From Solidesulfovibrio sp. (GTDB lineage: Bacteria > Desulfobacterota > Desulfovibrionia > Desulfovibrionales > Desulfovibrionaceae), in assembly GCF_038562415.1 (NCBI RefSeq), contig NZ_JBCFBA010000006.1:124001-188000 (forward strand): 64,000 nt of DNA. Reading direction: 5' to 3'. Within the stretch, counting starts at the first letter, position 1; each line of letters begins with the position of its first letter. The notes below the pieces were generated by a model that searched no databases, was not told where the DNA came from, and saw nothing but the letters and a program-made list of their open reading frames with translations. Below, one piece after another: positions 1-64,000 of this stretch. Made by a program: the position numbers and the translations under genes.

Positions 1-1779
1 TCCGGGCCGGTGTCGTTCATGCGCATCTTCAACACCGCCACCGAACAGGTCAAACAGGGCGGCACCCGGCGCGGGGCCAACATGGGCATCCTGCGGGTGG
101 ACCACCCCGACATCCTGGAATTCATCACCTGCAAGGAACGCGAAAACGAGCTGCAAAACTTCAACATCTCGGTGGCGCTGACCGAACGCTTCATGCAGGC
201 CGTGGAAAAGGGCGAGGACTACGACCTCGTCGACCCCCGCGACGGCAAAGCCGTGGGCCGGCAGAGCGCGGCCGAGGTCTTTGCCCTGCTCGTCAGGAAA
301 GCCTGGGAGTCCGGCGACCCGGGCATCGTGTTCATCGACCGCATCAACCGCGACAACCCCACGCCGGCGCTGGGGGCCATCGAGTCGACAAATCCCTGCG
401 GCGAACAGCCGCTTCTACCCTACGAGGCCTGCAACCTGGGCTCGGTCAACCTGTCGGTCTTTTACGACCCCAACGCCCCGGACGGCATCGACTGGCCGGG
501 CCTGACCGAGACCGTGCACCTGGCCGTGCGCTTTCTCGACAACGTCATCGACGCCTCCATCTATCCCCTGGACCAGATTACGGAAATGGTGCGCACCAAC
601 CGCAAGATCGGCCTGGGGCTCATGGGATTCGCCGACCTGCTCTACCTCCTCGGCGTGCCCTACGACAGCACCGAGGCCCTGACGCTGGCCGAAAAGATCA
701 TGGCCACCATCCAGGCCGAGGCCCGCAGCGCCTCCAAGACCCTGGCCGCCGAACGCGGCCCCTTCCCGGCCTACGCCGATTCGGTTTACGGCAAACGCAA
801 CCTCGGCCCCTACCGCAACGCCACCACCACCACCATCGCCCCCACCGGCACCCTGTCCATCATCGCCGGCTGCTCCTCGGGCATCGAGCCGCTTTTCGCC
901 CTGGCCTTCTCCCGCAACGTCATGGACGGCGAAAAGCTCGTCGAGGCCAACCCCCATTTCGTGGCCGCCATGAAGGCCGCCGGAGCCTACTCCGACAGCC
1001 TCATGGAGGAGGTCACGCGCAAGGGGACCATCGCCCACATCGGCATGTTGCCCGACGACCTGCGCCAGGTCTTCGTCACGGCCATGGACATCGAGCCGGT
1101 CTGGCACCTGAAAATGCAGGCCGCCTTCCAGAAATTCACGGACAACGCCGTGTCCAAGACCGTCAACCTCCCCAATGCCGCCACCAAGGAGGACATCCGG
1201 GAGATCTACTGGCTGGCCTACGAACTGGGCTGCAAGGGCGTGACCGTCTACCGCGACGGCTGCAAGGCGGGGCAAGTGCTGTGCACGGGCGACGGCGCCC
1301 CGGCCGACCCGGCCAAGCCCCAGAGCAAGGTCCGCATGCGCCCGGACATCGTCTTCGGCTTCACCCAGAAGGTCAAAACCGGGCTTGGCGAGCTCTACCT
1401 CACGGTCAACGAGATCGACGGCAAGCCCTTCGAGGTTTTCGCCACCATCGGCAAGTCCGGCCGCTCGGTCACGGCCAAGGCCGAGGCCATCGGCCGGCTG
1501 GTCTCCCTGGCCCTGCGCTCGGGGGTCGAAGTGGCCGACATCGTGGGCCAGCTCAAGGGCATCGGCGGCGAAAACCCGGTCTTCCAGAAAAAGGGCCTGC
1601 TGCTCTCCATCCCCGACGCCGTGTCCTGGGTGCTGGAAAACCGCTACCTGCAAGGCCGGAAGATCCTCGACGACACCGGCAACCTGGGCCACCCCCAATG
1701 CCCGGACTGCGGCGGCGAGCTGACCTTCGAGGAAGGCTGCCACGTCTGCAAGGGCTGCGGCTACACCAAGTGCGGCTAG
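1..1779 (+). CDS. nrdJ: Vitamin B12-dependent (class II) ribonucleotide reductase, C-terminal part
   Basis: Adenosylcobalamin-dependent ribonucleotide reductase, which makes deoxyribonucleotides in the cytosol without oxygen. The reading frame is open from base 1, so the start lies outside the window and 592 residues are visible. The active-site triad signature NPCGEQP is at residues 131-137 of the visible part (Asn, Cys, Glu). The stretch TTTTIAPTGTLSIIAGCSSG is typical of the large-subunit barrel. The last 30 residues carry paired Cys motifs (CPDC, CHVC, CGY, CG), as in the C-terminal redox/zinc tail of NrdJ. The gene ends just before a strong hairpin shared with the convergent molybdoenzyme gene. 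Assignment is secure; only the N-terminus is missing. Confidence 0.95.
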   Translation, partial: SGPVSFMRIFNTATEQVKQGGTRRGANMGILRVDHPDILEFITCKERENELQNFNISVALTERFMQAVEKGEDYDLVDPRDGKAVGRQSAAEVFALLVRKAWESGDPGIVFIDRINRDNPTPALGAIESTNPCGEQPLLPYEACNLGSVNLSVFYDPNAPDGIDWPGLTETVHLAVRFLDNVIDASIYPLDQITEMVRTNRKIGLGLMGFADLLYLLGVPYDSTEALTLAEKIMATIQAEARSASKTLAAERGPFPAYADSVYGKRNLGPYRNATTTTIAPTGTLSIIAGCSSGIEPLFALAFSRNVMDGEKLVEANPHFVAAMKAAGAYSDSLMEEVTRKGTIAHIGMLPDDLRQVFVTAMDIEPVWHLKMQAAFQKFTDNAVSKTVNLPNAATKEDIREIYWLAYELGCKGVTVYRDGCKAGQVLCTGDGAPADPAKPQSKVRMRPDIVFGFTQKVKTGLGELYLTVNEIDGKPFEVFATIGKSGRSVTAKAEAIGRLVSLALRSGVEVADIVGQLKGIGGENPVFQKKGLLLSIPDAVSWVLENRYLQGRKILDDTGNLGHPQCPDCGGELTFEEGCHVCKGCGYTKCG

Positions 1780-1808
1780 GGCCGCGCCGGCTTTTCCCTG
1801 CGCCATCC

Positions 1809-1847
1809 GAAAGGGGCGCCGGCCGTCGTGCGGCCGGCGCCCCTTTC
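1809..1847. terminator. Perfect 17-bp hairpin between convergent genes
   Basis: Seen directly: a 17-bp perfect stem (arms 1809-1825 and 1831-1847) with a 5-base loop, lying between the nrdJ stop and the molybdoenzyme stop. The stem starts GAAAGGGG and ends CCCCTTTC, so each strand ends in a short T-rich stretch. It is probably a bidirectional terminator. Confidence 0.75.
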
Positions 1848-1848
1848 G

Positions 1849-3969
1849 TCATGCGGCCTCCAGGCGGCACAGGCCGCACTTGAGGGGCTCGGCCCCGCAG
1901 TCCGGGTCGAAATGGTCGTGGCCGAACAGCAGATTGGCGCAGCTTTCCTTCCAGCCGTGCTCCGGCCCGGGCGCGCCGGGATCCCACCAGGCATGGTCGG
2001 CCGAAACCACGTCCGGGGCCAGGCCGTCGTCGGCGGCGGCGAAAAAGCGCGCCCGGCCGTTGGGCGTGACCACGGTGACCGGATCGCCGTCGGCGAGACC
2101 GAGCCCGGCCAGGGTACCGGGATGCACGGCCACCCGGGGCTTTGGCCGCAGCCGGGCCAGGGAGGGGATTTGATGCCCCTCGGAGTGGAAATAGGGCCGG
2201 GTCTTGCAGCCGGTCATGAGGATGAGCGGAAAATCGGCGGCCGTTTCCGGGCTCGAAACGGGCGAAAGGGGCGGCTCGACGTAGACCGGCAGCGGTGGCC
2301 GGCCGGCCCGGGCCATGATCGAACTGACCAGCTCCACCCGGCCGCTCGGCGTGCGGAAGCCGCGCTCCTCGTACTTGCGGTAGCGCATCTCGCCGAGCAC
2401 GATGCCCTTGGCCGCGAAGGCCTCAAACGTCAGGCCCGAGGGTTCGAGCAGCCAGGCGAGGTAGGCCTGCCAGTCGGGCCAGGGAAAGGCCGCCTCCAGG
2501 CCCAGCCGGTGGGCCAGATCCAGCATGACCGCCCGGTCGTCGCGGGCCTCGCCGGCCTGCATGACCTTGCGCCGGGCCAGCACGCACCACAGCTTGTGGA
2601 AATTGACCACGTCGTCCTGTTCCAGCCAATGCGCCGCCGGCAGGACCAGGTCGGCCAGCTCGGCCGCCGGGGTCATGAAGAAATCCGAAACCACCGTGAA
2701 TTCGATATGGTCGCGTAGCGCCTCCTCCACGATGTCGCCCCGGGTGGCCGTGAGCATGGGATTGGTGCCGACCAGCCACACGGCCCGCGGCCGGTAGGGC
2801 GCGCCCGAACGGCAGGCCTCCCAGAAGCTCGGCTGATGGCAGCCCGGCGCGAAGGGGAAGCGCCCGGCGCCGATCATGCGCGCTTTCTGCTCGGCCGACA
2901 GGAACTGCTCGCCCAGGACGTCGTGGTCCTCCAGGGGCGACTTGGTCCGCAGCCCTTGGGGCGCGACCCATTGCACCATGCCGCCCGGCACGTCGAGGTT
3001 GCCGGTAACGGCGACCAGCAGCAGCAGCGCCCGGCCCGTCTGGAAGGCGTTGACGCTGGTGTCGATGCCGTTGCCCCACAGGACGCAGGCCGGTTTCGCC
3101 CGGGCGAACGTCCGGGCGGCCCGGCGGATGGCCGCGGCCGGGACGCGCGTGACGGGCGCGGCCCACTCCGGCGAGAAGGGAACCACATGGGCGGCCAGCT
3201 CCTCGAAGCCGGCGCACCAGTCCCGCACGAACGCGGCATCGTGGAGCCCCTCGCCGAGGATGACGTGCAGCATGGCCAGGATCAGGGCACATTCCGAACC
3301 GGGGCGCAGTTGCAGGTGCAGGTTCGCGGCCTTGGCCGTGCGGGTACGCCTGGGGTCGGCCACGATGACCGTTTCGGCCGCGTCGAGGGCCCGCCGGACC
3401 ATGGCCCCGCACATGCCGTCGGCGGCGCCGGTATCGGGCGTGTTGCAGCCGAAAACCAGCACGCCTCGCGCAGACGCCCCGCCCTGGCCGTAGATGTCGG
3501 CCACGGGCAAAAAGCCCATGGTGATGGCGGAGGATATCACCCGCGGCAGGAAGCAGTTGTGACCGGGCGAGACGAAATGGGGCGAGCCCAGGGCGTGGAT
3601 GAAGCGGGCGGTGAATTCGGTGTAGGGCCGGCCCGTGCCCTGGCACAGGGCGATGTGGTGCGGCCCCGACTCCCGGCGCACGGCGCTAAAGACGGCGGCC
3701 ATGTGGGAAAGCGCCTCCTCCCAGCCTATCCGCTCGTATTTCCCGCTGCCGCGCGGCCCGGTCCGACGCAGGGGATAAAGCAGCCGGTCGGGATGGCCGG
3801 CCGTCTCGATGGCGGCCGCGCCCTTGGGGCAGATGTAGCCCCGGCTCGTGGGGCTGTCGGGATCGCCCGTGACCTTCACGGGCCGGCCGGCGGCGTCGCA
3901 GTGCACGAGCACCTGGCACACGCCGTGGCAGCCGCGGCAGGAGGTACGGACAATGCGGGGCGTTTCCAT
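1849..3969 (-). CDS. Molybdopterin oxidoreductase of the DMSO reductase family
   Basis: A 706-residue catalytic-subunit-like Mo/W-bisMGD enzyme. The N-terminus carries a [4Fe-4S] site (C11, C14, C18, C47). A Cys in GHNCFLP (C139) is a candidate molybdenum ligand, as in thiosulfate/polysulfide reductase-like members. A molydopterin-dinucleotide-binding C-terminal domain follows. No twin-arginine signal is visible, so a cytoplasmic location is likely. The start at 3969 is chosen because GGAG sits 8 bases upstream; the longer frame to 4002 has no ribosome site and would run through the candidate MarR box. The MarR-type gene is directly upstream on the same strand and a small ferredoxin precedes that. 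The substrate cannot be told from sequence. Confidence 0.85.
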   Translation of the reverse strand: METPRIVRTSCRGCHGVCQVLVHCDAAGRPVKVTGDPDSPTSRGYICPKGAAAIETAGHPDRLLYPLRRTGPRGSGKYERIGWEEALSHMAAVFSAVRRESGPHHIALCQGTGRPYTEFTARFIHALGSPHFVSPGHNCFLPRVISSAITMGFLPVADIYGQGGASARGVLVFGCNTPDTGAADGMCGAMVRRALDAAETVIVADPRRTRTAKAANLHLQLRPGSECALILAMLHVILGEGLHDAAFVRDWCAGFEELAAHVVPFSPEWAAPVTRVPAAAIRRAARTFARAKPACVLWGNGIDTSVNAFQTGRALLLLVAVTGNLDVPGGMVQWVAPQGLRTKSPLEDHDVLGEQFLSAEQKARMIGAGRFPFAPGCHQPSFWEACRSGAPYRPRAVWLVGTNPMLTATRGDIVEEALRDHIEFTVVSDFFMTPAAELADLVLPAAHWLEQDDVVNFHKLWCVLARRKVMQAGEARDDRAVMLDLAHRLGLEAAFPWPDWQAYLAWLLEPSGLTFEAFAAKGIVLGEMRYRKYEERGFRTPSGRVELVSSIMARAGRPPLPVYVEPPLSPVSSPETAADFPLILMTGCKTRPYFHSEGHQIPSLARLRPKPRVAVHPGTLAGLGLADGDPVTVVTPNGRARFFAAADDGLAPDVVSADHAWWDPGAPGPEHGWKESCANLLFGHDHFDPDCGAEPLKCGLCRLEAA

Positions 3970-3986
3970 GGGTTGTCTCCATTTGA

Positions 3987-3998
3987 TTGTATGCACAA
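3987..3998. promoter_or_regulatory. Candidate MarR operator, downstream copy
   Basis: TTGTATGCACAA, a TTGT-N4-ACAA palindrome followed by CC. It lies between the MarR stop and the molybdoenzyme start. A matching box (12 of 14 bases over TTGTAKGCRCAACC) lies just upstream of the MarR gene itself. Role inferred from the duplication and position. Confidence 0.6.
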
Positions 3999-4030
3999 CC
4001 ATTTTGCCCGCGCCAGGGCCTTCGCCGGGC

Positions 4031-4471
4031 TCAGCCGCTCAGGTTGCCGATGATATGCCCCAGCAGCTCCCGGCAGGCCAGGCGTTGCGCTTGCGGCATG
4101 CCGCGCTGGGCCTCGTCCAGCACGCCCCGGGCGATGGCCGCCGCGGGCTCCAGCATGGCCTCGGCCTGGGACGTGAGGGCGACCAGCTTGTGCCGGCCGT
4201 CGTCCGGGTCCGGCTCGCGCACGATCCAGCCCCGCCGTTCGAGTCCGTCCACCAGCCGGCTGACGCTGGATTTTTCCAGGAAAAGCCGGGCCCCGAGCTG
4301 TTGCTGGGTCATGGAATCGCCGTCGGCCAGCACCAGAATCGCCCCCCACTGCTCGGCGGTCAGGTCCAGGCCCGCTTCCCGGAAGCGCCTGCCGAGCAGT
4401 CTGCTCAGCAGCCTGTGGGCCAGCCCGGCCAGATGCCCCAGGGATTGGTGGCGGTCGTAGAAAAGCGGCAT
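4031..4471 (-). CDS. MarR-family transcriptional regulator
   Basis: A 146-residue winged-helix regulator. The core TQQQLGARLFLEKSSVSRLV is the recognition-helix segment and DPDDGRHKLVALT is the wing with its conserved D-x-R. The ATG at 4471 is preferred over a TTG at 4489, which would place a candidate operator inside the coding sequence. It lies 61 bases upstream of the molybdoenzyme on the same strand and likely represses both genes through the paired boxes at 3987 and 4478, de-repressed by an unknown ligand. There is no clear Shine-Dalgarno in front of the ATG, so the start is less sure than the family. Confidence 0.88.
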   Translation of the reverse strand: MPLFYDRHQSLGHLAGLAHRLLSRLLGRRFREAGLDLTAEQWGAILVLADGDSMTQQQLGARLFLEKSSVSRLVDGLERRGWIVREPDPDDGRHKLVALTSQAEAMLEPAAAIARGVLDEAQRGMPQAQRLACRELLGHIIGNLSG

Positions 4472-4477
4472 GATTTG

Positions 4478-4489
4478 TTGTAGGCGCAA
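4478..4489. promoter_or_regulatory. Candidate MarR operator, upstream copy
   Basis: TTGTAGGCGCAA followed by CC, 7-18 bases upstream of the MarR ATG. It shares 12 of 14 bases with the box at 3987. It would give autoregulation if bound by the MarR protein. Confidence 0.6.
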
Positions 4490-4586
4490 CCTTATGCCGC
4501 GTCAAGCGACGCCGGACACCGGCAGGCCGAAAAAGGCGGCAGGACGCGAGCCCCCGCCGCCGGGACGGAACAGGGGACGGGAGGCG

Positions 4587-4790
4587 CTAGTCCATCTCGA
4601 TGCAGTCGTGGGGGCAAAAGGCCATGGCCTCCTCGATGGCCGCGGCCGGGGCTTCGTCCAGGAGCAGGACGGGCTTTTCGGCGGCCTCGTCCATGGCGAA
4701 CAGTTCCGGGACCAGGCTGGCGCAGGCGCCGCAGCCGTTGCAGCACACCAGGTTGACGCTGTAGCCGTGCAGGGGCGTGGCCGTATCCAT
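4587..4790 (-). CDS. Single-cluster ferredoxin
   Basis: A 67-residue cytosolic electron carrier. The motif CCNGCGACASLVP followed about 30 residues later by CPHDC gives cluster ligands C17, C20, C23 and C59. This matches the single [4Fe-4S]/[3Fe-4S] ferredoxins of Desulfovibrio (D. gigas ferredoxin II type), including the ELFAMD segment. GAGGAG sits 6 bases before the ATG. It is on the same strand as, and 115 bases upstream of, the MarR-molybdoenzyme pair, so it may serve as electron partner of that enzyme (inference). Confidence 0.9.
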   Translation of the reverse strand: MDTATPLHGYSVNLVCCNGCGACASLVPELFAMDEAAEKPVLLLDEAPAAAIEEAMAFCPHDCIEMD

Positions 4791-4875
4791 GAGCGCTCCT
4801 CGGTTTCGGTGGCGGTCGGGCGTTTTTCCATCTAAGCTTCGGGCCTGTCTTGTCAACGAGGAGCCCGCCACCGGC

Positions 4876-5202
4876 ATGCGCTGCACCAAATGCGGGACGG
4901 CGAGTCCCGACGAAACACGGTTTTGCCCGGTCTGCGGGCACAAACTCCAATCCGACCGCCAGGCCGGCGAGGGGGAGCAGGCCTCGCCCGGCGACCCGGC
5001 CGGCCGCCAGAACGGCTCGCGCCTGCTCGATTTCCAGGGCTGGACCCGGCCGGGCCGGGGGCTCGGACCCTATGTCGAGGCCTGCGTCCTGGCCGTCATC
5101 CTGGGCGGCGGCGCCGCGGCCTGCCTGCTCACCGGGACGGTCTGGCCGCTGTATCCGCTGGTGGGGCTGTGCGCCCTGGTGATCTGGCTGCGGCGCCTGT
5201 GA
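4876..5202 (+). CDS. Zinc-ribbon membrane protein
   Basis: A 108-residue protein of unknown role. The N-terminus is a zinc ribbon, CTKC then CPVCG, 14 residues apart. A polar linker follows, then two hydrophobic segments at roughly residues 65-82 and 86-103. The ribbon probably faces the cytosol. It is transcribed divergently from the ferredoxin. GAGGAG lies 12 bases before the chosen ATG. Confidence 0.7.
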   Translation: MRCTKCGTASPDETRFCPVCGHKLQSDRQAGEGEQASPGDPAGRQNGSRLLDFQGWTRPGRGLGPYVEACVLAVILGGGAAACLLTGTVWPLYPLVGLCALVIWLRRL

Positions 5203-5217
5203 CCGGCGGCGCCGCGC

Positions 5218-5607
5218 CTACTGGCTGCCGCAGCAGCGCGCCGAGGACAGGCTCGAACAGGGCAGGGTATCGACCAGCACGTTGACGCAACCGCCGTTGT
5301 AGTCCCGCATGATGCGGCCCGAGGGCATGCGGCCGTGCCAGACGCGGCTGGTGAACACGGCCAGGTCGCCGTTGAGCTGCACGTAGAACTCGGCGAAGCC
5401 CTTGGCGAAAAAGCTGTTGAAGACGTAGACGCCGTCGCGCACGCCGACGAAGCTGTATTTGTCCGGCTCCTTGCAGGACAGGATGGCCAGCGCCCGCCTG
5501 AAGGCGCAGATCATGACGGCCTGTTCGTCGAAAGCCGCGGCCGGCCGGGCCGACAGGGCGACACCGGCCACGGCCAGCGCCAGGACAAGCCTTGCCACGC
5601 GTTTCAT
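5218..5607 (-). CDS. Secreted Cys-containing protein of unknown function
   Basis: 129 residues with a signal peptide at residues 1-25 (MKRVARLVLALAVAGVALSA then RPAAA). The mature part has six Cys: one near the new N-terminus, one in LSCKE, one in GGCVN, one in PCSS and a terminal CC pair. A disulfide-stabilised periplasmic fold or metal binding is possible. GGAGG is 6 bases upstream of the ATG. I do not recognise the family; neighbours give no clue. Confidence 0.65.
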   Translation of the reverse strand: MKRVARLVLALAVAGVALSARPAAAFDEQAVMICAFRRALAILSCKEPDKYSFVGVRDGVYVFNSFFAKGFAEFYVQLNGDLAVFTSRVWHGRMPSGRIMRDYNGGCVNVLVDTLPCSSLSSARCCGSQ

Positions 5608-5977
5608 GCACGCCTCCCGGGCGGCACCCGCCGCCCCTTTGCGCCTCATCGTCCCCTGCCCGGTTTCCTTTAGCCCGGCCGGGCGCGCCGCCGGGCGGAA
5701 AAAGGCGCGGCCAGGCCCCACCGCCTGAGAAGACACGGCCACGGCCGCGCTCCCCAGCATACGGCCTTTTGCCACGAACCTTCAAGGCCGGGAAAGCCCC
5801 GGCGGCGGGGCTGGAGCGGCCAGCCTGGCAAGGGAGCGCGCCTTTACACGGGCACGAACCGGCGTGTATGCCGGGCGCGGCACGAATCCGCCCGGCCTCT
5901 TGGCCTCGAACACGGCCGTGGCGGCGGCCTGCATCCGGCCTGCCTGGCGGACGTCGCAGGCAACCAGGAGGGACCGT

Positions 5978-6829
5978 ATGGGCGGCTTGTATCTGGGCGA
6001 TGACCGGTTCACGCCGGTCGACCTGGACGCCTACTGCGGGCGGCTGGGCTACGACGGCCCCAGGGAACCCAGCCTGGCCGTGCTGCGCGAACTGCATCGC
6101 CGCCATCCCGCCGCCATCCCCTTCGAAGCCGTCGACGTGTTTCTGGGCCGGGACGTCGCCATCACCCCGGCGGCATTGGACGCCAAGCTGCTCGCCTCGT
6201 CGGGCCGGGGCGGCTACTGCTTCGAGCAAAACACGCTGTTTCTGCGGGCCCTGCTGGCCATGGGCTTCGCGGCGCGGCCCCTGCTCGCCCGGTCCCGCTG
6301 GCGACGCCCTTCGCACGAACGGGTGGCGCGCACGCACATGGTCGTGGGCGTTCGGCTGGCCGACGGCGACTGGCTGGCCGACGTCGGCTTTGGCGCCTGC
6401 ATGCTCACCGCCCCCCTGCGCCTGGGGGCGCGCGGCGCCCAGGACACCCGCCACGAACCGGCGCGCCTGGTGCCGGCCAACGGGGAACTGCGCCTCGAAC
6501 GGCTCCTGAACGGGGCCTGGACGCCCATTTTCGACCTGTCCCCCGCGCCCCAGGAATTCGTGGACATCGCGGCGGCCAACTGGCTGATCGCCAACCACCC
6601 GGCCTCCTCGTTCCGCCGGCACCTGGTGGTGAGCAGGACCCGGGACGACCTGCGCCATGTGCTGGTCGACACGCGCCTGACGGTCCGCCGCGCCGGGGCA
6701 GCGGCGGAGCACACGCGGCTTGGGGCCGGCCAGCTCGAGGCCTGCCTGCGGGAGACGTTCGGCCTGGCCGTCGAGGACCGCTGGCGGCCGGCCCTGGTTG
6801 CCCTGGCCTCGTGCCCGCCGCAGGACTGA
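5978..6829 (+). CDS. Arylamine N-acetyltransferase
   Basis: A 283-residue acetyl-CoA-dependent transferase acting on arylamines or hydrazines in the cytosol. The Cys-His-Asp triad is visible: C81 in RGGYCFEQN, H120 in RTHMVVGV and D135 in LADVGFG, with the usual spacing. The length is normal for bacterial NAT. The start at 5978 is set by AGGAGGG seven bases upstream; a longer upstream frame has no support. It is a single gene, not evidently part of an operon. Confidence 0.93.
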   Translation: MGGLYLGDDRFTPVDLDAYCGRLGYDGPREPSLAVLRELHRRHPAAIPFEAVDVFLGRDVAITPAALDAKLLASSGRGGYCFEQNTLFLRALLAMGFAARPLLARSRWRRPSHERVARTHMVVGVRLADGDWLADVGFGACMLTAPLRLGARGAQDTRHEPARLVPANGELRLERLLNGAWTPIFDLSPAPQEFVDIAAANWLIANHPASSFRRHLVVSRTRDDLRHVLVDTRLTVRRAGAAAEHTRLGAGQLEACLRETFGLAVEDRWRPALVALASCPPQD

Positions 6830-6930
6830 CGCCTGCCGGCGCGCCCCGTGCGGGGGATCGCTTGCCGCCGGCAGGGGCGCCGCCCCGCCGGGTCGGGGCT
6901 CGGGTTGGGCGCGGAGGCGGGCAAACAAAA

Positions 6931-6954
6931 AGGGCCGGGGTTTCCCCCGGCCCT
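6931..6954 (-). terminator. Intrinsic terminator of the small Lys-rich gene
   Basis: A 10-bp GC-rich stem (AGGGCCGGGG / CCCCGGCCCT) with a TTTC loop. On the minus strand it is followed by TTTTTGTTTGC, the classic U-tract. Confidence 0.85.
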
Positions 6955-6979
6955 CGCCTGTGATGGCCTGGAAATCGTC

Positions 6980-7147
6980 CTACTGGGCCGGAGCGGCCTT
7001 TTTGGCCTTCTTCTTGGCCTTGAGGATCTCGACCACGGAGTAGCTGTCCGCCTTGGTGGCCTTTTTCTTTTTCTTCTTGGTGCCGGCGAAGGCCATGGAG
7101 GTGGCGAGCAAGCAGGAAATGACGGTAAAAATGACGATCTTCTTCAT
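6980..7147 (-). CDS. Small secreted Lys-rich protein
   Basis: 55 residues. A signal peptide (MKKIVIFTVISCLLATSMAF, cleavage near AFA-G) is followed by a run of six Lys and a second KAKKKAKK patch. AAGGAGT precedes the ATG and an intrinsic terminator follows, so this is a real monocistronic gene. The mature peptide (about 33 residues) is strongly basic. Function unknown; binding of polyanions is possible but unproven. Confidence 0.72.
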   Translation of the reverse strand: MKKIVIFTVISCLLATSMAFAGTKKKKKKATKADSYSVVEILKAKKKAKKAAPAQ

Positions 7148-7508
7148 GATATTGACTCCTTGAGCGGTGATTTGGTCCTGGCCAGTTTCCGGCCGACAGG
7201 GCGGCGTCCCCCATGGGCCCCTCCCCCGACGTCGTCCGGACGCTTTCCCCCGGGCCGACACTGTGGGGTCTATGCCCCCGCCCCTTTCCGGCCTCTTACG
7301 CGACCATTACAGACTTGAAAGCACAATATCACGCTATTCCGCCAAGTTACAACAACCTTGCCAGGCAATGACAGATATGAAAAACTCTTGAAATGCGTAG
7401 CCTCCCGGCCCACTGGCCATTATGAGGCATTACATGTACATCCCGCACCAAAAGCCCGAGGCAGTCGCTCGCCGTTTAGACGGTGAAAAGCGAAAGGAAA
7501 CACGGCCC
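7148..7508. other. Intergenic region upstream of the two-component operon
   Basis: No convincing gene. It divides the small minus-strand gene from the plus-strand response regulator. The part from about 7300 to 7445 is AT-richer and holds CATTACAG and CATTACAT half-repeats that could be regulator sites; I cannot assign a promoter. Confidence 0.4.
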
Positions 7509-8180
7509 ATGCGCATTCTGCTCGTCGAGGACGACGAGAAAATCGCTTCGTTTATCATCGGCGGCCTGCGCCAGAGCGGCTTCGCCGTGGACCACGCCGC
7601 CAACGGCGTGGACGGCCTGCACCTGGCCACCACGGAGCCCTACTCCCTGGCCGTCATCGACGTCATGCTGCCCGGCCTCGACGGCCTCAAGGTCATCGAG
7701 GAGCTGCGCCGGCGCGGCATCAACACCCCCATCATCATCCTCTCGGCCAAGCGGTCGGTGGAGGACCGGGTGCGCGGCCTGGAAACGGGCAGCGACGACT
7801 ACCTGTCCAAGCCGTTCTCCTTTTCCGAGCTCCTGGCCCGGGTCCAGGCGCTGATCCGGCGCTCCTCCAGCGTCTCGGAACCGACCCGGCTCACCGTCGG
7901 CGAACTGTCCATGAACCTGCTCACCCGCGAGGTCCGTCGGGGCGAGACGGCCGTGCAGCTCCAGCCCCGGGAATTCGCCCTGCTCGAATACTTCATGCGC
8001 AACCCCGGCAAGGTGCTCTCCAAGACCATGATCATGGAGCATGTCTGGGACTACCATTTCGACCCCCAGACCAACCTGGTGGACGTGCTGGTGTGCAGGC
8101 TGCGCAACAAGATCGACCGGGACTGGGAGAAAAAGATGCTGCATACCCTGCGCGGGGTCGGGTATGTCCTCAAGGAGTAG
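7509..8180 (+). CDS. OmpR-family response regulator
   Basis: A 223-residue two-component response regulator. The receiver domain has the acidic pair in VEDDE, phospho-acceptor D51 (AVIDVMLPGLDG) and K101 (LSKPFSF). The C-terminal OmpR winged helix spans about residues 128-222 (LQPREFALLEYFMRNPGKVL). It resembles the heavy-metal-type CusR/CopR branch. AAGGAAA lies 12 bases before the ATG. The downstream kinase gene overlaps it by 17 bases, so the two are coupled. Confidence 0.93.
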   Translation: MRILLVEDDEKIASFIIGGLRQSGFAVDHAANGVDGLHLATTEPYSLAVIDVMLPGLDGLKVIEELRRRGINTPIIILSAKRSVEDRVRGLETGSDDYLSKPFSFSELLARVQALIRRSSSVSEPTRLTVGELSMNLLTREVRRGETAVQLQPREFALLEYFMRNPGKVLSKTMIMEHVWDYHFDPQTNLVDVLVCRLRNKIDRDWEKKMLHTLRGVGYVLKE

Positions 8181-9576
8181 CGTTTTTTTCCGTTCGACCA
8201 CCTTCCGCCTGACCGCCCAGTACTCCCTGATTTTCATTTCGAGCGCCCTGATCCTGTTCCTGCTGGCCTATTCGCTGCTCTCCGACGCCGTGCGCGAGGG
8301 CGACCGGCTGGCCATGGCCCAGAAGGTGCGGGAATACGCCTCCGTGGCCATCAAGCGCGGCCTGCCCGCCCTGGTGGAGTTCGTGCGCATGGAGCGCGAG
8401 GACTTCGACGCCGACGAATACTACCTGCGCCTGGACGATCCGAGCGGCCAGCCCTTGACCCAGGTGACGCCGACGGACGCCCCGGCCCTGCCGGCCGAGC
8501 TGCCCCGCGACCTGGGGCCGGCCATCCAGTGGGCTTTTCTGCCCCGCCCCGACGGCGAAGGCCTCATCGAACTGGCCTGCCGCAGCCTGCCCGGCGGCGC
8601 CACGGTGTACATGGGCAAGGACGCCAGCGACCGGGAGCGGCTGCTCAAACAGTTCCGGGTCATCTTCGCCGGCATCATGGCCCTGGTGGCCCTGGTGGGC
8701 CTGGCGGCGGGTTTTCTGCTGGCCCGGCGCACCCTCAAGCCCATCCAGGGGCTCATCGACACCGTGCGGGCCATCGACACCGGCCGCATGGACGCCCGGG
8801 TGCCCGACGAGGGGGCGGACAACGAACTCAACGAGCTGGCCCGGCTGTTCAACGCCATGCTCGACAAGATCAAAAGCCTGATCACCGGCATGCGCGAGGC
8901 CCTGGACAACGTGGCCCACGACCTGCGCACCCCGGCCACCCGCACCCTGGCCGCCGTGGAAATGGCCGCCTCCACCAAAAACGACGCCGAATCCCTGCGC
9001 GAGGCCCTGCTCGACTGCGCCGAGGAGACCCGGCGCATGGTCAGCATGCTCGGCATCCTCATGGACATCTCCGAGGCCGAAACCGGGGCCATGCGGCTGC
9101 ACCTGGGCCGCACGGACATGGCCGCCCTGGTGACGGAGATGACCGAAATCTACCAGTACGCGGCCGAGGAACGGGGAGTGGCCCTGGTCGTGACCCCCAT
9201 GGACCGGCTGCCGGTGGTGGCCGACGCCGACCGGCTGCGCCAGGTGCTCGGCAACCTGCTGGACAACGCCGTCAAGTACACCCCGGCCGGCGGCCGGGTG
9301 GACGTTTCGGCCTGGCGGGAAGGCGGAGCCGTGGCCGTGTGCGTGGCCGACAACGGCGAGGGCATCGGGGCCGACGACATCCCCCGCATCTTCGAGCGCC
9401 TCTACCGGGCCGACAAGAGCCGGTCCAAGCGGGGGCTGGGGCTGGGGCTGTCCCTGGTGCGGGCCGTGCTGTACGCCCACGGCGGGACCATCGACGTCAA
9501 AAGCGCGCCCGGCGCGGGCAGCCGCTTCACCATCACCCTGCCGGCCGCCCCGGATTTCAAGGCCGCGCCGGCCTAG
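8164..9576 (+). CDS. Sensor histidine kinase, partner of the OmpR regulator
   Basis: A 470-residue inner-membrane kinase. Two transmembrane helices (about 20-40 and 165-185) bracket a periplasmic sensor region of about 120 residues. HAMP, HisKA with H252 (NVAHDLRTP), and HATPase with N (NLLDNAVKY), G1 (DNGEGI) and G2 (GLGLGLSLV) boxes follow. The ATG at 8164 lies inside the last codons of the response regulator. The ligand is unknown. The layout matches heavy-metal sensor kinases, but no efflux genes are nearby. Confidence 0.9.
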   Translation: MSSRSSVFFRSTTFRLTAQYSLIFISSALILFLLAYSLLSDAVREGDRLAMAQKVREYASVAIKRGLPALVEFVRMEREDFDADEYYLRLDDPSGQPLTQVTPTDAPALPAELPRDLGPAIQWAFLPRPDGEGLIELACRSLPGGATVYMGKDASDRERLLKQFRVIFAGIMALVALVGLAAGFLLARRTLKPIQGLIDTVRAIDTGRMDARVPDEGADNELNELARLFNAMLDKIKSLITGMREALDNVAHDLRTPATRTLAAVEMAASTKNDAESLREALLDCAEETRRMVSMLGILMDISEAETGAMRLHLGRTDMAALVTEMTEIYQYAAEERGVALVVTPMDRLPVVADADRLRQVLGNLLDNAVKYTPAGGRVDVSAWREGGAVAVCVADNGEGIGADDIPRIFERLYRADKSRSKRGLGLGLSLVRAVLYAHGGTIDVKSAPGAGSRFTITLPAAPDFKAAPA

Positions 9577-9701
9577 CGGCGCGGCAACCCCCGCCTGTCA
9601 AAAGGCGAAAACCGTTGTCAAGCCGGCCCGGCTGGGGCATTGTCGTGCCAAGCACCCCCGCAGGTGCGCCGCGCGACCAACCGACAACCCGGGGTAGGTC
9701 C

Positions 9702-10988
9702 ATGAACGAACCGGATGCGGCCGCGGCCGTTCCTTTCTTCTTCACCAAGCAGGCCCTTTTCGACGCCAAACGCAAATTGTGGGGCTACGAGATCCAGGGC
9801 GGCAACGAGGCCTGCCCGGAGTTGGCCTGCTTCGCCGATCGGGAGCAGGTGGCCGATTCCCTGGCCTCTTCGTCCTACATGGGCGTGCAACACGCCGTGG
9901 AGCGCGGCAAGAAGGTCGTGGCCCCCTTCGACGAGTCCGGCCTTTTGGCCAAGGCGCCCTATGCCCTGCCCGCCGCCCACGGGGTGGTCAAGCTGGTGGG
10001 CGCGGTCAAAAATCCGGCGGCGGCCGCCGCCGCGGCGCGGCAGTTGCAGGCCGACGGCTACGCCCTGGCCCTGGAGGACGGGGCGGGGCCGCCCCTGGCG
10101 CCCGAGTTGGCCCGGCTGGCCAACCTGCTGTGCTTCGACGCATCGGGTGGTGCCGATCCCCGGGATTTCCTGGACCGGGCCAAGGGCCGCCAGGTGATCC
10201 TGCTGGCCGCCCGGGTTCGGGGGCTCGAGCAGTTCGAAGCCCTCAGGGCGGCGGGCTTCACCCTGTTCCAGGGCCCTTTTTTCAAGGAGCCCGAAATCCT
10301 GGCCGAGCGCAAGCTCACCTCCCACCAGATGAGCCGGTTCACCCTGCTGCGCCTGATCGAGGCCGAGGACCCGGACGTGGACGCCCTGGCCGAAGGCATC
10401 TCGGCCGACGTGTCCGTGAGCTTTCGCCTGCTGTCGTACTTAAACAGCGCCGCTTTCGGCTTTTCCCAAAAGATCCAGTCCATCCGCCAGGCCATCATGA
10501 TCCTGGGCTCGGTCAAGATGCGCAACTGGCTGCGGGCCGTGCTGCTGGCCGACATGGCCCAGCACGGAGACATGCCCCGGGAGCTGGCCGAACTGTCGCT
10601 GCAACGGGCGCGGTTCCTGGAACTGGTGGCCACGCGCTACGATTTCTGGGACTTCCATCCGGGGTCGCTGTTTCTGCTGGGCCTTTTCTCGCTGCTCGAC
10701 GCCATCCTCGGCCTGCCCATGGCCAAGGTGACCGAGCATCTGCCGCTGGAAGAAAAGCTCAAGGCGGCGCTTCGCCGGGAAACGCACAGCGAATACGAGC
10801 CGCTGCTCGAGCTTGTGGCCTGTATCGAGGACGCGGACTGGACGCGGCTGGACCAGCTGACGCAGAATCTGGGTTTCGACCTGGAGACGGTCAAGGCCTG
10901 CGCCGGCGAGGCCATGGCCTGGAGCGGCGCGTTTTTCGCCACCCAGACCGGCCCTGCCGAACCGGCCGGACCGTCCCGGCGGCGCTGA
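9702..10988 (+). CDS. EAL-like/HDOD signalling protein (YuxH type)
   Basis: 428 residues. The N-terminal 200 or so residues are a degenerate EAL-like domain (ending TLFQGPFFKEPEIL, the usual end of EAL domains). An HDOD domain follows (ISADVSVSFRLLSYLNSAAF, then ILGSVKMRNWLRAVLL). The catalytic EAL glutamate motif is not evident, so cyclic-di-GMP hydrolysis is unlikely and a binding or scaffold role is more probable. The start at 9702 follows a weak GGGGTAGG. It lies 125 bases downstream of the kinase gene and could be cotranscribed. Confidence 0.85.
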   Translation: MNEPDAAAAVPFFFTKQALFDAKRKLWGYEIQGGNEACPELACFADREQVADSLASSSYMGVQHAVERGKKVVAPFDESGLLAKAPYALPAAHGVVKLVGAVKNPAAAAAAARQLQADGYALALEDGAGPPLAPELARLANLLCFDASGGADPRDFLDRAKGRQVILLAARVRGLEQFEALRAAGFTLFQGPFFKEPEILAERKLTSHQMSRFTLLRLIEAEDPDVDALAEGISADVSVSFRLLSYLNSAAFGFSQKIQSIRQAIMILGSVKMRNWLRAVLLADMAQHGDMPRELAELSLQRARFLELVATRYDFWDFHPGSLFLLGLFSLLDAILGLPMAKVTEHLPLEEKLKAALRRETHSEYEPLLELVACIEDADWTRLDQLTQNLGFDLETVKACAGEAMAWSGAFFATQTGPAEPAGPSRRR

Positions 10989-11068
10989 CCGGGGCGGGTT
11001 TCGTCCTTGCCGGCCCTCGCCCAGGCGTAAGGGCGGCCTCACCCGGCCCGCCCTCGCGGGCGCGCCGG

Positions 11069-11485
11069 CTATTGCGGCCTGGCGGGCGGATCGATGAGGC
11101 CGAGCTTGGCCAGTTCCGCGAGCAGGATCTCGCGTCGCAGGGGTTTGGGCAGGTAGGCGTCGGCGCGGCCGTGGAAGAAGGATTCGCTGACGTTTTTGGT
11201 ATCCGTCAGCACGGATATCATGATGAGCTTGAAGCACCTGGCCGGCACGGCGTCCTGTTCCTGCTCCATGCGGCGCAAAGCCTGAACGACCTCGTTGCCA
11301 TCCATACCGGGCATGAGGATATCCATGAACACGGCATCGAAGGGCCTGTCCTCTTCGAGGGCGGCCTCGAAGGCGGCCAGGGCCTCCTGGCCGTCGCCGG
11401 CGGTGAGGCATTCGGCATAGGCGGAGAGGAACGTCCGCAAAAACAGGATGATGCTTTCATCGTCGTCCACGATGAGAAAGCGCAT
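11069..11485 (-). CDS. Stand-alone response-regulator receiver protein
   Basis: 138 residues, a CheY-like receiver with no output domain. Acidic pocket in IVDDDE, phospho-acceptor D55 (VFMDILMPGMDG) and Lys in YLPKPL. GGGAGC precedes the ATG by 12 bases. It is convergent with the EAL/HDOD gene. The cognate kinase is not visible. Confidence 0.88.
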   Translation of the reverse strand: MRFLIVDDDESIILFLRTFLSAYAECLTAGDGQEALAAFEAALEEDRPFDAVFMDILMPGMDGNEVVQALRRMEQEQDAVPARCFKLIMISVLTDTKNVSESFFHGRADAYLPKPLRREILLAELAKLGLIDPPARPQ

Positions 11486-11661
11486 GGCTGGTGCTCCCGA
11501 TTGGAGTGGCCCATGGCCGCCGGCCTGGAAACCGGCGCGATCACGGGCCTTGGACCGGGGTATTTCGTTTTGGCCGGGGAGGCAAGCCTGGCGGGACTTG
11601 TCCGATGGAGCCGGGCCCGGCGCTTGACGGAACCGGCCGGCCCCATTTAGGGAATCTTCGC

Positions 11662-11738
11662 GCGCCCGTAGCTCAGCCGGATAGAGCGTCGGACTTCGAA
11701 TCCGCAGGCCGGGAGTTCGAATCTCTCCGGGCGCGCCA
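11662..11738 (+). tRNA. tRNA-Arg (anticodon TCG)
   Basis: Cloverleaf drawn by hand. Acceptor GCGCCCG pairs with CGGGCGC, D-arm GCTC/GAGC, anticodon loop CTTCGAA, T-arm GGGAG-TTCGAAT-CTCTC, discriminator G, and CCA encoded. Anticodon TCG reads CGN arginine codons. Length 77. One mismatch at the base of the anticodon stem. Confidence 0.93.
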
Positions 11739-12372
11739 GATTTTTCAAGGGGTTGGCGGGATGCGCCGGCCCTTCTTTTCGACCGCACCACAAGTTGTCC
11801 CCACCATGTACCGCGCCGCCCAGGATGACGTCACCCGGACGTCGCAGGCCCTGGCCACAGACACCGGGTCAACGGCGTCGGACCGCAACGGCATCGCGAC
11901 GACCGTGACCGACGACCGGATGGCCGAGGCCGAAAAGCAACTGCGCCCCTGAGGCCTGCGCCGGCATTCGCACCTGGTACGCGAGAGTGCCGCCGCCACG
12001 CCACGCCCACGCGCCGGCGTCCTCCGAGGCGACCGGCGCGGCACTCCCACTTCTCGCCCGCGCCAACGCCTCGCCCCACCCCGACCGTCCCGGCGGTCGG
12101 CATGCAATGGAAAGTGCATCTGCAGATCCTGCAATTGCACGGTCACGCCCTGGCCGCCGAGGCGCAACCGCCACCGCAAAACATGCCATACACTGAAATA
12201 GCAACATATTATTTCGTTTCGCAGCACAACTCCGTCAGCAAGCGACACGAGCGCGTCCGCGACCACCCGCCGCTGGGTTGGCCACGGCCATAGACAAATT
12301 CAACCAATAATACCGACTTAATAAGGAGGTCTTGTACATAAATTTTGTCTTATCGCCGGATGTTGCAAAAAA
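11739..12372. other. Gap downstream of tRNA-Arg without a confident gene
   Basis: About 630 bases. Short frames here have no family resemblance. A GC-rich inverted repeat (AGTGCCGC at 11986-11993, GCGGCACT at 12038-12045) may form a hairpin. A strong AAGGAGGT at 12323-12330 has no good start codon at the right distance in the DUF4198 frame, which suggests damage at the 5' end of that gene. No integrase is next to the tRNA. Confidence 0.5.
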
Positions 12373-13217
12373 TTGTTGCAACGCACAAGAAGCAAGAGTG
12401 AATCCGTTGCCGCCATCCTGGCCGCCCTGGTCCTGACCCTCGCCCTGCCGGGACTGGCCAAAGCCCACTTCCAGATGATCTACACCCCGGAAATCGCCCT
12501 GGACAAGGGAGGCGAGGTGGACATGCGCCTGGTGTTCACCCATCCCTTCGAGGCCGGCCATACCATGGACATGGGCGCGCCCGAGCAGTTCTTCATGGTC
12601 TTCCAGCGCGGCGTCGAGGGAGAGCCCCAAAAGACCGACCTCAAGGCGAACCTGACTCCCATCACCTGGAAAAGCCTGACCAATTCCGGAAAGGCCTTCG
12701 CCGTCAAGCAGAAGCTGCGCAGCCCTGGCGACTATGTTTTCGCCCTCGTGCCGGCCCCTATTTCGAGCCCGAGGAAAAAGCCTACATGCAGCAGATCACC
12801 AAGATGGTGCTCAACGTCGGCGGCATCCCCGGCAACTGGGACAAGCCCCTCGGCCTGCCCGCCGAGATCGTTCCCCTGGCCAAGCCCTATGGCTTGTACG
12901 CCGGCAACGTGTTCGTGGGCCAGGTACTGGCCGAGGGCAAGCCCGTGGCCAACGCCGAAATCGAGGTGGAGTTCCTGAACCATGCCCCGGCCATGGCCAG
13001 CAACAGCTTCGAGAAGAAGGCCGTCGTCACCGCTCCTCACGACTGCTTCGTCACCCAGACGATCAAAGTCGACGCCAACGGCGTGTTCGTCTACGCCATG
13101 CCGAAAGCGGGCTGGTGGGGCTTCGCCGCCCTGGGCGTGGGGCCGGTCAAGGAGTTTGACGGAAAGCCCATGTCGCAGGACGCCCTTTTTTGGGCGAAGA
13201 GTGTGGACATGAAATAA
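12373..13217 (+). pseudogene. DUF4198 (periplasmic metal-transport-associated) gene with a frameshift
   Basis: Two overlapping frames form one product. The first (12373 to about 12758) has a signal peptide (LAALVLTLALPGLAKAHF) and the second (about 12759-13217) continues with YFEPEEKAYMQQ and KMVLNVGG. One base appears missing in the run GGCCCCTATTTC near 12758. The family (DUF4198, COG5266-like) is linked with Ni/Co uptake in proteobacteria. The start is unsure: only TTG at 12373 is in frame, and the good ribosome site at 12323 is too far. Either the gene is inactivated or the sequence has an error. A strong hairpin follows. Confidence 0.72.
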
Positions 13218-13235
13218 CGTGCTGTAGCAAGGCCA

Positions 13236-13271
13236 GCACAAAGGGCGTCTGGCACCGGACGCCCTTTGTGC
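13236..13271. terminator. Perfect 14-bp hairpin after the DUF4198 gene
   Basis: Arms GCACAAAGGGCGTC (13236-13249) and its exact complement (13258-13271) with an 8-base loop. Only a weak T stretch follows, but position directly after the stop supports termination. Confidence 0.75.
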
Positions 13272-13277
13272 ATTCTA

Positions 13278-13357
13278 CCCCTGCCGCCAACTGCCGAGCA
13301 GGGTTACGGCTTACGCTTATCCTTCATGCCGCCCGATCCGACGTCGGTTTGCTCCTC
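13278..13357. repeat. 80-bp dispersed repeat, copy A
   Basis: Aligns without gaps to 40931-41010, with 71 of 80 bases identical by hand count. No coding role is evident. Copy A sits right after the terminator hairpin of the DUF4198 gene. Confidence 0.8.
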
Positions 13358-13467
13358 ACCCTGTCCAAGCGCAAGCAGGTGTGCAATCACCCGCCCCCTT
13401 TCCTCGGCGACAATTCGGCCATCCCCGATCGGTCCGTGAACCGCCTGGCGACGAACGGACCGCGTTG

Positions 13468-13920
13468 CTATTCATCGAACCGCTTCTTTTGCTTGTCATT
13501 GAGAATCGTGCACCCGCCGATACTGTATGAACTCTCTTTGGGCACGCCCAAGGGGATCACCGGCGAGGAGGGGGGCGACGGCTTGTCCACCGGTAATAAT
13601 TCACGACACTCCTGGCCGCTCCCCGCTTGAATGGTGAACGTTCCCGGCCCGCGCCAAACCTCTTCGCGCTCCGAACCGCAATAGGTTATGAACACGGCCG
13701 CCCCCTGCCCCAGGACGAACGTGTCGCCCGGACCGACCATCAAATGCGGCCTTGCCTTACCTTGCTTGTTCGTCTGCGCGGCCTGGTACGTCACATCGCC
13801 CGAAATTCGACTGAGTTGGCCGATGCGATTCTGGGCCCAAGCCGACCCCGCCGGCAGCGAGCCAAGGCCCAGGCAAACCATGACCAAAGACCGTATGCTG
13901 TGCCTACCCAGCCTTCCCAT
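13468..13920 (-). CDS. Secreted FecR-like protein
   Basis: 150 residues. A signal peptide (residues 1-29, ending AGSAWAQ) precedes a short beta-rich domain with GQLSRISGDVTYQA and MVGPGDTFVLGQGAAVFITY, the pattern of FecR-type surface or periplasmic domains. AGGAGG lies upstream of the ATG at 13920. The first 17 bases overlap the end of the CHASE2 cyclase gene, so it is the last gene of the signalling cluster. FecR domains often sit beside CHASE2 cyclases; a sensory or scaffold role is inferred. Confidence 0.75.
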   Translation of the reverse strand: MGRLGRHSIRSLVMVCLGLGSLPAGSAWAQNRIGQLSRISGDVTYQAAQTNKQGKARPHLMVGPGDTFVLGQGAAVFITYCGSEREEVWRGPGTFTIQAGSGQECRELLPVDKPSPPSSPVIPLGVPKESSYSIGGCTILNDKQKKRFDE

Positions 13921-15805
13921 CCCCCGCCTCCTGTTCACAGATCCCCGTGATCCTGCACAATTGTACAACCCCTTCCCGCCCCGGAATCTCGCGAGCGATC
14001 CGTTCGCCGCACTGGACGCTCGGCCCGGCGGCGCAAAGAGTCTCCATGCTCGCCACTATGGGCCAGTGGAGCGCTTTCGTCAAACCTTCCAGCCTGGAAG
14101 CGACGTTCACCGTGTCGCCAACGGCCGTGTATTCGAGCCGTTCGGGGCTGCCGATGTTCCCCACCACGGCACAGCCCGTGTGCAGCCCGACCCCGACGGC
14201 GAATGCCGGCGCTTCCGGCCTGTTGCTCTTGTACGCGTCCTGCCGGAATTGCTGCGCGATAGCCTGTATGGCCAGGGCCGCGCGGATGGCCCGCAGGGCA
14301 TGATCCGGTTGGTGAACCGGGACACCGAAGAGTGCCATCACCCCGTCGCCCAGGAACTTGTCCACCAAGCCGCCCTGCTCCAGAATGGCTTGGCTCACTT
14401 GTGTAAAATAGTTGTTGAGCAGATCCACCACCTTGTCGGGCGGCATGTGCTCGGAGAAAGTGGTGAACTTGCGGATGTCGGAAAACAGGACGGTGATGTG
14501 ATACAGTTTACCGCCAAGGTCCGGCATCTTGTCGGCCGCCAACAGCGTATCCACGATCTCCCGGGAGACGTAGCGCCGAAACATTGTCTGCAACTTGCGA
14601 CGTTGCTTTTCCTCGGTTGTCAATCTGGCCACCAGTGCGCCGAAATAACACACAAGGATACCTGTCTGCGCCTCGGCGACAGGCAAAAGCGCATGCTGCC
14701 TGAAGAGCGCATACGAGGCCGCGGCCCAGGTCATTGCCAAGCCACAGGCCACAAGCCCGCCCCGGAGAGGACCACTTTTGACGCTAACCCAGCTGGCAAG
14801 CAGCAGGACAACCGACAACAGGGCAAGACGCAGGCCCTCGGGCACGAATTGGGAAAATTGCCCGGCCAACAGCGATTCGATGATGTTTGCGTGCACTTCG
14901 GGCCCGCTCATCATGGCCGGAACTACGCCCAGGATGCTCCTGGCATACGGTGTCGGATGCATATCCTGGAGGCCGGACTGCCCCAAGGCCACCAGGACTA
15001 TTTTCCCCGCCAGCAACGGGGCGAGTTCCGAGTCGTTCCTCGCCCCCGGGGCCAGCAAACGTTCGATGGATATCTGGGGAAAGGTCCCGGGCGGTCCGCA
15101 ATACTCAATGGGCAATGCCGCCCCTTGGTCGACAAGATTCCTGGAGCCGAAACGCCATTGCGAGGCTTGCGGATTTTGCCCCAGCGCCTTGACGGCCAGG
15201 AGAAACCCGAAGGAGAGCGGTTGATCCCGGAGGAGACGCGGCCGGTAGGTCCGAACCCCTCCGTCCGCGTCGGAGTGCAAATTGATGAGGCCGATGCAAT
15301 CGGACTTCGGCGAAGGCAAGGCCAGATAGAAATCCGGGACAGGTCGCCGCACGGCCTCCGGTCCGTGCGCGCCATGAAGCAGTTGTCCTGCCAACACCAC
15401 GTCCCCCTGGGACAATGCTTCCTTGAAAGGCTGATCGTATTGCGAGGTGGACGGATTGTCCCCCAAGCCGAGTTGCTCCAGCCAAGCATCGGCGGCCACG
15501 GAAAACAGGATGTCGAAACCGATCGTACGGACCCCAAGTTCCCGCATGACCGCGATCGCCCGGGTGAACAACGGACTCCAGAAGGCCAGAGGAATCCCCG
15601 GATGCGCGGCCCGTGCGGGATCATCAACGCAGACGATGGCAACCCGGCTGGGCGCCAAGCGCACGCCGGCCAGTTGATGCCAGGAATCGGAATAGACGGC
15701 CTCCGCGCCGCGAAGGATGCCCGTCGAGACGGCGAGTTGGCTGCACGCCAGCCCGATCAGCGCCAGGAAGGCCACCAGCACCCGCTGCTTGGACACTTGG
15801 ATCAC
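13904..15805 (-). CDS. CHASE2-domain adenylate/guanylate cyclase
   Basis: A 633-residue class III nucleotide cyclase. A first membrane helix (residues 9-30), a large extracytoplasmic CHASE2 domain (about 35-330), two or three transmembrane helices (about 335-410) and a cytosolic catalytic domain (about 430-610). Both metal-binding Asp are visible, in LFSDIRKFT and FLGDGVMALFG, and the substrate region EYTAVGDTVNVASRLE is intact. Start taken as GTG 15805, with AAGGTGG upstream. It makes cAMP or cGMP in response to a periplasmic cue (family knowledge). Gene 7 of 8 in the minus-strand cluster. Confidence 0.9.
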   Translation of the reverse strand: MIQVSKQRVLVAFLALIGLACSQLAVSTGILRGAEAVYSDSWHQLAGVRLAPSRVAIVCVDDPARAAHPGIPLAFWSPLFTRAIAVMRELGVRTIGFDILFSVAADAWLEQLGLGDNPSTSQYDQPFKEALSQGDVVLAGQLLHGAHGPEAVRRPVPDFYLALPSPKSDCIGLINLHSDADGGVRTYRPRLLRDQPLSFGFLLAVKALGQNPQASQWRFGSRNLVDQGAALPIEYCGPPGTFPQISIERLLAPGARNDSELAPLLAGKIVLVALGQSGLQDMHPTPYARSILGVVPAMMSGPEVHANIIESLLAGQFSQFVPEGLRLALLSVVLLLASWVSVKSGPLRGGLVACGLAMTWAAASYALFRQHALLPVAEAQTGILVCYFGALVARLTTEEKQRRKLQTMFRRYVSREIVDTLLAADKMPDLGGKLYHITVLFSDIRKFTTFSEHMPPDKVVDLLNNYFTQVSQAILEQGGLVDKFLGDGVMALFGVPVHQPDHALRAIRAALAIQAIAQQFRQDAYKSNRPEAPAFAVGVGLHTGCAVVGNIGSPERLEYTAVGDTVNVASRLEGLTKALHWPIVASMETLCAAGPSVQCGERIAREIPGREGVVQLCRITGICEQEAGDGKAG

Positions 15806-15982
15806 ATCGCCACCTTTCGCCGCAGTCCCTGCGCCTTCGGGCCTCAGCCGCCGCCAGCCATGGGCCGGGGGCCATTCGGCGCAGGGCGAAGCGGACGTGC
15901 CCCTCGCCGGCCCCGTTCTCCGCAGGCCGGACAACGGCCCAGCCGCAGCCGATTGCCGGACGGGTCGAGTCGCCTCCCGTGC

Positions 15983-16501
15983 CTAGTCGAAACGCAAGCT
16001 GGCGACCAGCCGTTGAAAGGCATCAGCATACTTGTCATGTAATGCGTCCAAAGTCGTATACGAGAATATATATATTTGTTGTGCGCCGACGATGTACATT
16101 GTGCCTTTCAACTTCTGTCCCTGGGCCGAGAAGGAATAGCGCAACGACGAGTGCTGCATTCCATCGAATACGCCATCGCGCGAATCCAGCAGGACAAAAT
16201 CATCCGCCGACGTTTTCAACCCCTGGAGAATGCGTTGAAATGTCTGGTCGCCGGTCGCAACGCCCTCGCCCCTGGGTACGACGACGATATTGACGTTCGA
16301 ACGGAAACCGCTTTCCTCCGCCGTCTCAGGCGGCACGAAAGCCACGTCCACCGCGGGGAATTCCATGGCTTTCCACCCGGCAGGGCAGGTCACCGTATAC
16401 CCCTTGCCTCGATACACGGGATCGCCGCGCCACAGCCAGAAGACGGCAACGCCTATTGCCAGGAAAACGGCGAAACCGCCAAGCTTGAGGGCGTGTTTCA
16501 T
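15983..16501 (-). CDS. Membrane-anchored PsbP/DcrB-like protein
   Basis: 172 residues. One N-terminal helix (residues 7-27) is followed by a domain with GYTVTCPAGWKAMEF at its start and an amphipathic end (DALHDKYADAFQRLVASLRF). This pattern resembles the PsbP/DcrB/DUF1795 group of periplasmic proteins, a judgement from pattern only. It lies between the cyclase and the lipoprotein gene in the same direction. The ribosome site is weak. Confidence 0.6.
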   Translation of the reverse strand: MKHALKLGGFAVFLAIGVAVFWLWRGDPVYRGKGYTVTCPAGWKAMEFPAVDVAFVPPETAEESGFRSNVNIVVVPRGEGVATGDQTFQRILQGLKTSADDFVLLDSRDGVFDGMQHSSLRYSFSAQGQKLKGTMYIVGAQQIYIFSYTTLDALHDKYADAFQRLVASLRFD

Positions 16502-16590
16502 GTCATGTCCGCTTGGTGTGCACCGGATACGCGTTAGGCTCGGGGCCATCCCCCGTCCGCAACCGCCGCCGGCAGCGGCCGCTCGCGTTC

Positions 16591-16631
16591 CCTTGCGGGT
16601 TCCGGCCCGGCCCGCGCCGGAACCCGCAAGG
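16591..16631. other. Intercistronic 15-bp perfect hairpin
   Basis: Arms CCTTGCGGGTTCCGG (16591-16605) and its exact complement (16617-16631), 11-base loop, between the lipoprotein stop and the next start. There is no T-run, so attenuation or mRNA processing is more likely than full termination. Confidence 0.65.
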
Positions 16632-16642
16632 CGATTCGCTCG

Positions 16643-17782
16643 TTAGGACGTCGTTTTTGGCCGGAGCGATTTCGGAATTTCGACCCCGGCGGCTTCGGCT
16701 TTGGACATGCACGTTTCCATGGTCGCGACCGTTTCTTTTTGCACGGACTCAAGATTGTCTGCCTTGGCCTTGTAATCATCGCGCCGCGCGATGACGCCGG
16801 GCAATGTCGCCGGATCCGGACCGGAAGCCGCTTGCAGCGAGTCCCCGGTTTCCTTGCCGCTTTTGGCAATGACCGTGGGCATGGAGGACGCATCGGGACC
16901 GCTCGGCGTCGTGGAAGCGCTGGCGGTGCGCAGCGAGGACCCCGAGGCCCCGTGGACCTGCGTCACCAACACTTCCTTGGGTTCGCCTTCCGCGGCGGAC
17001 TCTTCGGCCTGTTGTCGTTTTTTGGATGATTTGCTTTTGCCGGAAGTCTTGCCATGCTTTGGCGGCGTCTTTTGCACCACGGGTTCCTGCTGCTTTTCAG
17101 CAGGCTGCAACGGGACAGCCTGCATCGGCGGAAGCGTCGCATTGTCTTTCTTCGCCTCATCCTGCAACATTGCTTGATACTGCTGCAGGCGCATATTCGC
17201 TTCGCCGTTGAATGATTTTGTAATTACAGCTATTTCGTTGAGCCCTGAAATAATTTCCAATGACCGGGCCTGAAACTCCTCCTTGCTCATTCCGCCGGCG
17301 TTATAATCAGCCAGGAGCTTGTCGAATTGTTCCCGGTAACATTTTGCGGCCAGGGCGGCGCTCAGCCCGACCCGGTCAAGAGTAGCGGCCTCAGCCGCCA
17401 TGTCCCTGGACAAGTAGCCGCGGCGTTGTTGGTCGTCTTGGACCTGCTTGTACTTCGTCAGCGCCGCAGCCACACCGGCTCCCATCAACAATCCGGCGCC
17501 AGCGCCGGCCAGGGCGCCGCGCCCGCCGCCAAGAGCCCCGCCGATGGCCGCGCCGGCCACGGCGCCAATGACGGCTCCGGCCGTCACGTTGGAGACGAAT
17601 TGCTTTTCCTCATCACGCAATTTGGCGATGGGAGCGTAACATTCAGGATAATATTGAACTACCGTCATCTGTCGCCCATACTGGCTGGCGCATCCGGAAA
17701 ACAGGATGCTGACGACGACAAGAAAAACAAGACTCAGGCGAAAGGCCATCTTCAATTGCGTGTGGCCACCGCGAGCAACCAT
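16643..17782 (-). CDS. Glycine-zipper lipoprotein
   Basis: 379 residues. A lipobox ends the signal peptide (SILFSGC, lipid Cys at 31). A glycine zipper at about 68-107 (AGAVIGAVAGAAIGGALGGG) suggests membrane insertion. A coiled-coil-prone middle follows, then a Lys/Ser/Pro-rich low-complexity stretch (about 225-330). The C-terminus is charged and helical. GGAGGT supports the start at 17782, although a second Met at residue 12 would also leave a lipoprotein signal. It lies in the kinase cluster and is a possible envelope target of it. Confidence 0.75.
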   Translation of the reverse strand: MVARGGHTQLKMAFRLSLVFLVVVSILFSGCASQYGRQMTVVQYYPECYAPIAKLRDEEKQFVSNVTAGAVIGAVAGAAIGGALGGGRGALAGAGAGLLMGAGVAAALTKYKQVQDDQQRRGYLSRDMAAEAATLDRVGLSAALAAKCYREQFDKLLADYNAGGMSKEEFQARSLEIISGLNEIAVITKSFNGEANMRLQQYQAMLQDEAKKDNATLPPMQAVPLQPAEKQQEPVVQKTPPKHGKTSGKSKSSKKRQQAEESAAEGEPKEVLVTQVHGASGSSLRTASASTTPSGPDASSMPTVIAKSGKETGDSLQAASGPDPATLPGVIARRDDYKAKADNLESVQKETVATMETCMSKAEAAGVEIPKSLRPKTTS

Positions 17783-17812
17783 GGCATACCTCCGATTCCT
17801 TCAAAAAAATAC

Positions 17813-19585
17813 TTATGGCAACATATTTAGTTCCTTAGAAGCACTCGCATAACCATTTGCCAACGCAAGACGCAACCATTTCCTTGCCTGGAGCAAGTCA
17901 ACAGTTACGCCATATCCGTAGTGATACATGACGCCAAGCATGAATTGTGATTCTGGATGATTTTGATTTGCCGCGACCTGAAAATATTCCAGTGCTTTAC
18001 CGTAATTTTTTTCTCCTCCATAACCGTTATAGCATATCATACCAAGAGAAAACTTGGCCTCGACAGCTCCTGCCTCTGCCGCCTGCTCCAGCCAGGGAAT
18101 GGCCTTGGCGTAATCCTCCATATTCACGTAGGCAAAGCCAATGTGAAGCGGGGCCAGCCGATCCCCCTGCTCCTTGCTCTTTAAATACCACGCCAACGCC
18201 TTCTCATATTGATGTAACGAACCATAATACTCCCCGAGTTGGCCGGCCGCCCCAGGCACCTGAGCTTGAGCCGCCTGCGTCAGCCAGTGCTCTGCTTGCC
18301 CGAGGTCCACCGGGGTGCCGCGCCCGAGCAGGGAAGCCTTGCCCAGCAACAGTTGGGCCTTCCCTTGTCCTGCCTCGGCGGCTTTGCGATACCAGGCCAA
18401 GGCTTGCACCGGATCCTTGGGCAAGCCGTTTCCCGCATCGTAGCGTTCGCCGAGCTCCAGCTGAGACACCGGGTCGTTGGCTTCGGCCCCTTGGCGGACC
18501 TGGGCCAGCGTCTGGGCAGGGGCGGAGGTGGCCGAGCCGGACCTGGGGGCCGAGGGGGTCTCCTCCAAGGAAGACACAATGAACAAACCCGCGCCTCCCA
18601 GAAGCAGCGTCACGGCAGTCCCGATCAATCCACGCAAAAACAGCCTGGAGGAAAACAGCGCAGTCAAGCCACGCCGGCCGAGCCCGGACGGACCCTGGGC
18701 GTCCGCGTCGGCTTCACCGCCGTCCAGATCGTACAACCGAGGGCCGGTGACGAGACGGCCCTCCCCAGTCTCCGTCACCCCGCAGCACGCCCGCAGAGCC
18801 GCGGCAAAGGCGGCGGCGCTCTGGTAGCGCGCGTCCGCATCCTTCGCCAACGCCTTGGAAACGACCTGCTCCACCGACACGGGGAGCCGGGGCAAGACGG
18901 CCCGCAACGGCCGGGGCGCCTCATGTACCTGGGCCTCGATGATTTCGTAGTCCGTATCTTTGCGGAAGGGCAGCGCCCCGGTCAGGAGCTCGTAGGCCAC
19001 GATACCCACGGAGTAGATGTCCGTGCGCGCATCGGTATCCAACCCTTTGATGTGTTCCGGAGACATGTATTCCAGGGTGCCGACCATGTGCCCGGCGCGA
19101 GTCTGCCGGGTTTGCTCCAAGATACGGGCAATGCCGAAGTCCATGATCTTCGGACCGGACGCCGTGACCATGATGTTTCCCGGCTTGATGTCCCGGTGTA
19201 CGATGCCCCCCTCGTGTGCGTGAGCCAGCCCGTCCAGCACGAAACCCAACAGTGTCAGGACTTCGGTGTAGTCCAGGGGGCCGCGTTGTTCGAGAATCTT
19301 GTCCAGGGGCTGGCCTCGAACGAATTCCAGGATCAGGTAATATTTCCCTTCGTGCAGGAGGAAATTGTACACGGTGGCGATATTGGGGTGGCTGAGCTTT
19401 CCCATGGCTACGGCTTCCCGACGAAACCGATCGATCACGTCTTCGCGCGCGATCCATTCGGGACGCAACGACTTGATGGCCACCTCCCGTTCCAGCATGA
19501 CGTCGAATCCACGGAACACATCGCCCATGCCTCCGGAGCCGATCTTCTCCAATATCCTATAGTTGCCGATCAGTTGCTCATTCAT
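17813..19585 (-). CDS. Membrane Ser/Thr protein kinase with Sel1 repeats
   Basis: 590 residues. A Hanks-type kinase domain (about 8-275) has the glycine loop GSGGMGDVF, VAIKSL lysine, HRDIKPGN catalytic loop and DFG. A transmembrane helix follows (about 335-355), then an extracytoplasmic array of about five Sel1-like repeats (for example DPVQALAWYRKAAEAGQGKA). All catalytic residues are present. The start overlaps the phosphatase stop by 8 bases, so the pair is translationally coupled, as is common for kinase/PP2C partners. Confidence 0.92.
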   Translation of the reverse strand: MNEQLIGNYRILEKIGSGGMGDVFRGFDVMLEREVAIKSLRPEWIAREDVIDRFRREAVAMGKLSHPNIATVYNFLLHEGKYYLILEFVRGQPLDKILEQRGPLDYTEVLTLLGFVLDGLAHAHEGGIVHRDIKPGNIMVTASGPKIMDFGIARILEQTRQTRAGHMVGTLEYMSPEHIKGLDTDARTDIYSVGIVAYELLTGALPFRKDTDYEIIEAQVHEAPRPLRAVLPRLPVSVEQVVSKALAKDADARYQSAAAFAAALRACCGVTETGEGRLVTGPRLYDLDGGEADADAQGPSGLGRRGLTALFSSRLFLRGLIGTAVTLLLGGAGLFIVSSLEETPSAPRSGSATSAPAQTLAQVRQGAEANDPVSQLELGERYDAGNGLPKDPVQALAWYRKAAEAGQGKAQLLLGKASLLGRGTPVDLGQAEHWLTQAAQAQVPGAAGQLGEYYGSLHQYEKALAWYLKSKEQGDRLAPLHIGFAYVNMEDYAKAIPWLEQAAEAGAVEAKFSLGMICYNGYGGEKNYGKALEYFQVAANQNHPESQFMLGVMYHYGYGVTVDLLQARKWLRLALANGYASASKELNMLP

Positions 19586-20516
19586 GGAATTGCTGCACCA
19601 CATCGCGCGTTGGCGGCGCGTCCGACGTATGAAGGTCCGGCATGCCGCACTGGACGGCAACCACGGAAATATTATCGTAGCCGCCGCGCTGTCTGGCCAG
19701 GGCGACCAGCGCGTCGCAAGCGGCCTGGGGGCCGTGCTGCAGCAACAGGAGCCGGATCTCTTCGTCGTCGACAAGATCGTGCAGCCCGTCGGTGCACAAC
19801 AGATAGCTATCGCCCGGGGCCAACGGCACCGGCGCGAGCATCACCTCAAGCCGGGCATGCGTGCCCATGGCCCGGGCGAGCACATGGCGCTCCGGGTGGA
19901 ACTTCGCCTCTTGCGGCGTGAGGAGTCCTTTTTTGAGCATGCCCTCGACCAGGGTGTCGTCCTCGGAAAGTTGCTCCAGTCTTTCGTCGTGCAGGCGGTA
20001 CAGGCGACTGTCCCCAACATGGGCCAACCAGGCCGCCCCCTCGGACACGACCAGGGCGGTGGCCGTCGTCCCCATGCCCGACAGCGCGGCGTCGTCCGCG
20101 GCCTCGTCGTAAATGGCCCGGTTCGCTGCCTGGAAGGCTTCGGCCAAACGCCTGTCAACGGGGGGCGTCGCGGCCAGAAAGACCCGGCCGATGGTTTCCA
20201 CGGCCAGCCGGCTGGCTCGATCGCCGGCTCGATGACCGCCCATGCCGTCGGCCACCAACGCGAGGAGGTTTCGACCCGGCGTCGGCCCATTGGTCGGGGA
20301 AAGGACCGTGAAGGCGTCCTCGTTGCGTTGCCGCACGCAGCCCATATCGGTGAGGAATCCCGTTTCAAGGACATACTCGAAATCCGGGGCAGACAACGAG
20401 GGGACGGGAGCGGTCACTTTGAGCCGTTTCTTCGAATTGCCCGAGCGGCTCTCGGCGCGCAAGGACGGCCAGAGCGTGTGAAACACGGCACCAAACCGAC
20501 GCAAATTAAAAGACAT
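19578..20516 (-). CDS. PP2C-family Ser/Thr protein phosphatase
   Basis: 312 residues, cytosolic. All PP2C metal motifs are visible: NEDAF, VADGMGGHRAGD, HVGDSRLYR, CTDGLHDLV and GGYDNISVVAV. About 50 extra N-terminal residues precede the domain. GGAAGG lies upstream of ATG 20516. It sits between the two kinase genes and probably reverses their phosphorylation. Confidence 0.93.
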   Translation of the reverse strand: MSFNLRRFGAVFHTLWPSLRAESRSGNSKKRLKVTAPVPSLSAPDFEYVLETGFLTDMGCVRQRNEDAFTVLSPTNGPTPGRNLLALVADGMGGHRAGDRASRLAVETIGRVFLAATPPVDRRLAEAFQAANRAIYDEAADDAALSGMGTTATALVVSEGAAWLAHVGDSRLYRLHDERLEQLSEDDTLVEGMLKKGLLTPQEAKFHPERHVLARAMGTHARLEVMLAPVPLAPGDSYLLCTDGLHDLVDDEEIRLLLLQHGPQAACDALVALARQRGGYDNISVVAVQCGMPDLHTSDAPPTRDVVQQFHE

Positions 20517-20561
20517 GGGATGTCCTTCCAGGGCTACGCACCGTATGATAAGGCGATCCAT

Positions 20562-21872
20562 TCATTTGCAACCCGATTCAGGACAGGACTCGCTCAGTTT
20601 GCAGAGCGAATACATATAGTTGTTCGCCTCAGTGGATTCCTGGACGGTGAATTCTCCGCTACAGGTCTTGTAGCCTGATCTGTGGAGCTCGAAATACAAA
20701 CGCGTCCCAGCGGGATAGACGACCTGGTACGGTGTCATGTACCGCTCCCCCTGGTGGTCTTTATTCGTACCGAGATAGACCGAGGCCGGATTGCCCATGG
20801 CTGTGATGCGTACGCTGCGCAGGGCCACCTGGGGCAGGGACTCCTCCAGGGACGCGGACGTCTTGGCGGGGATGGCGGCCTTCGACGTGGTCGTCCCTCC
20901 GTCGTCCCCGTTAAAAAAGGCCGCATAGCCGACAGCCAGCACGAGAATCAGGCCGGCGGCAAGGCTTCCCCGCACGCACCATTTCCAGAGACTCCCCGGC
21001 GCAACGATGCGATGCCGTTCGGACCGGGACCGCGAGGACTTCGCCCCCGCATCGTCCGAAAGGCAGGCTTTCAGGGCCTTGTGGAGCTCGCCGGCCGAGG
21101 CGAAGCGGTGCGCGGGGTTTTTTTTCAAGCACAAGGCGATGACCCGTTCCAGCCTGGGGGAAAGGTCCGGCGCGTACGTCGACGGCGGGAGATAGGACAC
21201 GGTGCGGATGGCTTCGTACAGCAGACTGAGCGTCTCGGCCGCAAAAGCCTTCTTTCCCGTGACCATCTCGTAAAACAGCGCCCCCAAGGCCCAGATGTCC
21301 GAGGCGACACTGGCCGACTGGCCGGACAGTTGCTCGGGAGCAAGGTACTGGTCCGTGCCGAGGCATTTGCCTTCTGCAGTCAGGTTCTGACTGAAACTCG
21401 CCTTGGAAATACCGAAATCCAGAAGTTTTATCTCGCCATTGCTTGTGATCTTGATGTTATTCGGTTTGATGTCGCGATGAATAATACCGCGCTTGTGAAT
21501 ATAGCTGACGGTCGATACGATCTTAATGAAATAATTAAGAGCCAACCCCGGGGGCATCCTGCCGTTTCGCTTGAGGATAACGTCGATTGGCAAGCCATCG
21601 ACATATTCCATAATGATGTACGGCATGGCGCCACTATCGTCATAGGCGTATAAAACGGCTATATTGGGGTGATTGAGCTCGGCCTGGATCTTGGCTTCGT
21701 TAAAAAAACGTTTCCAGGCCGAGCCGCCGCCCTCAAAATGCTTGAGCATCTTCACAACAGCGACTCGCCCCAAACGCACGTGCTCGGCCCGGTACACCTC
21801 GCCCATACCGCCGGCCCCAAGAAAGGAGATGATGCGATAATCGCCGAAGACCTGTCCGGGCTGCACACTCAT
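20562..21872 (-). CDS. Membrane Ser/Thr protein kinase
   Basis: 436 residues. Hanks-type kinase domain (about 11-270): GAGGMGEVY, VVKMLK lysine, HRDIKPNN and DFGISKA. One membrane helix follows (about 305-325), then a short extracytoplasmic domain of about 110 residues with four Cys near the end (KTCSGEF, LCKL, CPESGC). That tail may be a disulfide-stabilised sensor. It lies 37 bases after the FHA-protease gene, same direction. Confidence 0.9.
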   Translation of the reverse strand: MSVQPGQVFGDYRIISFLGAGGMGEVYRAEHVRLGRVAVVKMLKHFEGGGSAWKRFFNEAKIQAELNHPNIAVLYAYDDSGAMPYIIMEYVDGLPIDVILKRNGRMPPGLALNYFIKIVSTVSYIHKRGIIHRDIKPNNIKITSNGEIKLLDFGISKASFSQNLTAEGKCLGTDQYLAPEQLSGQSASVASDIWALGALFYEMVTGKKAFAAETLSLLYEAIRTVSYLPPSTYAPDLSPRLERVIALCLKKNPAHRFASAGELHKALKACLSDDAGAKSSRSRSERHRIVAPGSLWKWCVRGSLAAGLILVLAVGYAAFFNGDDGGTTTSKAAIPAKTSASLEESLPQVALRSVRITAMGNPASVYLGTNKDHQGERYMTPYQVVYPAGTRLYFELHRSGYKTCSGEFTVQESTEANNYMYSLCKLSESCPESGCK

Positions 21873-21909
21873 ACGCGGTTTGCCGCCTTCCGGGACGCCA
21901 GCCCGGAGT

Positions 21910-23793
21910 TCATTTGATCACCTTTTGCGCGCCCATCAATTCGTTGCCGAACCGGATGGGAACGGCCAGGGAAACGGACGCATTGCCCCCCCCCTTCCGG
22001 TAGGTGAAGATGCCGACCACTTGCCCCTTGTCGTTGAAGACCGGACCGCCGCTGTTGCCGGAACCGGTCGTGTTGATCGCAAGCTGGAACAACTCGCCCC
22101 AGGGACTGTAATACTTCACTTTCGATTCACCAACAGCTTCAGCCTCGCCCTTGATGATCTTTTGAACGTTGCCCATAGTCACCGTCGGTTCAGGAATTAT
22201 TCGCGTCGATCCCTCTCGATGCAAGGGCGTATAGGATGGATTTTCTGCATAGGTATTGGCTGATACACTAGGATATCCAAGCACGGTCACCATTTCGCCA
22301 ACCTTGAGACAGTCATTGTCGCACAATGGAGCCGAGGGCAAGGAATGTGGTGTCTGTATCTTGATCAGCGCCACATCCGCGCTGGAAGAGACCTTCTCCA
22401 GCGTGGCGCGCCATGGCGTGGTGGACTTGGGAAAGGTCACGTACAGATAGTCGAGTCGGCCTTCGAGCTTTTTTCCAACAGCCTCTTTGCCATTGAGGCT
22501 ATCCGCTCCGCCGGGTATCCAACCGCTTAGTTTATTGATGTATTTTTTATTTTGGGGTGTTTCTTCCAAAATTTCCACATGCGATCGACTGCAGCGCTCG
22601 TCTTCGCAGACATAGACATACCCCGGCAGCGGCGGTCCGTCCTGGAAGTATTCGTCTTCCCACGTTGCGGCAACATGCCGGTTCGTCAAGATAAAGCCGT
22701 TGTCCGTGACCACAAAGCCGCTGCCCGTGTGATTTCCGCCAATGGGTTGGGAAGCCCCGCTCGATCCATTGTTAAGAATAAGTACCGGTTCGAGTGCGTT
22801 GTTTTTAAATAAATAAACAGGAAGTGATGGGTCCTTGCTTTTATATTGCTTAGGAATGTCCGGAAGCTTATCTACACCGAGCAGATTTTTGAGTCCTTTT
22901 TTATTTTCATAAGCATGATAGAGTTGCTTGCCCGATTCCGTTTCGATCAGCTTCCAGCTGACTTCAATAAACACGGTCGCCGGCATGTACTTCTCGGAGA
23001 TATTCACGCCGGCGTTGGTGATGGAAGCCGTTGTATCTCCTTTGTCACTAACTTTCTTGAGTTTGGCTGCCAGCGTTTCCTGCTCCAATTTGGCACGCTC
23101 CGTTTCGGCGACGCGTCGTTCCTCGGCGAGTCTGGCCTCGCGTTTTTGGAGGTAATGCATGGCACCGACCACGACGACGACCAACGCCACGGCCACCGAG
23201 GCAATGGCGACGGTCAGCTTCCGGTTCGTGGTTTTTGTTTGAGCGATCAGCCGTTCCACCGTATTGCGACCAATGGGATTCGCCTCGGATTTGCCGGTTG
23301 CGTCCTCTCCCAGGGGGAGGATGGTGTTCGCGGTCTCGGAGCTCCCCTTGAGGGCCTGGGGCATGGCCGTCGTCTCCCGGGGAAACACTGCGGCCTCACG
23401 GGTGGGTGGCGCGATGCTGGCTTCCGTGAAAAGGCGGGTCGCCGGCGGCTCGGCAACCGGCCTCGGGTCGAGGTCGAACTCGATTTTCGGGCCGCCCATA
23501 CCGAGCGAGATCATGTCGCCAGGGTTCAGTATCGCGGGGCCGGTGATGCGCATGCCATTGATGTAGGTGCCGTTGCGACTGCCGAGGTCGTTGATGACAA
23601 TGCTCGCAGGAGAAGAAGACTCCTGGACCAGGGAAGCATGTTTTCGACTGACAAAATCGTCCTTCGTGGAATCAAAGACAATCTGAACAGAAGGATCGCG
23701 GCCCAATATTACTTCACCCGCCAGCGGCAAGTCGACACTGTCCACTTTCCCGGCTTTTGATCCCTCAAGATGTTTCAGTAATAATCTGTCCAT
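21910..23793 (-). CDS. FHA-domain transmembrane trypsin-like serine protease
   Basis: 627 residues. A cytosolic FHA domain (about 25-100) has the phosphothreonine-reading signatures SRKHASL and LGSRNGTYING. A membrane helix (about 197-217) and a short coiled coil (QKREARLAEERRVAETERAK) come next. An extracytoplasmic chymotrypsin-fold domain carries H373 (TNRHVAA), D473 (SADVALIKI) and S581 (GSGNSGGPVF). AAGGAG precedes the ATG. It is the first gene of the cluster. The inferred wiring is that FHA reads kinase output and the protease acts outside the membrane. This fusion is uncommon. Confidence 0.9.
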   Translation of the reverse strand: MDRLLLKHLEGSKAGKVDSVDLPLAGEVILGRDPSVQIVFDSTKDDFVSRKHASLVQESSSPASIVINDLGSRNGTYINGMRITGPAILNPGDMISLGMGGPKIEFDLDPRPVAEPPATRLFTEASIAPPTREAAVFPRETTAMPQALKGSSETANTILPLGEDATGKSEANPIGRNTVERLIAQTKTTNRKLTVAIASVAVALVVVVVGAMHYLQKREARLAEERRVAETERAKLEQETLAAKLKKVSDKGDTTASITNAGVNISEKYMPATVFIEVSWKLIETESGKQLYHAYENKKGLKNLLGVDKLPDIPKQYKSKDPSLPVYLFKNNALEPVLILNNGSSGASQPIGGNHTGSGFVVTDNGFILTNRHVAATWEDEYFQDGPPLPGYVYVCEDERCSRSHVEILEETPQNKKYINKLSGWIPGGADSLNGKEAVGKKLEGRLDYLYVTFPKSTTPWRATLEKVSSSADVALIKIQTPHSLPSAPLCDNDCLKVGEMVTVLGYPSVSANTYAENPSYTPLHREGSTRIIPEPTVTMGNVQKIIKGEAEAVGESKVKYYSPWGELFQLAINTTGSGNSGGPVFNDKGQVVGIFTYRKGGGNASVSLAVPIRFGNELMGAQKVIK

Positions 23794-24426
23794 GCAGAAG
23801 CCGCTCCTTGCGTGGTATCACAATGGTTAACAAAACATCAAATCAAGTTTAACGTTAAATTTATACCAAAAGAAACAGCTTGCCCGTTGCGATTTTCCGA
23901 AATTTGCCATTCTTATGGCTACAACGCCCAACCCAACTCGACAGGGTTATAAAGAAAAAACGTTGCATACTAACATGCTTTTTCGCTTTAACAACAATCA
24001 GCAATTAGTTATATCGACGTTCCACCCGCACGTCTGCTTAGATCCGCACAGTATCAGTCCACAGGCGTGTACATTCCTTGGTCGTTGACACCCGTATGAA
24101 GACCACGTCGCTCTCCAGAAGCGCATTCAAACCGCTAATTCCTACCAAAATGATCCTCCAAATCACCCTATTCCGACGAGGCCCAACATGCTGCGTCTCC
24201 ACAAAGCTACGTACGCTCTTACCTGATACGTCGTCAATTACTCGAGGGTGCCTCTGTATCGAAGCGGCGTACAAGACGTGAGGCGGACCTGGTTTTGTTG
24301 GACTCGGATTTGTCTGAATTTCAGTATCGAAGGGAAGCCGGGACGTTCCAGTTCCGCTGAGGGGATGGTCGCAAAAAATTGGACAGCCTGTTCCGCTCGC
24401 GTCCTCGGCAGGGGTGGACGGTTTCG
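23794..24426. other. AT-rich intergenic region and promoter zone of the signalling cluster
   Basis: No supported gene. A 10-bp palindrome TTAACGTTAA lies at 23849-23858, about 55 bases upstream of the FHA-protease start, in a stretch of low GC where a minus-strand promoter would be expected. The right end merges into IS3 debris. Confidence 0.45.
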
Positions 24427-24705
24427 ATGTTCAAGCAACGGAAGTTTTCAGCGGAGTTCAAAGCCGAAGCGGCGCGCGAGGCCCTGTCCGGCGAGTTGGC
24501 CTTGGCCGAGCCGGCCAGCAAGCATGACCTGCACCCGACGCAGATCGCCGGTTGGAAGCGTCAGGCCAAGGAAGGCATGGTGGCGGCCTTTTCCGGGAAG
24601 GCGGCGACCACGCAGAAAGATGCTGCCGCCGATATCCGGGAATTCCACGCCAAAATCGGTCAATCAGCCGTGGAAATCTTCTCTAATTCTCACGGTATCC
24701 GTTGA
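24427..24705 (+). pseudogene. Truncated IS3-family transposase OrfA
   Basis: The frame begins MFKQRKFSAEFKAEAAREAL and continues with an IS3 helix-turn-helix (HDLHPTQIAGWKRQA) and the KIGQ segment that normally precedes a leucine zipper. It diverges after about residue 80 and stops; no OrfB follows. It is an IS remnant, now next to AT-rich DNA. Confidence 0.8.
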
Positions 24706-25278
24706 AAGCTGGGACGATGTTTCGTTTATTTTAATCATTTCATTTAATAAATTTTCAGATACACTTTTCGCTTGCTGTAAAGAATTAATATGCTGGGCAA
24801 CATCAATATTATCACAATAATCTCTAGGAGAATACAAGTAAGCAAATCTATTTCAAAGCACAATAAAAAACGAAATACTACGACAACCGTAAAGATATTG
24901 CAAAGACAGCAAACATTATACGAACAGAATCGAATGTAAAAATACTTGCAATCCCCGACGCTATATCTGCGGCGCAAAAAAAGATCGCAATAATTTGCAG
25001 ACACCTCGAAACGTCGGCTCATCTCCCGCGATGCGTGTCTGCTGAAGAAATCCACCTTGCAGAAATCGCCTTCCCCCGTTGTTCCGGATGCCGCGCCAAG
25101 TTCTCATTCCATTTGCAACAATGCCGCTGACTGTGCCGCATTCAGTCTGAACGAGTAGATCATCATTATAAACAGTACCAGGCATCGCTACTCCCGTTCG
25201 TGATCCGAGGCACCCCAAAAACCAGCCAAGAGCAGGAAGCAATATCTTATTGGTGAATTCATTTATCTACGCCCAAGA
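24706..25278. other. AT-rich gap with a carboxylesterase remnant
   Basis: Apart from the esterase-like fragment at 25060-25185, no gene is supported. A hydrophobic 103-codon frame on the minus strand (24744-25055) has no ribosome site or family match. Confidence 0.45.
25060..25185 (-). pseudogene. N-terminal fragment of a type-B carboxylesterase
   Basis: The frame from ATG 25185 reads LLVQTECGTVSGIVANGMRT followed by WRGI. This resembles the conserved start of para-nitrobenzyl/type-B carboxylesterases (T-x-x-G-x-V-x-G, then F-x-G-I). The similarity ends after about 40 residues. Judged from memory of the pattern, so only a moderate call. Confidence 0.4.
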
Positions 25279-26520
25279 CTAAACATCCAGCAGCTCGAGA
25301 TATACAAGTGTTTGGTTAAGCAATTGGTACGCTATCTCTCCAAAGGTGACAGGGCCATAAAATGGTTCCGTTTTTTTGCCTTCCAGCTTCGAATACATGT
25401 AATTCAAAAAACAGTTACATGAAAATGCCATATTATTTGAGGAAACACTTGTGTCCAATGAAAGAACCCTTTGAAACTCTTTTATATAATCAGATATATG
25501 TTTTGCATGTCTATAGCGAACGCCACATAATACAGGTGTCCCAAGTGTGACTTTTTTGTTGTCATGATCGATGCTATTAAAGCTAACATTGATTTTTGCA
25601 CCATAATAATCAGCTACAAGCGGCAGCTTTGTATCAATGCTGTTGGCAATAATGTAGTCATAAAAATTATATATATTCCCATCAACAATAGTATTTTCTG
25701 GCGTCACGCCGTCAGAATCAAACATAATGGTGTCGCCTTCGCCAGGTTCAAACAAGTTTATGATATTGATCTGCGCTATCTTGCCCTCGTTAAGGTCGAC
25801 ATGAAGCGCTATAGCGTCATGCTCAAAGGATTCTGCGGTAGTACCGTCAAAAACCTTTGGCTTTTTCCGACCAATATCTTTGACATTTACACCAGAAATC
25901 CAGCCCACCAGCGGATGGCTGGCAAAATTTATATAATTGGGAGCGTTTACCGAAAAAGAAAGATGCGCATCACCAAACATTGGGATTATTAAAAATGTGA
26001 AACCCGGCTTCGGAGTGACATCGTAAATATGACTAAGTCTGCCTGCATCATATCTGCAAATCTTAAAAGAACTTGCCACGTCACTTATGTCGGTTACAAA
26101 AATCATATCCGTGTCTTCAATCCCGCCATGATCTTTTGTCATAAAAAACGATGTTGTTCCAGCTATCCAATTCCCCTTTGGAAGCCGAGACAAAACAGCA
26201 TCATCCCCTGCCAATATCAAAGTTTTACCTGCTTCTATCATTTGAGAAACCTTGGAAATCGGCAAGAGGCTGTTGTTCATGGCTTCATCCTTAAAAATAA
26301 TTCCCAGATCATGCTGCACGCTTGGTATATTTAGATTGTTCGCATAGAGTGAATAGAGCCTGCCCACGGCAAAATTGATATCGATTTCAGAGTAATATTT
26401 CTTGACAAAGGGCAATAGATTTCCAAGCAAAAGTTTTGCAGGTAAAAATTTGATGTCGTGCCGAACTTCACCTTTAATAATTTTCTGCCATTTCTGGTGC
26501 TGCTTGCTAGGCAATTGCAT
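25279..26520 (-). CDS. Unrecognised 413-residue cytosolic protein
   Basis: No family assigned with confidence. It may belong to DUF6976, but that is from memory and unchecked. No signal peptide or membrane helix. Notable segments are TLILAGDDAVLSRLPKGNWI with a following GGT-like turn, and GDAHLSFS. The overall look is alpha/beta. AAGGAG lies 6 bases before ATG 26520, which fixes the start; the longer frame to 26550 lacks one. AT-rich codon use differs from the flanking high-GC genes, suggesting transfer. It lies 55 bases from the HD gene in the same direction. Confidence 0.7.
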   Translation of the reverse strand: MQLPSKQHQKWQKIIKGEVRHDIKFLPAKLLLGNLLPFVKKYYSEIDINFAVGRLYSLYANNLNIPSVQHDLGIIFKDEAMNNSLLPISKVSQMIEAGKTLILAGDDAVLSRLPKGNWIAGTTSFFMTKDHGGIEDTDMIFVTDISDVASSFKICRYDAGRLSHIYDVTPKPGFTFLIIPMFGDAHLSFSVNAPNYINFASHPLVGWISGVNVKDIGRKKPKVFDGTTAESFEHDAIALHVDLNEGKIAQINIINLFEPGEGDTIMFDSDGVTPENTIVDGNIYNFYDYIIANSIDTKLPLVADYYGAKINVSFNSIDHDNKKVTLGTPVLCGVRYRHAKHISDYIKEFQRVLSLDTSVSSNNMAFSCNCFLNYMYSKLEGKKTEPFYGPVTFGEIAYQLLNQTLVYLELLDV

Positions 26521-26574
26521 TTCCCACTCCTTTGCTTTTTTAAAAGGCACATCGCTTGCACGCCAAGGTTGATT

Positions 26575-27186
26575 TCAAACCGCGAGTTCAGCAAACCGCT
26601 CCAAATAGATACGCTTTGCCCCTCGGGGGAGGAGTCCGAGTTGTTTCGAATGGTTGAGGCCCAATTCTTCCAACGTGTAAGGGGTCACCTGTGGCAACCA
26701 GGACTTGGGTGTTGGCAGAAGCAGATATTCTATCTCCGTGGCCGTAAGCCGAAGATCAGCCTTGAGGATAGCATTCGGAAGCGTTTCCGGCAGGTGAAAA
26801 CGCCTGGCTATCATATTCCAAACATGCTGTTTGAGTGCATCATAGCCTTCAAGCAAAGGGCGAAGCGGCACGGAAATGTCCTGGACATAGGCATGTGCGG
26901 CGTCATGGAGCAGCGCACATAAGGCCTGTTTCTCGCCTACCAACCGGGAAAGCCGCAGGCCGTGCTCGGCAAGACTGTAAAAGCGCAAGCAGTGGCCGCC
27001 AAAACGGCACTGCATGGACAGGCTTTGAGCGATATCCCGGATAGAAATATCCCGTGTCGTTGGCGCAATGACGTCGAAGGCTACGCCCGTGAAGGTAGGA
27101 AACCAGGGACGCTTCGCTTCTGGAGTTTCATGCCTCGATTGCTCTGCCGAGAAAGAAGCCATATTGACAACAGAAAGATTGTTCAT
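26575..27186 (-). CDS. HD-domain phosphohydrolase (YfbR-like)
   Basis: 203 residues. The metal-binding HD pattern is present: YSLAEH, then ALLHDAAHAY, with an upstream SLSMQCRFGGH segment typical of YfbR-like 5'-deoxynucleotidases and phage or plasmid relatives. The likely activity is dephosphorylation of (deoxy)nucleoside monophosphates. The N-terminal 25 residues are poorly conserved, so the true start might be Met9. The ribosome site is weak. The substrate is inferred only. Confidence 0.8.
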   Translation of the reverse strand: MNNLSVVNMASFSAEQSRHETPEAKRPWFPTFTGVAFDVIAPTTRDISIRDIAQSLSMQCRFGGHCLRFYSLAEHGLRLSRLVGEKQALCALLHDAAHAYVQDISVPLRPLLEGYDALKQHVWNMIARRFHLPETLPNAILKADLRLTATEIEYLLLPTPKSWLPQVTPYTLEELGLNHSKQLGLLPRGAKRIYLERFAELAV

Positions 27187-27260
27187 GGATGCGACCCGAT
27201 CCGAATGAGATCGTTCGGATGTTGTCTATTGCGAATTGACATACGGCAAGTAATCAGACG

Positions 27261-27476
27261 CTATTTGTCTTCAAGTACTTGTTCAACATCATGCATCTTG
27301 CCTTGAGCCAATTGTTCGGTAACGAGTACTTGACAGCATTTCACACACCCAAGAAGTTCGACTTGAAACAATCCTCCAAGATATTGCATGGAAACCTCCT
27401 GGTAAGTAAGTTCACAGCCACAGGCAGCGCATTTCCAGCCCTGAACTTCTGCTTCCGGCACTCGTAGAGCACTCAT
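27261..27476 (-). CDS. Small Cys-rich redox protein (DVU_1557-like)
   Basis: 71 residues with two metal/redox knuckles, WKCAACGCEL and LGCVKCCQVL. Its start overlaps the stop of the dicluster-binding gene by ATGA, so the two are translationally coupled. The same gene order (aldehyde oxidoreductase, dicluster protein, small redox protein) occurs in Desulfovibrio vulgaris around DVU1557-DVU1559 (from memory). Likely an electron carrier or assembly factor for the aldehyde oxidoreductase system. Confidence 0.75.
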   Translation of the reverse strand: MSALRVPEAEVQGWKCAACGCELTYQEVSMQYLGGLFQVELLGCVKCCQVLVTEQLAQGKMHDVEQVLEDK

Positions 27477-29725
27477 GCGTGTCCTTCCATGATCTGCAAG
27501 CGGTGGCTCCAGACGTTGTGAATGAGGTAGCCTGTGGAGCCTCCTTCGTATTCCACCCAGTAGGTGACGACCGACGGCCGATACGACGCGAGAGAATGTC
27601 CGGTTTGTTCATGCACGAATCGTCGGCCGGTCTCCTCCACATGGCGCAGCACTTTTTGGATGTCCGAGACGAGAATGCGCCGCTCTTCCATGTGGCGTGC
27701 CGCCGTGTCGGCGAAGGCCACGGGAATGGCCTCAAAAGCCGCCTTGGGCGAGGCCGCCGGGGTCTTCCAAAGGTCCGCCAGGAGGCGTTCCTTGAGGCGG
27801 ACGCGGTTTTCCCGGCGTTGGGAATAGCCCATGGCCGGCCGGGCAGCAGGATCGTTGCCCTTTGGGAACAGGAGGTCGAACAGGTGCAGGGCCCGCTTGC
27901 CGACCTTGGCCAGCATGTCCCGGCACATGGCGCAGTAGGTGACGAAATCCTCGGCCGCGGCCTCGGACCGGTGCCTGGCCACCCGAACCCCGAGTTCCGG
28001 ATTGGCCTGCGCCAGGAGTCCGCCGTAGCCGCAGCACTCGGTGGTCTTTCCCGAAAGCGCCGGCTCGATCAGCCTGACGCCGCATTCGCCAAGCAAGGCA
28101 CGCACATCCTGCTGCAACCCCGCATCGTGACGCGCCGCGCAGGGATCATTGATGGCGAGGGTGGCCCCGGACCGCGCCGCCGCCCCCGGGGGCGAACCGA
28201 CGGTCCGCAACAGGGACCAATAGGAGACGAGGGCCGCCTCGGGCAGGATTTCGGCCAAAAGGACTTGGCAACTCGGGCAGGCCACGACCAACGTTGGCTG
28301 CCTCAAGTCCCGCCACTGCCTGTCGAGCGCGGCCCTTGTCTCCCGCAACAGCGTCTCCCGCCCGGACCAGCGGGCCGGCGCGCCGCAGCATGAAAGCAGC
28401 AAGCCGGCGTCCCCGAGCCTGGAGCGCAGATCGTCATAGGCGGCAGCCACGCCGTCGGGATCGCAGGCTGCCAACTGACAGCCTGGGAAAAACAGGTACT
28501 GGCTGGAGTCTTTCCCCGGGGCATGGCGGGCCAGGGTACAGTGGTCGCTGTTGGCGAAGGCCATGTCGCGCAGGGCGAATTCGTGAGCCGAAGGCGGCAT
28601 CCGGTTCTGGCCCACCATGACCCGACGGGCATCCAGGCAGACGGCGGCCATGGAAAAATTTCCCGGGCACAGCTCCTCGCACAGGCCGCACAGCATGCAC
28701 GAATTGATCATGGTGTTGGCCTGACGGATGCCCACCACGTTGGAACTGTTGTTGTAGATCTGCCGGGCGTAGGCCTTGGGGTAGGATTTGTAGTGTTCCA
28801 GAAACACGCAGTGCTTCACGCAGGTCAGGCACTGGCAGTCGATGCACCGGCCGGCCTCGGCCCCGGCCGTTTCCTCGGTGAACCCCGTATCCGGGGCAAT
28901 GGCCGGGGCGGGCTTTACGCCGGAGAGGTCCGTGACCAGGCGGGTTCGGCAGGGGCCTTCGCCCTCCCGGGCCGTGGTCAGGGCAATGCCCTGCATGAAC
29001 CGTTCGACGGAAACCGTCACCCGGCGCCCGACGGCCGCCCGCAGGGCAAAGGACGCCTCCCCGGGCCGGTTGGCGAAAACGCCGGCTCTCTTCGTGCCGC
29101 AGGTGGCGGCATCCGGTTCCCCGAGCGCGGCCAGGACCTCGGGCATGGCGTCGGCGTCCACGAAGACGGCCTTGGCCTCCCGGAGCAGCACCTCGGGCAG
29201 GTCCGGGTCCGGGGATGGAGCCGGCACAAGGACCACACCCAGGCGTTCCAGATTTTCCATCTCGGTTTCGATGACCGTGGCCGGCACATCGTCCGGTATT
29301 CCGGCCAGCGGCGTCCGGTAGAGGGTCACCTCGAAACCTCGACGGGCGAGCTCCCAGGCCGTGCACAGGCCGCTTAAGCCCGAACCGAGCACCGCCACGT
29401 CCCAATGCTTCGACGGCAGCGGCCGGGGTGGGGACACCGGCTTGGCCACTGCGGCGCAAAAACGCTCCAGCGCCCCCATGGCGATGGCGCCGCCGAGGTC
29501 CCGGCGCAGGCAGGCGCCCTGGCAGGGCGCGTCGCAGCACCGGGCGAACAGGCCGGGCAACGGCAAGGTTCTGACCAGCAGATTCCAGGCCTTGTCCCAT
29601 TGCCGGCGGGCCAGATGGGTGCAAAATCCGCGCACGTCCATGTGGAGGGGGCAGGCCGCCCGACACGCCGGCGCGGCTTCCTGGGTGCAGCGCGCCTCCC
29701 ACTCGGTCAATTCCTTGAGCTGCAT
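27473..29725 (-). CDS. Flavin/FeS dicluster-binding oxidoreductase (DVU_1558-like)
   Basis: 750 residues, cytosolic. In order: a GltD/DPD-like N-terminal FeS helix domain with CPLHMDVRGF; a nucleotide-binding segment VLGSGLSGL; a dicluster ferredoxin region with CIDCQCLTCVKHC and CMLCGLCEELCP; two CCG-type domains (LLSCCGAPAR, ECCGYGGLL); and a C-terminal tail of about 70 residues with a NVWSHRLQIMEG end. This resembles a heterodisulfide-reductase/GltD hybrid. Start set at ATG 29725 with TGGAG upstream; alternatives at 29746 and 29794 exist. It probably passes electrons from the aldehyde oxidoreductase. Confidence 0.85.
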   Translation of the reverse strand: MQLKELTEWEARCTQEAAPACRAACPLHMDVRGFCTHLARRQWDKAWNLLVRTLPLPGLFARCCDAPCQGACLRRDLGGAIAMGALERFCAAVAKPVSPPRPLPSKHWDVAVLGSGLSGLCTAWELARRGFEVTLYRTPLAGIPDDVPATVIETEMENLERLGVVLVPAPSPDPDLPEVLLREAKAVFVDADAMPEVLAALGEPDAATCGTKRAGVFANRPGEASFALRAAVGRRVTVSVERFMQGIALTTAREGEGPCRTRLVTDLSGVKPAPAIAPDTGFTEETAGAEAGRCIDCQCLTCVKHCVFLEHYKSYPKAYARQIYNNSSNVVGIRQANTMINSCMLCGLCEELCPGNFSMAAVCLDARRVMVGQNRMPPSAHEFALRDMAFANSDHCTLARHAPGKDSSQYLFFPGCQLAACDPDGVAAAYDDLRSRLGDAGLLLSCCGAPARWSGRETLLRETRAALDRQWRDLRQPTLVVACPSCQVLLAEILPEAALVSYWSLLRTVGSPPGAAARSGATLAINDPCAARHDAGLQQDVRALLGECGVRLIEPALSGKTTECCGYGGLLAQANPELGVRVARHRSEAAAEDFVTYCAMCRDMLAKVGKRALHLFDLLFPKGNDPAARPAMGYSQRRENRVRLKERLLADLWKTPAASPKAAFEAIPVAFADTAARHMEERRILVSDIQKVLRHVEETGRRFVHEQTGHSLASYRPSVVTYWVEYEGGSTGYLIHNVWSHRLQIMEGHA

Positions 29726-29810
29726 GGTTGTGTTCTCCAGGGCCATGGCGCGGACGATCGCCACCACGAAGGTGGCCAAACCATACCGCGCCATGGCGTG
29801 GGGGCGCTGG

Positions 29811-32657
29811 CTAGTTGTTTTCCTCAGCCGAAACCACCGGGTGCTGCCGGAGGTATTCAAGCCGTTCGTACATGTCGCTGCCGAGGTAGTACTTGGACGG
29901 AGGCAGGAGCTTGCCGCCCTGCTCCAGGGTCTTGATGCCCTTGAGGACCTTTTCCGGCGAGGCGGGCAGTTCGTAGATCCGCACGCCCGTGGCGTTGGAG
30001 ATGGCGTTGACGATGGCCACATGGCCCGAGGTCAGCGAGAGCTCGGCGCAGCCCGAGGAGCCGAAGGGGCCGGTCGGGCGCGGCGTTTCGGTGTATTCCA
30101 CCTCGATGTCGTCAGGGATGTCCATGATGTAGGGAAAGCCCTGGGCTTTTAAGGTCACGTCCTTGGCCGGGTCGAGAAAGTCCTCGGTCAAGGCCAGACC
30201 GATACCTTGGGCGATGCCGCCGTACATCTGGCCGTCCACCACGAGCTTGCTGCCGATGGGGCCGAAATCGGCGTGCAGCGTCATCTTGACCACCCGGGTC
30301 TTGCCGGTCTTGGTGTCCACTTCCACCTCGGCCATGAACAGGCCGTAGGTATGGGTCGGGTTGGGGTCGCCCTGCATGGTGTTGAAGTCGCACAGGGAGG
30401 AGTAGCCCACGGTGGTCGCCTTGCCGGTGTAGCGGACGGGGATATTTTCCTTGGTCATTTCCGCGTGGGTCCGGTAGGTGCCGTCGGGCTTGCGCATGGC
30501 CTCCATGAGTTGGTTGGCCCCGTCGATCATGGCCTTGCCGCCCATGTAGTGGGAACGGCTGCCGGCGGCCGCCCCGTAGTAGCCGTGCAGCGCGGTGTCG
30601 TTCATGACCAGGCGGATCTGCTCGGGCTTGAGCCCCAGTGGGCGCAGGGCCTCATGGATGAGGACCAGGGCGCCGGCGTCGGCCCCCTGGCCCATGTCGT
30701 GCCAGCCGCAAAAGAGGGTGACCGTGTTGTCGGGGTTGAGTTCGACGATGACCTCGCAGAAATCGTTGGCGCTAAACGTGCTGTCGTACATGCCGAAGGC
30801 CAGGCCCACGCCGCGCTTTTTCTCCGGTGTGGATTCCTTCTTGGCCCGGGCCAGGGCGGCATCGTATTTAGGCCGCATCATTTCCAGGAGCTTGGGAAAG
30901 GGATGCACGTCCATGGTGCAGCCCGACGTCATGGTCGTGCCCGGCCAGTAGGTGTTGCGGTAGCGGAATTCCAGGGGATCGATGCCGATTTTTTCCGCCA
31001 GCATGTCGGCGAGCTGCTCGGTGGCGAACAGGGCCTGGGGTGAGCCGAAAGCCCTAAACGCGGTGCCGAAGGCGTGGTTGGAGCAGCAGATGCGCCCCAC
31101 GCCCCGGATGTTGGGAAAGTAGAGGCCCGCACCGCACCAGCGAAAGCCCTTTTCGATGAGGGGATCGGACGTGCCGTCATGGTAGGCGCCATGGTCGAAG
31201 AGGAAGTCGTACTCCATGGCTTGCAGCTTGCCCTCTTTGTCGGCGGCCAGGCGCACGTTGAAATAGCTCGTGGCGCGCTTGCCGGTGAAAAAGGACTGTT
31301 CGGCATAGTCGAAATGCAGGCAGACGGGATGATCCAGGATGAGGCAGCAGGCCATGAGCACGGCTTCCAGATGCGGGCTCATGGTGCAGCCGAAGCTGCC
31401 GCCCACGGGATTGTCGATGATGCGGACCTTGTCGGGGGCGATGCCCACGGCCTCGGCCACCATGAGCGGCACGGCGTGGAGGAACTGACTCTTGCTCTGG
31501 ACCGTGAGCCGCCCTTCCTCGTCGAAATAGGCCAAGCCCACCATGGGTTCGAGCACGAGGTGCGGCTGGCGCGTGGTGTGGAAGCTCCCTTCCACGACGT
31601 ACGGCGCCGCCTCGACGATGGGCTTGGTCTCTTCGCCCTTGATGCAGGCCATGTCGCAGAACATGTTGGGCGTGCCCGGATGGATCTCCATGGCGTCCTC
31701 GGCCACGGCGGCCAGGCCGTCCATGTAGGCCGGCAGTTCCTCCAGTTCCACCGTCACCTTGTCCGCGGCGGCCCGGGCCTGCTTTTCGGTGTGGGCGGCC
31801 ACCACGGCCAGGACGTCGCCGTACTGGTAGACTTTCTCGTCATTGATGATGCAGCGTTCGAAGCCGTCGCTCTTGTTGGTCGGGTAGGCGCACAAGCCGT
31901 TGATGCGGTTGGTGCCCTTGATGTCCTTGGCCGTGATGACCTTGACGACGCCGGGCATTTTTTCCGCTTCCGAGGTGTCCACGGCAAGGATTTTGGCGTG
32001 GGAGACGCGGGCGTGGACCTCGGCGAGGTGCCAGACGGGAAACGGCAGCTTGTGGTTGATGTCGTCGCCGTAATCGCAAAGCCCGGTCACCTTGGCCAGG
32101 GCCGTGGGCTTGGGCACGTTGGTGTTGTAGATGCGCTGGTCGGCCGGCACCTTGAAGGCCAGGTCGTCCATGGATTTCTCGCCGCGCACCACCTTGGCCG
32201 CGTCCATCACGGCATCGACAAGCTGCTTGTAGCCCGTGCAGCGGCAGGCGTTGCGGTTTTTCTGGAACCACTCGCGCACCTCTTCGCGCGTCGGGTTGGG
32301 GTTGGTGTCCAGCAGCCCCTTGGCCGACACGATGAACCCCGGGGTGCAGATGCCGCACTGCACCCCGCCATGGACGATCCAGGAAAGCTGCAACGGGTGC
32401 AGGTTGTTGGGCGACCCCATGCCCTCGATGGTGACGATCCTGCTGCATTCCGGGACATTTTTCATCTTGCGGGCACAGGATCGGATGACCTTGCCATCCA
32501 GGAGCACGGTGCAGGTGCCGCATTGGCCAATGCCGCAGCCGACCTTGGTGCCCGTGAGGCCCAAGGCGCGCAGGGCATTGGCCAGGGACTCTTCGGGATC
32601 GGTCACGATCAGTTTGTCCACCCCGTTGATGTTCAGGAGCATTTTCCGTGGCGTCAT
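29811..32657 (-). CDS. mop: Molybdenum aldehyde oxidoreductase (Mop-like)
   Basis: 948 residues, xanthine-oxidase family, aldehyde to carboxylic acid. The plant-type [2Fe-2S] domain has C41, C46, C49 and C61; the second [2Fe-2S] domain has C101, C104, C138 and C140. This spacing is the same as in the D. gigas enzyme. The large Mo-MCD-binding region follows with GGSFGC and a conserved Glu in GCAELSL that matches the active-site Glu. There is no FAD domain, as expected for Mop. GGAGGT precedes ATG 32657. It is the third gene downstream of the sigma-54 promoter at 35.2 kb. Confidence 0.95.
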   Translation of the reverse strand: MTPRKMLLNINGVDKLIVTDPEESLANALRALGLTGTKVGCGIGQCGTCTVLLDGKVIRSCARKMKNVPECSRIVTIEGMGSPNNLHPLQLSWIVHGGVQCGICTPGFIVSAKGLLDTNPNPTREEVREWFQKNRNACRCTGYKQLVDAVMDAAKVVRGEKSMDDLAFKVPADQRIYNTNVPKPTALAKVTGLCDYGDDINHKLPFPVWHLAEVHARVSHAKILAVDTSEAEKMPGVVKVITAKDIKGTNRINGLCAYPTNKSDGFERCIINDEKVYQYGDVLAVVAAHTEKQARAAADKVTVELEELPAYMDGLAAVAEDAMEIHPGTPNMFCDMACIKGEETKPIVEAAPYVVEGSFHTTRQPHLVLEPMVGLAYFDEEGRLTVQSKSQFLHAVPLMVAEAVGIAPDKVRIIDNPVGGSFGCTMSPHLEAVLMACCLILDHPVCLHFDYAEQSFFTGKRATSYFNVRLAADKEGKLQAMEYDFLFDHGAYHDGTSDPLIEKGFRWCGAGLYFPNIRGVGRICCSNHAFGTAFRAFGSPQALFATEQLADMLAEKIGIDPLEFRYRNTYWPGTTMTSGCTMDVHPFPKLLEMMRPKYDAALARAKKESTPEKKRGVGLAFGMYDSTFSANDFCEVIVELNPDNTVTLFCGWHDMGQGADAGALVLIHEALRPLGLKPEQIRLVMNDTALHGYYGAAAGSRSHYMGGKAMIDGANQLMEAMRKPDGTYRTHAEMTKENIPVRYTGKATTVGYSSLCDFNTMQGDPNPTHTYGLFMAEVEVDTKTGKTRVVKMTLHADFGPIGSKLVVDGQMYGGIAQGIGLALTEDFLDPAKDVTLKAQGFPYIMDIPDDIEVEYTETPRPTGPFGSSGCAELSLTSGHVAIVNAISNATGVRIYELPASPEKVLKGIKTLEQGGKLLPPSKYYLGSDMYERLEYLRQHPVVSAEENN

Positions 32658-32787
32658 AGACGAAGACCTCCAATGCTGTTTATAGGACAGGACTCTCCCG
32701 CCGCACCGTCCATCGAGGACGGTTCGTTCCCGGCAATGATGCAGGCGCGGTGCGGCAAGCCTCTGCCGGGCCTGCCGCTCCATTTGA

Positions 32788-33645
32788 CTAGAAGATGAAT
32801 CCCAGGCGAACCATGACGGTGCTGGTGCGAACGCCGTTGGCCACGGCGGCGTCGGTGCTGAAGGCGGTCATGACCTGCATGTGGGGCGTCACCATGTAGG
32901 CACCCGACACGCCGACGTTGTGGGTGGCTTGCCAGTCGTTTTGTTCTTTGCCGCCCACGATGGTGCGGCCGCCGCCCGTGAAGATGTAGTCCAGGGAACC
33001 GAAGAACTCCGGGGTGAAGTTGTAGCTCAAGTGCGCGTCACCCCCGAAAAGCGGATCGCGCGACGAGGTGGCCCGATGCCCTTCGGTGTTGAGGGCGTTG
33101 TCATTGTCGGAAAAAAATTGCGCATATCCCGACAGTTCCAGCCAGGTCCGGTCGCCGAACCCCTTGGCGAAGCAGATTTCCTGCTTGGTGGCCCAGCGAT
33201 TGGCTCCGAGGTTGATGCCGCTTTCCCGGTCATACTGCCCCGTGGGGGCGGTCACGAACGGCGTCCAGGCGAAGAGGACCTTGCTTTCCTTGTTGTTGAC
33301 GAACCAGATCGTGGAAGCGAAGGTGGCATCGCCGATGCCGGATGACTGCTGGTTGGGGAGGGTGACCTCGCCGAAGGGGAGCAGGATTTGCGGGTCAATG
33401 GTGAACGGCCCGAGCTGGGTGAAATACACGGGGCGCAGCACGCTGACATTGCCTATGAAGTTCGCGGAATTGCTCTTTTTTGAGCCATTGACGTAATATT
33501 CATTGCCAAAGCTGTGGTTGTAGTACAGAGCGAGGAAAAAGGTGTTCGGCTCAAGCGGAATATAATCGCGCGCGTTGTTGGCGAAGACCTGGCTGGAAGT
33601 AAAAAGAAAAATTCCCAGCAGCGCGATCGTCATGCCCCTTTTCAT
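32788..33645 (-). CDS. Outer-membrane transporter-like protein (phenol MetA type)
   Basis: 285 residues. A signal peptide (MKRGMTIALLGIFLFTSSQV, then FA-N) precedes a beta-strand-rich region with alternating aromatic residues and a terminal Phe (VRLGFIF), typical of outer-membrane barrels. It resembles the Phenol_MetA_deg family of transporters. GGAGGG is directly upstream of the ATG. It lies between the alcohol dehydrogenase and the aldehyde oxidoreductase in one direction, so it may let alcohols or aldehydes through the outer membrane (inference). Confidence 0.8.
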   Translation of the reverse strand: MKRGMTIALLGIFLFTSSQVFANNARDYIPLEPNTFFLALYYNHSFGNEYYVNGSKKSNSANFIGNVSVLRPVYFTQLGPFTIDPQILLPFGEVTLPNQQSSGIGDATFASTIWFVNNKESKVLFAWTPFVTAPTGQYDRESGINLGANRWATKQEICFAKGFGDRTWLELSGYAQFFSDNDNALNTEGHRATSSRDPLFGGDAHLSYNFTPEFFGSLDYIFTGGGRTIVGGKEQNDWQATHNVGVSGAYMVTPHMQVMTAFSTDAAVANGVRTSTVMVRLGFIF

Positions 33646-33724
33646 ATTCCCTCCCCACGTGCTTTTATGTTTGCTCTCCCTGGCCATCCCCAGGGGGTGC
33701 CCCCGAAACCCGCCCATGCCCGGT

Positions 33725-33760
33725 CGGCCGTCGGGGATGCGGGGGCATCCCCGACGGCCG
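33725..33760. other. Intercistronic 16-bp perfect hairpin
   Basis: Arms at 33725-33740 and 33745-33760 are exact complements around a GGGG loop. It lies between the alcohol dehydrogenase and porin genes with no T-run on the minus strand. Processing, mRNA protection or partial termination inside the operon is likely. Confidence 0.7.
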
Positions 33761-33776
33761 TGCTTCCCGCCCCCGG

Positions 33777-34871
33777 CTACATCTTCAAGACGCCCTTGAG
33801 GATCTTGCCCTTTTCCAGGTCTTCAATGGCCTGGTTGATGTCCTTGAAGTCGTAGTAGGTGACCAGCCTGTCGATGGGGAAACGGCCCTGCTTGTAGAGT
33901 TCGATCATCTGCGGGATGAAAATCTGCGGCACGGCCTCGCCCTCGATGACGCCGCGCAGGCCCCGGCCAAAAAGAATGCCGTTCATGTCGAGCTTCACTT
34001 CGGTGCCCAGGGGCGTCATGCCGACCAGGGCGCCAAAGCCCGTGGTGGAGAGGCAGTCCACGGCCTGGCGCAGCACGTGGGGATTGCCGATGGCCTCGAC
34101 GGAGTAGTCCGCGCCGCCGCCGGTAATCTCCTGGACGGCCTTGACCGGATCGGTTTCCTTGCCGTTGATGCCGTGGGTCGCGCCGAAGGTCTTGGCCAGT
34201 TCCAGGCGCTCGTTGTTGATGTCCACGGCGATGATCTTGGTGCAGCCGCAGACCAGGGCGGCCATGATGGCGCTTATGCCCACGGTGCCCACGCCGAACA
34301 CGACGATGGAGGAGCCGGCCTTGGGGCGCAGGGCGTTGATGACGGTGCCGGCGCCGGTCTGCACGCCGCAGCCCAGGGGGCCGAGCAGTTCCAGGGGGAT
34401 GTCGGCGGGCACCTTCACGATGTTGCCCTCGTTGGCCAGGGCGTGGGTGGCGAAGGTGGACTGGCTGAAAAAGCAGCCGTTGATCCGCTCGCCGTTCTGG
34501 CTCAGGGGCGAGGAGCCATCGGGGCGGCCGCCGCTGAAGTTGTGGAGATACATGCCGTTGCAATAGCCCGGCAGGCCGCTTTTGCAGGTGTTGCAGGCGT
34601 AGCAGGACAGAAAGCTCATCACGACAGGGTCGCCGGGCTTGACGGAGGTGACGTCCGCCCCGACCTTCTCCACGATGCCGGAGCCTTCATGGCCGAGCAC
34701 GCAGGGAAGCGGCGTCGGGTAATACTGGTCGCGCACGCCAAGGTCCGTATGGCACACGCCGCAGGCGACCACGCGGACAAGGACTTCGTTGGGCCTGGGA
34801 TCTTCGAGTTGCATGTCCTCGATCAGGAATTTTCCGCCTTTTTCCCGGACCACAGCAGCCTTAATGTCCAT
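33777..34871 (-). CDS. Zinc-dependent alcohol dehydrogenase (class III/benzyl-alcohol type)
   Basis: 364 residues, NAD(P)-dependent oxidation of alcohols to aldehydes. Catalytic zinc site in CGVCHTD and GHEGSG; structural zinc site in CYACNTCKSGLPGYC; Rossmann motif in GVGTVG. Length is normal for the medium-chain family. GGAGTGGG precedes the ATG. It is the first gene after the sigma-54 promoter at 35198-35213; its product would feed the aldehyde oxidoreductase three genes on. Confidence 0.94.
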   Translation of the reverse strand: MDIKAAVVREKGGKFLIEDMQLEDPRPNEVLVRVVACGVCHTDLGVRDQYYPTPLPCVLGHEGSGIVEKVGADVTSVKPGDPVVMSFLSCYACNTCKSGLPGYCNGMYLHNFSGGRPDGSSPLSQNGERINGCFFSQSTFATHALANEGNIVKVPADIPLELLGPLGCGVQTGAGTVINALRPKAGSSIVVFGVGTVGISAIMAALVCGCTKIIAVDINNERLELAKTFGATHGINGKETDPVKAVQEITGGGADYSVEAIGNPHVLRQAVDCLSTTGFGALVGMTPLGTEVKLDMNGILFGRGLRGVIEGEAVPQIFIPQMIELYKQGRFPIDRLVTYYDFKDINQAIEDLEKGKILKGVLKM

Positions 34872-35197
34872 AACCCACTCCTTTTATAGGTGTCGTATGA
34901 ATGCGCCGGCACGGAGCGAAGACGTTTCCCAGGCACAGGGGCGTATCTATCGTGGCGTCGGCGGGCCATCTATAAATGGCGATCGAAATGCACTAAGCTA
35001 AAAACTATTTACGCAATAGAAGAATATATGTTATACTTTTTCTGTATACACTCCAAATTATTGTCTTCACGACTTCTAATCTTTCAAGTATAACAGCTCT
35101 ATGTGCCTTATAACTCCATATATACTTGACAATACGCTATCTCCAACTCGCTCTTCAAGCAATACCAGAGTCCACCTCTTTCGTTTTGCGCTCATAA

Positions 35198-35213
35198 AGC
35201 AAACGATGTGCCA
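35198..35213 (-). promoter_or_regulatory. Consensus sigma-54 promoter for the alcohol/aldehyde operon
   Basis: On the minus strand: TGGCAC, five bases (ATCGT), TTGCT. This matches the -24/-12 consensus at every conserved position, with 10 bases between GG and GC. Transcription would start near 35187 and give a leader of about 315 bases before the alcohol dehydrogenase. Confidence 0.85.
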
Positions 35214-35465
35214 ACTTATCCTATGTAAAATCTGACATAACAGATCGCGCCAAGCCATCCCGGAGACCAGGCTTGGGCAAATTCATACTTCTCCAAAAAA
35301 TAAACTATTATTTTGGAGTGTTATCGCACGGGCAGAGGGAAAGGCGCGGGGACGACATGGACGGGGTGACTTGAGACCGGTCCCCCGCGAGGAGGCAAGA
35401 ATCAGACGTGTGCAGGTTCCTTAGGATCGACCGGCCCGGATACGAACGCCTTCGCGTCTCAAAGC

Positions 35466-35480
35466 GTCGCAATGTGAGAC
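35466..35480. promoter_or_regulatory. Upstream activator dyad 1
   Basis: GTCGCA-ATG-TGAGAC, an imperfect palindrome. It shares 15 of 16 bases with dyad 2 (GTCGCAATKTGAGACA) and lies 53 bases from it, five helical turns. An extra inverted half-site GTCTCA is at 35456-35461. Likely binding site of the adjacent sigma-54 activator. Confidence 0.7.
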
Positions 35481-35518
35481 AGTCGTTTTTGTCCGCCTGC
35501 GCAACCCCAAAAGGCATC

Positions 35519-35533
35519 GTCGCAATTTGAGAC
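35519..35533. promoter_or_regulatory. Upstream activator dyad 2
   Basis: GTCGCA-ATT-TGAGAC. Same face of the helix as dyad 1. Both lie about 255-320 bases upstream of the sigma-54 promoter at 35198-35213, a usual enhancer distance. Confidence 0.7.
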
Positions 35534-35596
35534 ACGTTTTACTGAACTTCGGTGACTCATTTATACAACTTACCGTATTATTTCGAAATGATAAAG

Positions 35597-35631
35597 CACT
35601 TCCCCGGCGACACGCAACCGCCGGGGAAGTG
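35597..35631. terminator. Orphan hairpin with T-rich tail
   Basis: CACTTCCCCGGCG (35597-35609) and its exact complement (35619-35631), loop of 9, followed on the plus strand by TTTCATTTT. No gene lies upstream of it on the plus strand within 700 bases, so it may end a short non-coding transcript or insulate the activator gene. Confidence 0.6.
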
Positions 35632-36002
35632 TTTCATTTTAAGGCAAACCCGTGATTGTACCGACGAAGGATCGCGCACATCCCCTCGAGGCAGGGATGC
35701 CTTTCTCGAGGCTCGGGAACCGGTCGGGTCAAACGCTCCGCGTATCGAAATAACATTGCCCGGACATTGCCGGCGCACCAGCGAAAGGGTTGTATTTTCG
35801 CGCCCCTTGACCGGGTTCCCAAGACCACGCAAAATAGCCTCCACTCAAGCAGACAGAGAGATGAGATTCATGTCCGCACGCAGGGATAGCCTTTTCCTCC
35901 AAACTTGCGGCTGCCCGTTTTGGACGGGCGCGGGCGGCTCCGCCTCGGATCCGGCCCTGAGTAAAGGCCATGCGACGTGGGAGACAGGGAGGAGACGTGA
36001 AG

Positions 36003-37937
36003 ATGCGCGACTCAAACGAGCCCCCAAATGATCCGAAGCGGCAGCCTGTCGTCATCGAGCAGGCGTGGGACAAACTCGTTGCCGTGCAATACATCGACAA
36101 ATCGCTGCTGCGTCAGGAGATCGCACTGTCCTGGCAACGTTGCCTTTCGAGCAAGGTCAATCCCCACACAAGTAAGAATGAGAACGTAGAAAAAGACTAT
36201 CTCGATTTGGAAAACAAGCGGCATTTGCTGGAAGCCGCCTTGCCCCACATGCAACAGCTCTATGCGTTTGTAAAAGGCAAAGACTTCATCGTCATGCTGG
36301 CTGCCGCCGATGGAACGCTGCTCAGCGTCTTTGGCGACAAGAAGATGTACAGTGCCGGCGAATCCCTCAATGTCGTAGCCGGAGCCAGTTGTCTGGAATC
36401 CGTCCTGGGGACCACGTCGCCCGGCATTTGCCTTGCCCGCAAGGTGCCTTTGCAGGTTTTCAGGCAGGAGCATTATTGTCAGCTCTACCATACCTGGTGC
36501 TGCTCGGCCGTACCCCTTTTCGATATTCAGGGCGAACTGATCGGGACCCTCGATCTATCCAACCGCGACAAGAAGCAGCACCCAACCTCCCTACTCGATC
36601 TGGTCAAAATGACCGCCGGTTCCATCCAAGCCGAGTACAATTACCGAATCCTCCATAACGACTTCAAGAAATCCTACTACTACTTCAACATGGTGGTAAA
36701 TAACCTGCCAGAGGCCTTGATCTTCTTTGATCGGGACGACAAAATTTCCCATCTCAATAGGAATGCGACAAAATTACTGGGGACCTCGGCGAAACAGCTT
36801 GTCGGCAAACAAGCCAAATCTATATTTTCAAATTATGAGGGCATCAAGCAAGAACTGTCCACTGGTCGACACTGGAAGGAGCTTCAGTTCAAAACCAGAT
36901 CCGGGCCGGTCGGCATCGAAGCCTATCTCAAACCGCTGACGAACGAATACATGGAGCCCCTCGGCATCGTTTGCACCCTGAAGGAAGACAAAAAACAGAA
37001 GCCGATGCACCACAATACCGCTCGGTATACGTTCGATGATTTCGTACATGCCAGTGCGCACATGGATACCTTGATCAGCAACGCCAAAAGAATCGCCGCA
37101 ATGGACGGAAGCGTCCTCATCCAGGGCGAAAGTGGCACCGGAAAGGAAATCCTGGCTCAAGCCATCCACAATGCAAGCATCCGCCGTGATGCCCCCTTCA
37201 TTGCCGTCAACTGCGCGGCCCTGCCTCCAGAACTCATCCAGAGTGAACTCTTCGGCTACGAAGAAGGCACGTTCACTGGCGCCAAACGTGGCGGCAAAGC
37301 CGGCAAATTTGAACTGGGCAACGAAGGCACCATCTTTCTTGATGAAATAGGCGACATGCCCCTCAACGCCCAGGCCAATCTTCTGCGTGTTTTGCAGGAG
37401 AAAAGCATTGTTCGTGTCGGCGCAGCGCACTCTATCCATCTCGACATCAGGGTCGTCGCCGCGACCAATAAAACGCTGTCCAAGGAGATCGAGGCGGGCA
37501 GCTTTAGACTCGATCTGTTCTACCGACTGGCCGTCATGAACCTCTTTATTCCACCCTTGCGGGAACACAAGAAAGACTTGTGGCCACTTGTTGAGCACCT
37601 TATCCGCAAGCACCAAACGACACAGCAAGACATCGCGTTCTCTTCTCAGGTTAAATCGATTATGGAGACCTATGACTGGCCAGGGAACGTCCGCGAGCTC
37701 GAGAACGTGATCGTCAATTTTCTCACAAAAATGACGAACCAGACCGTAACGCCGAACGACTTGCCGGAATATTTCGACATTACAAGCAATCATGCGGAAG
37801 ATATAACTTTATTGAAAGACACTGAATTTAGCATGATTTCAACAGCACTCACGAAATGCAACAATAATGTTTCAAAAGCAGCAAAACTACTAGGCATCAG
37901 CAGAGCAACAATATATCGAAAGTTGAAAAATTACTAA
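36003..37937 (+). CDS. AcoR-like sigma-54-dependent transcriptional activator
   Basis: 644 residues. An N-terminal GAF-like sensory region (about 65-210) and a PAS domain (about 225-340) are followed by an AAA+ domain (about 355-590) with Walker A GESGTGKE and Walker B FLDEIGD. The sigma-54 loop reads GTFTGA instead of the usual GAFTGA. A C-terminal Fis-type helix-turn-helix (NVSKAAKLLGISRATIYRKL) ends the protein. GGAGGAG lies 9 bases before ATG 36003. Divergent from the alcohol/aldehyde operon, with paired dyads between them: the likely activator of that operon, sensing an alcohol or aldehyde (inference). Confidence 0.92.
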   Translation: MRDSNEPPNDPKRQPVVIEQAWDKLVAVQYIDKSLLRQEIALSWQRCLSSKVNPHTSKNENVEKDYLDLENKRHLLEAALPHMQQLYAFVKGKDFIVMLAAADGTLLSVFGDKKMYSAGESLNVVAGASCLESVLGTTSPGICLARKVPLQVFRQEHYCQLYHTWCCSAVPLFDIQGELIGTLDLSNRDKKQHPTSLLDLVKMTAGSIQAEYNYRILHNDFKKSYYYFNMVVNNLPEALIFFDRDDKISHLNRNATKLLGTSAKQLVGKQAKSIFSNYEGIKQELSTGRHWKELQFKTRSGPVGIEAYLKPLTNEYMEPLGIVCTLKEDKKQKPMHHNTARYTFDDFVHASAHMDTLISNAKRIAAMDGSVLIQGESGTGKEILAQAIHNASIRRDAPFIAVNCAALPPELIQSELFGYEEGTFTGAKRGGKAGKFELGNEGTIFLDEIGDMPLNAQANLLRVLQEKSIVRVGAAHSIHLDIRVVAATNKTLSKEIEAGSFRLDLFYRLAVMNLFIPPLREHKKDLWPLVEHLIRKHQTTQQDIAFSSQVKSIMETYDWPGNVRELENVIVNFLTKMTNQTVTPNDLPEYFDITSNHAEDITLLKDTEFSMISTALTKCNNNVSKAAKLLGISRATIYRKLKNY

Positions 37938-38003
37938 TTTCACGACTTGCCATAATATTTCAATTAAAACAATCCGTTTAAAGGGGACAAGGAGCAAAAT
38001 ACA

Positions 38004-38141
38004 ATGCAACCAAAAACAGACGCTCCGCGATACCTTTATACCACAAGACAATCTTCTCCTGTTTTTATACGTAAAAAAAGAAGGGCTCCGAAGAACAACT
38101 CGCCATCAATCACTTTCTCAAACTCCAACAAAGCGGGGTAA
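38004..38141 (+). CDS. Short ORF with a good ribosome site, possible truncated gene start
   Basis: 45 codons starting MQPKTDAPRYLY, with AAGGAG 10 bases upstream. The basic low-complexity remainder (IRKKRRAPKNN) has no recognisable fold. IS3 debris starts within 40 bases of its stop, so it may be the 5' end of a gene cut by the insertion. Weak call. Confidence 0.25.
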   Translation: MQPKTDAPRYLYTTRQSSPVFIRKKRRAPKNNSPSITFSNSNKAG

Positions 38142-38178
38142 CTTCCCATGACCTGCCGGTGTTCTTCGGACCAGTCCA

Positions 38179-38316
38179 TTCAACCGGCCCTTTCGTCATG
38201 AGGTGCTGGACTTCTATGTTTTCAGCAGGCTGAGCGAAGTCAGGGAGATCGTGGACGATCGGCTGAGGCAATACAACGAACAACGGCCCCATGAATCCCT
38301 CGGAGATCTTACCCCT
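38179..38316 (+). pseudogene. C-terminal fragment of IS3-family transposase OrfB
   Basis: Reads FNRPFRHEVLDFYVFSRL then a segment ending YNEQRPHESLGDLTP, the very conserved end of the IS3 integrase core. The upstream catalytic part is absent. Directly after it comes RND-pump sequence, which marks an IS-mediated junction. Confidence 0.85.
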
Positions 38317-38344
38317 CCGAGTCTCTCGCCATCAATTCGCCAGA

Positions 38345-39701
38345 ACTCTCAACGGTTCCGGGGTCGGCCAACGCGAACTGTTCGGCGCCGAGTATGCCAT
38401 GCGCATCTGGCTCGATCCGGACAAACTCTTTCAGTATTCGTTGACAGTCGGCGACGTGACCAGCGCCGTGGCCGCCCAGAACATCCAGGTTTCCACCGGC
38501 GAGTTGGGCGGTCTGCCCGCCCACAAAGGGCAACGTCTCAATGCCACCATCATCGGCCCAAGCCGCATGGAATCGGTGGGGGAAGTCGTGAAGACGTTGC
38601 TTGAAGCCATCGTGCTCGTCTTCCTCGTCATGTTCGTTTTCTTGCAGAACTTCCGGGCCACGCTCATTCCCACCATAGCCGTCCCCGTCGTCCTGTATGG
38701 CGGGCGGAGACCCTCGTCTGGTGGCGGTGCGTCCCAACGGTCTGGACGATGCGCCGCAGTACCGGCTGCGCATCGACCGTGAAAAAGCCCGCGCCCTTGG
38801 CGTGTCGATCAGCGACGTGAACGATACCCTCCCGGGGGCGTTTGGTTCGCTGTATATCAATCAGTTCACGCGGGGCGGCCGGGTCAAGCAGGTCTACGTT
38901 CAGGGCGAGGCCGATGCCCGCATGCTCCCGTCGGATTTGTCCAAGTGGTACGCGCGCAACACCTCGGGCAGCATGGTGCCGTTCGATGCGTTTCTCACAG
39001 GAAGCTGGACCCTGGGACCGCAGAAGGTGGAAGGCTACAACGGCCTGACTTCTTGTGAAATTCTCGGCTCTTCCGCACCCGGCGTCAGTACGGGCGAAGC
39101 CATGGCGGCTATGGAAGAACTGGCCGCCAAATTGCCGCGCGGCATACGTCTCGAGTGGACCGGGCTGTCGTTTGAGAAAAAGAAGGCCGGAAGTCAGACC
39201 GGTCCCCTATACGCCATCTCCCTCGTCCTGATTCTCTTGTGTCTGGCGGCGCTGTATGAAAGCTGGCCGATCCCGTTCGCCGTTCTTCTGGTGGTGCCCC
39301 TTGGCGTCATAGGCACTATTGCCGCCACACTTATGCGCGGTTTGGACAACGGCATCTATTTTCAGGTTGGGCTACTGACCACCGTCGGTCTGGCCGTAAA
39401 AAATGCCATCTTGATCGTCGCATTCGCCAAGGACTTCTACGATTCCGGAATGCCGCTGACGCAGGCCGCCCTCAAAGCGGCTCGGGAACGGTTGCGTCCC
39501 ATCCTGATGACCTCCATAGCCTTCATTCTTGGAACGCTCCCCTTGGCCGTGGCCACGGGAGCAGGGGCCGGGAGCCGTATCGCCATCGGAATCGCCGTTG
39601 TCGGCGGCATGATCAGTTCCACGGTACTGGCAGTCTTTTTCGTGCCGGTATTTTTTGTTGTCGTGCTGCGATTGTTTCGGGCAAAGCCTCGGACGGCGTA
39701 A
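38345..39701 (+). pseudogene. RND (AcrB-type) efflux pump with large deletions
   Basis: Pieces of an inner-membrane proton-driven efflux pump of about 1,040 residues. Piece 1 (about 38345-38570) matches the AcrB porter region (LFGAEYAMRIWLDPDKL). An in-frame deletion of roughly 80 residues then joins it to the first long helix (VVKTLLEAIVLVFLVMF). A second, frame-changing deletion near 38695 removes about 350 residues, and piece 2 (38697-39701) is the C-terminal part ending [14 protein letters not shown]. The N-terminus is missing, and no MFP or TolC partner remains. Not functional. Confidence 0.85.
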
Positions 39702-39707
39702 AGTAAA

Positions 39708-39790
39708 AATGAGCAATACTCCATTAGGTGCTGTCCCAGCCAATCGTAACGCACGGTTCGGTTGTAGCGTTCCACATAGAGGCGTTTTGC
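39708..39790 (-). pseudogene. IS3-family transposase OrfB fragment
   Basis: The minus-strand frame reads RLYVERYNRTVRYDWLGQHL, the conserved segment near the last catalytic Glu of IS3 integrases. It abuts the 3' end of the RND pseudogene, so that pseudogene is bracketed by IS3 debris on both sides. Confidence 0.75.
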
Positions 39791-39909
39791 TGCGGCGGAC
39801 ATGTTCGAATTCACTGAGGCACCATGCCAACTCCCCATGGGGCTCAGATGAACGTCTTTGATCATTGCTCTCCTGCTCCCCTTCGAGGCTTTGGCGCGCC
39901 TGCCAACGA

Positions 39910-40248
39910 TCATGTGGTGTGACAGCCAACGCAGCTATCAAGGTGGCGAGCATAGAACACAACGCCAACACGTTCAATGTGATCGCGTAACTGGACGTGG
40001 TTCAACTGACTGAATACCGAAAGATCAATACTATAGGGCAGATCAAGCTCATCAAGTTCATCGAGAATCCGGTTCTTTTGCTCCAGGGAAATTTCGTTGC
40101 CGTAAAGGGTCAAATCAATATCCGAACCTGGCTTGTACGTACCCTTGGCCCGTGAGCCATAAAGCACCACCTTTTCAACCTCTGGGTGCGTTGCGAAAAC
40201 CGAGGTGATCTTTTCTATTGTTTGCTCGCTGAGCCCGAATTTCATCAT
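39910..40248 (-). CDS. MNT-type nucleotidyltransferase (antitoxin of a HEPN/MNT pair)
   Basis: 112 residues. The minimal nucleotidyltransferase motif GS-x10-DxD is intact (GSRAKGTYKPGSDIDL). Known members AMPylate and silence a partner HEPN RNase. The start overlaps the stop of the HEPN gene by ATGA, so the two are coupled. Lies in IS-rich DNA, a typical toxin-antitoxin setting. Confidence 0.88.
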   Translation of the reverse strand: MMKFGLSEQTIEKITSVFATHPEVEKVVLYGSRAKGTYKPGSDIDLTLYGNEISLEQKNRILDELDELDLPYSIDLSVFSQLNHVQLRDHIERVGVVFYARHLDSCVGCHTT

Positions 40249-40670
40249 TCGTTTCCAGATTGTTCGTAGAGACTACTGAATCTTTTTGACATCTTCAGAA
40301 AAGCCGGATGATGTTTCTCCAGGATTCTCTTGATGATGTCTTGGGCCGTCCCCTGATCGTAGGTGTGAGAGGAAAGATTTCTGTCCCGGATCATCGTCAT
40401 CCATGTGTCGCCATCTTCAATCAATCCATTCTTGAACGCCTCGCGAACGGCCCCTCTTGAACCGACGATGTCCCTGATGCCTTGGTACTCAAGGTAATCC
40501 TTCAAGACATTCCAGGCTAGTTCGTGCGTGAATTCAAAAGACTGAATCACTCCCTGCTCTTCCAGCACCGAGAGTGTCCGTTTTTGAGCCAGTTCCACGG
40601 CGTCGGAAAGCGTCTGGAGCGCTTTCAAGTAGTTGTTAAACCGCTGTTTCCAGCGAATGTCTTCCGGCAT
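40245..40670 (-). CDS. HI0074-family HEPN protein (toxin of a HEPN/MNT pair)
   Basis: 141 residues, all-helical. The HEPN RNase signature R-x4-H is visible in RDRNLSSHTYD (R, N then H). The rest fits the HI0074 'nucleotidyltransferase substrate-binding' family (FELTHELAWN-like helix FEFTHELAWNVLKDYL). GGGAG precedes the chosen ATG at 40670. First gene of the coupled pair. Confidence 0.88.
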   Translation of the reverse strand: MPEDIRWKQRFNNYLKALQTLSDAVELAQKRTLSVLEEQGVIQSFEFTHELAWNVLKDYLEYQGIRDIVGSRGAVREAFKNGLIEDGDTWMTMIRDRNLSSHTYDQGTAQDIIKRILEKHHPAFLKMSKRFSSLYEQSGNE

Positions 40671-41039
40671 CCCTGATCTCCCTGATCCCACCGAGAATCA
40701 TGCGCTGGGGTTGGCACATCGGCACATTCCACAGATGAAAGGCAGATTCTCTCCCTAAATAGGCCTCAATGACCGAGGCCACGCGAACTGAGAGGGAAGA
40801 CATGGTTAACATACTACCCCTTGGATATCCTGTCGAACCGCCGTTTACAAGGGCCTGTGATCGAAGCTTGTAAGAAGCTTCCAAGGTACCGCTTCTTCGA
40901 GCGGCTTGCGAGAGTCAATGCATCCTGCTGCCCCTGCCGCCAAATGCCGTGCAGGGTCAAGGCTTATGATTATCCTTCATGCCGCCCAATCCGATGTCGG
41001 GTTGCTCCTCTGGGGGGAAGCGCCCTTTGATGCCGCCGC
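40671..41039. other. Gap containing repeat copy B
   Basis: No supported gene. It carries the promoter zone of the HEPN/MNT pair and the 80-bp repeat copy at 40931-41010, then runs into SWIM-protein debris. Confidence 0.5.
40931..41010. repeat. 80-bp dispersed repeat, copy B
   Basis: 71 of 80 bases identical, no gaps, to 13278-13357, about 27.6 kb away in the same orientation. Flanks differ completely on both sides. Confidence 0.8.
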
Positions 41040-41660
41040 CGGCCCCAGCCCTTCGAAGGAAAAAAAACTCCTCCACGTCCGTCGCCCTGTGCCGTTCGCG
41101 CAAAAGCACTTGATGCGCGGCTTAAAAAACGATTTCCCTTGGCCAAGGCTGCAGCATTGCCCATTGATGCCGCAGCTTGTCTGCCCTCCGATGGGAAAGC
41201 CCCCCTTCCCTCAAGCCCTCTTCTGGGGGATACGGAAGCGCTCACATCGACCACGACCTTGGCCCCGTGGGTGATCCCTGCGTTGCTTCTCGACCGAGAT
41301 CCGTTTTTGCTTTTTAAGCTCAGGGGGATGACGCGGGCGGGTCTGATTGAGATGCTACAGGACGTACAGGTGGAAGATGATGCGCCTTAGGCCGAGGCGC
41401 ATGCGCAAAAGTCAGGCAGCGCGAGTAGTGCACGTGAACCGCTGCCCGTCGATTGCGGCGCGTTCTGGGACCAAGGAGCACAAGAGGACTTGGCGCTGGG
41501 GGAAGTATCCGTGCCGGCGGTTAAAGCGTCGTTAGTCTACCGGCTGGGCGCATTTCCATTTTGGCGGGGTCAGGAGGAATTTTTACCGGCACTTGAGGCG
41601 TTGTATGAGGCGGCATCAAAAAGGGGGCTGGCGGCGCCTGTGGCGCGGCAGCCAACGATC
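41040..41660 (+). pseudogene. SWIM zinc-finger protein remnant with an in-frame TAG
   Basis: A single frame runs from about 41040 to 41660, interrupted only by TAG at 41388-41390. Before the stop: DRDPFLLFKLRGMTRAGLIE; after it: EPLPVDCGAFW and RLGAFPFWRGQEEFLPALEA with LYEAASKRG. This is the C-terminal pattern of SWIM zinc-finger proteins (COG4279-like, from memory). The expected Cys-rich SWIM motif upstream is not readable. Decayed gene. Confidence 0.6.
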
Positions 41661-41815
41661 AAGCGGCAAGGCAGCAAGTTACAGCAATGCGAACGTCTGT
41701 TCCAGACTAGGCATAAGCTCAAGAAACCTCACCATATTGAATTCATTAAATTTAAATTGCTTTGTTGCATGATTAAGATTATTTTCGTTTTAAATATAAT
41801 GGAGCACATGTATCC

Positions 41816-43366
41816 ATGCCAGCATTTTTCATATCGCGACGCCTTCCGGATTTTTCCTGGAATCAATGGCTGATCTGCGGAATAGCAGCTACAGGGTTTG
41901 CTTTTGATACGTATGAATTGTTGATGCTGCCCTTGATCGTAAAGCCGGCTCTTCTCGAACTCGGCGGAATTCAGCCTGGTTCACCTTCATATAGTCTCTG
42001 GTTCGGCCTGTTGTTCTATATACCAGCCTTGGCGGGTGGGTTATTTGGTCTTCTGGGAGGGTACCTGACGGACTGCTTTGGACGAAAGAGAGTCTTGACC
42101 ATAAGCATCCTTCTCTATGCCTTCGCCGCTTTTGTTGCCGGATTCTCGATCTCCTTGCCGATGCTCCTGGTGTTACGCTGCCTTGTCTTCATCGGCGTCA
42201 GCGTGGAATTCGTGGCGGCGGTAGCCTGGCTCGCAGAACTTTTTCCCGAACAACAACGTGAGGGAATATTGGGGATAACGCAGGTTTTTTCTTCACTGGG
42301 GGGCGTTATGGTCGCCGTGGCCAACGGCATCGTGACAGCCTGGTCCACAAACAGCCCCGCCCCGCTCTTGCTCGGTTTCCATCTTCCGGCCCTGCAATTG
42401 CCGGCCATTGCTACACCCCCTGTCCTCGACCTGTTTGGCTCCATTGCCAACCCGCACGCGCATTGGCGCTACACGCTGATGTCCGGCCTCATTCCGGCTA
42501 TTCCGTTGCTTCTGGTCAGGCCGTTTCTCCCGGAATCGCCACTGTGGATGGAGAAACGGAAAACGGGACAGCTGCAACGTCCAAATATCACTGAACTTTT
42601 CAACCAGAGTCTACGCAAGACCACCATTGTCGTCACCCTGATGTTCATGCTGAGCTACGCGGCATTTTATGGCGCCATCGCGCAGGTAACACAGATCATA
42701 CCCGGTCTGCCGGAGGTGCAGGCGGATGTCGCCGCCGCGTTGCGGCAACGATTGCCGGATTCCCTGCGGGACAAATTCGTCGCGCAATGGCGTGGCGCGG
42801 GAAAAACCGGAGCGGAAACAGCGCAGTTGCTCAGAGCCGAAGAGCGCCGCATCGCTTCGGCTGTCGAACAGGCGCACGCCGCGCAGATAATGAAGGCCCC
42901 GGAATTCGGTGGTCTCCTGGGGCGTTTTGCCCTGGCCGCCCTGGCCGTCATTGTGGTCAGTCGGCGACGACTGCTGCGCATGTTCCTCCTGCCGGGCCTT
43001 GTCGTGATGCCTCTGACATTCGCCTGGGCCGGGGTGACCAGCATCTCCTGGCTGGAATACGGCATTTTCCTGGCTGGATTCCTGACCGTTGGCCAATTCA
43101 GCTTTTGGGGCAACTATCTGCCCCAGGCGTTTCCGCTCCATTTGCGGGGCACAGGGGAAAGCTTCGCCGCCAACATCGGCGGGCGCATGATCGGCACATC
43201 CTTCGCCGCCCTCACGCAGTGGATTGCCTATTGGCTGCCGGGAAGCGCCTCGAATCCCACCAGGATCGCTTATGCGGCTGCCGCAATAGCCTTCTCCTGC
43301 TATCTCCTCAACATCGTAGCCTCTTTTTGGCTGCCGGAACCAGGTGTCCGTGACCTGTCAAAATGA
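41816..43366 (+). CDS. MFS transporter, sugar-porter-like
   Basis: 516 residues, inner membrane, about 12 helices. The loop 2-3 motif GGYLTDCFGRKRV and the PESPLWMEKR motif after helix 6 place it near the SP/aromatic-acid branches of the major facilitator family. An unusual charged insertion (about 300-365, rich in Ala, Gln and Arg) lies between helices 7 and 8. GGAG is 11 bases before the ATG. It converges on the CoA-ligase gene; an organic-acid substrate is possible. Confidence 0.8.
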   Translation: MPAFFISRRLPDFSWNQWLICGIAATGFAFDTYELLMLPLIVKPALLELGGIQPGSPSYSLWFGLLFYIPALAGGLFGLLGGYLTDCFGRKRVLTISILLYAFAAFVAGFSISLPMLLVLRCLVFIGVSVEFVAAVAWLAELFPEQQREGILGITQVFSSLGGVMVAVANGIVTAWSTNSPAPLLLGFHLPALQLPAIATPPVLDLFGSIANPHAHWRYTLMSGLIPAIPLLLVRPFLPESPLWMEKRKTGQLQRPNITELFNQSLRKTTIVVTLMFMLSYAAFYGAIAQVTQIIPGLPEVQADVAAALRQRLPDSLRDKFVAQWRGAGKTGAETAQLLRAEERRIASAVEQAHAAQIMKAPEFGGLLGRFALAALAVIVVSRRRLLRMFLLPGLVVMPLTFAWAGVTSISWLEYGIFLAGFLTVGQFSFWGNYLPQAFPLHLRGTGESFAANIGGRMIGTSFAALTQWIAYWLPGSASNPTRIAYAAAAIAFSCYLLNIVASFWLPEPGVRDLSK

Positions 43367-43413
43367 AGCAGACTTGAGGTTTGCCACAAAACGGTCGCCC
43401 CTCCGCCTTGGCG

Positions 43414-44934
43414 TCAATTCGTCTGGCTCCTGGCCTGGGCAATACGGATAAGGCCTGCCCGGTCGACCTTGCCCCGTTGGGACAGGGGCCATTGGGCAAT
43501 CCGGTGAAAGGACACCGGAATGGATTCGGGATCGACCCGGGCGGCCACCAAGGCGCGAAGGGTTGCCTCTCCAGGGTCGTCGCACGTCTGCTTGAGACAA
43601 TAGAACGCCACGGGAACCTGGCCGGCGATGACGTCGGGCACGCCCACAAGGACAGCCTCCGCAACGGCGGGATGTTCGAGCAGCACATCCGTCACAAGCG
43701 CGGAAGCGACGTTGATGGCGTTGCGGACGATCACATCCTGGACCCGGCCCCGGAACCAATAGTAGCCGTCTTCGTCCATGCAGACGAGGTCCTGGGTATC
43801 AAACCACCCCGAACCGATGGCTTGATGGGTACGCAACGTGTCGTTCCAATATCCAACCATCCAGTTTCTCGTACGCACCAGCAGGCGGCCGGTTTCTCCC
43901 TGTTTGACATCGCGTCCGGCCGCATCCACCAGACGCGTGTCAACGCCGCAAAGGGGCTTGCCCATGGCCCCCATTTTCCGAGGACCATTGAGGGGATGGG
44001 CGACGACGAGCCCGGTCTCCGTCAACCCGTACAGATTGAGCATGGGCTTTCCCGTCGTCTGCTCCGCCTTTCGAACCAATTCTGGCTCTGGATGATCCCC
44101 CGTCGTTATCCAGAACCTGACGTGGGAATGGTCAACCGAGGCGGCCGGGTGTTCGAAAAGCCGGCGGGCCAAGGCGGGCATAACGACGGTGTATGTCGGT
44201 CGCATCTGGGCGTAGCGCTTCCAAAACATGTCGCTGTCCGGCTGCCCGGCCAGGACTACGGTCCCCCCGACGCGCAACATGGCCAACAACTGATAGACGA
44301 GACAGGGTGTTCGCATGGGGGAAAACACCAGGAGCGTTTTGTCCTTGTCCGTCAGCATCAGTGTGTTGACGAGGTGTTCAGCCCGCTCCACAAGACGAGC
44401 TTGCGTGTGCACTATCCCTTTGGGGCGTCCGGTCGTGCCGGAGCTGAAAACGAGCAATCCGAGGGGATCCTTGCAGAGGGTGTTTCCTTTTGGGGAATTA
44501 TTCGGCTCAAGGCCCATGAGATGGGCATAATCCGTGCTCCCGGGGGCTTGCCCTGCCGTGAGGACAACAGCCTCAACTTGCGTGAGCGACGCCTCAGGCA
44601 AGGTCGAAAGCAACGAATGGTCCGTCACGAGAGCTTTTGGACAGGCATCTGACAAATATAACCCATGCAATGAAGGAGGAGCATCAAGCGGCAAGGGGAC
44701 AACAATCAATGAAGCGCGGCTTGCGGCGAGAAACGCCATGACGAGTTCAATACCGCTTGGAAGCAATAAAGCGATCCTGTCACCAGATTGCAGCCCTAAA
44801 GCACAAAAACCAGCCGCCAACCGATCCACATCCATGGCAAGGCGGCGATACGTCACTTCCTGTTCGTCGGTGGCCACAGCGATGTGGTCAGGCATGAGGG
44901 CGGCGGTGCGCTCAACGATATCCCAGATCAGCAT
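43414..44934 (-). CDS. AMP-forming acyl/aryl-CoA ligase
   Basis: 506 residues of the ANL superfamily; activates a carboxylic acid as acyl-AMP, then CoA thioester. Motifs: P-loop-like SSGTTGRPKGI, YGLTETG, and the C-terminal hinge and Lys (GRVQDVIVR, SQRGKVDR). Size and the INVASALVTDVLLEHP segment suggest a benzoate-CoA-ligase-like enzyme, but the substrate is unproven. GGGAGG precedes ATG 44934. A 9-bp inverted repeat upstream may be an operator. Confidence 0.85.
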   Translation of the reverse strand: MLIWDIVERTAALMPDHIAVATDEQEVTYRRLAMDVDRLAAGFCALGLQSGDRIALLLPSGIELVMAFLAASRASLIVVPLPLDAPPSLHGLYLSDACPKALVTDHSLLSTLPEASLTQVEAVVLTAGQAPGSTDYAHLMGLEPNNSPKGNTLCKDPLGLLVFSSGTTGRPKGIVHTQARLVERAEHLVNTLMLTDKDKTLLVFSPMRTPCLVYQLLAMLRVGGTVVLAGQPDSDMFWKRYAQMRPTYTVVMPALARRLFEHPAASVDHSHVRFWITTGDHPEPELVRKAEQTTGKPMLNLYGLTETGLVVAHPLNGPRKMGAMGKPLCGVDTRLVDAAGRDVKQGETGRLLVRTRNWMVGYWNDTLRTHQAIGSGWFDTQDLVCMDEDGYYWFRGRVQDVIVRNAINVASALVTDVLLEHPAVAEAVLVGVPDVIAGQVPVAFYCLKQTCDDPGEATLRALVAARVDPESIPVSFHRIAQWPLSQRGKVDRAGLIRIAQARSQTN

Positions 44935-44967
44935 GCCAACCTCCCAAACGCTCAAAGGAGAATTGAA

Positions 44968-45002
44968 GGGAACTTGTACACGACAAACCATGGCAAGTTC
45001 CC
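44968..45002. promoter_or_regulatory. Inverted repeat upstream of the CoA ligase
   Basis: GGGAACTTG (44968-44976) and its exact complement CAAGTTCCC (44994-45002), 17 bases apart, 34-68 bases upstream of the start. Likely operator or two half-sites of a regulator. Confidence 0.55.
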
Positions 45003-45093
45003 TGCTTTTCGAAGTGCATAGATGAAAAATGCACGTCGAAGACTTTTCGCAGTAGCCAAGGCCAAAAGCCTCGTCAACCCCAAAGCCGCCTAA

Positions 45094-45597
45094 CTAGTTG
45101 TCATATTGGCCAATCGGATCCTTCTTGAGATTCTTGGCAAGCTGCGCACGCAATTTTGTACTATACGTTGCGCTTTTAACCTCGCGAGTGCGGTCATTGC
45201 ATTTTATCTTAAGTTTTATATCATCAGACACATTGGCGCTATATACAGTCCAGACTCCATGTTTCTTGATCTTTACATCAGGGCCAAAGCTAGCCCTCAT
45301 TCTATTCAAAGTGTCTTGTTTGTTTCTGTCGGATACCCGGATTATTCTGGCATAATACTGCCCATCGACAAAAGCATAGGAGATGGCCGGACATGCGTCT
45401 TTATGTACCTGAAGGCGACAATTTCCAACATAGTTATAATATGAAATGCCATCCGCTTGTTTGTACAGAACAAAATTTCCATCATCTATGTCTGTAAGCT
45501 TCACGCCAAAATCGAGCTTGGTACAATCAAACGCGTAAGAGATGTTACAAGTGCAAATTGACAAAAGAAATAGACAGACAATGACAACCACTCGCAT
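45094..45597 (-). CDS. Secreted protein of unknown function, AT-rich gene
   Basis: 167 residues. A signal peptide (residues 1-22, ending NISYA) leads to a basic mature domain with five Cys (DCTKL, NCRLQ, ACPA, KCND and one at the signal end). AAGGAG lies upstream of the ATG. Low GC compared with its neighbours suggests transfer. I do not recognise the fold. Confidence 0.65.
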   Translation of the reverse strand: MRVVVIVCLFLLSICTCNISYAFDCTKLDFGVKLTDIDDGNFVLYKQADGISYYNYVGNCRLQVHKDACPAISYAFVDGQYYARIIRVSDRNKQDTLNRMRASFGPDVKIKKHGVWTVYSANVSDDIKLKIKCNDRTREVKSATYSTKLRAQLAKNLKKDPIGQYDN

Positions 45598-45877
45598 AGC
45601 ATTCTCCTTTTTAGCAATTTAGACTTTATTGAATAAAATTCTACGCATGAGTAATATCGCTCACAGTGCCAAGCACTGTCAAGCGAGAAGTATATGGCAG
45701 GTGCTTGAAGCCCTTTCAAGCGATCCCCCTTTAAAACAGTCGGAATTTACTTTAATTTATCAAATAAAAACAAATAGATAGCTATTTTTAGAAAAATGGA
45801 GAGGGGATCGTTGGAATTTCAGACCAGAAAATCCATCCCGGACACACCAGCGCAGTGTTGGCGCGCGTTGGCGCTTA

Positions 45878-46225
45878 GGCAAAGAAAAAGGGGAGGATTA
45901 CCCAGCCAACGGGCAGCCAACACGTCTGCGGCTCGCTGTACCCCTTGTCCGCGTAGACGCTCTCGCCAGCCCTGATTCCGACTTCGTCCAACACGGTGAC
46001 GAATTCTTCCGTATCGGACCGATCGGCCGGCGTGGCATGCCCGCCGCGCACAAAACCATCCCGACTGTCCGTGGCGGCATGGATCTTGTAACCATTACGC
46101 CCAATTGCCTTTGCGCAGCCAGGCCGCGTCGGCATCGTCAGAGGAGCTGATCGTCACATCCGGCGCGTCACCGGACCCTTCCTCGCGATTCTCGGGCAGC
46201 ACGTCGAACTCCTTGAGCGGACGAC
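45878..46225 (-). pseudogene. IS5/IS1182-like transposase fragment
   Basis: The minus strand encodes APDVTISSSDDADAAWLRKG in one frame and GYKIHAATDSRDGFV, then VYADKGYSE, in another. These are the middle catalytic parts of an IS5-type DDE transposase (the DKGY motif is typical), split by a frameshift near 46105 and truncated at both ends. Confidence 0.75.
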
Positions 46226-46713
46226 GTGCGCAAGAAACGACGCGGGCAGCCTTGGGCTGCCGAAACGCCGACGTTCCTCGGCTAGTTCCCGCAACCGGAC
46301 GCGCAGGTCGGCGTCGCAATCTGGGCCAGGCGCTCGCCGGTCCGTCCGACGGTTCATCTCCATCAACTGGCAGGCCCGCCGCTCGGAATAACCATGCGCA
46401 TAAACGGCATGACGCACGGCCAAGCGGCGTTCGGCGGGCTCTACGCGTTTTTTCCAAGGACCTCCTTGAAAACCTGGATGCCCAAGGATTGGTCGGCCAC
46501 AGGCCGTTTAACACGCAGGTTTTACTCCCCAAGTTCTCGCAGTCGACGTGCCTCGGTCACTTCCAATCCGCCGAATTTGCTCTGCCATTTGTAAAACGTC
46601 GCGTCGGCGATCCCATGCTGACGGCACACAGCGGCAACCGTCATGCCTGCCTCGACTTGCTTTAAAATACTGATGATTTGCTTCTCGCTGAAACGGCTCC
46701 TCCTCATGACCAC
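46225..46713 (-). pseudogene. IS3-family (IS407-like) element, truncated
   Basis: An OrfA start is intact (RRSRFSEKQIISILKQVEAG with a helix-turn-helix GIADATFYKWQSKFGG, 46522-46713) and an OrfB start lies in another frame (YSERRACQLMEMNRRTDR, then ELAEERRRFGSPRL). The sequence breaks off after about 60 OrfB residues where IS5-like sequence begins, so one IS has replaced the rest of the other. Confidence 0.8.
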
Positions 46714-47069
46714 GACCTCCTTGGCCGAATCACGAACTTTTTACTGGAATACCTTTTGGGGGAAAGATCATCAGCAGGTTGCAGAACCCCCCTCCAAAAA
46801 CTTGTGCACACAACAAAATGCGATCCCGGCTATTGGCGATTCCAGGCCGTTTCCAGGGAGGAAGAGGCTGCCCGCCACAATTATGTTGTAGCAAGTCGCA
46901 TGGAAGATTCCTGGTCAAAAATGCTTTTCGATAAGGAATTAGGTGTGTTTTGAAGCAACGATGGCCGGTGGCATGATTATGGCTATAGCCTGCACAGAAG
47001 AGGTTGGACAGGTCAGTTACATTCAATGCATTGCAACCTCAAAATGCCATCGTACAAAGGAGAAATCGT
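46714..47069. other. Upstream region of the formamidase gene
   Basis: About 350 bases without a gene. It holds a sigma-54-like promoter at 46969-46983 and a match AAAACTTGTG (46797-46806) to part of the inverted repeat found upstream of fmdB. Confidence 0.55.
46969..46983 (+). promoter_or_regulatory. Sigma-54-like promoter of amiF
   Basis: TGGCAT-GATTA-TGGC: GG and GC are 10 bases apart as required, with two deviations from TGGCAC-N5-TTGC. Start of transcription about 46995, leader about 75 bases. Nearly the same 15-mer precedes fmdB. Confidence 0.6.
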
Positions 47070-48074
47070 ATGGGAAGCATCGGTAGCGTGAGTCGTCCTA
47101 CGGAAGGCATGTTGATGGGCTTGATCCAGTATCCCGTTCCTGTCGTCAACTCCAAGCGCGACATCGAAGCCAGCATCGACAGAATCTGCGAAGCGACAGC
47201 CAATACAAAGGCTGGCTATCCTGGAATGGACCTCATCGTATGGCCAGAGTACAGCACCCAGGGTCTTAACACGAAAAAGTGGGTGACTGAAGAGTTCCTG
47301 CTCGACGTGCCCGGCCCCGTCACGGAAAAGTACGCCCAGACCTGCAAGGAAAACGACATTTGGGGCGTCTTCTCCCTCATGGAGCGCAATCCCGATCCCT
47401 CCAAGATGCCCTACAACACGGCCATCATCATCAACAACAAGGGCGAAATCGTCCTCAAGTACCGCAAGCTCAATCCCTGGGTGCCGGTGGAGCCCTGGCT
47501 GCCCGGCGACCTCGGTCAGCCCGTGTGCGACGGCCCCGGCGGCAGCAAGCTGTCCCTGTGCATCTGCCATGACGGCATGTTCCCCGAACAGGCCCGCGAA
47601 GCCGCCTACAAGGGCTGCAACGTCTACATCCGCATCTCCGGGTACAGCACCCAGGTCAACGACCAGTGGATCCTGACCAACCGCTCCAACGCCTGGCACA
47701 ACCTGATGTACACCGCGGCCGTCAACCTGGCCGGCTACGATGGCGTCTTCTACTACTTCGGCGAAGGCCAGATCACCAACTTCGACGGCACCACCCTCGT
47801 CCAGGGCCATCGTAATCCCTGGGAAATCGTGACCGGCGAAGTCTATCCGAAGATGGCCGACCAGGCCCGCACCGACTGGGCTCTGGAAAACAACATCTTC
47901 AACGTCGGAACCCGCGGCTACGTGGCCGTTCCCGGCGGCGTCAAGGAATGCCCCTACACCTGGATCAAGGACTTCGCCAAGGGCGAGTACCACCTGCCCT
48001 GGGAAGACAAGATCCGCGTCAAGGACGGCTCCTTCTACGGCTATCCGACCAAGGGCGGCCGTTTCGGACTCTAG
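47070..48074 (+). CDS. amiF: Formamidase, nitrilase superfamily
   Basis: 334 residues, the same length as Helicobacter pylori AmiF, which it resembles along its whole length (from memory). It hydrolyses formamide to formate and ammonia in the cytosol. The nitrilase triad falls at the AmiF positions: E60 (VWPEYSTQG), K133 (KYRKLNPW) and C166 (LCICHDGM). AAAGGAG lies upstream of ATG 47070. First gene of the amide/urea locus; formate would be usable as electron donor by a sulfate reducer and ammonia as nitrogen source. Confidence 0.95.
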
Positions 48075-48102
48075 AACGCGCATCCTGCAGACAGGTTGAA
48101 AA

Positions 48103-48134
48103 CGGGAAGGCGGTCTTCGGGTATCGCCTTCCCG
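48103..48134. other. Hairpin after amiF
   Basis: A 10-bp stem CGGGAAGGCG / CGCCTTCCCG with a 12-base loop, 28 bases after the amiF stop and without a T-run. It may raise amiF mRNA over the downstream MFS gene by partial termination or 3' protection. Confidence 0.6.
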
Positions 48135-48281
48135 TGATCAACCATCTCCTTCCCCGGGCGATTCGCCTCGCGTCCTCGCCCACGCCTCCTTGATGGAACA
48201 GCGGCGGACGGCAGGTCGGGGCGCCATGTGAAAACGTTGCGCCACCTGAGGGAGGGAGAAGGGTTCCAAACAGAGGTTTTT

Positions 48282-49571
48282 ATGGAAAAAGTTAAAAATC
48301 GTTGGCTGATCGCATTGTCAGCCGTTGGCATACATCTCTCTATCGGTTCGGTCTACGCCTACAGCGTCATGACTATTCCCCTCAACAAGCTCCATGGCTG
48401 GCTCAAAAGCGACGTGACGTTCGCCTTCAGCATCGCCATCCTCTTTCTCGGTTTTTCCGCCGCGTTCCTCGGTCCCTGGGTGGAGCGCATGGGCCCCCGC
48501 AACTCCGGCAGGCTGGCCGCGGTGTTCTATTCCCTAGGCATCATCGGTTCCGGGCTGGCGGTCAAATTCGGCTCCCTGTCGCTTTTCATCCTGAGCTACG
48601 GCGTGATCGGCGGCATCGGCCTCGGCGTCGGTTACATCACCCCCGTGTCCACCCTAGTCAAATGGTTCCCTGACCGGCGCGGCTTGGCCACGGGCATGGC
48701 CATCATGGGTTTCGGATTCGCGGCCATGCTCTTTGGCCCCATCATGGCCAAGCTCTTCCAGGTCATGGACATCTGGAAGGTCTACATCCTGCTTGGCGCG
48801 GTCTATTTCTGTCTCATCACCTGCTCCTCCCTCTATATCGCGCCCCCGCCCAAGGGGTGGCTCCCCAAGGGCATGCGCGAGGCACCGGTCGGGGCGGACG
48901 GCGAACCCGCCCCGAAACGGGCCGTGCGACGGGACTTGGCCCAGATGACGGTCAAGGAGGCCATCCGCACGAAGCGCTTCTACTTCATGTGGGTCATGCT
49001 TTTTATCAACATCACCTGCGGCATCGCCCTGATCTCGGTGGCCTCGCCCATGGCCCAGGAGGTCACGGGCATGAGCGCCATGCAGGCCGCGGCCATGGTC
49101 GGGCTGATGGGACTCTTCAACGGCGGCGGCAGGATCGGGTGGGCCAGTTTTTCCGACATCATCGGACGCCCGGTCACCTTCATGGCCTTTTTCGTCATCC
49201 AGGTCGTCGCCTTCCTGGCCCTGTCCACGGTCACCGACGCCTTTGTCTTCCAGTGCCTGATCATGCTGATTCTAACCTGCTACGGCGGCGGCTTCTCCAC
49301 CCTGCCCGCCTTCCTCGGCGATATGTTCGGCACCAAGCAGCTCGGCACCATCCACGGCTTCGAACTGACGGCCTGGGGCATCGCCGGCATCGTCGGACCG
49401 ACCATCGTGACCAAAGTGCTCGAGGCCACCGGAAGCTACACCACGACCCTGCACATCTTCGCCGGCTTCCTGGCTTTCGCCTTTCTGGTGTCCTGCCTGA
49501 TGGCCAGGGAGATCAAGGCCAAGCGGCAATGGTACGCGCAGCAGCAAAGCGAGGAGGGGGTCTCGGCGTAA
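48282..49571 (+). CDS. OFA-family MFS transporter
   Basis: 429 residues, inner membrane, about 12 helices. The N-terminal signature NRWLIALSAVGIHLSIGSVY and the GGIGLGVGYITPVSTLVKWF segment are typical of the oxalate:formate antiporter (OFA) family. AGAGG lies 6 bases before ATG 48282. Placed after formamidase, it may export formate or import a related anion or amide (inference). Confidence 0.9.
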   Translation: MEKVKNRWLIALSAVGIHLSIGSVYAYSVMTIPLNKLHGWLKSDVTFAFSIAILFLGFSAAFLGPWVERMGPRNSGRLAAVFYSLGIIGSGLAVKFGSLSLFILSYGVIGGIGLGVGYITPVSTLVKWFPDRRGLATGMAIMGFGFAAMLFGPIMAKLFQVMDIWKVYILLGAVYFCLITCSSLYIAPPPKGWLPKGMREAPVGADGEPAPKRAVRRDLAQMTVKEAIRTKRFYFMWVMLFINITCGIALISVASPMAQEVTGMSAMQAAAMVGLMGLFNGGGRIGWASFSDIIGRPVTFMAFFVIQVVAFLALSTVTDAFVFQCLIMLILTCYGGGFSTLPAFLGDMFGTKQLGTIHGFELTAWGIAGIVGPTIVTKVLEATGSYTTTLHIFAGFLAFAFLVSCLMAREIKAKRQWYAQQQSEEGVSA

Positions 49572-49619
49572 ACGCCGCCGACACGGGGGACGCAGGCGGG
49601 AACGGTGCGCCGCAAAGTC

Positions 49620-49723
49620 CCACCAGTTTTCTTGTGGAATGGCCGTCCGCTTGTACCCTCCGCCAGCCGCCCAGAGGCTGTTTCGGGCCGTAAACGGACA
49701 GGCCCCCACAAGAAAACTGGTGG
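49620..49723. repeat. Perfect 18-bp inverted repeat upstream of fmdB
   Basis: CCACCAGTTTTCTTGTGG (49620-49637) and its exact complement (49706-49723), 68 bases apart. Each arm is itself a CCAC-N10-GTGG dyad. They lie about 65 and 150 bases upstream of the sigma-54-like element at 49789. They could be activator sites, or the arms of a long terminator-type stem after the MFS gene. Confidence 0.75.
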
Positions 49724-49788
49724 AGGCCAAAGGAAGCACCCCCTCCTTTCCTAGATTCGGACAAGGATAACAGAGGATTGGACACAGT

Positions 49789-49803
49789 CGGCACGATTCT
49801 GGC
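49789..49803 (+). promoter_or_regulatory. Sigma-54-like promoter of fmdB-urea channel block
   Basis: CGGCAC-GATTC-TGGC, 12 of 15 bases identical to the amiF element, with correct GG-N10-GC spacing. Transcription would start near 49815, 27 bases before fmdB. Confidence 0.6.
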
Positions 49804-49841
49804 TTCAAGCACAGGCCACAAGACCAAGAAGGAGTTCCATA

Positions 49842-50069
49842 ATGCCCCTTTACGAATACTTCTGTCGGGAATGCCAGTCGGAATTCGAAGTGCTGGCCCC
49901 AATGGGCGAGGCGACGGCGACATGCCCGAACTGCCGGTCCATCGATACCCGGCGGTTTCCCTCCATGACGCACTACCGTCATGCAGACCATTGGCAAAAG
50001 GACATGATGGGCGCCCTGGCCAGGTCCCAGGAGCGCGACCAGCAAAAAGCGGAAGCAAAAAGAACCTGA
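49842..50069 (+). CDS. fmdB: FmdB-family zinc-ribbon protein
   Basis: 75 residues. The N-terminal [17 protein letters not shown] with a second CPNC knuckle is the FmdB zinc ribbon, first described in formamide/amide operons (regulatory role proposed). The C-terminal half is charged and helical. AAGGAG precedes the ATG. Placed 40 bases before the urea-channel gene. Confidence 0.9.
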
Positions 50070-50109
50070 GGACCGGCCCGACGCCCTCCTCGGAAAGCGG
50101 GATATCGCC

Positions 50110-51135
50110 ATGACCACCGATTCGACGATACTCAACAATCCCTTCGTGTCGTTTTTCGATTCCGTCTGCCGCGGCTGCGGGCAGGTCATGTTCCAGAACA
50201 GTCCGATCACCGGGTTCCTGTTCTTCGCCGGAATCTTCTACAACTCCGTCACCCTCGGCGTCTGCGCCGTGCTCGGCACCATGGCCTCGACACTGACCGC
50301 CCACCTGCTTGGCGCGGACCGGGACGCCATCAAAGCGGGCCTTTTTGGTTTCAACGGCACCCTGGCCGGCATCGCCCTGCCCTTCTACTTCGCCTTCGAT
50401 CCGGTCCTTCTCGTGTACGTGATCGTCAATGGGGCCTTTTCCACCATCATCATGGCCTCGCTGATGCGTTTCCTCTCCAAATGGGGCGTTCCCGCCCTGA
50501 CCGCGCCCTTCGTGCTCGCCACCTGGCTTCTGATGTTCGGCGTATACCGGTTCGCGGTCCTGACCCCGGGATCGCTGATTGCCCCGGTGGTGCCTGATCC
50601 CCACGCAATCGCCGCCGCCGGCGGTTTCGCCGCCATGGCCCTGTTCGAGGGCGTGGCCAAGGGCGTAGCCGAGGTGATGTTCCAGGACAACAGCGTCACC
50701 GGCATCATCTTCATCGTGGCCATCCTGGCCAATTCGCGCATCTCCGCCGTGTTCGCGGTCCTGGGCTCCCTGGTCGGGCTCCTGACCGGCCTGGCCCTGG
50801 GTGCGGGGGAAACGCCCCTGCGCCTTGGCCTCTACGGCTACAATTCCGTGCTGTGCGCCATCGCCCTCGGCGGCGTCTTCTACTTCCTCACCTGGAAGTC
50901 GGTCGTCTACGCCCTGGGCTGCATGATCCTCGGGGCCATCGCCACCGCCTCCATCAGCGTCTTCCTCTCGCCCATAGGCATGCCCGCCCTGACCTGGCCG
51001 TTCATCATGGTCACCTGGTTTTTCCTGTTCGCGGGCAGCCTGTTTAAGAACCTGAAGGAAGTTCCGGCGGAAAAATGCGGCACGCCCGAACACAACCTCC
51101 GCCTGGAGGAGGCCGGAGCCATTTCGCCGTCGTAG
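50110..51135 (+). CDS. Urea channel (UT family, dvUT-like)
   Basis: 341 residues, inner membrane. Clear internal duplication: [15 protein letters not shown] and [26 protein letters not shown] and [24 protein letters not shown] and [13 protein letters not shown]. The last pair is the L-x-T-x-PF signature lining the urea filter. Length and motifs match the Desulfovibrio vulgaris channel dvUT. It conducts urea, possibly also formamide, down a gradient. No urease genes are in the window. Confidence 0.94.
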
Positions 51136-51224
51136 CCCCTGGACGGCGCCCGCTCGGGGGCGCGCGCCTCGCGGCAGCGCGCCCCGCGCCGGCGGGAACC
51201 TGATCAACCGCTTGGAGCCCCGCC

Positions 51225-51776
51225 ATGAACAGCGAAGGACAGACATACCACTATTGTGCCAACCCGTTGTGCGAATTTCGCCGGATATCCCTCCTCGAAA
51301 CGGGCTTCGACACGGTCTATGCCGTGGCCGGTTCCCTTGAGGCCGAACGGCTCTGCCCGTATTGCGACAGGCCGCTTGCCCGGGCCTGTCCACGGTGCGG
51401 ACGTATCGCGACGTCGCGGCCCCTGCATTTCTGTCCGGTCTGCGGGGCGAATCTCTTCGGGGGGAAAAGGGAAATCCGTTGCGCCGTGTGCGGCAAACCC
51501 ATGCTGGTAGCCCCCGGCCTTCAGGGCGACGTGCCGTGCTGTTCGGAACACTGCCTGCGACACTATCTCCTGGAAAACGTCAAGACATGCGACCAATGCG
51601 GCCTGCGTTTCAAAACCGCTGAAACGACTGGAACTCCCTTCATCGGGTTGACTTTTCCGGAACAGGGAGACAGGCTCTTCGATTTCTGCTCCACCAGTTG
51701 TCTGGAAAAATACTCTGCTGAGCATGGCATTCTCTTGCACAGCGCTCTCACCGCCAACGAGTCCATGAGCGAATAG
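51225..51776 (+). CDS. Cys-rich multi-zinc-ribbon protein
   Basis: 183 residues, cytosolic. At least six Cys pairs (CPYC, CPRCG, CPVCG, CAVCG, CCSEHC, CDQCG, FCSTSC) suggest several zinc ribbons or a treble-clef fold. GGAG lies before the ATG. It lies between the urea channel and the transporter-kinase gene, in the same direction. I do not recognise the family; it may be a regulator or assembly protein of this locus. Confidence 0.7.
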   Translation: MNSEGQTYHYCANPLCEFRRISLLETGFDTVYAVAGSLEAERLCPYCDRPLARACPRCGRIATSRPLHFCPVCGANLFGGKREIRCAVCGKPMLVAPGLQGDVPCCSEHCLRHYLLENVKTCDQCGLRFKTAETTGTPFIGLTFPEQGDRLFDFCSTSCLEKYSAEHGILLHSALTANESMSE

Positions 51777-52087
51777 AGCGCGTCCCGGCCTCACCCGGGG
51801 CCTTGCCACGGTTTTTGGTGCTTGCTAAAATTGTTGCTAAAGATATGGATGCAGTTTTCGACTTTCTGGTGGCTTTTTTCCGAGCGGCGTCGGTATCCGA
51901 TGACGGCCGGACAACGACAGGGGGAGCAGGCCGGGAACGGCCGTCGGGAGTCGTGTCGTTTCTGGAGGCCGGGCCGGGAAGTGCGGCCGCAGGCGTGGAG
52001 CAGACTGTATCGAAGGCCGATGGGACCTTGGGCGCTCCGGCCGCACGCCGGACAACCCGCGGGCCAACCGCCGCACCCTGGACGGGC
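51777..52087. other. Leader region of the transporter-kinase gene
   Basis: About 310 bases. The kinase frame stays open through it (ATG at 51845 is in frame), but the encoded text (RTTRGPTAAPW-like) looks non-coding and no ribosome site supports an early start. It holds a direct repeat TTGCTAAA at about 51824 and 51835. Confidence 0.45.
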
Positions 52088-55000
52088 ATGAAGCTTTCTC
52101 TCAAAGTCCTCAGGCGGCAACAGACCTATAATGCCTTTGTCGCCAACGAAGCCATTGAGGACTATTCCCTACGCTACGCCGCCAATTCGTTTCGGCGCTG
52201 GCCGGAATGGCTCCTGGCCAACACGGCCCTGGGCGGGACCTCGTTTTTGGCCCTGGAGGCCATCGGCGCCCTGCTGATCATCGATTACGGCTTCACCAAC
52301 TCGACCCTGGCCATTCTCACCGTGGCCTCGGTCATCCTCCTCACCGGCCTGCCGATCGCCTACTACACGTCCCGCTACAATGTGGACATCGACCTCCTCA
52401 CCCGGGGCGCGGGCTTCGGCTATCTCGGCTCGACCATCACCTCCCTGATCTATGCCTCCTACACCATCATCTTTTTCGCCATCGAGGCGGCCATCATGGC
52501 CAAGGCCCTGCAACTGGGGCTCGGCATGCCGGTGGCCGCCGGCTATCTGCTAAGTTCGATCATCATCATCCCCCTGGTCTTTTACGGCATCACCGTCATC
52601 AACGGCTTGCAACTCTATACACAGCCGATCTGGATCGGCCTTTCGATCCTGCCCTTCCTGTACATCCTGGACAAGAATCCCGATGCCGTCGCCATCTGGA
52701 CGCATTTCGCCGGCATCGGTCACCGGTCCAACGTCTTCGATCCCTTGCTTTACGGCAGCGCCATGTCCGTGGGCTTTTCCCTGATCGCCCAGATCGGGGA
52801 GCAGGTGGACTACCTGCGGTTCCTGCCGGACAAGACACCGAAGAACAGGTCCCGCTGGTGGTTGGCCCTGGTCAGCGCCGGCCCGGGCTGGATCGTCCCC
52901 GGCGGCCTCAAGCTCCTGTGCGGCTCGTTTCTGGCCGTCTATTGCATCAGCCGGATCGGCTATTCCCGGGCCGGAGCCACCGATCCCGTACTCCTCTATC
53001 ACCTCGGCTTCGGCCAGGTCTTCGCCGATCCCCGGATGGCCCTGGCTGTCACCGTCCTGTTCGTTATCGTCTGCCAGGTAAAGATCAACGTCACCAATGC
53101 CTATGCCGGCTCCCTGGCCTGGTCCAACTTCTTTTCCCGCATTTCCCACAGCCACCCCGGACGGGCCATCTGGATCCTCCTCAACATCGTCCTGGCCATC
53201 CTCATCATGCAATTCGGCCTGCTCTACATCCTCAATTCCATCCTGCTCGTTTACGCCATGTTCGCCATGGCCTGGATCGGCGCAATATTCGCCGACTTGG
53301 CCATCCTGAAACCCCTCGGCGTCAGTCCGGCCCATATCGAATTCAAACGGGCCAACCTGTACAACCTCAACCCCGTCGGATTCGGGGCCATGACCCTCGG
53401 CTTCGCCGCGGCCCTCCTGGGCCATTTCGGCCTGTTCGGCGTATATATCAAGGCGTTCTCAGTCCCTGCCGCCCTGGTCGTGTCCATCGCCGCCGCCCTG
53501 GCCATCGCCGCCTTGACCAAGGGCCGCTACTACCTGGCCCGTAAGGTCGCCCCCTTGGACGCCGGGCTGAGTATCACCTGCACCTCCTGCAACAAGGACT
53601 ACGAAGCGGCGGACATCGTCCTTTGTCCGGCTTACGGCGAATACGTCTGCTCGCTGTGCTGCTCCCTGGACAGCGTCTGCAAGGGCATCTGCAAGCGGCC
53701 CCGCGCCGCCGAAACCTTGTCGCGCCAGGGCGCCTCCCCCCCCCATGTCTCTCCCCACCTCTGGCGCAGGCTGAAAATTTTCGGCGTCTACTTCGGCAGC
53801 GCCACCGGCGTGCTGACGGTCGTGTTCGCCCTGATCTACGCCTATTTCGCCATGACTCTAGGCAACGGTGTGCCAGTGGGCGTCTTCCTGACGCTTTTCG
53901 CCTTCGTCCTGGTGGTCACCGGCATGTGGACCTGGTGGTTCTCGCTCATCCAGGAGTACCGGCTTCACGCTGAGGACGAACTGGACAAGTACATCCAGGA
54001 ACTTGAGAACGAAGGCAAAAGGCGACAGGCCATCAGCGCCGCCCTGGAAGAGACCGAGCAGCTGCAACGGCTCATCCTGGAGAATGCGACTATCGGCATC
54101 GCCTATGTAAAAAATGACTATATCATATGGAAAAACAAACAATTCTCAATTCATAGCGGCATCGAGAAAGACCGGCTGGACTGTTGCCTCCACGCTAGTA
54201 TGCTCTTTAACGACGAGGTGCTGTACGACAAGCTCATCCAGGATGCCCAGGCCAGCCCCGGCAACAGAAAGAAATTCACCCTTGCTCTGCCTAGCTCGAA
54301 CGGCCAGAACCGCGGCCGCTGGTCCATCCTGTCCATCAACGCCGTGAATCCGGGTTGCCTCAGAGACGGATCCATCTGGCTGCTCAACGACATCACCGAA
54401 CACAAGCTGGCCGAAGAGAACCTGCGTATGAGCGAGGACCGTCTCCGGGAACTCAATGAGAACCTTGAAACCCAGGTGCGCCATCGTACCGAGGAGCTGA
54501 AAAAGAGCTACGAATCCATCCGGCAGGCGGACAAGATGGCCTCGCTCGGCATCCTCGTCTCGGGCATGGCCCACGAGATCAACAATCCCATCAGTTTCAT
54601 CATGCTCAATTCGGGTATCATCCAGGATGTCTGGCACGATGTCGTCAAACTCATGGACGAACGCTACGGTACCTCGCCGGAGCTTTGGATAGGCCGGATG
54701 CCCTACGCCTCGGCGCGTACGGGCATCGAAAAACTCCTCAAAGGCATCCACCAGGGGGCCGTGCGTGTCTCGGGCATCGTGCGCAACCTGAAGGAATACG
54801 CCAAGCAGACGCCGCTGGACATGACCGGGGATGTGGACCTCAATAAAGCCCTGGCCACCTCCCTGGAACTGTTGGCCAACGGGCTGCGCAAGGCGACCAG
54901 CGACCTGCGGGTCGACAAAGGGGCGGACCTGCCGCTTTTCAAGGGCGACATGCTGCGCATCGAGCAGGTGCTCATCAACCTCATCCAGAACGCCTACCAG

Positions 55001-55279
55001 TCCTTGCGCACCCGCTCCGCGACGATTCACATCCGGACCTTTCAGGAGGAGGATTCCGTCGTCTTCGAAATCAACGACCAGGGGTGCGGCATTTCCCGGG
55101 AAGCTCTCGAACACGTGCTCGATCCCTTCTTCACCACCAAAAGGGACAGCGGCGGCACCGGGCTCGGGCTTTCGGTCTCGGCCGGCATCGTCAAGGAGCA
55201 CGGAGGGACACTGGCCATTGAATCCGTCCCCGGGAAGGGCACCCGCGTGGTGCTGACCTTTCCCGCCGCCGCGCGCTAA
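52088..55279 (+). CDS. NCS1-type permease fused to a PAS histidine kinase
   Basis: 1,063 residues from ATG 52088 (an earlier ATG at 51845 is possible). Residues about 30-485 form about 12 helices resembling cytosine/purine NCS1 permeases. A Cys-rich linker follows (about 498-537: CTSCNKDY, VCSLCC, CKGICK). Then two more helices (about 560-620), a PAS domain (about 660-780), HisKA with H829 (GMAHEINNP) and HATPase (NLIQNAYQS, DQGCGIS, GTGLGLS). It is a transporter-like sensor, comparable in design to CbrA but with a different permease family. The next gene, 29 bases on, is its likely sigma-54 response regulator. Confidence 0.88.
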   Translation: MKLSLKVLRRQQTYNAFVANEAIEDYSLRYAANSFRRWPEWLLANTALGGTSFLALEAIGALLIIDYGFTNSTLAILTVASVILLTGLPIAYYTSRYNVDIDLLTRGAGFGYLGSTITSLIYASYTIIFFAIEAAIMAKALQLGLGMPVAAGYLLSSIIIIPLVFYGITVINGLQLYTQPIWIGLSILPFLYILDKNPDAVAIWTHFAGIGHRSNVFDPLLYGSAMSVGFSLIAQIGEQVDYLRFLPDKTPKNRSRWWLALVSAGPGWIVPGGLKLLCGSFLAVYCISRIGYSRAGATDPVLLYHLGFGQVFADPRMALAVTVLFVIVCQVKINVTNAYAGSLAWSNFFSRISHSHPGRAIWILLNIVLAILIMQFGLLYILNSILLVYAMFAMAWIGAIFADLAILKPLGVSPAHIEFKRANLYNLNPVGFGAMTLGFAAALLGHFGLFGVYIKAFSVPAALVVSIAAALAIAALTKGRYYLARKVAPLDAGLSITCTSCNKDYEAADIVLCPAYGEYVCSLCCSLDSVCKGICKRPRAAETLSRQGASPPHVSPHLWRRLKIFGVYFGSATGVLTVVFALIYAYFAMTLGNGVPVGVFLTLFAFVLVVTGMWTWWFSLIQEYRLHAEDELDKYIQELENEGKRRQAISAALEETEQLQRLILENATIGIAYVKNDYIIWKNKQFSIHSGIEKDRLDCCLHASMLFNDEVLYDKLIQDAQASPGNRKKFTLALPSSNGQNRGRWSILSINAVNPGCLRDGSIWLLNDITEHKLAEENLRMSEDRLRELNENLETQVRHRTEELKKSYESIRQADKMASLGILVSGMAHEINNPISFIMLNSGIIQDVWHDVVKLMDERYGTSPELWIGRMPYASARTGIEKLLKGIHQGAVRVSGIVRNLKEYAKQTPLDMTGDVDLNKALATSLELLANGLRKATSDLRVDKGADLPLFKGDMLRIEQVLINLIQNAYQSLRTRSATIHIRTFQEEDSVVFEINDQGCGISREALEHVLDPFFTTKRDSGGTGLGLSVSAGIVKEHGGTLAIESVPGKGTRVVLTFPAAAR

Positions 55280-55308
55280 CCGAGGACAGTTCCGAAGGAG
55301 TGTGCATC

Positions 55309-56757
55309 ATGTCTGTGCAACGCAATCCCACATATCCTATCCTCGTCGTGGACGACGAACGCGCTGCCCTCGACGGTTTCGAGATCGCCCTGGCCACCGC
55401 CGGCTACACCAATGTCACCGCCATTGAGGACAGCCGCAACGTCCTGTCCTTCCTGGAAGGGCACAAGGTGGAATTGATCCTGCTCGACTTGATCATGCCT
55501 CACGTCAGCGGCGGGGAACTGCTCGTCGAAATCAGGCAGCGTATTCCCGAGACACCGGTCATCATCGTTTCCGCTGTCAACGAGATCGATTCCGTGGTCG
55601 AGTGCATGCGCAACGGGGCCACAGACTACATCCTCAAGCCGGTCGAGTTGGAACAGTTCAAAAGCCGGGTGCGTACCTGTCTCGAATTTAACGAACTGGA
55701 ACGAGAAAACGCTCGTTTGCGGGCCTCCCTACTCCAGGAGTCCTTGCAGCAACCCGCCGCCTTCGACGAGATCGTGACCCGAAGCCCGAAACTGTGCACC
55801 ATTTTCCGTTATTGCGAGGCCGTGGCCAAGAGCAGCAAGCCGATCCTCATCACCGGCGAAACCGGGACGGGCAAGGAGTTGATCGCCCGGGCGGTGCACC
55901 GTCTGAGCAACCGCAAGGGCGCCTTCGTAGCCGTCAATATCGCCGCCTTCGACGACGCCATGTTCGCCGACACGCTGTTCGGCCACGTCCGGGGGGCCTT
56001 CACCGGCGCGGAGAGCGCCCGGCCCGGACTGGTCGAAAAGGCCGCCGGCGGAACGCTTTTCCTGGACGAGATCGGCGACCTGCCCCTCGTTTCCCAGGTC
56101 AAGCTGCTGCGGCTGCTACAGGAACAGGAGTACTTCCCAGTAGGTTCGGATTCCATGAAGAAGGCGGACGTGCGCATCCTGGCCTCGACCCTCAAAGACC
56201 TGAACACGCTAAAAGCTGAACACCTCTTCCGGGAGGACCTCTACTACCGCCTGATCACCCACACGGTCCGCCTACCGCCGTTGCGCGAGCGCCTGGAGGA
56301 CATCAAGCTCCTACTCGATCATTTCTTGGCTGTGGAAGCCAGGGAACTCACCATGAAAATACCGACATACCATCCCGAACTGGTCAACTTACTGCGAGCC
56401 TATGCCTTTCCCGGCAACATCCGCGAACTACGGGCCATGATCGCCAACGCCCTAACGAGCCATACCTCGCGAATGTTGTCCTCGGAGTCATTCAAAGCCT
56501 ATATCACCAATACCAACGGACCGTTACCAACGCCCGCTGCGGTTGTAAGCATCGATCCCTTTGCCACTCTGCGCTTCGATCCAGAGGCCATGCCGAAACT
56601 CAAAGAGACTACCAATCGTGTTGCCGCCATACTCATTGAGCAAGCTATGACCATCGCAGGGGGCAATCAAACGGTGGCTTCGCGCATTCTGGGAATTTCC
56701 CAGCAGGCGCTCAGTCTGAAGCTCAAAAAGAAAAGCGCTTGCGGCTACGGCGAGTAA
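55309..56757 (+). CDS. NtrC-family sigma-54 response regulator
   Basis: 482 residues. The receiver has phospho-acceptor D60 (LLDLIMP). The AAA+ domain (about 155-390) carries Walker A GETGTGKE, the sigma-54 loop GAFTGA and Walker B FLDEIGD. A Fis-type helix-turn-helix ends the protein (QTVASRILGISQQALSLKL). AAGGAG lies 9 bases before ATG 55309; the GTG at 55300 is less likely. Partner of the permease-kinase and probable activator of the -24/-12 elements before amiF and fmdB. Confidence 0.93.
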   Translation: MSVQRNPTYPILVVDDERAALDGFEIALATAGYTNVTAIEDSRNVLSFLEGHKVELILLDLIMPHVSGGELLVEIRQRIPETPVIIVSAVNEIDSVVECMRNGATDYILKPVELEQFKSRVRTCLEFNELERENARLRASLLQESLQQPAAFDEIVTRSPKLCTIFRYCEAVAKSSKPILITGETGTGKELIARAVHRLSNRKGAFVAVNIAAFDDAMFADTLFGHVRGAFTGAESARPGLVEKAAGGTLFLDEIGDLPLVSQVKLLRLLQEQEYFPVGSDSMKKADVRILASTLKDLNTLKAEHLFREDLYYRLITHTVRLPPLRERLEDIKLLLDHFLAVEARELTMKIPTYHPELVNLLRAYAFPGNIRELRAMIANALTSHTSRMLSSESFKAYITNTNGPLPTPAAVVSIDPFATLRFDPEAMPKLKETTNRVAAILIEQAMTIAGGNQTVASRILGISQQALSLKLKKKSACGYGE

Positions 56758-56766
56758 GAGCCACTA

Positions 56767-57576
56767 GGGTCTGTTCATAATAGCTCTATTATTGCAACCA
56801 GATGAAGGCAAAGACGAGATGCAGCGTCGCCAGTCGCCGGAACTGCTTGATACGATTGAAAAATCGTTCAACAAGGTTGCGGTCTTTGTAAACATGGTGA
56901 TCGTATTCTCGCCCGATAATGCGGTTTTTTCGGCTGGGGATGACCGCCTCTGCGTTTCGAGACGTAATGCAGACGACAAACGCGTTGGAGTCGTATCCCT
57001 TGTCAGCCACAATCGCAAGGCGTCAAATCCAGCAATCAAGGCCTGGGCTTGCGTTATGTCCGCAGCTTCGCCACCAGTCAAAAGCAAACGAACGGGATTG
57101 CCCAATCCATCCACCGCAGCATGAATCTTTGTCGTCAGTCCGCCACGCGAACGTCCGATGTCTTGCGGCCCTTCTTTTTTTGGGCACCCGCCGCATGCTG
57201 GTGGGCACGGACAATGGTACTGTCAATGAAGAGCATTTCTAAATCTGGATCACCAGATACAACTTCGGCTAACCGAGCCCAGGTTCCTTTTTCGCACCAC
57301 CTGGCAAATCGCACATACACGCTGTGCCAGTTTCCGAACTCCTTTGGCAGATCGCGCCAGGGAGAACCTGTTCGCGCTATCCAAAGCACAGCCTCCAGGA
57401 ATAGCCTATTATCCTTAGCTGTTACACCGCGATCTCGTTGCTTCCCCGCACAAAGTGGCTCCAACCGGGCCCATTGGTCATCGCGTAATAGTAACCGTTC
57501 CATGCCCCTGTCTCCCCTAGGAGACAGAATTGAACGATCTCAGTCGATTAGTAAACTCTTAAATGTGAACAGACCC
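56767..57576 (-). mobile_element. IS5-family insertion sequence (IS427-like), 810 bp
   Basis: Ends are inverted repeats (GGGTCTGTTCA at both termini, reverse-complemented at the right) and a TA dinucleotide flanks each side (56765-56766, 57577-57578), which fits a TA target duplication. Inside is one transposase in two frames on the minus strand. Confidence 0.85.
56789..57503 (-). pseudogene. IS5-family transposase, frameshifted
   Basis: OrfA (57135-57503, 122 codons) begins MERLLLRDDQWARLEPL and contains LFIDSTIVRAHQHAAGA. At 57174-57182 the slippery heptamer A-AAA-AAG would allow a -1 shift into the frame reading DIGRSRGGLTTKIHAAVDG and onward. A further one-base deletion near 57013 then breaks that frame before VADKGYDSNAFV (56789-57010). 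So the programmed shift looks intact but the copy is probably dead unless the deletion is a sequencing error. Confidence 0.8.
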
Positions 57577-57657
57577 TAATAATGCGCGCATTTCAAAGTT
57601 CATTTATCTAGACTTTCATACGTCACTATCTGATGAACGCTACCAGTATCCACTAAT

Positions 57658-58440
57658 TCATCTAGAACTTATGAACGCCATATACTTACAACCTGCAATT
57701 GTGTTATGAAAATTTAAAATATAGTCACTAATAATTGACATATACATCCCGAACTGCTCATGGTTAATTGTAATTTCATCTCCAACTTTAAACGGTAGGC
57801 CTGGAGACATACATACAGCGTATTCATCGACAACTTTAGAACGGTGGAGCACACAATTACGTAATGAGTTAATTTCTTGCATTTTATCGATTCTGGCCTG
57901 CTCGTTATTTAACATAATGCCAAATCCCTTAAAAAATATTTCAAAAGTCATCATGTAATTTGTATTTAATTTTTCTTTGATACTATTGAACATTTTTCTT
58001 CTTAACCGCTGTGCTGCTTGTTCATCTAAAACAGGAAGACCAGTTGCTCGCTCAAAAAAAACAGCTTCTCGATCAACATCCTCTTTCTTACATTTTTTTA
58101 TCAAAGCAAGCGAAGTATCGTCCAGACAGGTTTCAACAAAACTCCATAGCGATATCAGACCGTGTATATGAAGATTAGAAAATCCAGCTTCAACTTCTTT
58201 TTTAGCAAATTCCGCATCTCCAAGAGACATCGCATGTAATTTTTCAAGTTGTTTGTAATTTTTAAGAATCCCATGCCTTGATTCTGACCTAATAAAATTT
58301 AGAAGCTGAGGGAGTTGAACCAATGAGATTGTGGCACGTTCTGTCAATCCTGCTATGACAATTTCTTCAGCAACAAGTTGGACAGCACGACCTGCCGGAC
58401 CATATATCCACTTGTTAATTGGCTCATTTTGAGTATCCAT
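57658..58440 (-). CDS. HEPN-like protein of unknown function
   Basis: 260 residues, AT-rich gene, mostly helical, no signal or membrane segment. A HEPN-type R-x4-H motif is visible (SLRNCVLHRSKVV), preceded by a long helix (GLISLWSFVETCLDDTSLAL) like those of abortive-infection or RNase-type HEPN proteins. AAGGGT lies 8 bases before the ATG. No antitoxin-like partner is adjacent. Its place between an IS and a tRNA att remnant suits a defence or toxin gene, but function is unproven. Confidence 0.6.
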   Translation of the reverse strand: MDTQNEPINKWIYGPAGRAVQLVAEEIVIAGLTERATISLVQLPQLLNFIRSESRHGILKNYKQLEKLHAMSLGDAEFAKKEVEAGFSNLHIHGLISLWSFVETCLDDTSLALIKKCKKEDVDREAVFFERATGLPVLDEQAAQRLRRKMFNSIKEKLNTNYMMTFEIFFKGFGIMLNNEQARIDKMQEINSLRNCVLHRSKVVDEYAVCMSPGLPFKVGDEITINHEQFGMYMSIISDYILNFHNTIAGCKYMAFISSR

Positions 58441-58589
58441 CTTAATACCCTTATAAATTTACATCCGCATATAGTAAATCTTGCCACATATCTCGTTTAT
58501 CCAGCATGTTACAACATGTAAAGCAAGTATACTGGGGCAGGGTCCAACACCTCAGCCAACGGATAGTGTTGGCGCTGGTGCTTTTTCCA

Positions 58590-58624
58590 AAAGAAAAAGG
58601 GGTCACCGATTTCTCGGTAACCCC
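58590..58624 (-). terminator. Terminator downstream of the tRNA-Ala fragment
   Basis: On the minus strand a stem GGGGTTACCGA / TCGGTGACCCC (one mismatch) is followed by TTTTTCTTTT. It lies 13 bases beyond the CCA end of the tRNA fragment and looks like the natural terminator of the original tRNA gene. Confidence 0.7.
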
Positions 58625-58637
58625 TTGGCATGCTTCG

Positions 58638-58687
58638 TGGTGGAGCTGGAGGGAATCGAACCCACGACCTCTTGAATGCCATGCCAA
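58638..58687 (-). pseudogene. 3' half of tRNA-Ala(GGC), likely attachment-site remnant
   Basis: The minus strand reads TTGGCATGGCATTCAAG, AGGTC, a T-arm with GGGTTCGATTCCC, and AGCTCCACCA. This matches the 3' half of tRNA-Ala(GGC) from the anticodon arm to CCA, with one T-stem mismatch; no D-arm or 5' acceptor strand is present. Such fragments mark the far end of elements that integrate in tRNA genes. Confidence 0.75.
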
Positions 58688-59430
58688 CAGAAAAGTGTAA
58701 CATACTGAAAATATTATATTTTATTATATAAAATTTAGCAAGCCACAACGCATCTGTTGGCTCCTGCCAACGGTCATCTGTATGGTTTGTGGCGCATCAG
58801 CCAACAAACCGCCAACGGACAGCCAAAGCGCCTGTGACTCGGCTTTCCCAAGGGCACTGAGCACATGGGCAAAATGCCCGTTGATCTTGGTCAGGCTCCA
58901 CTCCCGGAAGGAAAACCTCGGCGAGACCGTGCGTAGCGACCACGTACTCGAAGAAGCGGTTCCACGATGCCACTCGGCCACGTTTTTTTCCTGAACAAAA
59001 TGGGCGCATTCCAAATAGATCGTTTCAGGCCATTTCCCCGCCCGACCACCCATGCCTTGGTTTGCCCCCGAGAACGCCCGTACGGTTCGTTTAGACAGGC
59101 ATAAGGGCGGCTTGCCTGCCTCGGTCGGGGCATACAGTCGGGGTATACTTACAGAGGGCAGGTGCACAGGGAGGGAGGAGTTGGCCCTACTCGACGCAGG
59201 TCGCGGATTCTACTCAGAAAAAAGTTGATGAAAACTCGTTGTCGAATGGCAAAAATATGCTATTGTTGAACTCAAATCTGATATTTCTGACATTAAAAGA
59301 GGAGGCTACGAAAGATAAAGCCTTACAGACACTCCTCTTTATTGAGTCTTCAGGAGACTATTCGCATATCATGCCAAGTGGTTCAAAGTGTTTGACTATC
59401 TTGGACAACCTTCAAGCAATGGAGAGCACC
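58688..59430. other. Gap beside the tRNA-Ala fragment
   Basis: About 740 bases without a supported gene. Copies of GCCAACGG lie at 58766-58773 and 58811-58818, with another at 58555-58562 across the att remnant. A 147-codon minus-strand frame has no firm family match. The right end is AT-rich and would contain the rubredoxin promoter. Confidence 0.5.
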
Positions 59431-59679
59431 ATGAGCGAAAACCTGAAACGCTTCATATGCCTGGGGTGCGGGTTCTTGTATGACGAAGCTCTGGGATTGC
59501 CCGAGCACGGCATCGCACCGGGCACCCGCTGGGCGGATATCCCGGAGAACTGGGCCTGTCCGGACTGCTTCACGGCCAAGCACCTCTTCGAAATGATCGA
59601 GATCCCCTATGCTGTGGGTGAGCCCCATCTGCCGCAGCTGAGCCCCGCCGCGCCGCCTCAACCCCCGCATGCCATCTAG
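59431..59679 (+). CDS. Rubredoxin-type protein with a Pro-rich tail
   Basis: 82 residues. The rubredoxin core has both knuckles, CLGCG and CPDC, with the [17 protein letters not shown] segment between. A C-terminal extension of about 25 residues is rich in Pro ([10 protein letters not shown]). GGAGAG supports ATG 59431. Iron-only electron carrier in the cytosol. First gene of a plus-strand set with a cupin and a tautomerase. Confidence 0.92.
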
Positions 59680-59691
59680 AGGAGAGCCGCC

Positions 59692-60441
59692 ATGAATACG
59701 TCCTTCGTCCTGCGCGCCGGGGCGCGCGGCTACAACAAGTTACGATCTACAGGACCGCTGGCGAGCTACGTCTCGGGGCATCCTGAGGCGGTGTTGCTGC
59801 GCCACTCGAGCTTCAACTTCGGCACGTACCAGACTGGCCACGCCGGATTCGGCCGCATGCGGGTGTTCGGCGACGAGGTCTTTAGCGGACCAGGCTGCGG
59901 TTACAACATGCACCGGCACCACAATTTCATCATCTGCGCTTTCGTCCTGGAGGGTGAACTTGCGCACATCAACACGGTAGGCAACATCGATCGGCTGACA
60001 CCTGGCGATTACTACGTTTTCTCTGCCGGCTCCGGGGGCAAGCACTGCGAGGTGAACCTGAGAGGCGACGACATGCATGCCATCTATATCTGGTTCCTGC
60101 CCGATCAGCTCCTGCTTCCCCCATCGTACCACAGGAATCATTTCGACGCCTTGGCCAATCGCAATCAGCTCGTGACGCTGGTAGGCAATGCGGACGGGGC
60201 GCTTCGCGTCTCGCAGGATATCAAGGTGTCTCGCCTGTCGAGCGACACCGCCATGGCGCTCGACTACACGCCACAATCGGCCGAGCACGGCGTCTACGTT
60301 TTTGTGTTGGATGGTGAAGTCCATTGCAACGACGTCAGCCTCGCCCGTCGTGACAGCAGCGGAATCTGGGGTGCGAAGCGGATCAAGCTCCAGACAGGAC
60401 CACAGGAAACCGACCTGATGCTTGTTGAAACGGCCCCATAA
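59692..60441 (+). CDS. Pirin-like bicupin
   Basis: 249 residues. The N-terminal cupin has the metal-site HRHHNF and an FVLEGELAH turn, as in pirin/YhhW proteins; the C-terminal cupin lacks obvious His ligands. Pirins include quercetin dioxygenases and regulators, so the reaction is open. GAGGAG precedes the ATG, 12 bases after the rubredoxin stop. Confidence 0.85.
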   Translation: MNTSFVLRAGARGYNKLRSTGPLASYVSGHPEAVLLRHSSFNFGTYQTGHAGFGRMRVFGDEVFSGPGCGYNMHRHHNFIICAFVLEGELAHINTVGNIDRLTPGDYYVFSAGSGGKHCEVNLRGDDMHAIYIWFLPDQLLLPPSYHRNHFDALANRNQLVTLVGNADGALRVSQDIKVSRLSSDTAMALDYTPQSAEHGVYVFVLDGEVHCNDVSLARRDSSGIWGAKRIKLQTGPQETDLMLVETAP

Positions 60442-60527
60442 CTTGGCGAAATGGCGAGCCCATACCCAGGACCTCTCAATCGGCAAGGAGACGACCTCGA
60501 CAGGCGAGGCCGCCAGGGAGAACGCAT

Positions 60528-61085
60528 ATGCCCATCATGCACGTCTATTATCCCCAAGGATCGCTGCCCGGCGAGCGCAAGGCGGAGCTCGCCCAAAAAT
60601 TAACCGACGTCTTGCTGCAGATGGAGGGCAATGCCAGGACGGCTGGCGGTCTCGGCTTCGCCTCGGTTCTGTTCACCGAGGTCGCGCCATCGGACTGGTG
60701 GGTCGGTGGCCGCAACGACGCCACCTACGTCGCGCCCCCGGGCAAGTTCCTGGTTCGCGTGTCCATCCCCGAGGGCTACATGAATCAGGCGCACAAGACC
60801 GAGGTTCATGTCGCCGTCACGGCCGCCATCGTGGCCGTCACCGGCAACCCCGAGGATCCCAAGCAAGGCGCGAGCGTGCAGGTCATCATCGACGAGGTGA
60901 CGGAGGGGAACTGGGCCTCCCATGGCCGGACAATCAGTCTGGCCAGCATCGCCGACACGGTCGGGCTGCCCAAAAACGGGGAACGCTTCCAATGGGTCCG
61001 GGCCTATTTCGACGCCAAGGCAAGGCAGTTCGCGGCGGCGGGATATCCTGCGGACGTCGGCGGACTTCTGAACGATCTGAAATGA
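60528..61085 (+). CDS. Tautomerase-superfamily protein
   Basis: 185 residues. The mature N-terminus would be Pro (MPIMHVYYPQG), the catalytic residue of tautomerases. Two beta-alpha-beta halves are likely: residues 2-75 and 90-160 (KTEVHVAVTAAIVAVTGNP, then VQVIIDEVTEGNW), so it resembles a fused 4-oxalocrotonate tautomerase or cis-CaaD-like dimer. GGGAGAA precedes the ATG. It ends 18 bases before the convergent monooxygenase stop. Confidence 0.85.
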   Translation: MPIMHVYYPQGSLPGERKAELAQKLTDVLLQMEGNARTAGGLGFASVLFTEVAPSDWWVGGRNDATYVAPPGKFLVRVSIPEGYMNQAHKTEVHVAVTAAIVAVTGNPEDPKQGASVQVIIDEVTEGNWASHGRTISLASIADTVGLPKNGERFQWVRAYFDAKARQFAAAGYPADVGGLLNDLK

Positions 61086-61103
61086 TGCGGCGAAGCGCCC
61101 CGG

Positions 61104-62651
61104 TCAGGAGACGCGGCCGAGAATCCGGAGCAGGTGGTCGCCGAGGGTCTTCCAATCGCCCGGGGCGGCGACCACGGCCACATACCCGTCCGGCCTGACC
61201 AGGGTGAGGGCTCCGGTTTCACCGAGGGCCGAACACGTGTGGCAAACCGCCCCGAACCGCGCTTCGAAGCGCTCCCGGGCCTGGGTGGCTGGGGCCGCCT
61301 TGCCGACCGCCAGGAAATGCCCCGCTGCAAGGCGGCCGTAGAGGGTGTCCGGCTCCCCGGGAGCCGCTTCCAGGCGGACGTCCGGGGCCCGCGATCCGGG
61401 ACGCGCCAGCCCGCCCGCTCGGTTTTCGTTGGGGGTGGTCCCCGTCAGGAGGCTGTCGTGGTAGGCGATGGCGGTCTCGGCCAATCTGTTGGCGAAGCCG
61501 CGTTGCACCGGCGGCAGGCCCGAAACGAGGGAAACGAGGGCGTCGCGCAGGAACCGGCCCAGGGGCTGGCGTATGGTGGCAAGCCGCGTGCCCAGGGTCG
61601 CGGCCCGGATGACCGTTGCCGCCACGGGGCGGCGTTCCCTCTCGTAACTGGCCAGAAGCAGGCCGTCGGCAGCCTGGCCGCGGCAGGCCAGGGCCAGCTT
61701 CCAGGCCAGATTGAAAGCGTCCTGCATGCCGGTATTCATGCCCTGGCCGCCGGCCGGGCTGTGGATGTGGGCGGCATCGCCGGCCAGAAACACCCGGCCG
61801 AGGCGGTAATGGTCGACCTGGCGCTCGTTTATCCGGAAAAAGGAGAGCCAGGAGGGGGCGGTGGCGCGCCATCGGCCCGGGCCGCGCCGGTCCATGACCT
61901 CCTGGATGTCTCCGAGGCTGGGATCGGGGCGTCTGCCCTCGCCCCGGGCCGGACCGACGTCGGCCGCCACCCGGTAACGGTCTTCGCCGAGGGGGAAAAA
62001 GATGAGCACCCCTTCGGCATGCCAGAAAATGTTGAGGGCGGACCGGGTCAGGACCGGTTCCCCGGTCTGGTCCTGGTCGATGCGGACGTCGCCCAGGACC
62101 CAGTCGCTGTCCTCGGTCTCCCCGGCAAAGGCGAGGCCCAGGGCATGGCGCGTGGTGCTGTGCGCGCCGTCGCAGCCCACGAGCCAGGAAGCGGCGAGGC
62201 GCTCCTCGCGGCCGTCGGCCTGGACGAGGGAGGCTATGACCGCGTCCGCTTCCTGGCGCAGGCCGGCCAGGGCCACCGAGCGCTCCACCGTGACGCCGTG
62301 TTGGGCAAGATGCTCCTCCAGCAACCGCTCGGTTTCGCTTTGGGGCAAAAGCAGGCCGAAATTAAAGGCGCTGTCGATCAGGCCCAGGGGCATGGCCACA
62401 AGCTTGCGGCTGCCGGCGAAAATCCGGGCCTCCCCCACCCGCAGCCCTGCGCCCAGGAAACGATCGGCCAGGCCGGCGGCCTGGAGCAACTCCAAGGTTC
62501 TGGACCAGACCACCAAGGCCTTGGATTTGTCCGAGCGGGCGGCGGCCTGGTCGATGATCCGGGGCCGCACCCCGTGGCGCGCCAGTTCCATGGCCAGGGT
62601 GAGCCCCACCGGCCCGGCGCCTGCGATCAACACCTGTTCTTGCGCGGTCAT
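61104..62651 (-). CDS. FAD-dependent aromatic-type monooxygenase
   Basis: 515 residues, PHBH-like group A flavoprotein hydroxylase. Motifs: dinucleotide fold IAGAGPVGLTLAMELA, CDGAHSTTR, and GRVFLAGDAAHIHSPAGGQG. The C-terminal thioredoxin-like domain of the phenol-hydroxylase/RdmE type is present. It would use NAD(P)H and O2, odd for an anaerobe. AAGGAG precedes ATG 62651, which overlaps the NHLP-like gene stop by ATGA. Last gene of the operon. Confidence 0.92.
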   Translation of the reverse strand: MTAQEQVLIAGAGPVGLTLAMELARHGVRPRIIDQAAARSDKSKALVVWSRTLELLQAAGLADRFLGAGLRVGEARIFAGSRKLVAMPLGLIDSAFNFGLLLPQSETERLLEEHLAQHGVTVERSVALAGLRQEADAVIASLVQADGREERLAASWLVGCDGAHSTTRHALGLAFAGETEDSDWVLGDVRIDQDQTGEPVLTRSALNIFWHAEGVLIFFPLGEDRYRVAADVGPARGEGRRPDPSLGDIQEVMDRRGPGRWRATAPSWLSFFRINERQVDHYRLGRVFLAGDAAHIHSPAGGQGMNTGMQDAFNLAWKLALACRGQAADGLLLASYERERRPVAATVIRAATLGTRLATIRQPLGRFLRDALVSLVSGLPPVQRGFANRLAETAIAYHDSLLTGTTPNENRAGGLARPGSRAPDVRLEAAPGEPDTLYGRLAAGHFLAVGKAAPATQARERFEARFGAVCHTCSALGETGALTLVRPDGYVAVVAAPGDWKTLGDHLLRILGRVS

Positions 62652-63016
62652 ACCTTCTCCTTGCGCGCCGCAGACGCAGCCCATGTCGAACGCATGTCGC
62701 GCAGCACCCAGGTGAGCGCCTCGTCGGGGATCAGGTAGCCACCGATGCCGTCGGTGAACAGCATGTCGTAGACCCGGCGGCTCGCCGCATCGATGTCCGC
62801 CGCATTCGGTTCGCCCGCGGCCGGCGGCGCCGGCAGTATGATGGTGATCGTATCCGGCTCCTGCGGCACTACTTCGATCCGATAATCCCCGTCGGGGACC
62901 GAGCCGAAGTACTCCTTCAGACCGGCAACCGGATCGTCGATCAGCCGACGACGCGCGGCGGAATCGCGACGGAGCAAGCAATAGTGGTCGGTGAAGACAT
63001 CGTGCTGGTCGCTCAT
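62648..63016 (-). CDS. NHLP-like protein B
   Basis: 122 residues, cytosolic. The N-terminal half (RRRLIDDPVAGLKEYFGSVP, then VVPQEPDTITIILPAP) resembles the nitrile-hydratase-alpha-like leader family. The C-terminal half (GIGGYLIPDEALTWVLRDMR) aligns with the same region of NHLP-like protein A, so the two genes are paralogues. ATGA overlaps couple it to both neighbours. No Cys-rich core peptide or processing GG site is evident, so a non-RiPP role such as an enzyme subunit is possible. Confidence 0.65.
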   Translation of the reverse strand: MSDQHDVFTDHYCLLRRDSAARRRLIDDPVAGLKEYFGSVPDGDYRIEVVPQEPDTITIILPAPPAAGEPNAADIDAASRRVYDMLFTDGIGGYLIPDEALTWVLRDMRSTWAASAARKEKV

Positions 63017-63363
63017 GGATTGTTTTCCCGGAAGCTCTGGCGCATGCGCAGCAGCTCCAGTTTCAGTGCCTGCGGCATGATCCAGCAAAACAGGTCGCCG
63101 CTTTGCCACAGATCCATCTGGCTGATCACCTTCTCTGCCTCCTCGGGGGGCACCGCGAGCGGTGGAATCACGAAATAAAGCGTGTCGCGCCGCTGCTGCC
63201 GGACGTCGATGGCGACGCCGGGCGAGACCTCCACGCCGATGCTGGCCAGCGCCTGCCGCGGATCCTTCCGAAGGAGCGCGGCAAAGGCTGGATCCGTCCA
63301 GGCGAGTTCGACCAGACGCCGCTCCAATGAGGCATTCCCTGAACCTTTCGTTTCGTTCTGCAC
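63013..63363 (-). CDS. NHLP-like protein A
   Basis: 116 residues from GTG 63363 (AAGGA upstream; TTG 63390 is an alternative). Residues about 15-65 carry the NHLP pattern ELAWTDPAFAALLRKDPRQA, then ASIGVEV and DTLYFVIPP. The remaining 50 residues (DLFCWIMPQALKLELLRMRQ) parallel the end of NHLP-like protein B. Only one Cys. It overlaps protein B by ATGA and follows the ThDP gene by 82 bases. Confidence 0.7.
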   Translation of the reverse strand: MQNETKGSGNASLERRLVELAWTDPAFAALLRKDPRQALASIGVEVSPGVAIDVRQQRRDTLYFVIPPLAVPPEEAEKVISQMDLWQSGDLFCWIMPQALKLELLRMRQSFRENNP

Positions 63364-63445
63364 GGCACTGTCCTTTCCGTCAGCATGCAAAGCCGGTCCT
63401 TGTCCTCTTTTGTGGCTGTGCTGCCGCAGGAAACCTCGACGACGT

Positions 63446-64000
63446 TCAGGGCTCGCGGTCGATAATCAGAAAACTCGGCCCTGGATGCGCGACCGCTCGC
63501 GCAAGAACCTCTCCGACAGTCTCAAGAGTTTCAATTTTTTCCGTGCGCGCGCCGAAGCCTTCGGCAATGCGCCGCAAGTCAACGCTTGGATCATCGAAAT
63601 CCATCCCGACGAAATGGGTGCTCTCCATCGCCGTCGCCATCGTGGCGCACCACAGATCCTTCAGCAAGCGGTATTCGTGATTCACGAAACAGACGAATAT
63701 GGACGGAATGGAATACTTGGCTGCGGTCCAAAGAGCATGGATCGAAAACAGACTGCCACCGTCGCCCACGAAGCAGACCGCGGGCTTGCCCGTCGCCAGC
63801 CCGATCCCGACGCCAAGCGGCATGGCCCAGCCCAATCCTCCGCCGCGGGGAGAGAAATGGACGTTGCGAAAGCCAAGGCGAACGGCCATGTCCTGCACGA
63901 TCGCGTCTTCGGAAGATCCCTCGGTGACGATATGAGTCGCCCGGTCGCAATGACGCAACACACCGAGAATGAGCGCGTCGCTCGGTCGCTTGCCGGACGG
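63446..64000 (-). CDS. Thiamine-diphosphate enzyme, C-terminal part
   Basis: 185 codons visible; the frame is open at the right edge, so the start is outside. The ThDP/Mg motif GDG...N is present (FVGDGGSLFSIHALWTAAKY, then VCFVNHEYR) in the pyrophosphate domain of decarboxylases such as benzoylformate decarboxylase or acetolactate-synthase-like enzymes. It probably decarboxylates a 2-oxo acid or ligates a carbonyl. First visible gene of the NHLP operon. Confidence 0.88.
   Translation of the reverse strand, partial: PSGKRPSDALILGVLRHCDRATHIVTEGSSEDAIVQDMAVRLGFRNVHFSPRGGGLGWAMPLGVGIGLATGKPAVCFVGDGGSLFSIHALWTAAKYSIPSIFVCFVNHEYRLLKDLWCATMATAMESTHFVGMDFDDPSVDLRRIAEGFGARTEKIETLETVGEVLARAVAHPGPSFLIIDREP

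What the first reader, a model, noticed from the sequence alone, without database searches (positions are those of the whole stretch)
61104..64000. Coupled operon with two paralogous NHLP-like proteins, ThDP enzyme and monooxygenase
Both small proteins share an NHLP-like first half and a second conserved half (a P-x-(x)AL ... MR pattern), and all junctions from protein A to the monooxygenase are ATGA overlaps. NHLP sequences are known mainly as RiPP leaders, yet these lack an obvious core peptide. A pair of NHLP-fold subunits working with a ThDP decarboxylase and a FAD hydroxylase would be a new arrangement.
Basis: partly seen in the sequence, partly recalled or inferred. Interest (0 to 1): 0.75.

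Follow-up and report, generated by a model that had tools for sequence, protein, structure and literature searches.

The report
Coreless leader-fold protein pair, decarboxylase operon
Two small sister proteins that look like the leader part of peptide antibiotics, but without any peptide to be made, travel as a coupled pair beside acid-decarboxylating enzymes in unrelated bacteria, so this fold seems to have a second, non-antibiotic job.

Summary
On the minus strand lie a ThDP decarboxylase, protein A (116 aa), protein B (122 aa) and a group-A FAD monooxygenase; A/B and B/FMO overlap by ATGA, ThDP-A is an 82-nt gap. A and B are paralogues along their length and belong to the NHLP/nitrile-hydratase-alpha clan, below the NHLP cut-off and without a variable core. 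In 12 A-B loci studied (mostly Alphaproteobacteria, Streptomyces plasmids, this genome) B follows A in 12 of 12, with a 4-bp NTGA overlap in 10; both halves are similarly conserved. I recognised no RiPP maturase beside the pair; the NHLP peptidase-exporter is over cut-off in 1 of 8 host genomes, YcaO in 2 of 8. Neighbours are aromatic- or phenolic-acid-type enzymes: ThDP decarboxylase in 9 of 12 (two clades about 30% identical, mixed against the A/B clades), CocE hydrolase, rubredoxin, pirin, tautomerase, FMO. The rubredoxin-pirin-tautomerase genes next door probably belong to the module. Best reading: a coreless NHLP-fold A:B heteromer in a mobile aromatic-acid pathway, role open. New variant of a known kind.

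The parts
63446..64000 (-). C-terminal part of ThDP 2-oxoacid decarboxylase (benzoylformate-decarboxylase-like, 535 aa; the rest lies beyond the window, to contig C6:189053)
63013..63363 (-). protein A: NHLP-like half plus conserved C-terminal half, GTG start, 116 aa
62648..63016 (-). protein B: paralogue of A, 122 aa, ATGA overlap with A
61104..62651 (-). group-A FAD monooxygenase (rifampin monooxygenase / polyketide hydroxylase type), 515 aa, ATGA overlap with B
60528..61085 (+). 185-aa tautomerase (4-oxalocrotonate tautomerase superfamily), convergent, 18 nt from the FMO stop
59692..60441 (+). pirin-family protein
59431..59679 (+). rubredoxin, 82 aa

Best explanation
A and B are a coreless, tandem-duplicated branch of the NHLP/nitrile-hydratase-alpha clan that is made and kept as an A:B protein complex, not as peptide-antibiotic precursors. 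They belong to a horizontally moving module for converting aromatic or phenolic acids: 2-oxoacid decarboxylation by a benzoylformate-decarboxylase-type ThDP enzyme, with varying helpers (CocE hydrolase, FMO, phenolic acid decarboxylase, D-lactate dehydrogenase, GST, rubredoxin-pirin-tautomerase). Shown: paralogy, clan, gene coupling, conservation of both halves, scarcity of NHLP/YcaO RiPP machinery in host genomes, recurrent neighbours. Inferred: that A and B bind each other; that the pathway acts on aromatic acids; horizontal transfer. Least certain: the role itself. I think the complex most likely binds or hands over a reactive product (aldehyde or oxidised aromatic) or docks the pathway enzymes, because it stays while the ThDP enzyme beside it is exchanged.
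For: B follows A in 12 of 12 loci, with a 4-bp NTGA overlap in 10 of 12 (11 bp in one, a 2-nt gap in one). Profile-profile E 1.9e-10 across both halves. dN/dS 0.12-0.28 over whole genes in 7 pairs compared for each protein, N and C halves alike. Clan: 7 of 7 A and 9 of 9 B rows match TIGR03793 at E up to 1; PDB matches to NHase alpha and the NHLP entries 8tb1 and 9cjx. Neighbours within the fetched flanks of 12 loci: ThDP 9, rubredoxin 5, pirin 5, CocE 5, tautomerase 4, GST of one kind 4, FMO 4, phenolic acid decarboxylase 3, D-lactate dehydrogenase 3 (one a fragment), small cupin 3, malic enzyme 2, RidA 2 (one fused to A), nitrilase 1 (families). Tautomerase at 57-61% identity in 6 of 298 genomes, 4 of them the B-positive genomes G059, G554, G565, G653 (Fisher p 5e-8). 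NHLP peptidase-exporter over cut-off in 1 of 8 hosts and YcaO in 2 of 8. One ThDP clade aligns over its whole length with benzoylformate decarboxylase structures at 772 bits.
Against: No assay and no interaction data. AlphaFold models are poor (pLDDT 50 and 54 from 4-row alignments). B carries a Gly-Gly before its conserved tail, as NHLP leaders do. 3 of 12 loci (L008, L012, L015) show no ThDP gene in the fetched flanks. Parts of the neighbourhood occur without A/B: the rubredoxin-pirin-tautomerase genes in G497 (twice) and G644, and a CocE relative at 50% in a Variovorax plasmid that no B or A search listed. The aromatic-acid assignment rests on family names; the window's ThDP lacks Ser26 and His281 of benzoylformate decarboxylase. 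The tautomerase test treats related genomes as independent; with G554 alone p is 0.02. Some hosts are fragmented MAGs, where absence counts for less.
Confidence: 0.5

Rival explanations
1. A and B are true RiPP precursors whose conserved C-terminal segments (after Gly-Gly in B) are the core, matured by enzymes encoded elsewhere, giving a conserved product such as a peptide-derived cofactor for the oxidoreductases.
For: NHLP clan; GG kept in 12 of 12 B and invariant Trp in both tails and Lys in A's; the Burkholderia NHLP pairs were proposed as two-peptide products (PMC2887384 section 8); the host has its own NHLP exporter on another contig.
Against: No maturase recognised beside the pair; NHLP peptidase-exporter over cut-off in 1 of 8 hosts, YcaO in 2 of 8; A has no GG; the tail is about as conserved as the leader half. 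Radical SAM and LanM enzymes were not searched genome-wide.
Confidence: 0.15
2. A:B is itself an enzyme, a metal-free relative of nitrile hydratase acting on an activated C=O, C=N or C-C bond produced by the pathway.
For: Sequence kinship with NHase alpha; RidA domain fused to A in L012 and nitrilase plus RidA near the pair in L015; invariant Lys, Asp, Glu, Arg and Trp.
Against: No invariant Cys or His and no CxxCSC site in either protein; a nitrilase in only 1 of 12 loci.
Confidence: 0.2
3. A:B is a dedicated structural or regulatory subunit pair of the ThDP decarboxylase or of the FMO.
For: ThDP gene in the flanks of 9 of 12 loci and directly upstream of A in window, L006 and L033; ATGA coupling of B to the FMO in the window.
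Against: A/B clades and ThDP clades do not match: L035 has window-type A/B with the other ThDP clade, L033 the reverse; the clades are about 30% identical. FMO in 4 of 12 flanks, 30-47% identical to one another in three of the four plus L051 (L033 and L051 65%, L012 and L015 49%).
Confidence: 0.15

Closest known systems
TIGR03795 (NHLP-Burk, BMA_0021/BMA_0022 family)
   Same: NHLP-clan proteins of similar length (model 114 positions) that occur as tandem gene pairs in Burkholderia (section 8 of PMC2887384 read)
   Different: Weak match in 1 of 7 A and 2 of 9 B rows, under the 41-bit cut-off where a score was printed; the one protein alignment range printed covers the NHLP half only (L013 B, residues 17-54); no cyclodehydratase neighbour recognised; no C-terminal Cys
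TIGR03793 NHLP leader (proteusins, NHLP lanthipeptides and TOMMs)
   Same: N-terminal half matches by profile, and matches the NHLP entries 8tb1 and 9cjx in the PDB
   Different: No hypervariable core; below the 50.9-bit cut-off in the 10 proteins whose scores were printed; no maturase or exporter recognised nearby
Nitrile hydratase alpha subunit
   Same: A's profile matches two stretches of the chain; B's one or two
   Different: No CxxCSC metal site; no beta-subunit gene recognised
Mandelate-type benzoylformate decarboxylase operons
   Same: A benzoylformate-decarboxylase-type ThDP enzyme near most A/B pairs
   Different: No mdlA, mdlB or mdlD recognised among the genes named; NHLP-like pair, CocE, pirin and tautomerase instead (mdl operon content recalled)

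Membership tests
NHLP RiPP precursor (TIGR03793) | Profile score above the curated 50.9 bits | tested here: not met
   Window A 33.9-34.1, B 18.4 bits; eight other proteins 21.3-40.5 bits. For the remaining rows only the best E-values were printed (8.7e-12, 4.5e-9)
NHLP RiPP precursor (TIGR03793) | GG cleavage site followed by a short variable core | tested here: not met
   B has GG but a conserved tail; A has no GG; C halves about as conserved as N halves
NHLP RiPP precursor (TIGR03793) | Co-occurring NHLP peptidase-exporter (TIGR03796) or YcaO | tested here: not met
   Over cut-off in 1 of 8 and 2 of 8 host genomes. TIGR03796 gave sub-cut-off ABC-type hits in 8 of 8 hosts and in 14 of 14 controls; YcaO was over cut-off in 5 of 14 controls
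NHLP RiPP precursor (TIGR03793) | Radical SAM or LanM maturase acting in trans | not tested
   Not searched genome-wide; none recognised in the flanks read
TIGR03795 tandem NHLP-Burk | Tandem paralogous pair | tested here: met
   12 of 12 loci, paralogy
TIGR03795 tandem NHLP-Burk | Score above 41 bits | tested here: not met
   L013 B 18.4 bits; window place 11.2 bits
TIGR03795 tandem NHLP-Burk | Cyclodehydratase gene nearby | tested here: not met
   YcaO in 2 of 8 genomes, on contigs other than those of A/B; none recognised in flanks
Nitrile hydratase alpha | CxxCSC metal-binding motif | tested here: not met
   No invariant Cys in 12 A or 12 B
Benzoylformate decarboxylase (window ThDP) | ThDP/Mg site: Glu47, Asp428, Asn455 | tested here: met
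   (residue roles recalled)
Benzoylformate decarboxylase (window ThDP) | Ser26 and His281 of the P. putida enzyme | tested here: not met
   Thr at 26, gap at 281; His70 kept (roles recalled); below the PRK07092 cut-off (287.6 of 493 bits)
Group-A FAD monooxygenase | FAD_binding_3 domain, GxGxxG and GD motifs | tested here: met

The most novel reading that the evidence does not exclude
The NHLP fold, described in the papers I saw as a RiPP leader or as part of nitrile hydratase, has been recruited as an obligate A:B heteromer that takes a direct part in small-molecule metabolism (binding or converting aldehydes and aromatic acids beside a ThDP decarboxylase), and spreads on mobile DNA between Alphaproteobacteria, Streptomyces and this genome's lineage.
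Probability: 0.4. Interest if true: 0.7.

Novelty: new variant of a known kind. Interest (0 to 1): 0.5.

Why it matters
NHLP-like sequences tend to be annotated as RiPP precursors or as nitrile hydratase (several of these genes are). A coreless, conserved pair with its own metabolic neighbours would show a second use of the fold, would warn genome miners against false RiPP calls, and could link nitrile hydratase, the RiPP leaders and a small-molecule-handling protein in one evolutionary story. It also names a rare, apparently mobile aromatic-acid module that can be tested in Methylocystis parvus, which carries two plasmid copies.

Tried and rejected
Viral contigs: 0 relatives among 98 and 44 candidate stretches. 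Relatives of the host: 2 of 58 other genomes rang weakly with A. G021/L009 is a chance match antisense to a long ORF, and G009/L010 holds short NHLP-like genes that, by eye, lack the second half. The second hit in the host, on C26, is by eye an ordinary NHLP precursor pair. Plasmid searches with neighbours: the window's ThDP found only one 32% match, the tautomerase 4 M. parvus records at 61-62% and one Methylocystis at 33%, the pirin 164 records of which 20 were listed, 4 of them M. parvus at 59-60% and the rest of the list at 33% or less.

Literature: no paper in the library held benzoylformate decarboxylase with rubredoxin and nitrile hydratase or M. parvus OBBP with plasmid and benzoylformate decarboxylase; the one paper with four broader terms is a Cupriavidus genome paper seen only as a listing. 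Searches listed nothing that I could recognise, from titles and abstracts, as this pair; one search found nothing. Papers opened: PMC2887384 (passages and section 8) and PMC12455567 (passages). Subscription papers are mostly not held.

Considered and rejected: chance ORFs (12 loci, dN/dS); an ordinary TOMM or proteusin cluster (no core, no maturase recognised); a metal-dependent nitrile hydratase (no ligands). PEARL-type scaffold peptides were considered from memory; no LanB-like gene was recognised in the flanks, but none was searched by profile.

Limits: of 10 plasmid records with a B hit I fetched 5 (the others are Streptomyces goshikiensis x3 and second M. parvus records x2); the two M. 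parvus loci come from one strain. Neighbour counts use flanks of about 1-14 kb, some cut by contig ends (L006 5.6 kb, L031 8.3 kb in all). Flanks were read by role search at E 1e-8, by eye, by the plasmids' own annotation and by Pfam on selected genes, not by full annotation of every gene. L015 also has a GST of another kind, not counted, and L035 a second ThDP-family enzyme.
Full report
Observation. The minus-strand order at the right edge of the window is ThDP enzyme, A, B, FMO. The ThDP gene continues past the window to contig C6:189053, with GGGAGGGA before its ATG. A most likely starts at the GTG at 63363, 82 nt after the ThDP stop; A/B and B/FMO are ATGA overlaps. Downstream, convergent on the plus strand, are rubredoxin (59431-59679), pirin (59692-60441) and a 185-aa tautomerase (60528-61085). 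Upstream of the ThDP gene is a nucleotidyltransferase pair, and to the left an IS4/5-type transposase fragment at 57135-57503.

What A and B are. A matches NHLP TIGR03793 at E 2e-8 and B at E 0.0015, both under the 50.9-bit cut-off. With homologues, 7 of 7 A and 9 of 9 B rows match it at E up to 1 (best 9e-12 and 5e-9), 6 of 7 A and 4 of 9 B match nitrile hydratase alpha, and 1 of 7 and 2 of 9 weakly match TIGR03795. Profiles of A and B find NHase alpha chains and NHLP entries in the PDB. The two profiles align to each other over 106 columns, E 1.9e-10, through the second half. NHLP leaders are reported to be folded (PMC12455567, passages seen), and NHLPs lack the NHase metal site (PMC2887384, passages and section 8 seen).

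Distribution. A-B pairs, or B with A beside it, were found in three MAG contigs (A located), ten plasmid records of Streptomyces, Methylocystis and Neorhizobium, and B in 5 of 397 genomes of one alphaproteobacterial family, the centre genome and, by its coordinates, M. parvus included. Elsewhere B was found only in the centre genome itself: 1 of 385 in a class, 1 of 65 in a genus, 1 of 250 in an order, and 1 of 297 in the host's phylum, the host itself. The nearest relatives of the window's pair are the MAGs at 76-83% identity; of 58 relatives of the host searched with A, none carries a full-length match that stood up. I infer that the pair is rare and horizontally acquired.

Anatomy across 12 loci (window, L006, L007/L035, L008, L011-L015, L031-L033). 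B follows A in 12 of 12; the junction is a 4-bp NTGA overlap in 10, an 11-bp overlap in L012 and a 2-nt gap in L014. In L012 the A part is fused to a RidA domain. Mean pairwise identity is 0.55-0.65 in A's leader half (residues 13-70) and 0.58 in its tail (83-116); 0.50-0.56 and 0.55 in B. dN/dS is 0.08-0.29 over all pairs and halves computed (7 pairs for each protein). That is the behaviour of a folded protein, not of a leader with a variable core. No Cys or His is invariant.

Neighbours (families): ThDP decarboxylase in 9 of 12; rubredoxin, pirin and CocE hydrolase in 5 each; tautomerase, one kind of GST and FMO in 4 each; phenolic acid decarboxylase, D-lactate dehydrogenase (a fragment in L031) and a small cupin in 3 each; malic enzyme and RidA in 2 each; nitrilase in 1. 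In G059 an FMO of the window's kind and a partial tautomerase sit on a separate short contig. Against a tight bond, the rubredoxin-pirin-tautomerase genes also occur without B: twice in G497 (one copy next to a FUSC-type exporter) and in G644.

Among 298 genomes of that family, 8 carry a tautomerase match at E up to 1e-10, 6 of them at 57-61% identity and 2 at 32%; the 6 include G059, G554, G565 and G653, that is, the B-positive genomes other than M. parvus. Fisher p is 4.7e-8. This assumes that the genomes are independent, that M. parvus (whose tautomerase is 61-62% identical) was not among the 298, and that genomes not named were B-negative as. If only G554 is counted, where the tautomerase lies on another contig than A/B, p is 0.02.

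The ThDP enzymes fall in two clades, about 30% identical: window, L006, L033 (80-84% within) and L035, L013, L014, L032 (87-92% within) with L011 at 50-52% to that group (L031's is a fragment). The second is close to benzoylformate decarboxylase (772 bits to a PDB chain) and has Ser26, Glu47, His70 and His281; the window clade keeps Glu47 and His70, has Thr at 26 and lacks His281 (residue roles, and P. putida as the source of 1bfd, recalled). The clades do not follow the A/B clades: L033 pairs Methylocystis-type A/B with the window-type ThDP, L035 the reverse. This argues for a link to the reaction step, not to a particular ThDP protein.

RiPP test. The NHLP peptidase-exporter TIGR03796 exceeds its cut-off in 1 of 8 host genomes, the window's own, on contig 26, about 6 kb from two NHLP-like precursor genes flanked by proteins that read as radical SAM enzymes. 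All 8 hosts and 14 of 14 controls gave sub-cut-off hits to this ABC-transporter model, as expected of so common a family. YcaO occurs in 2 of 8 hosts (5 of 14 controls), on contigs other than those of A/B. So the host itself offers a contrast: an NHLP RiPP-type cluster on C26 and the coreless pair on C6. Some hosts are fragmented MAGs, the Streptomyces and Neorhizobium hosts were not tested, and radical SAM and LanM enzymes were not searched genome-wide, so maturation in trans is not excluded.

Mechanism. I commit to a coreless NHLP-fold A:B heteromer in a mobile aromatic/phenolic-acid conversion module (0.5 overall). My estimates of the parts: A:B acts as a protein complex and not as a precursor, 0.75; the pathway concerns aromatic 2-oxo or phenolic acids, 0.6; its job is binding/hand-over or docking, 0.3. 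Structure prediction was too poor to help.

Novelty. The tandem NHLP pair has a precedent in TIGR03795, so this is a new variant and not a new kind. What I did not find in print (open-licence papers only) is a coreless NHLP pair in a decarboxylase/aromatic-acid setting.

Noticed in passing
L005 (G000:C26:5000-18000), and C26:2734-4866: An NHLP RiPP-type cluster of the same genome: two short NHLP-like precursor genes between proteins that read as radical SAM enzymes, with a peptidase-ABC exporter over the TIGR03796 cut-off about 6 kb away.
   Followed up: partly
L051 382-1170, minus: An ORF that near its start reads like the first residues of protein A, followed by a sequence with a PEP-CTERM-like tail; looks like a remnant or fusion.
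   Followed up: partly
L012 13154-14008: RidA domain fused in frame to protein A in Streptomyces anthocyanicus.
   Followed up: partly
L050 8796-13288 (G497): Rubredoxin, pirin and tautomerase genes without A/B, next to a FUSC (fusaric/aromatic acid exporter type) protein.
   Followed up: partly
window 51803-56757: A 1158-aa ORF that reads as a permease joined to a histidine kinase, followed by a sigma-54-type response regulator (by eye).
   Followed up: no
PDB nitrile hydratase alpha chains, e.g. 7qom_A 56-105 and 125-176: The A profile hits two separate stretches of one NHase alpha chain, as if the enzyme held an internal repeat of the NHLP motif.
   Followed up: no
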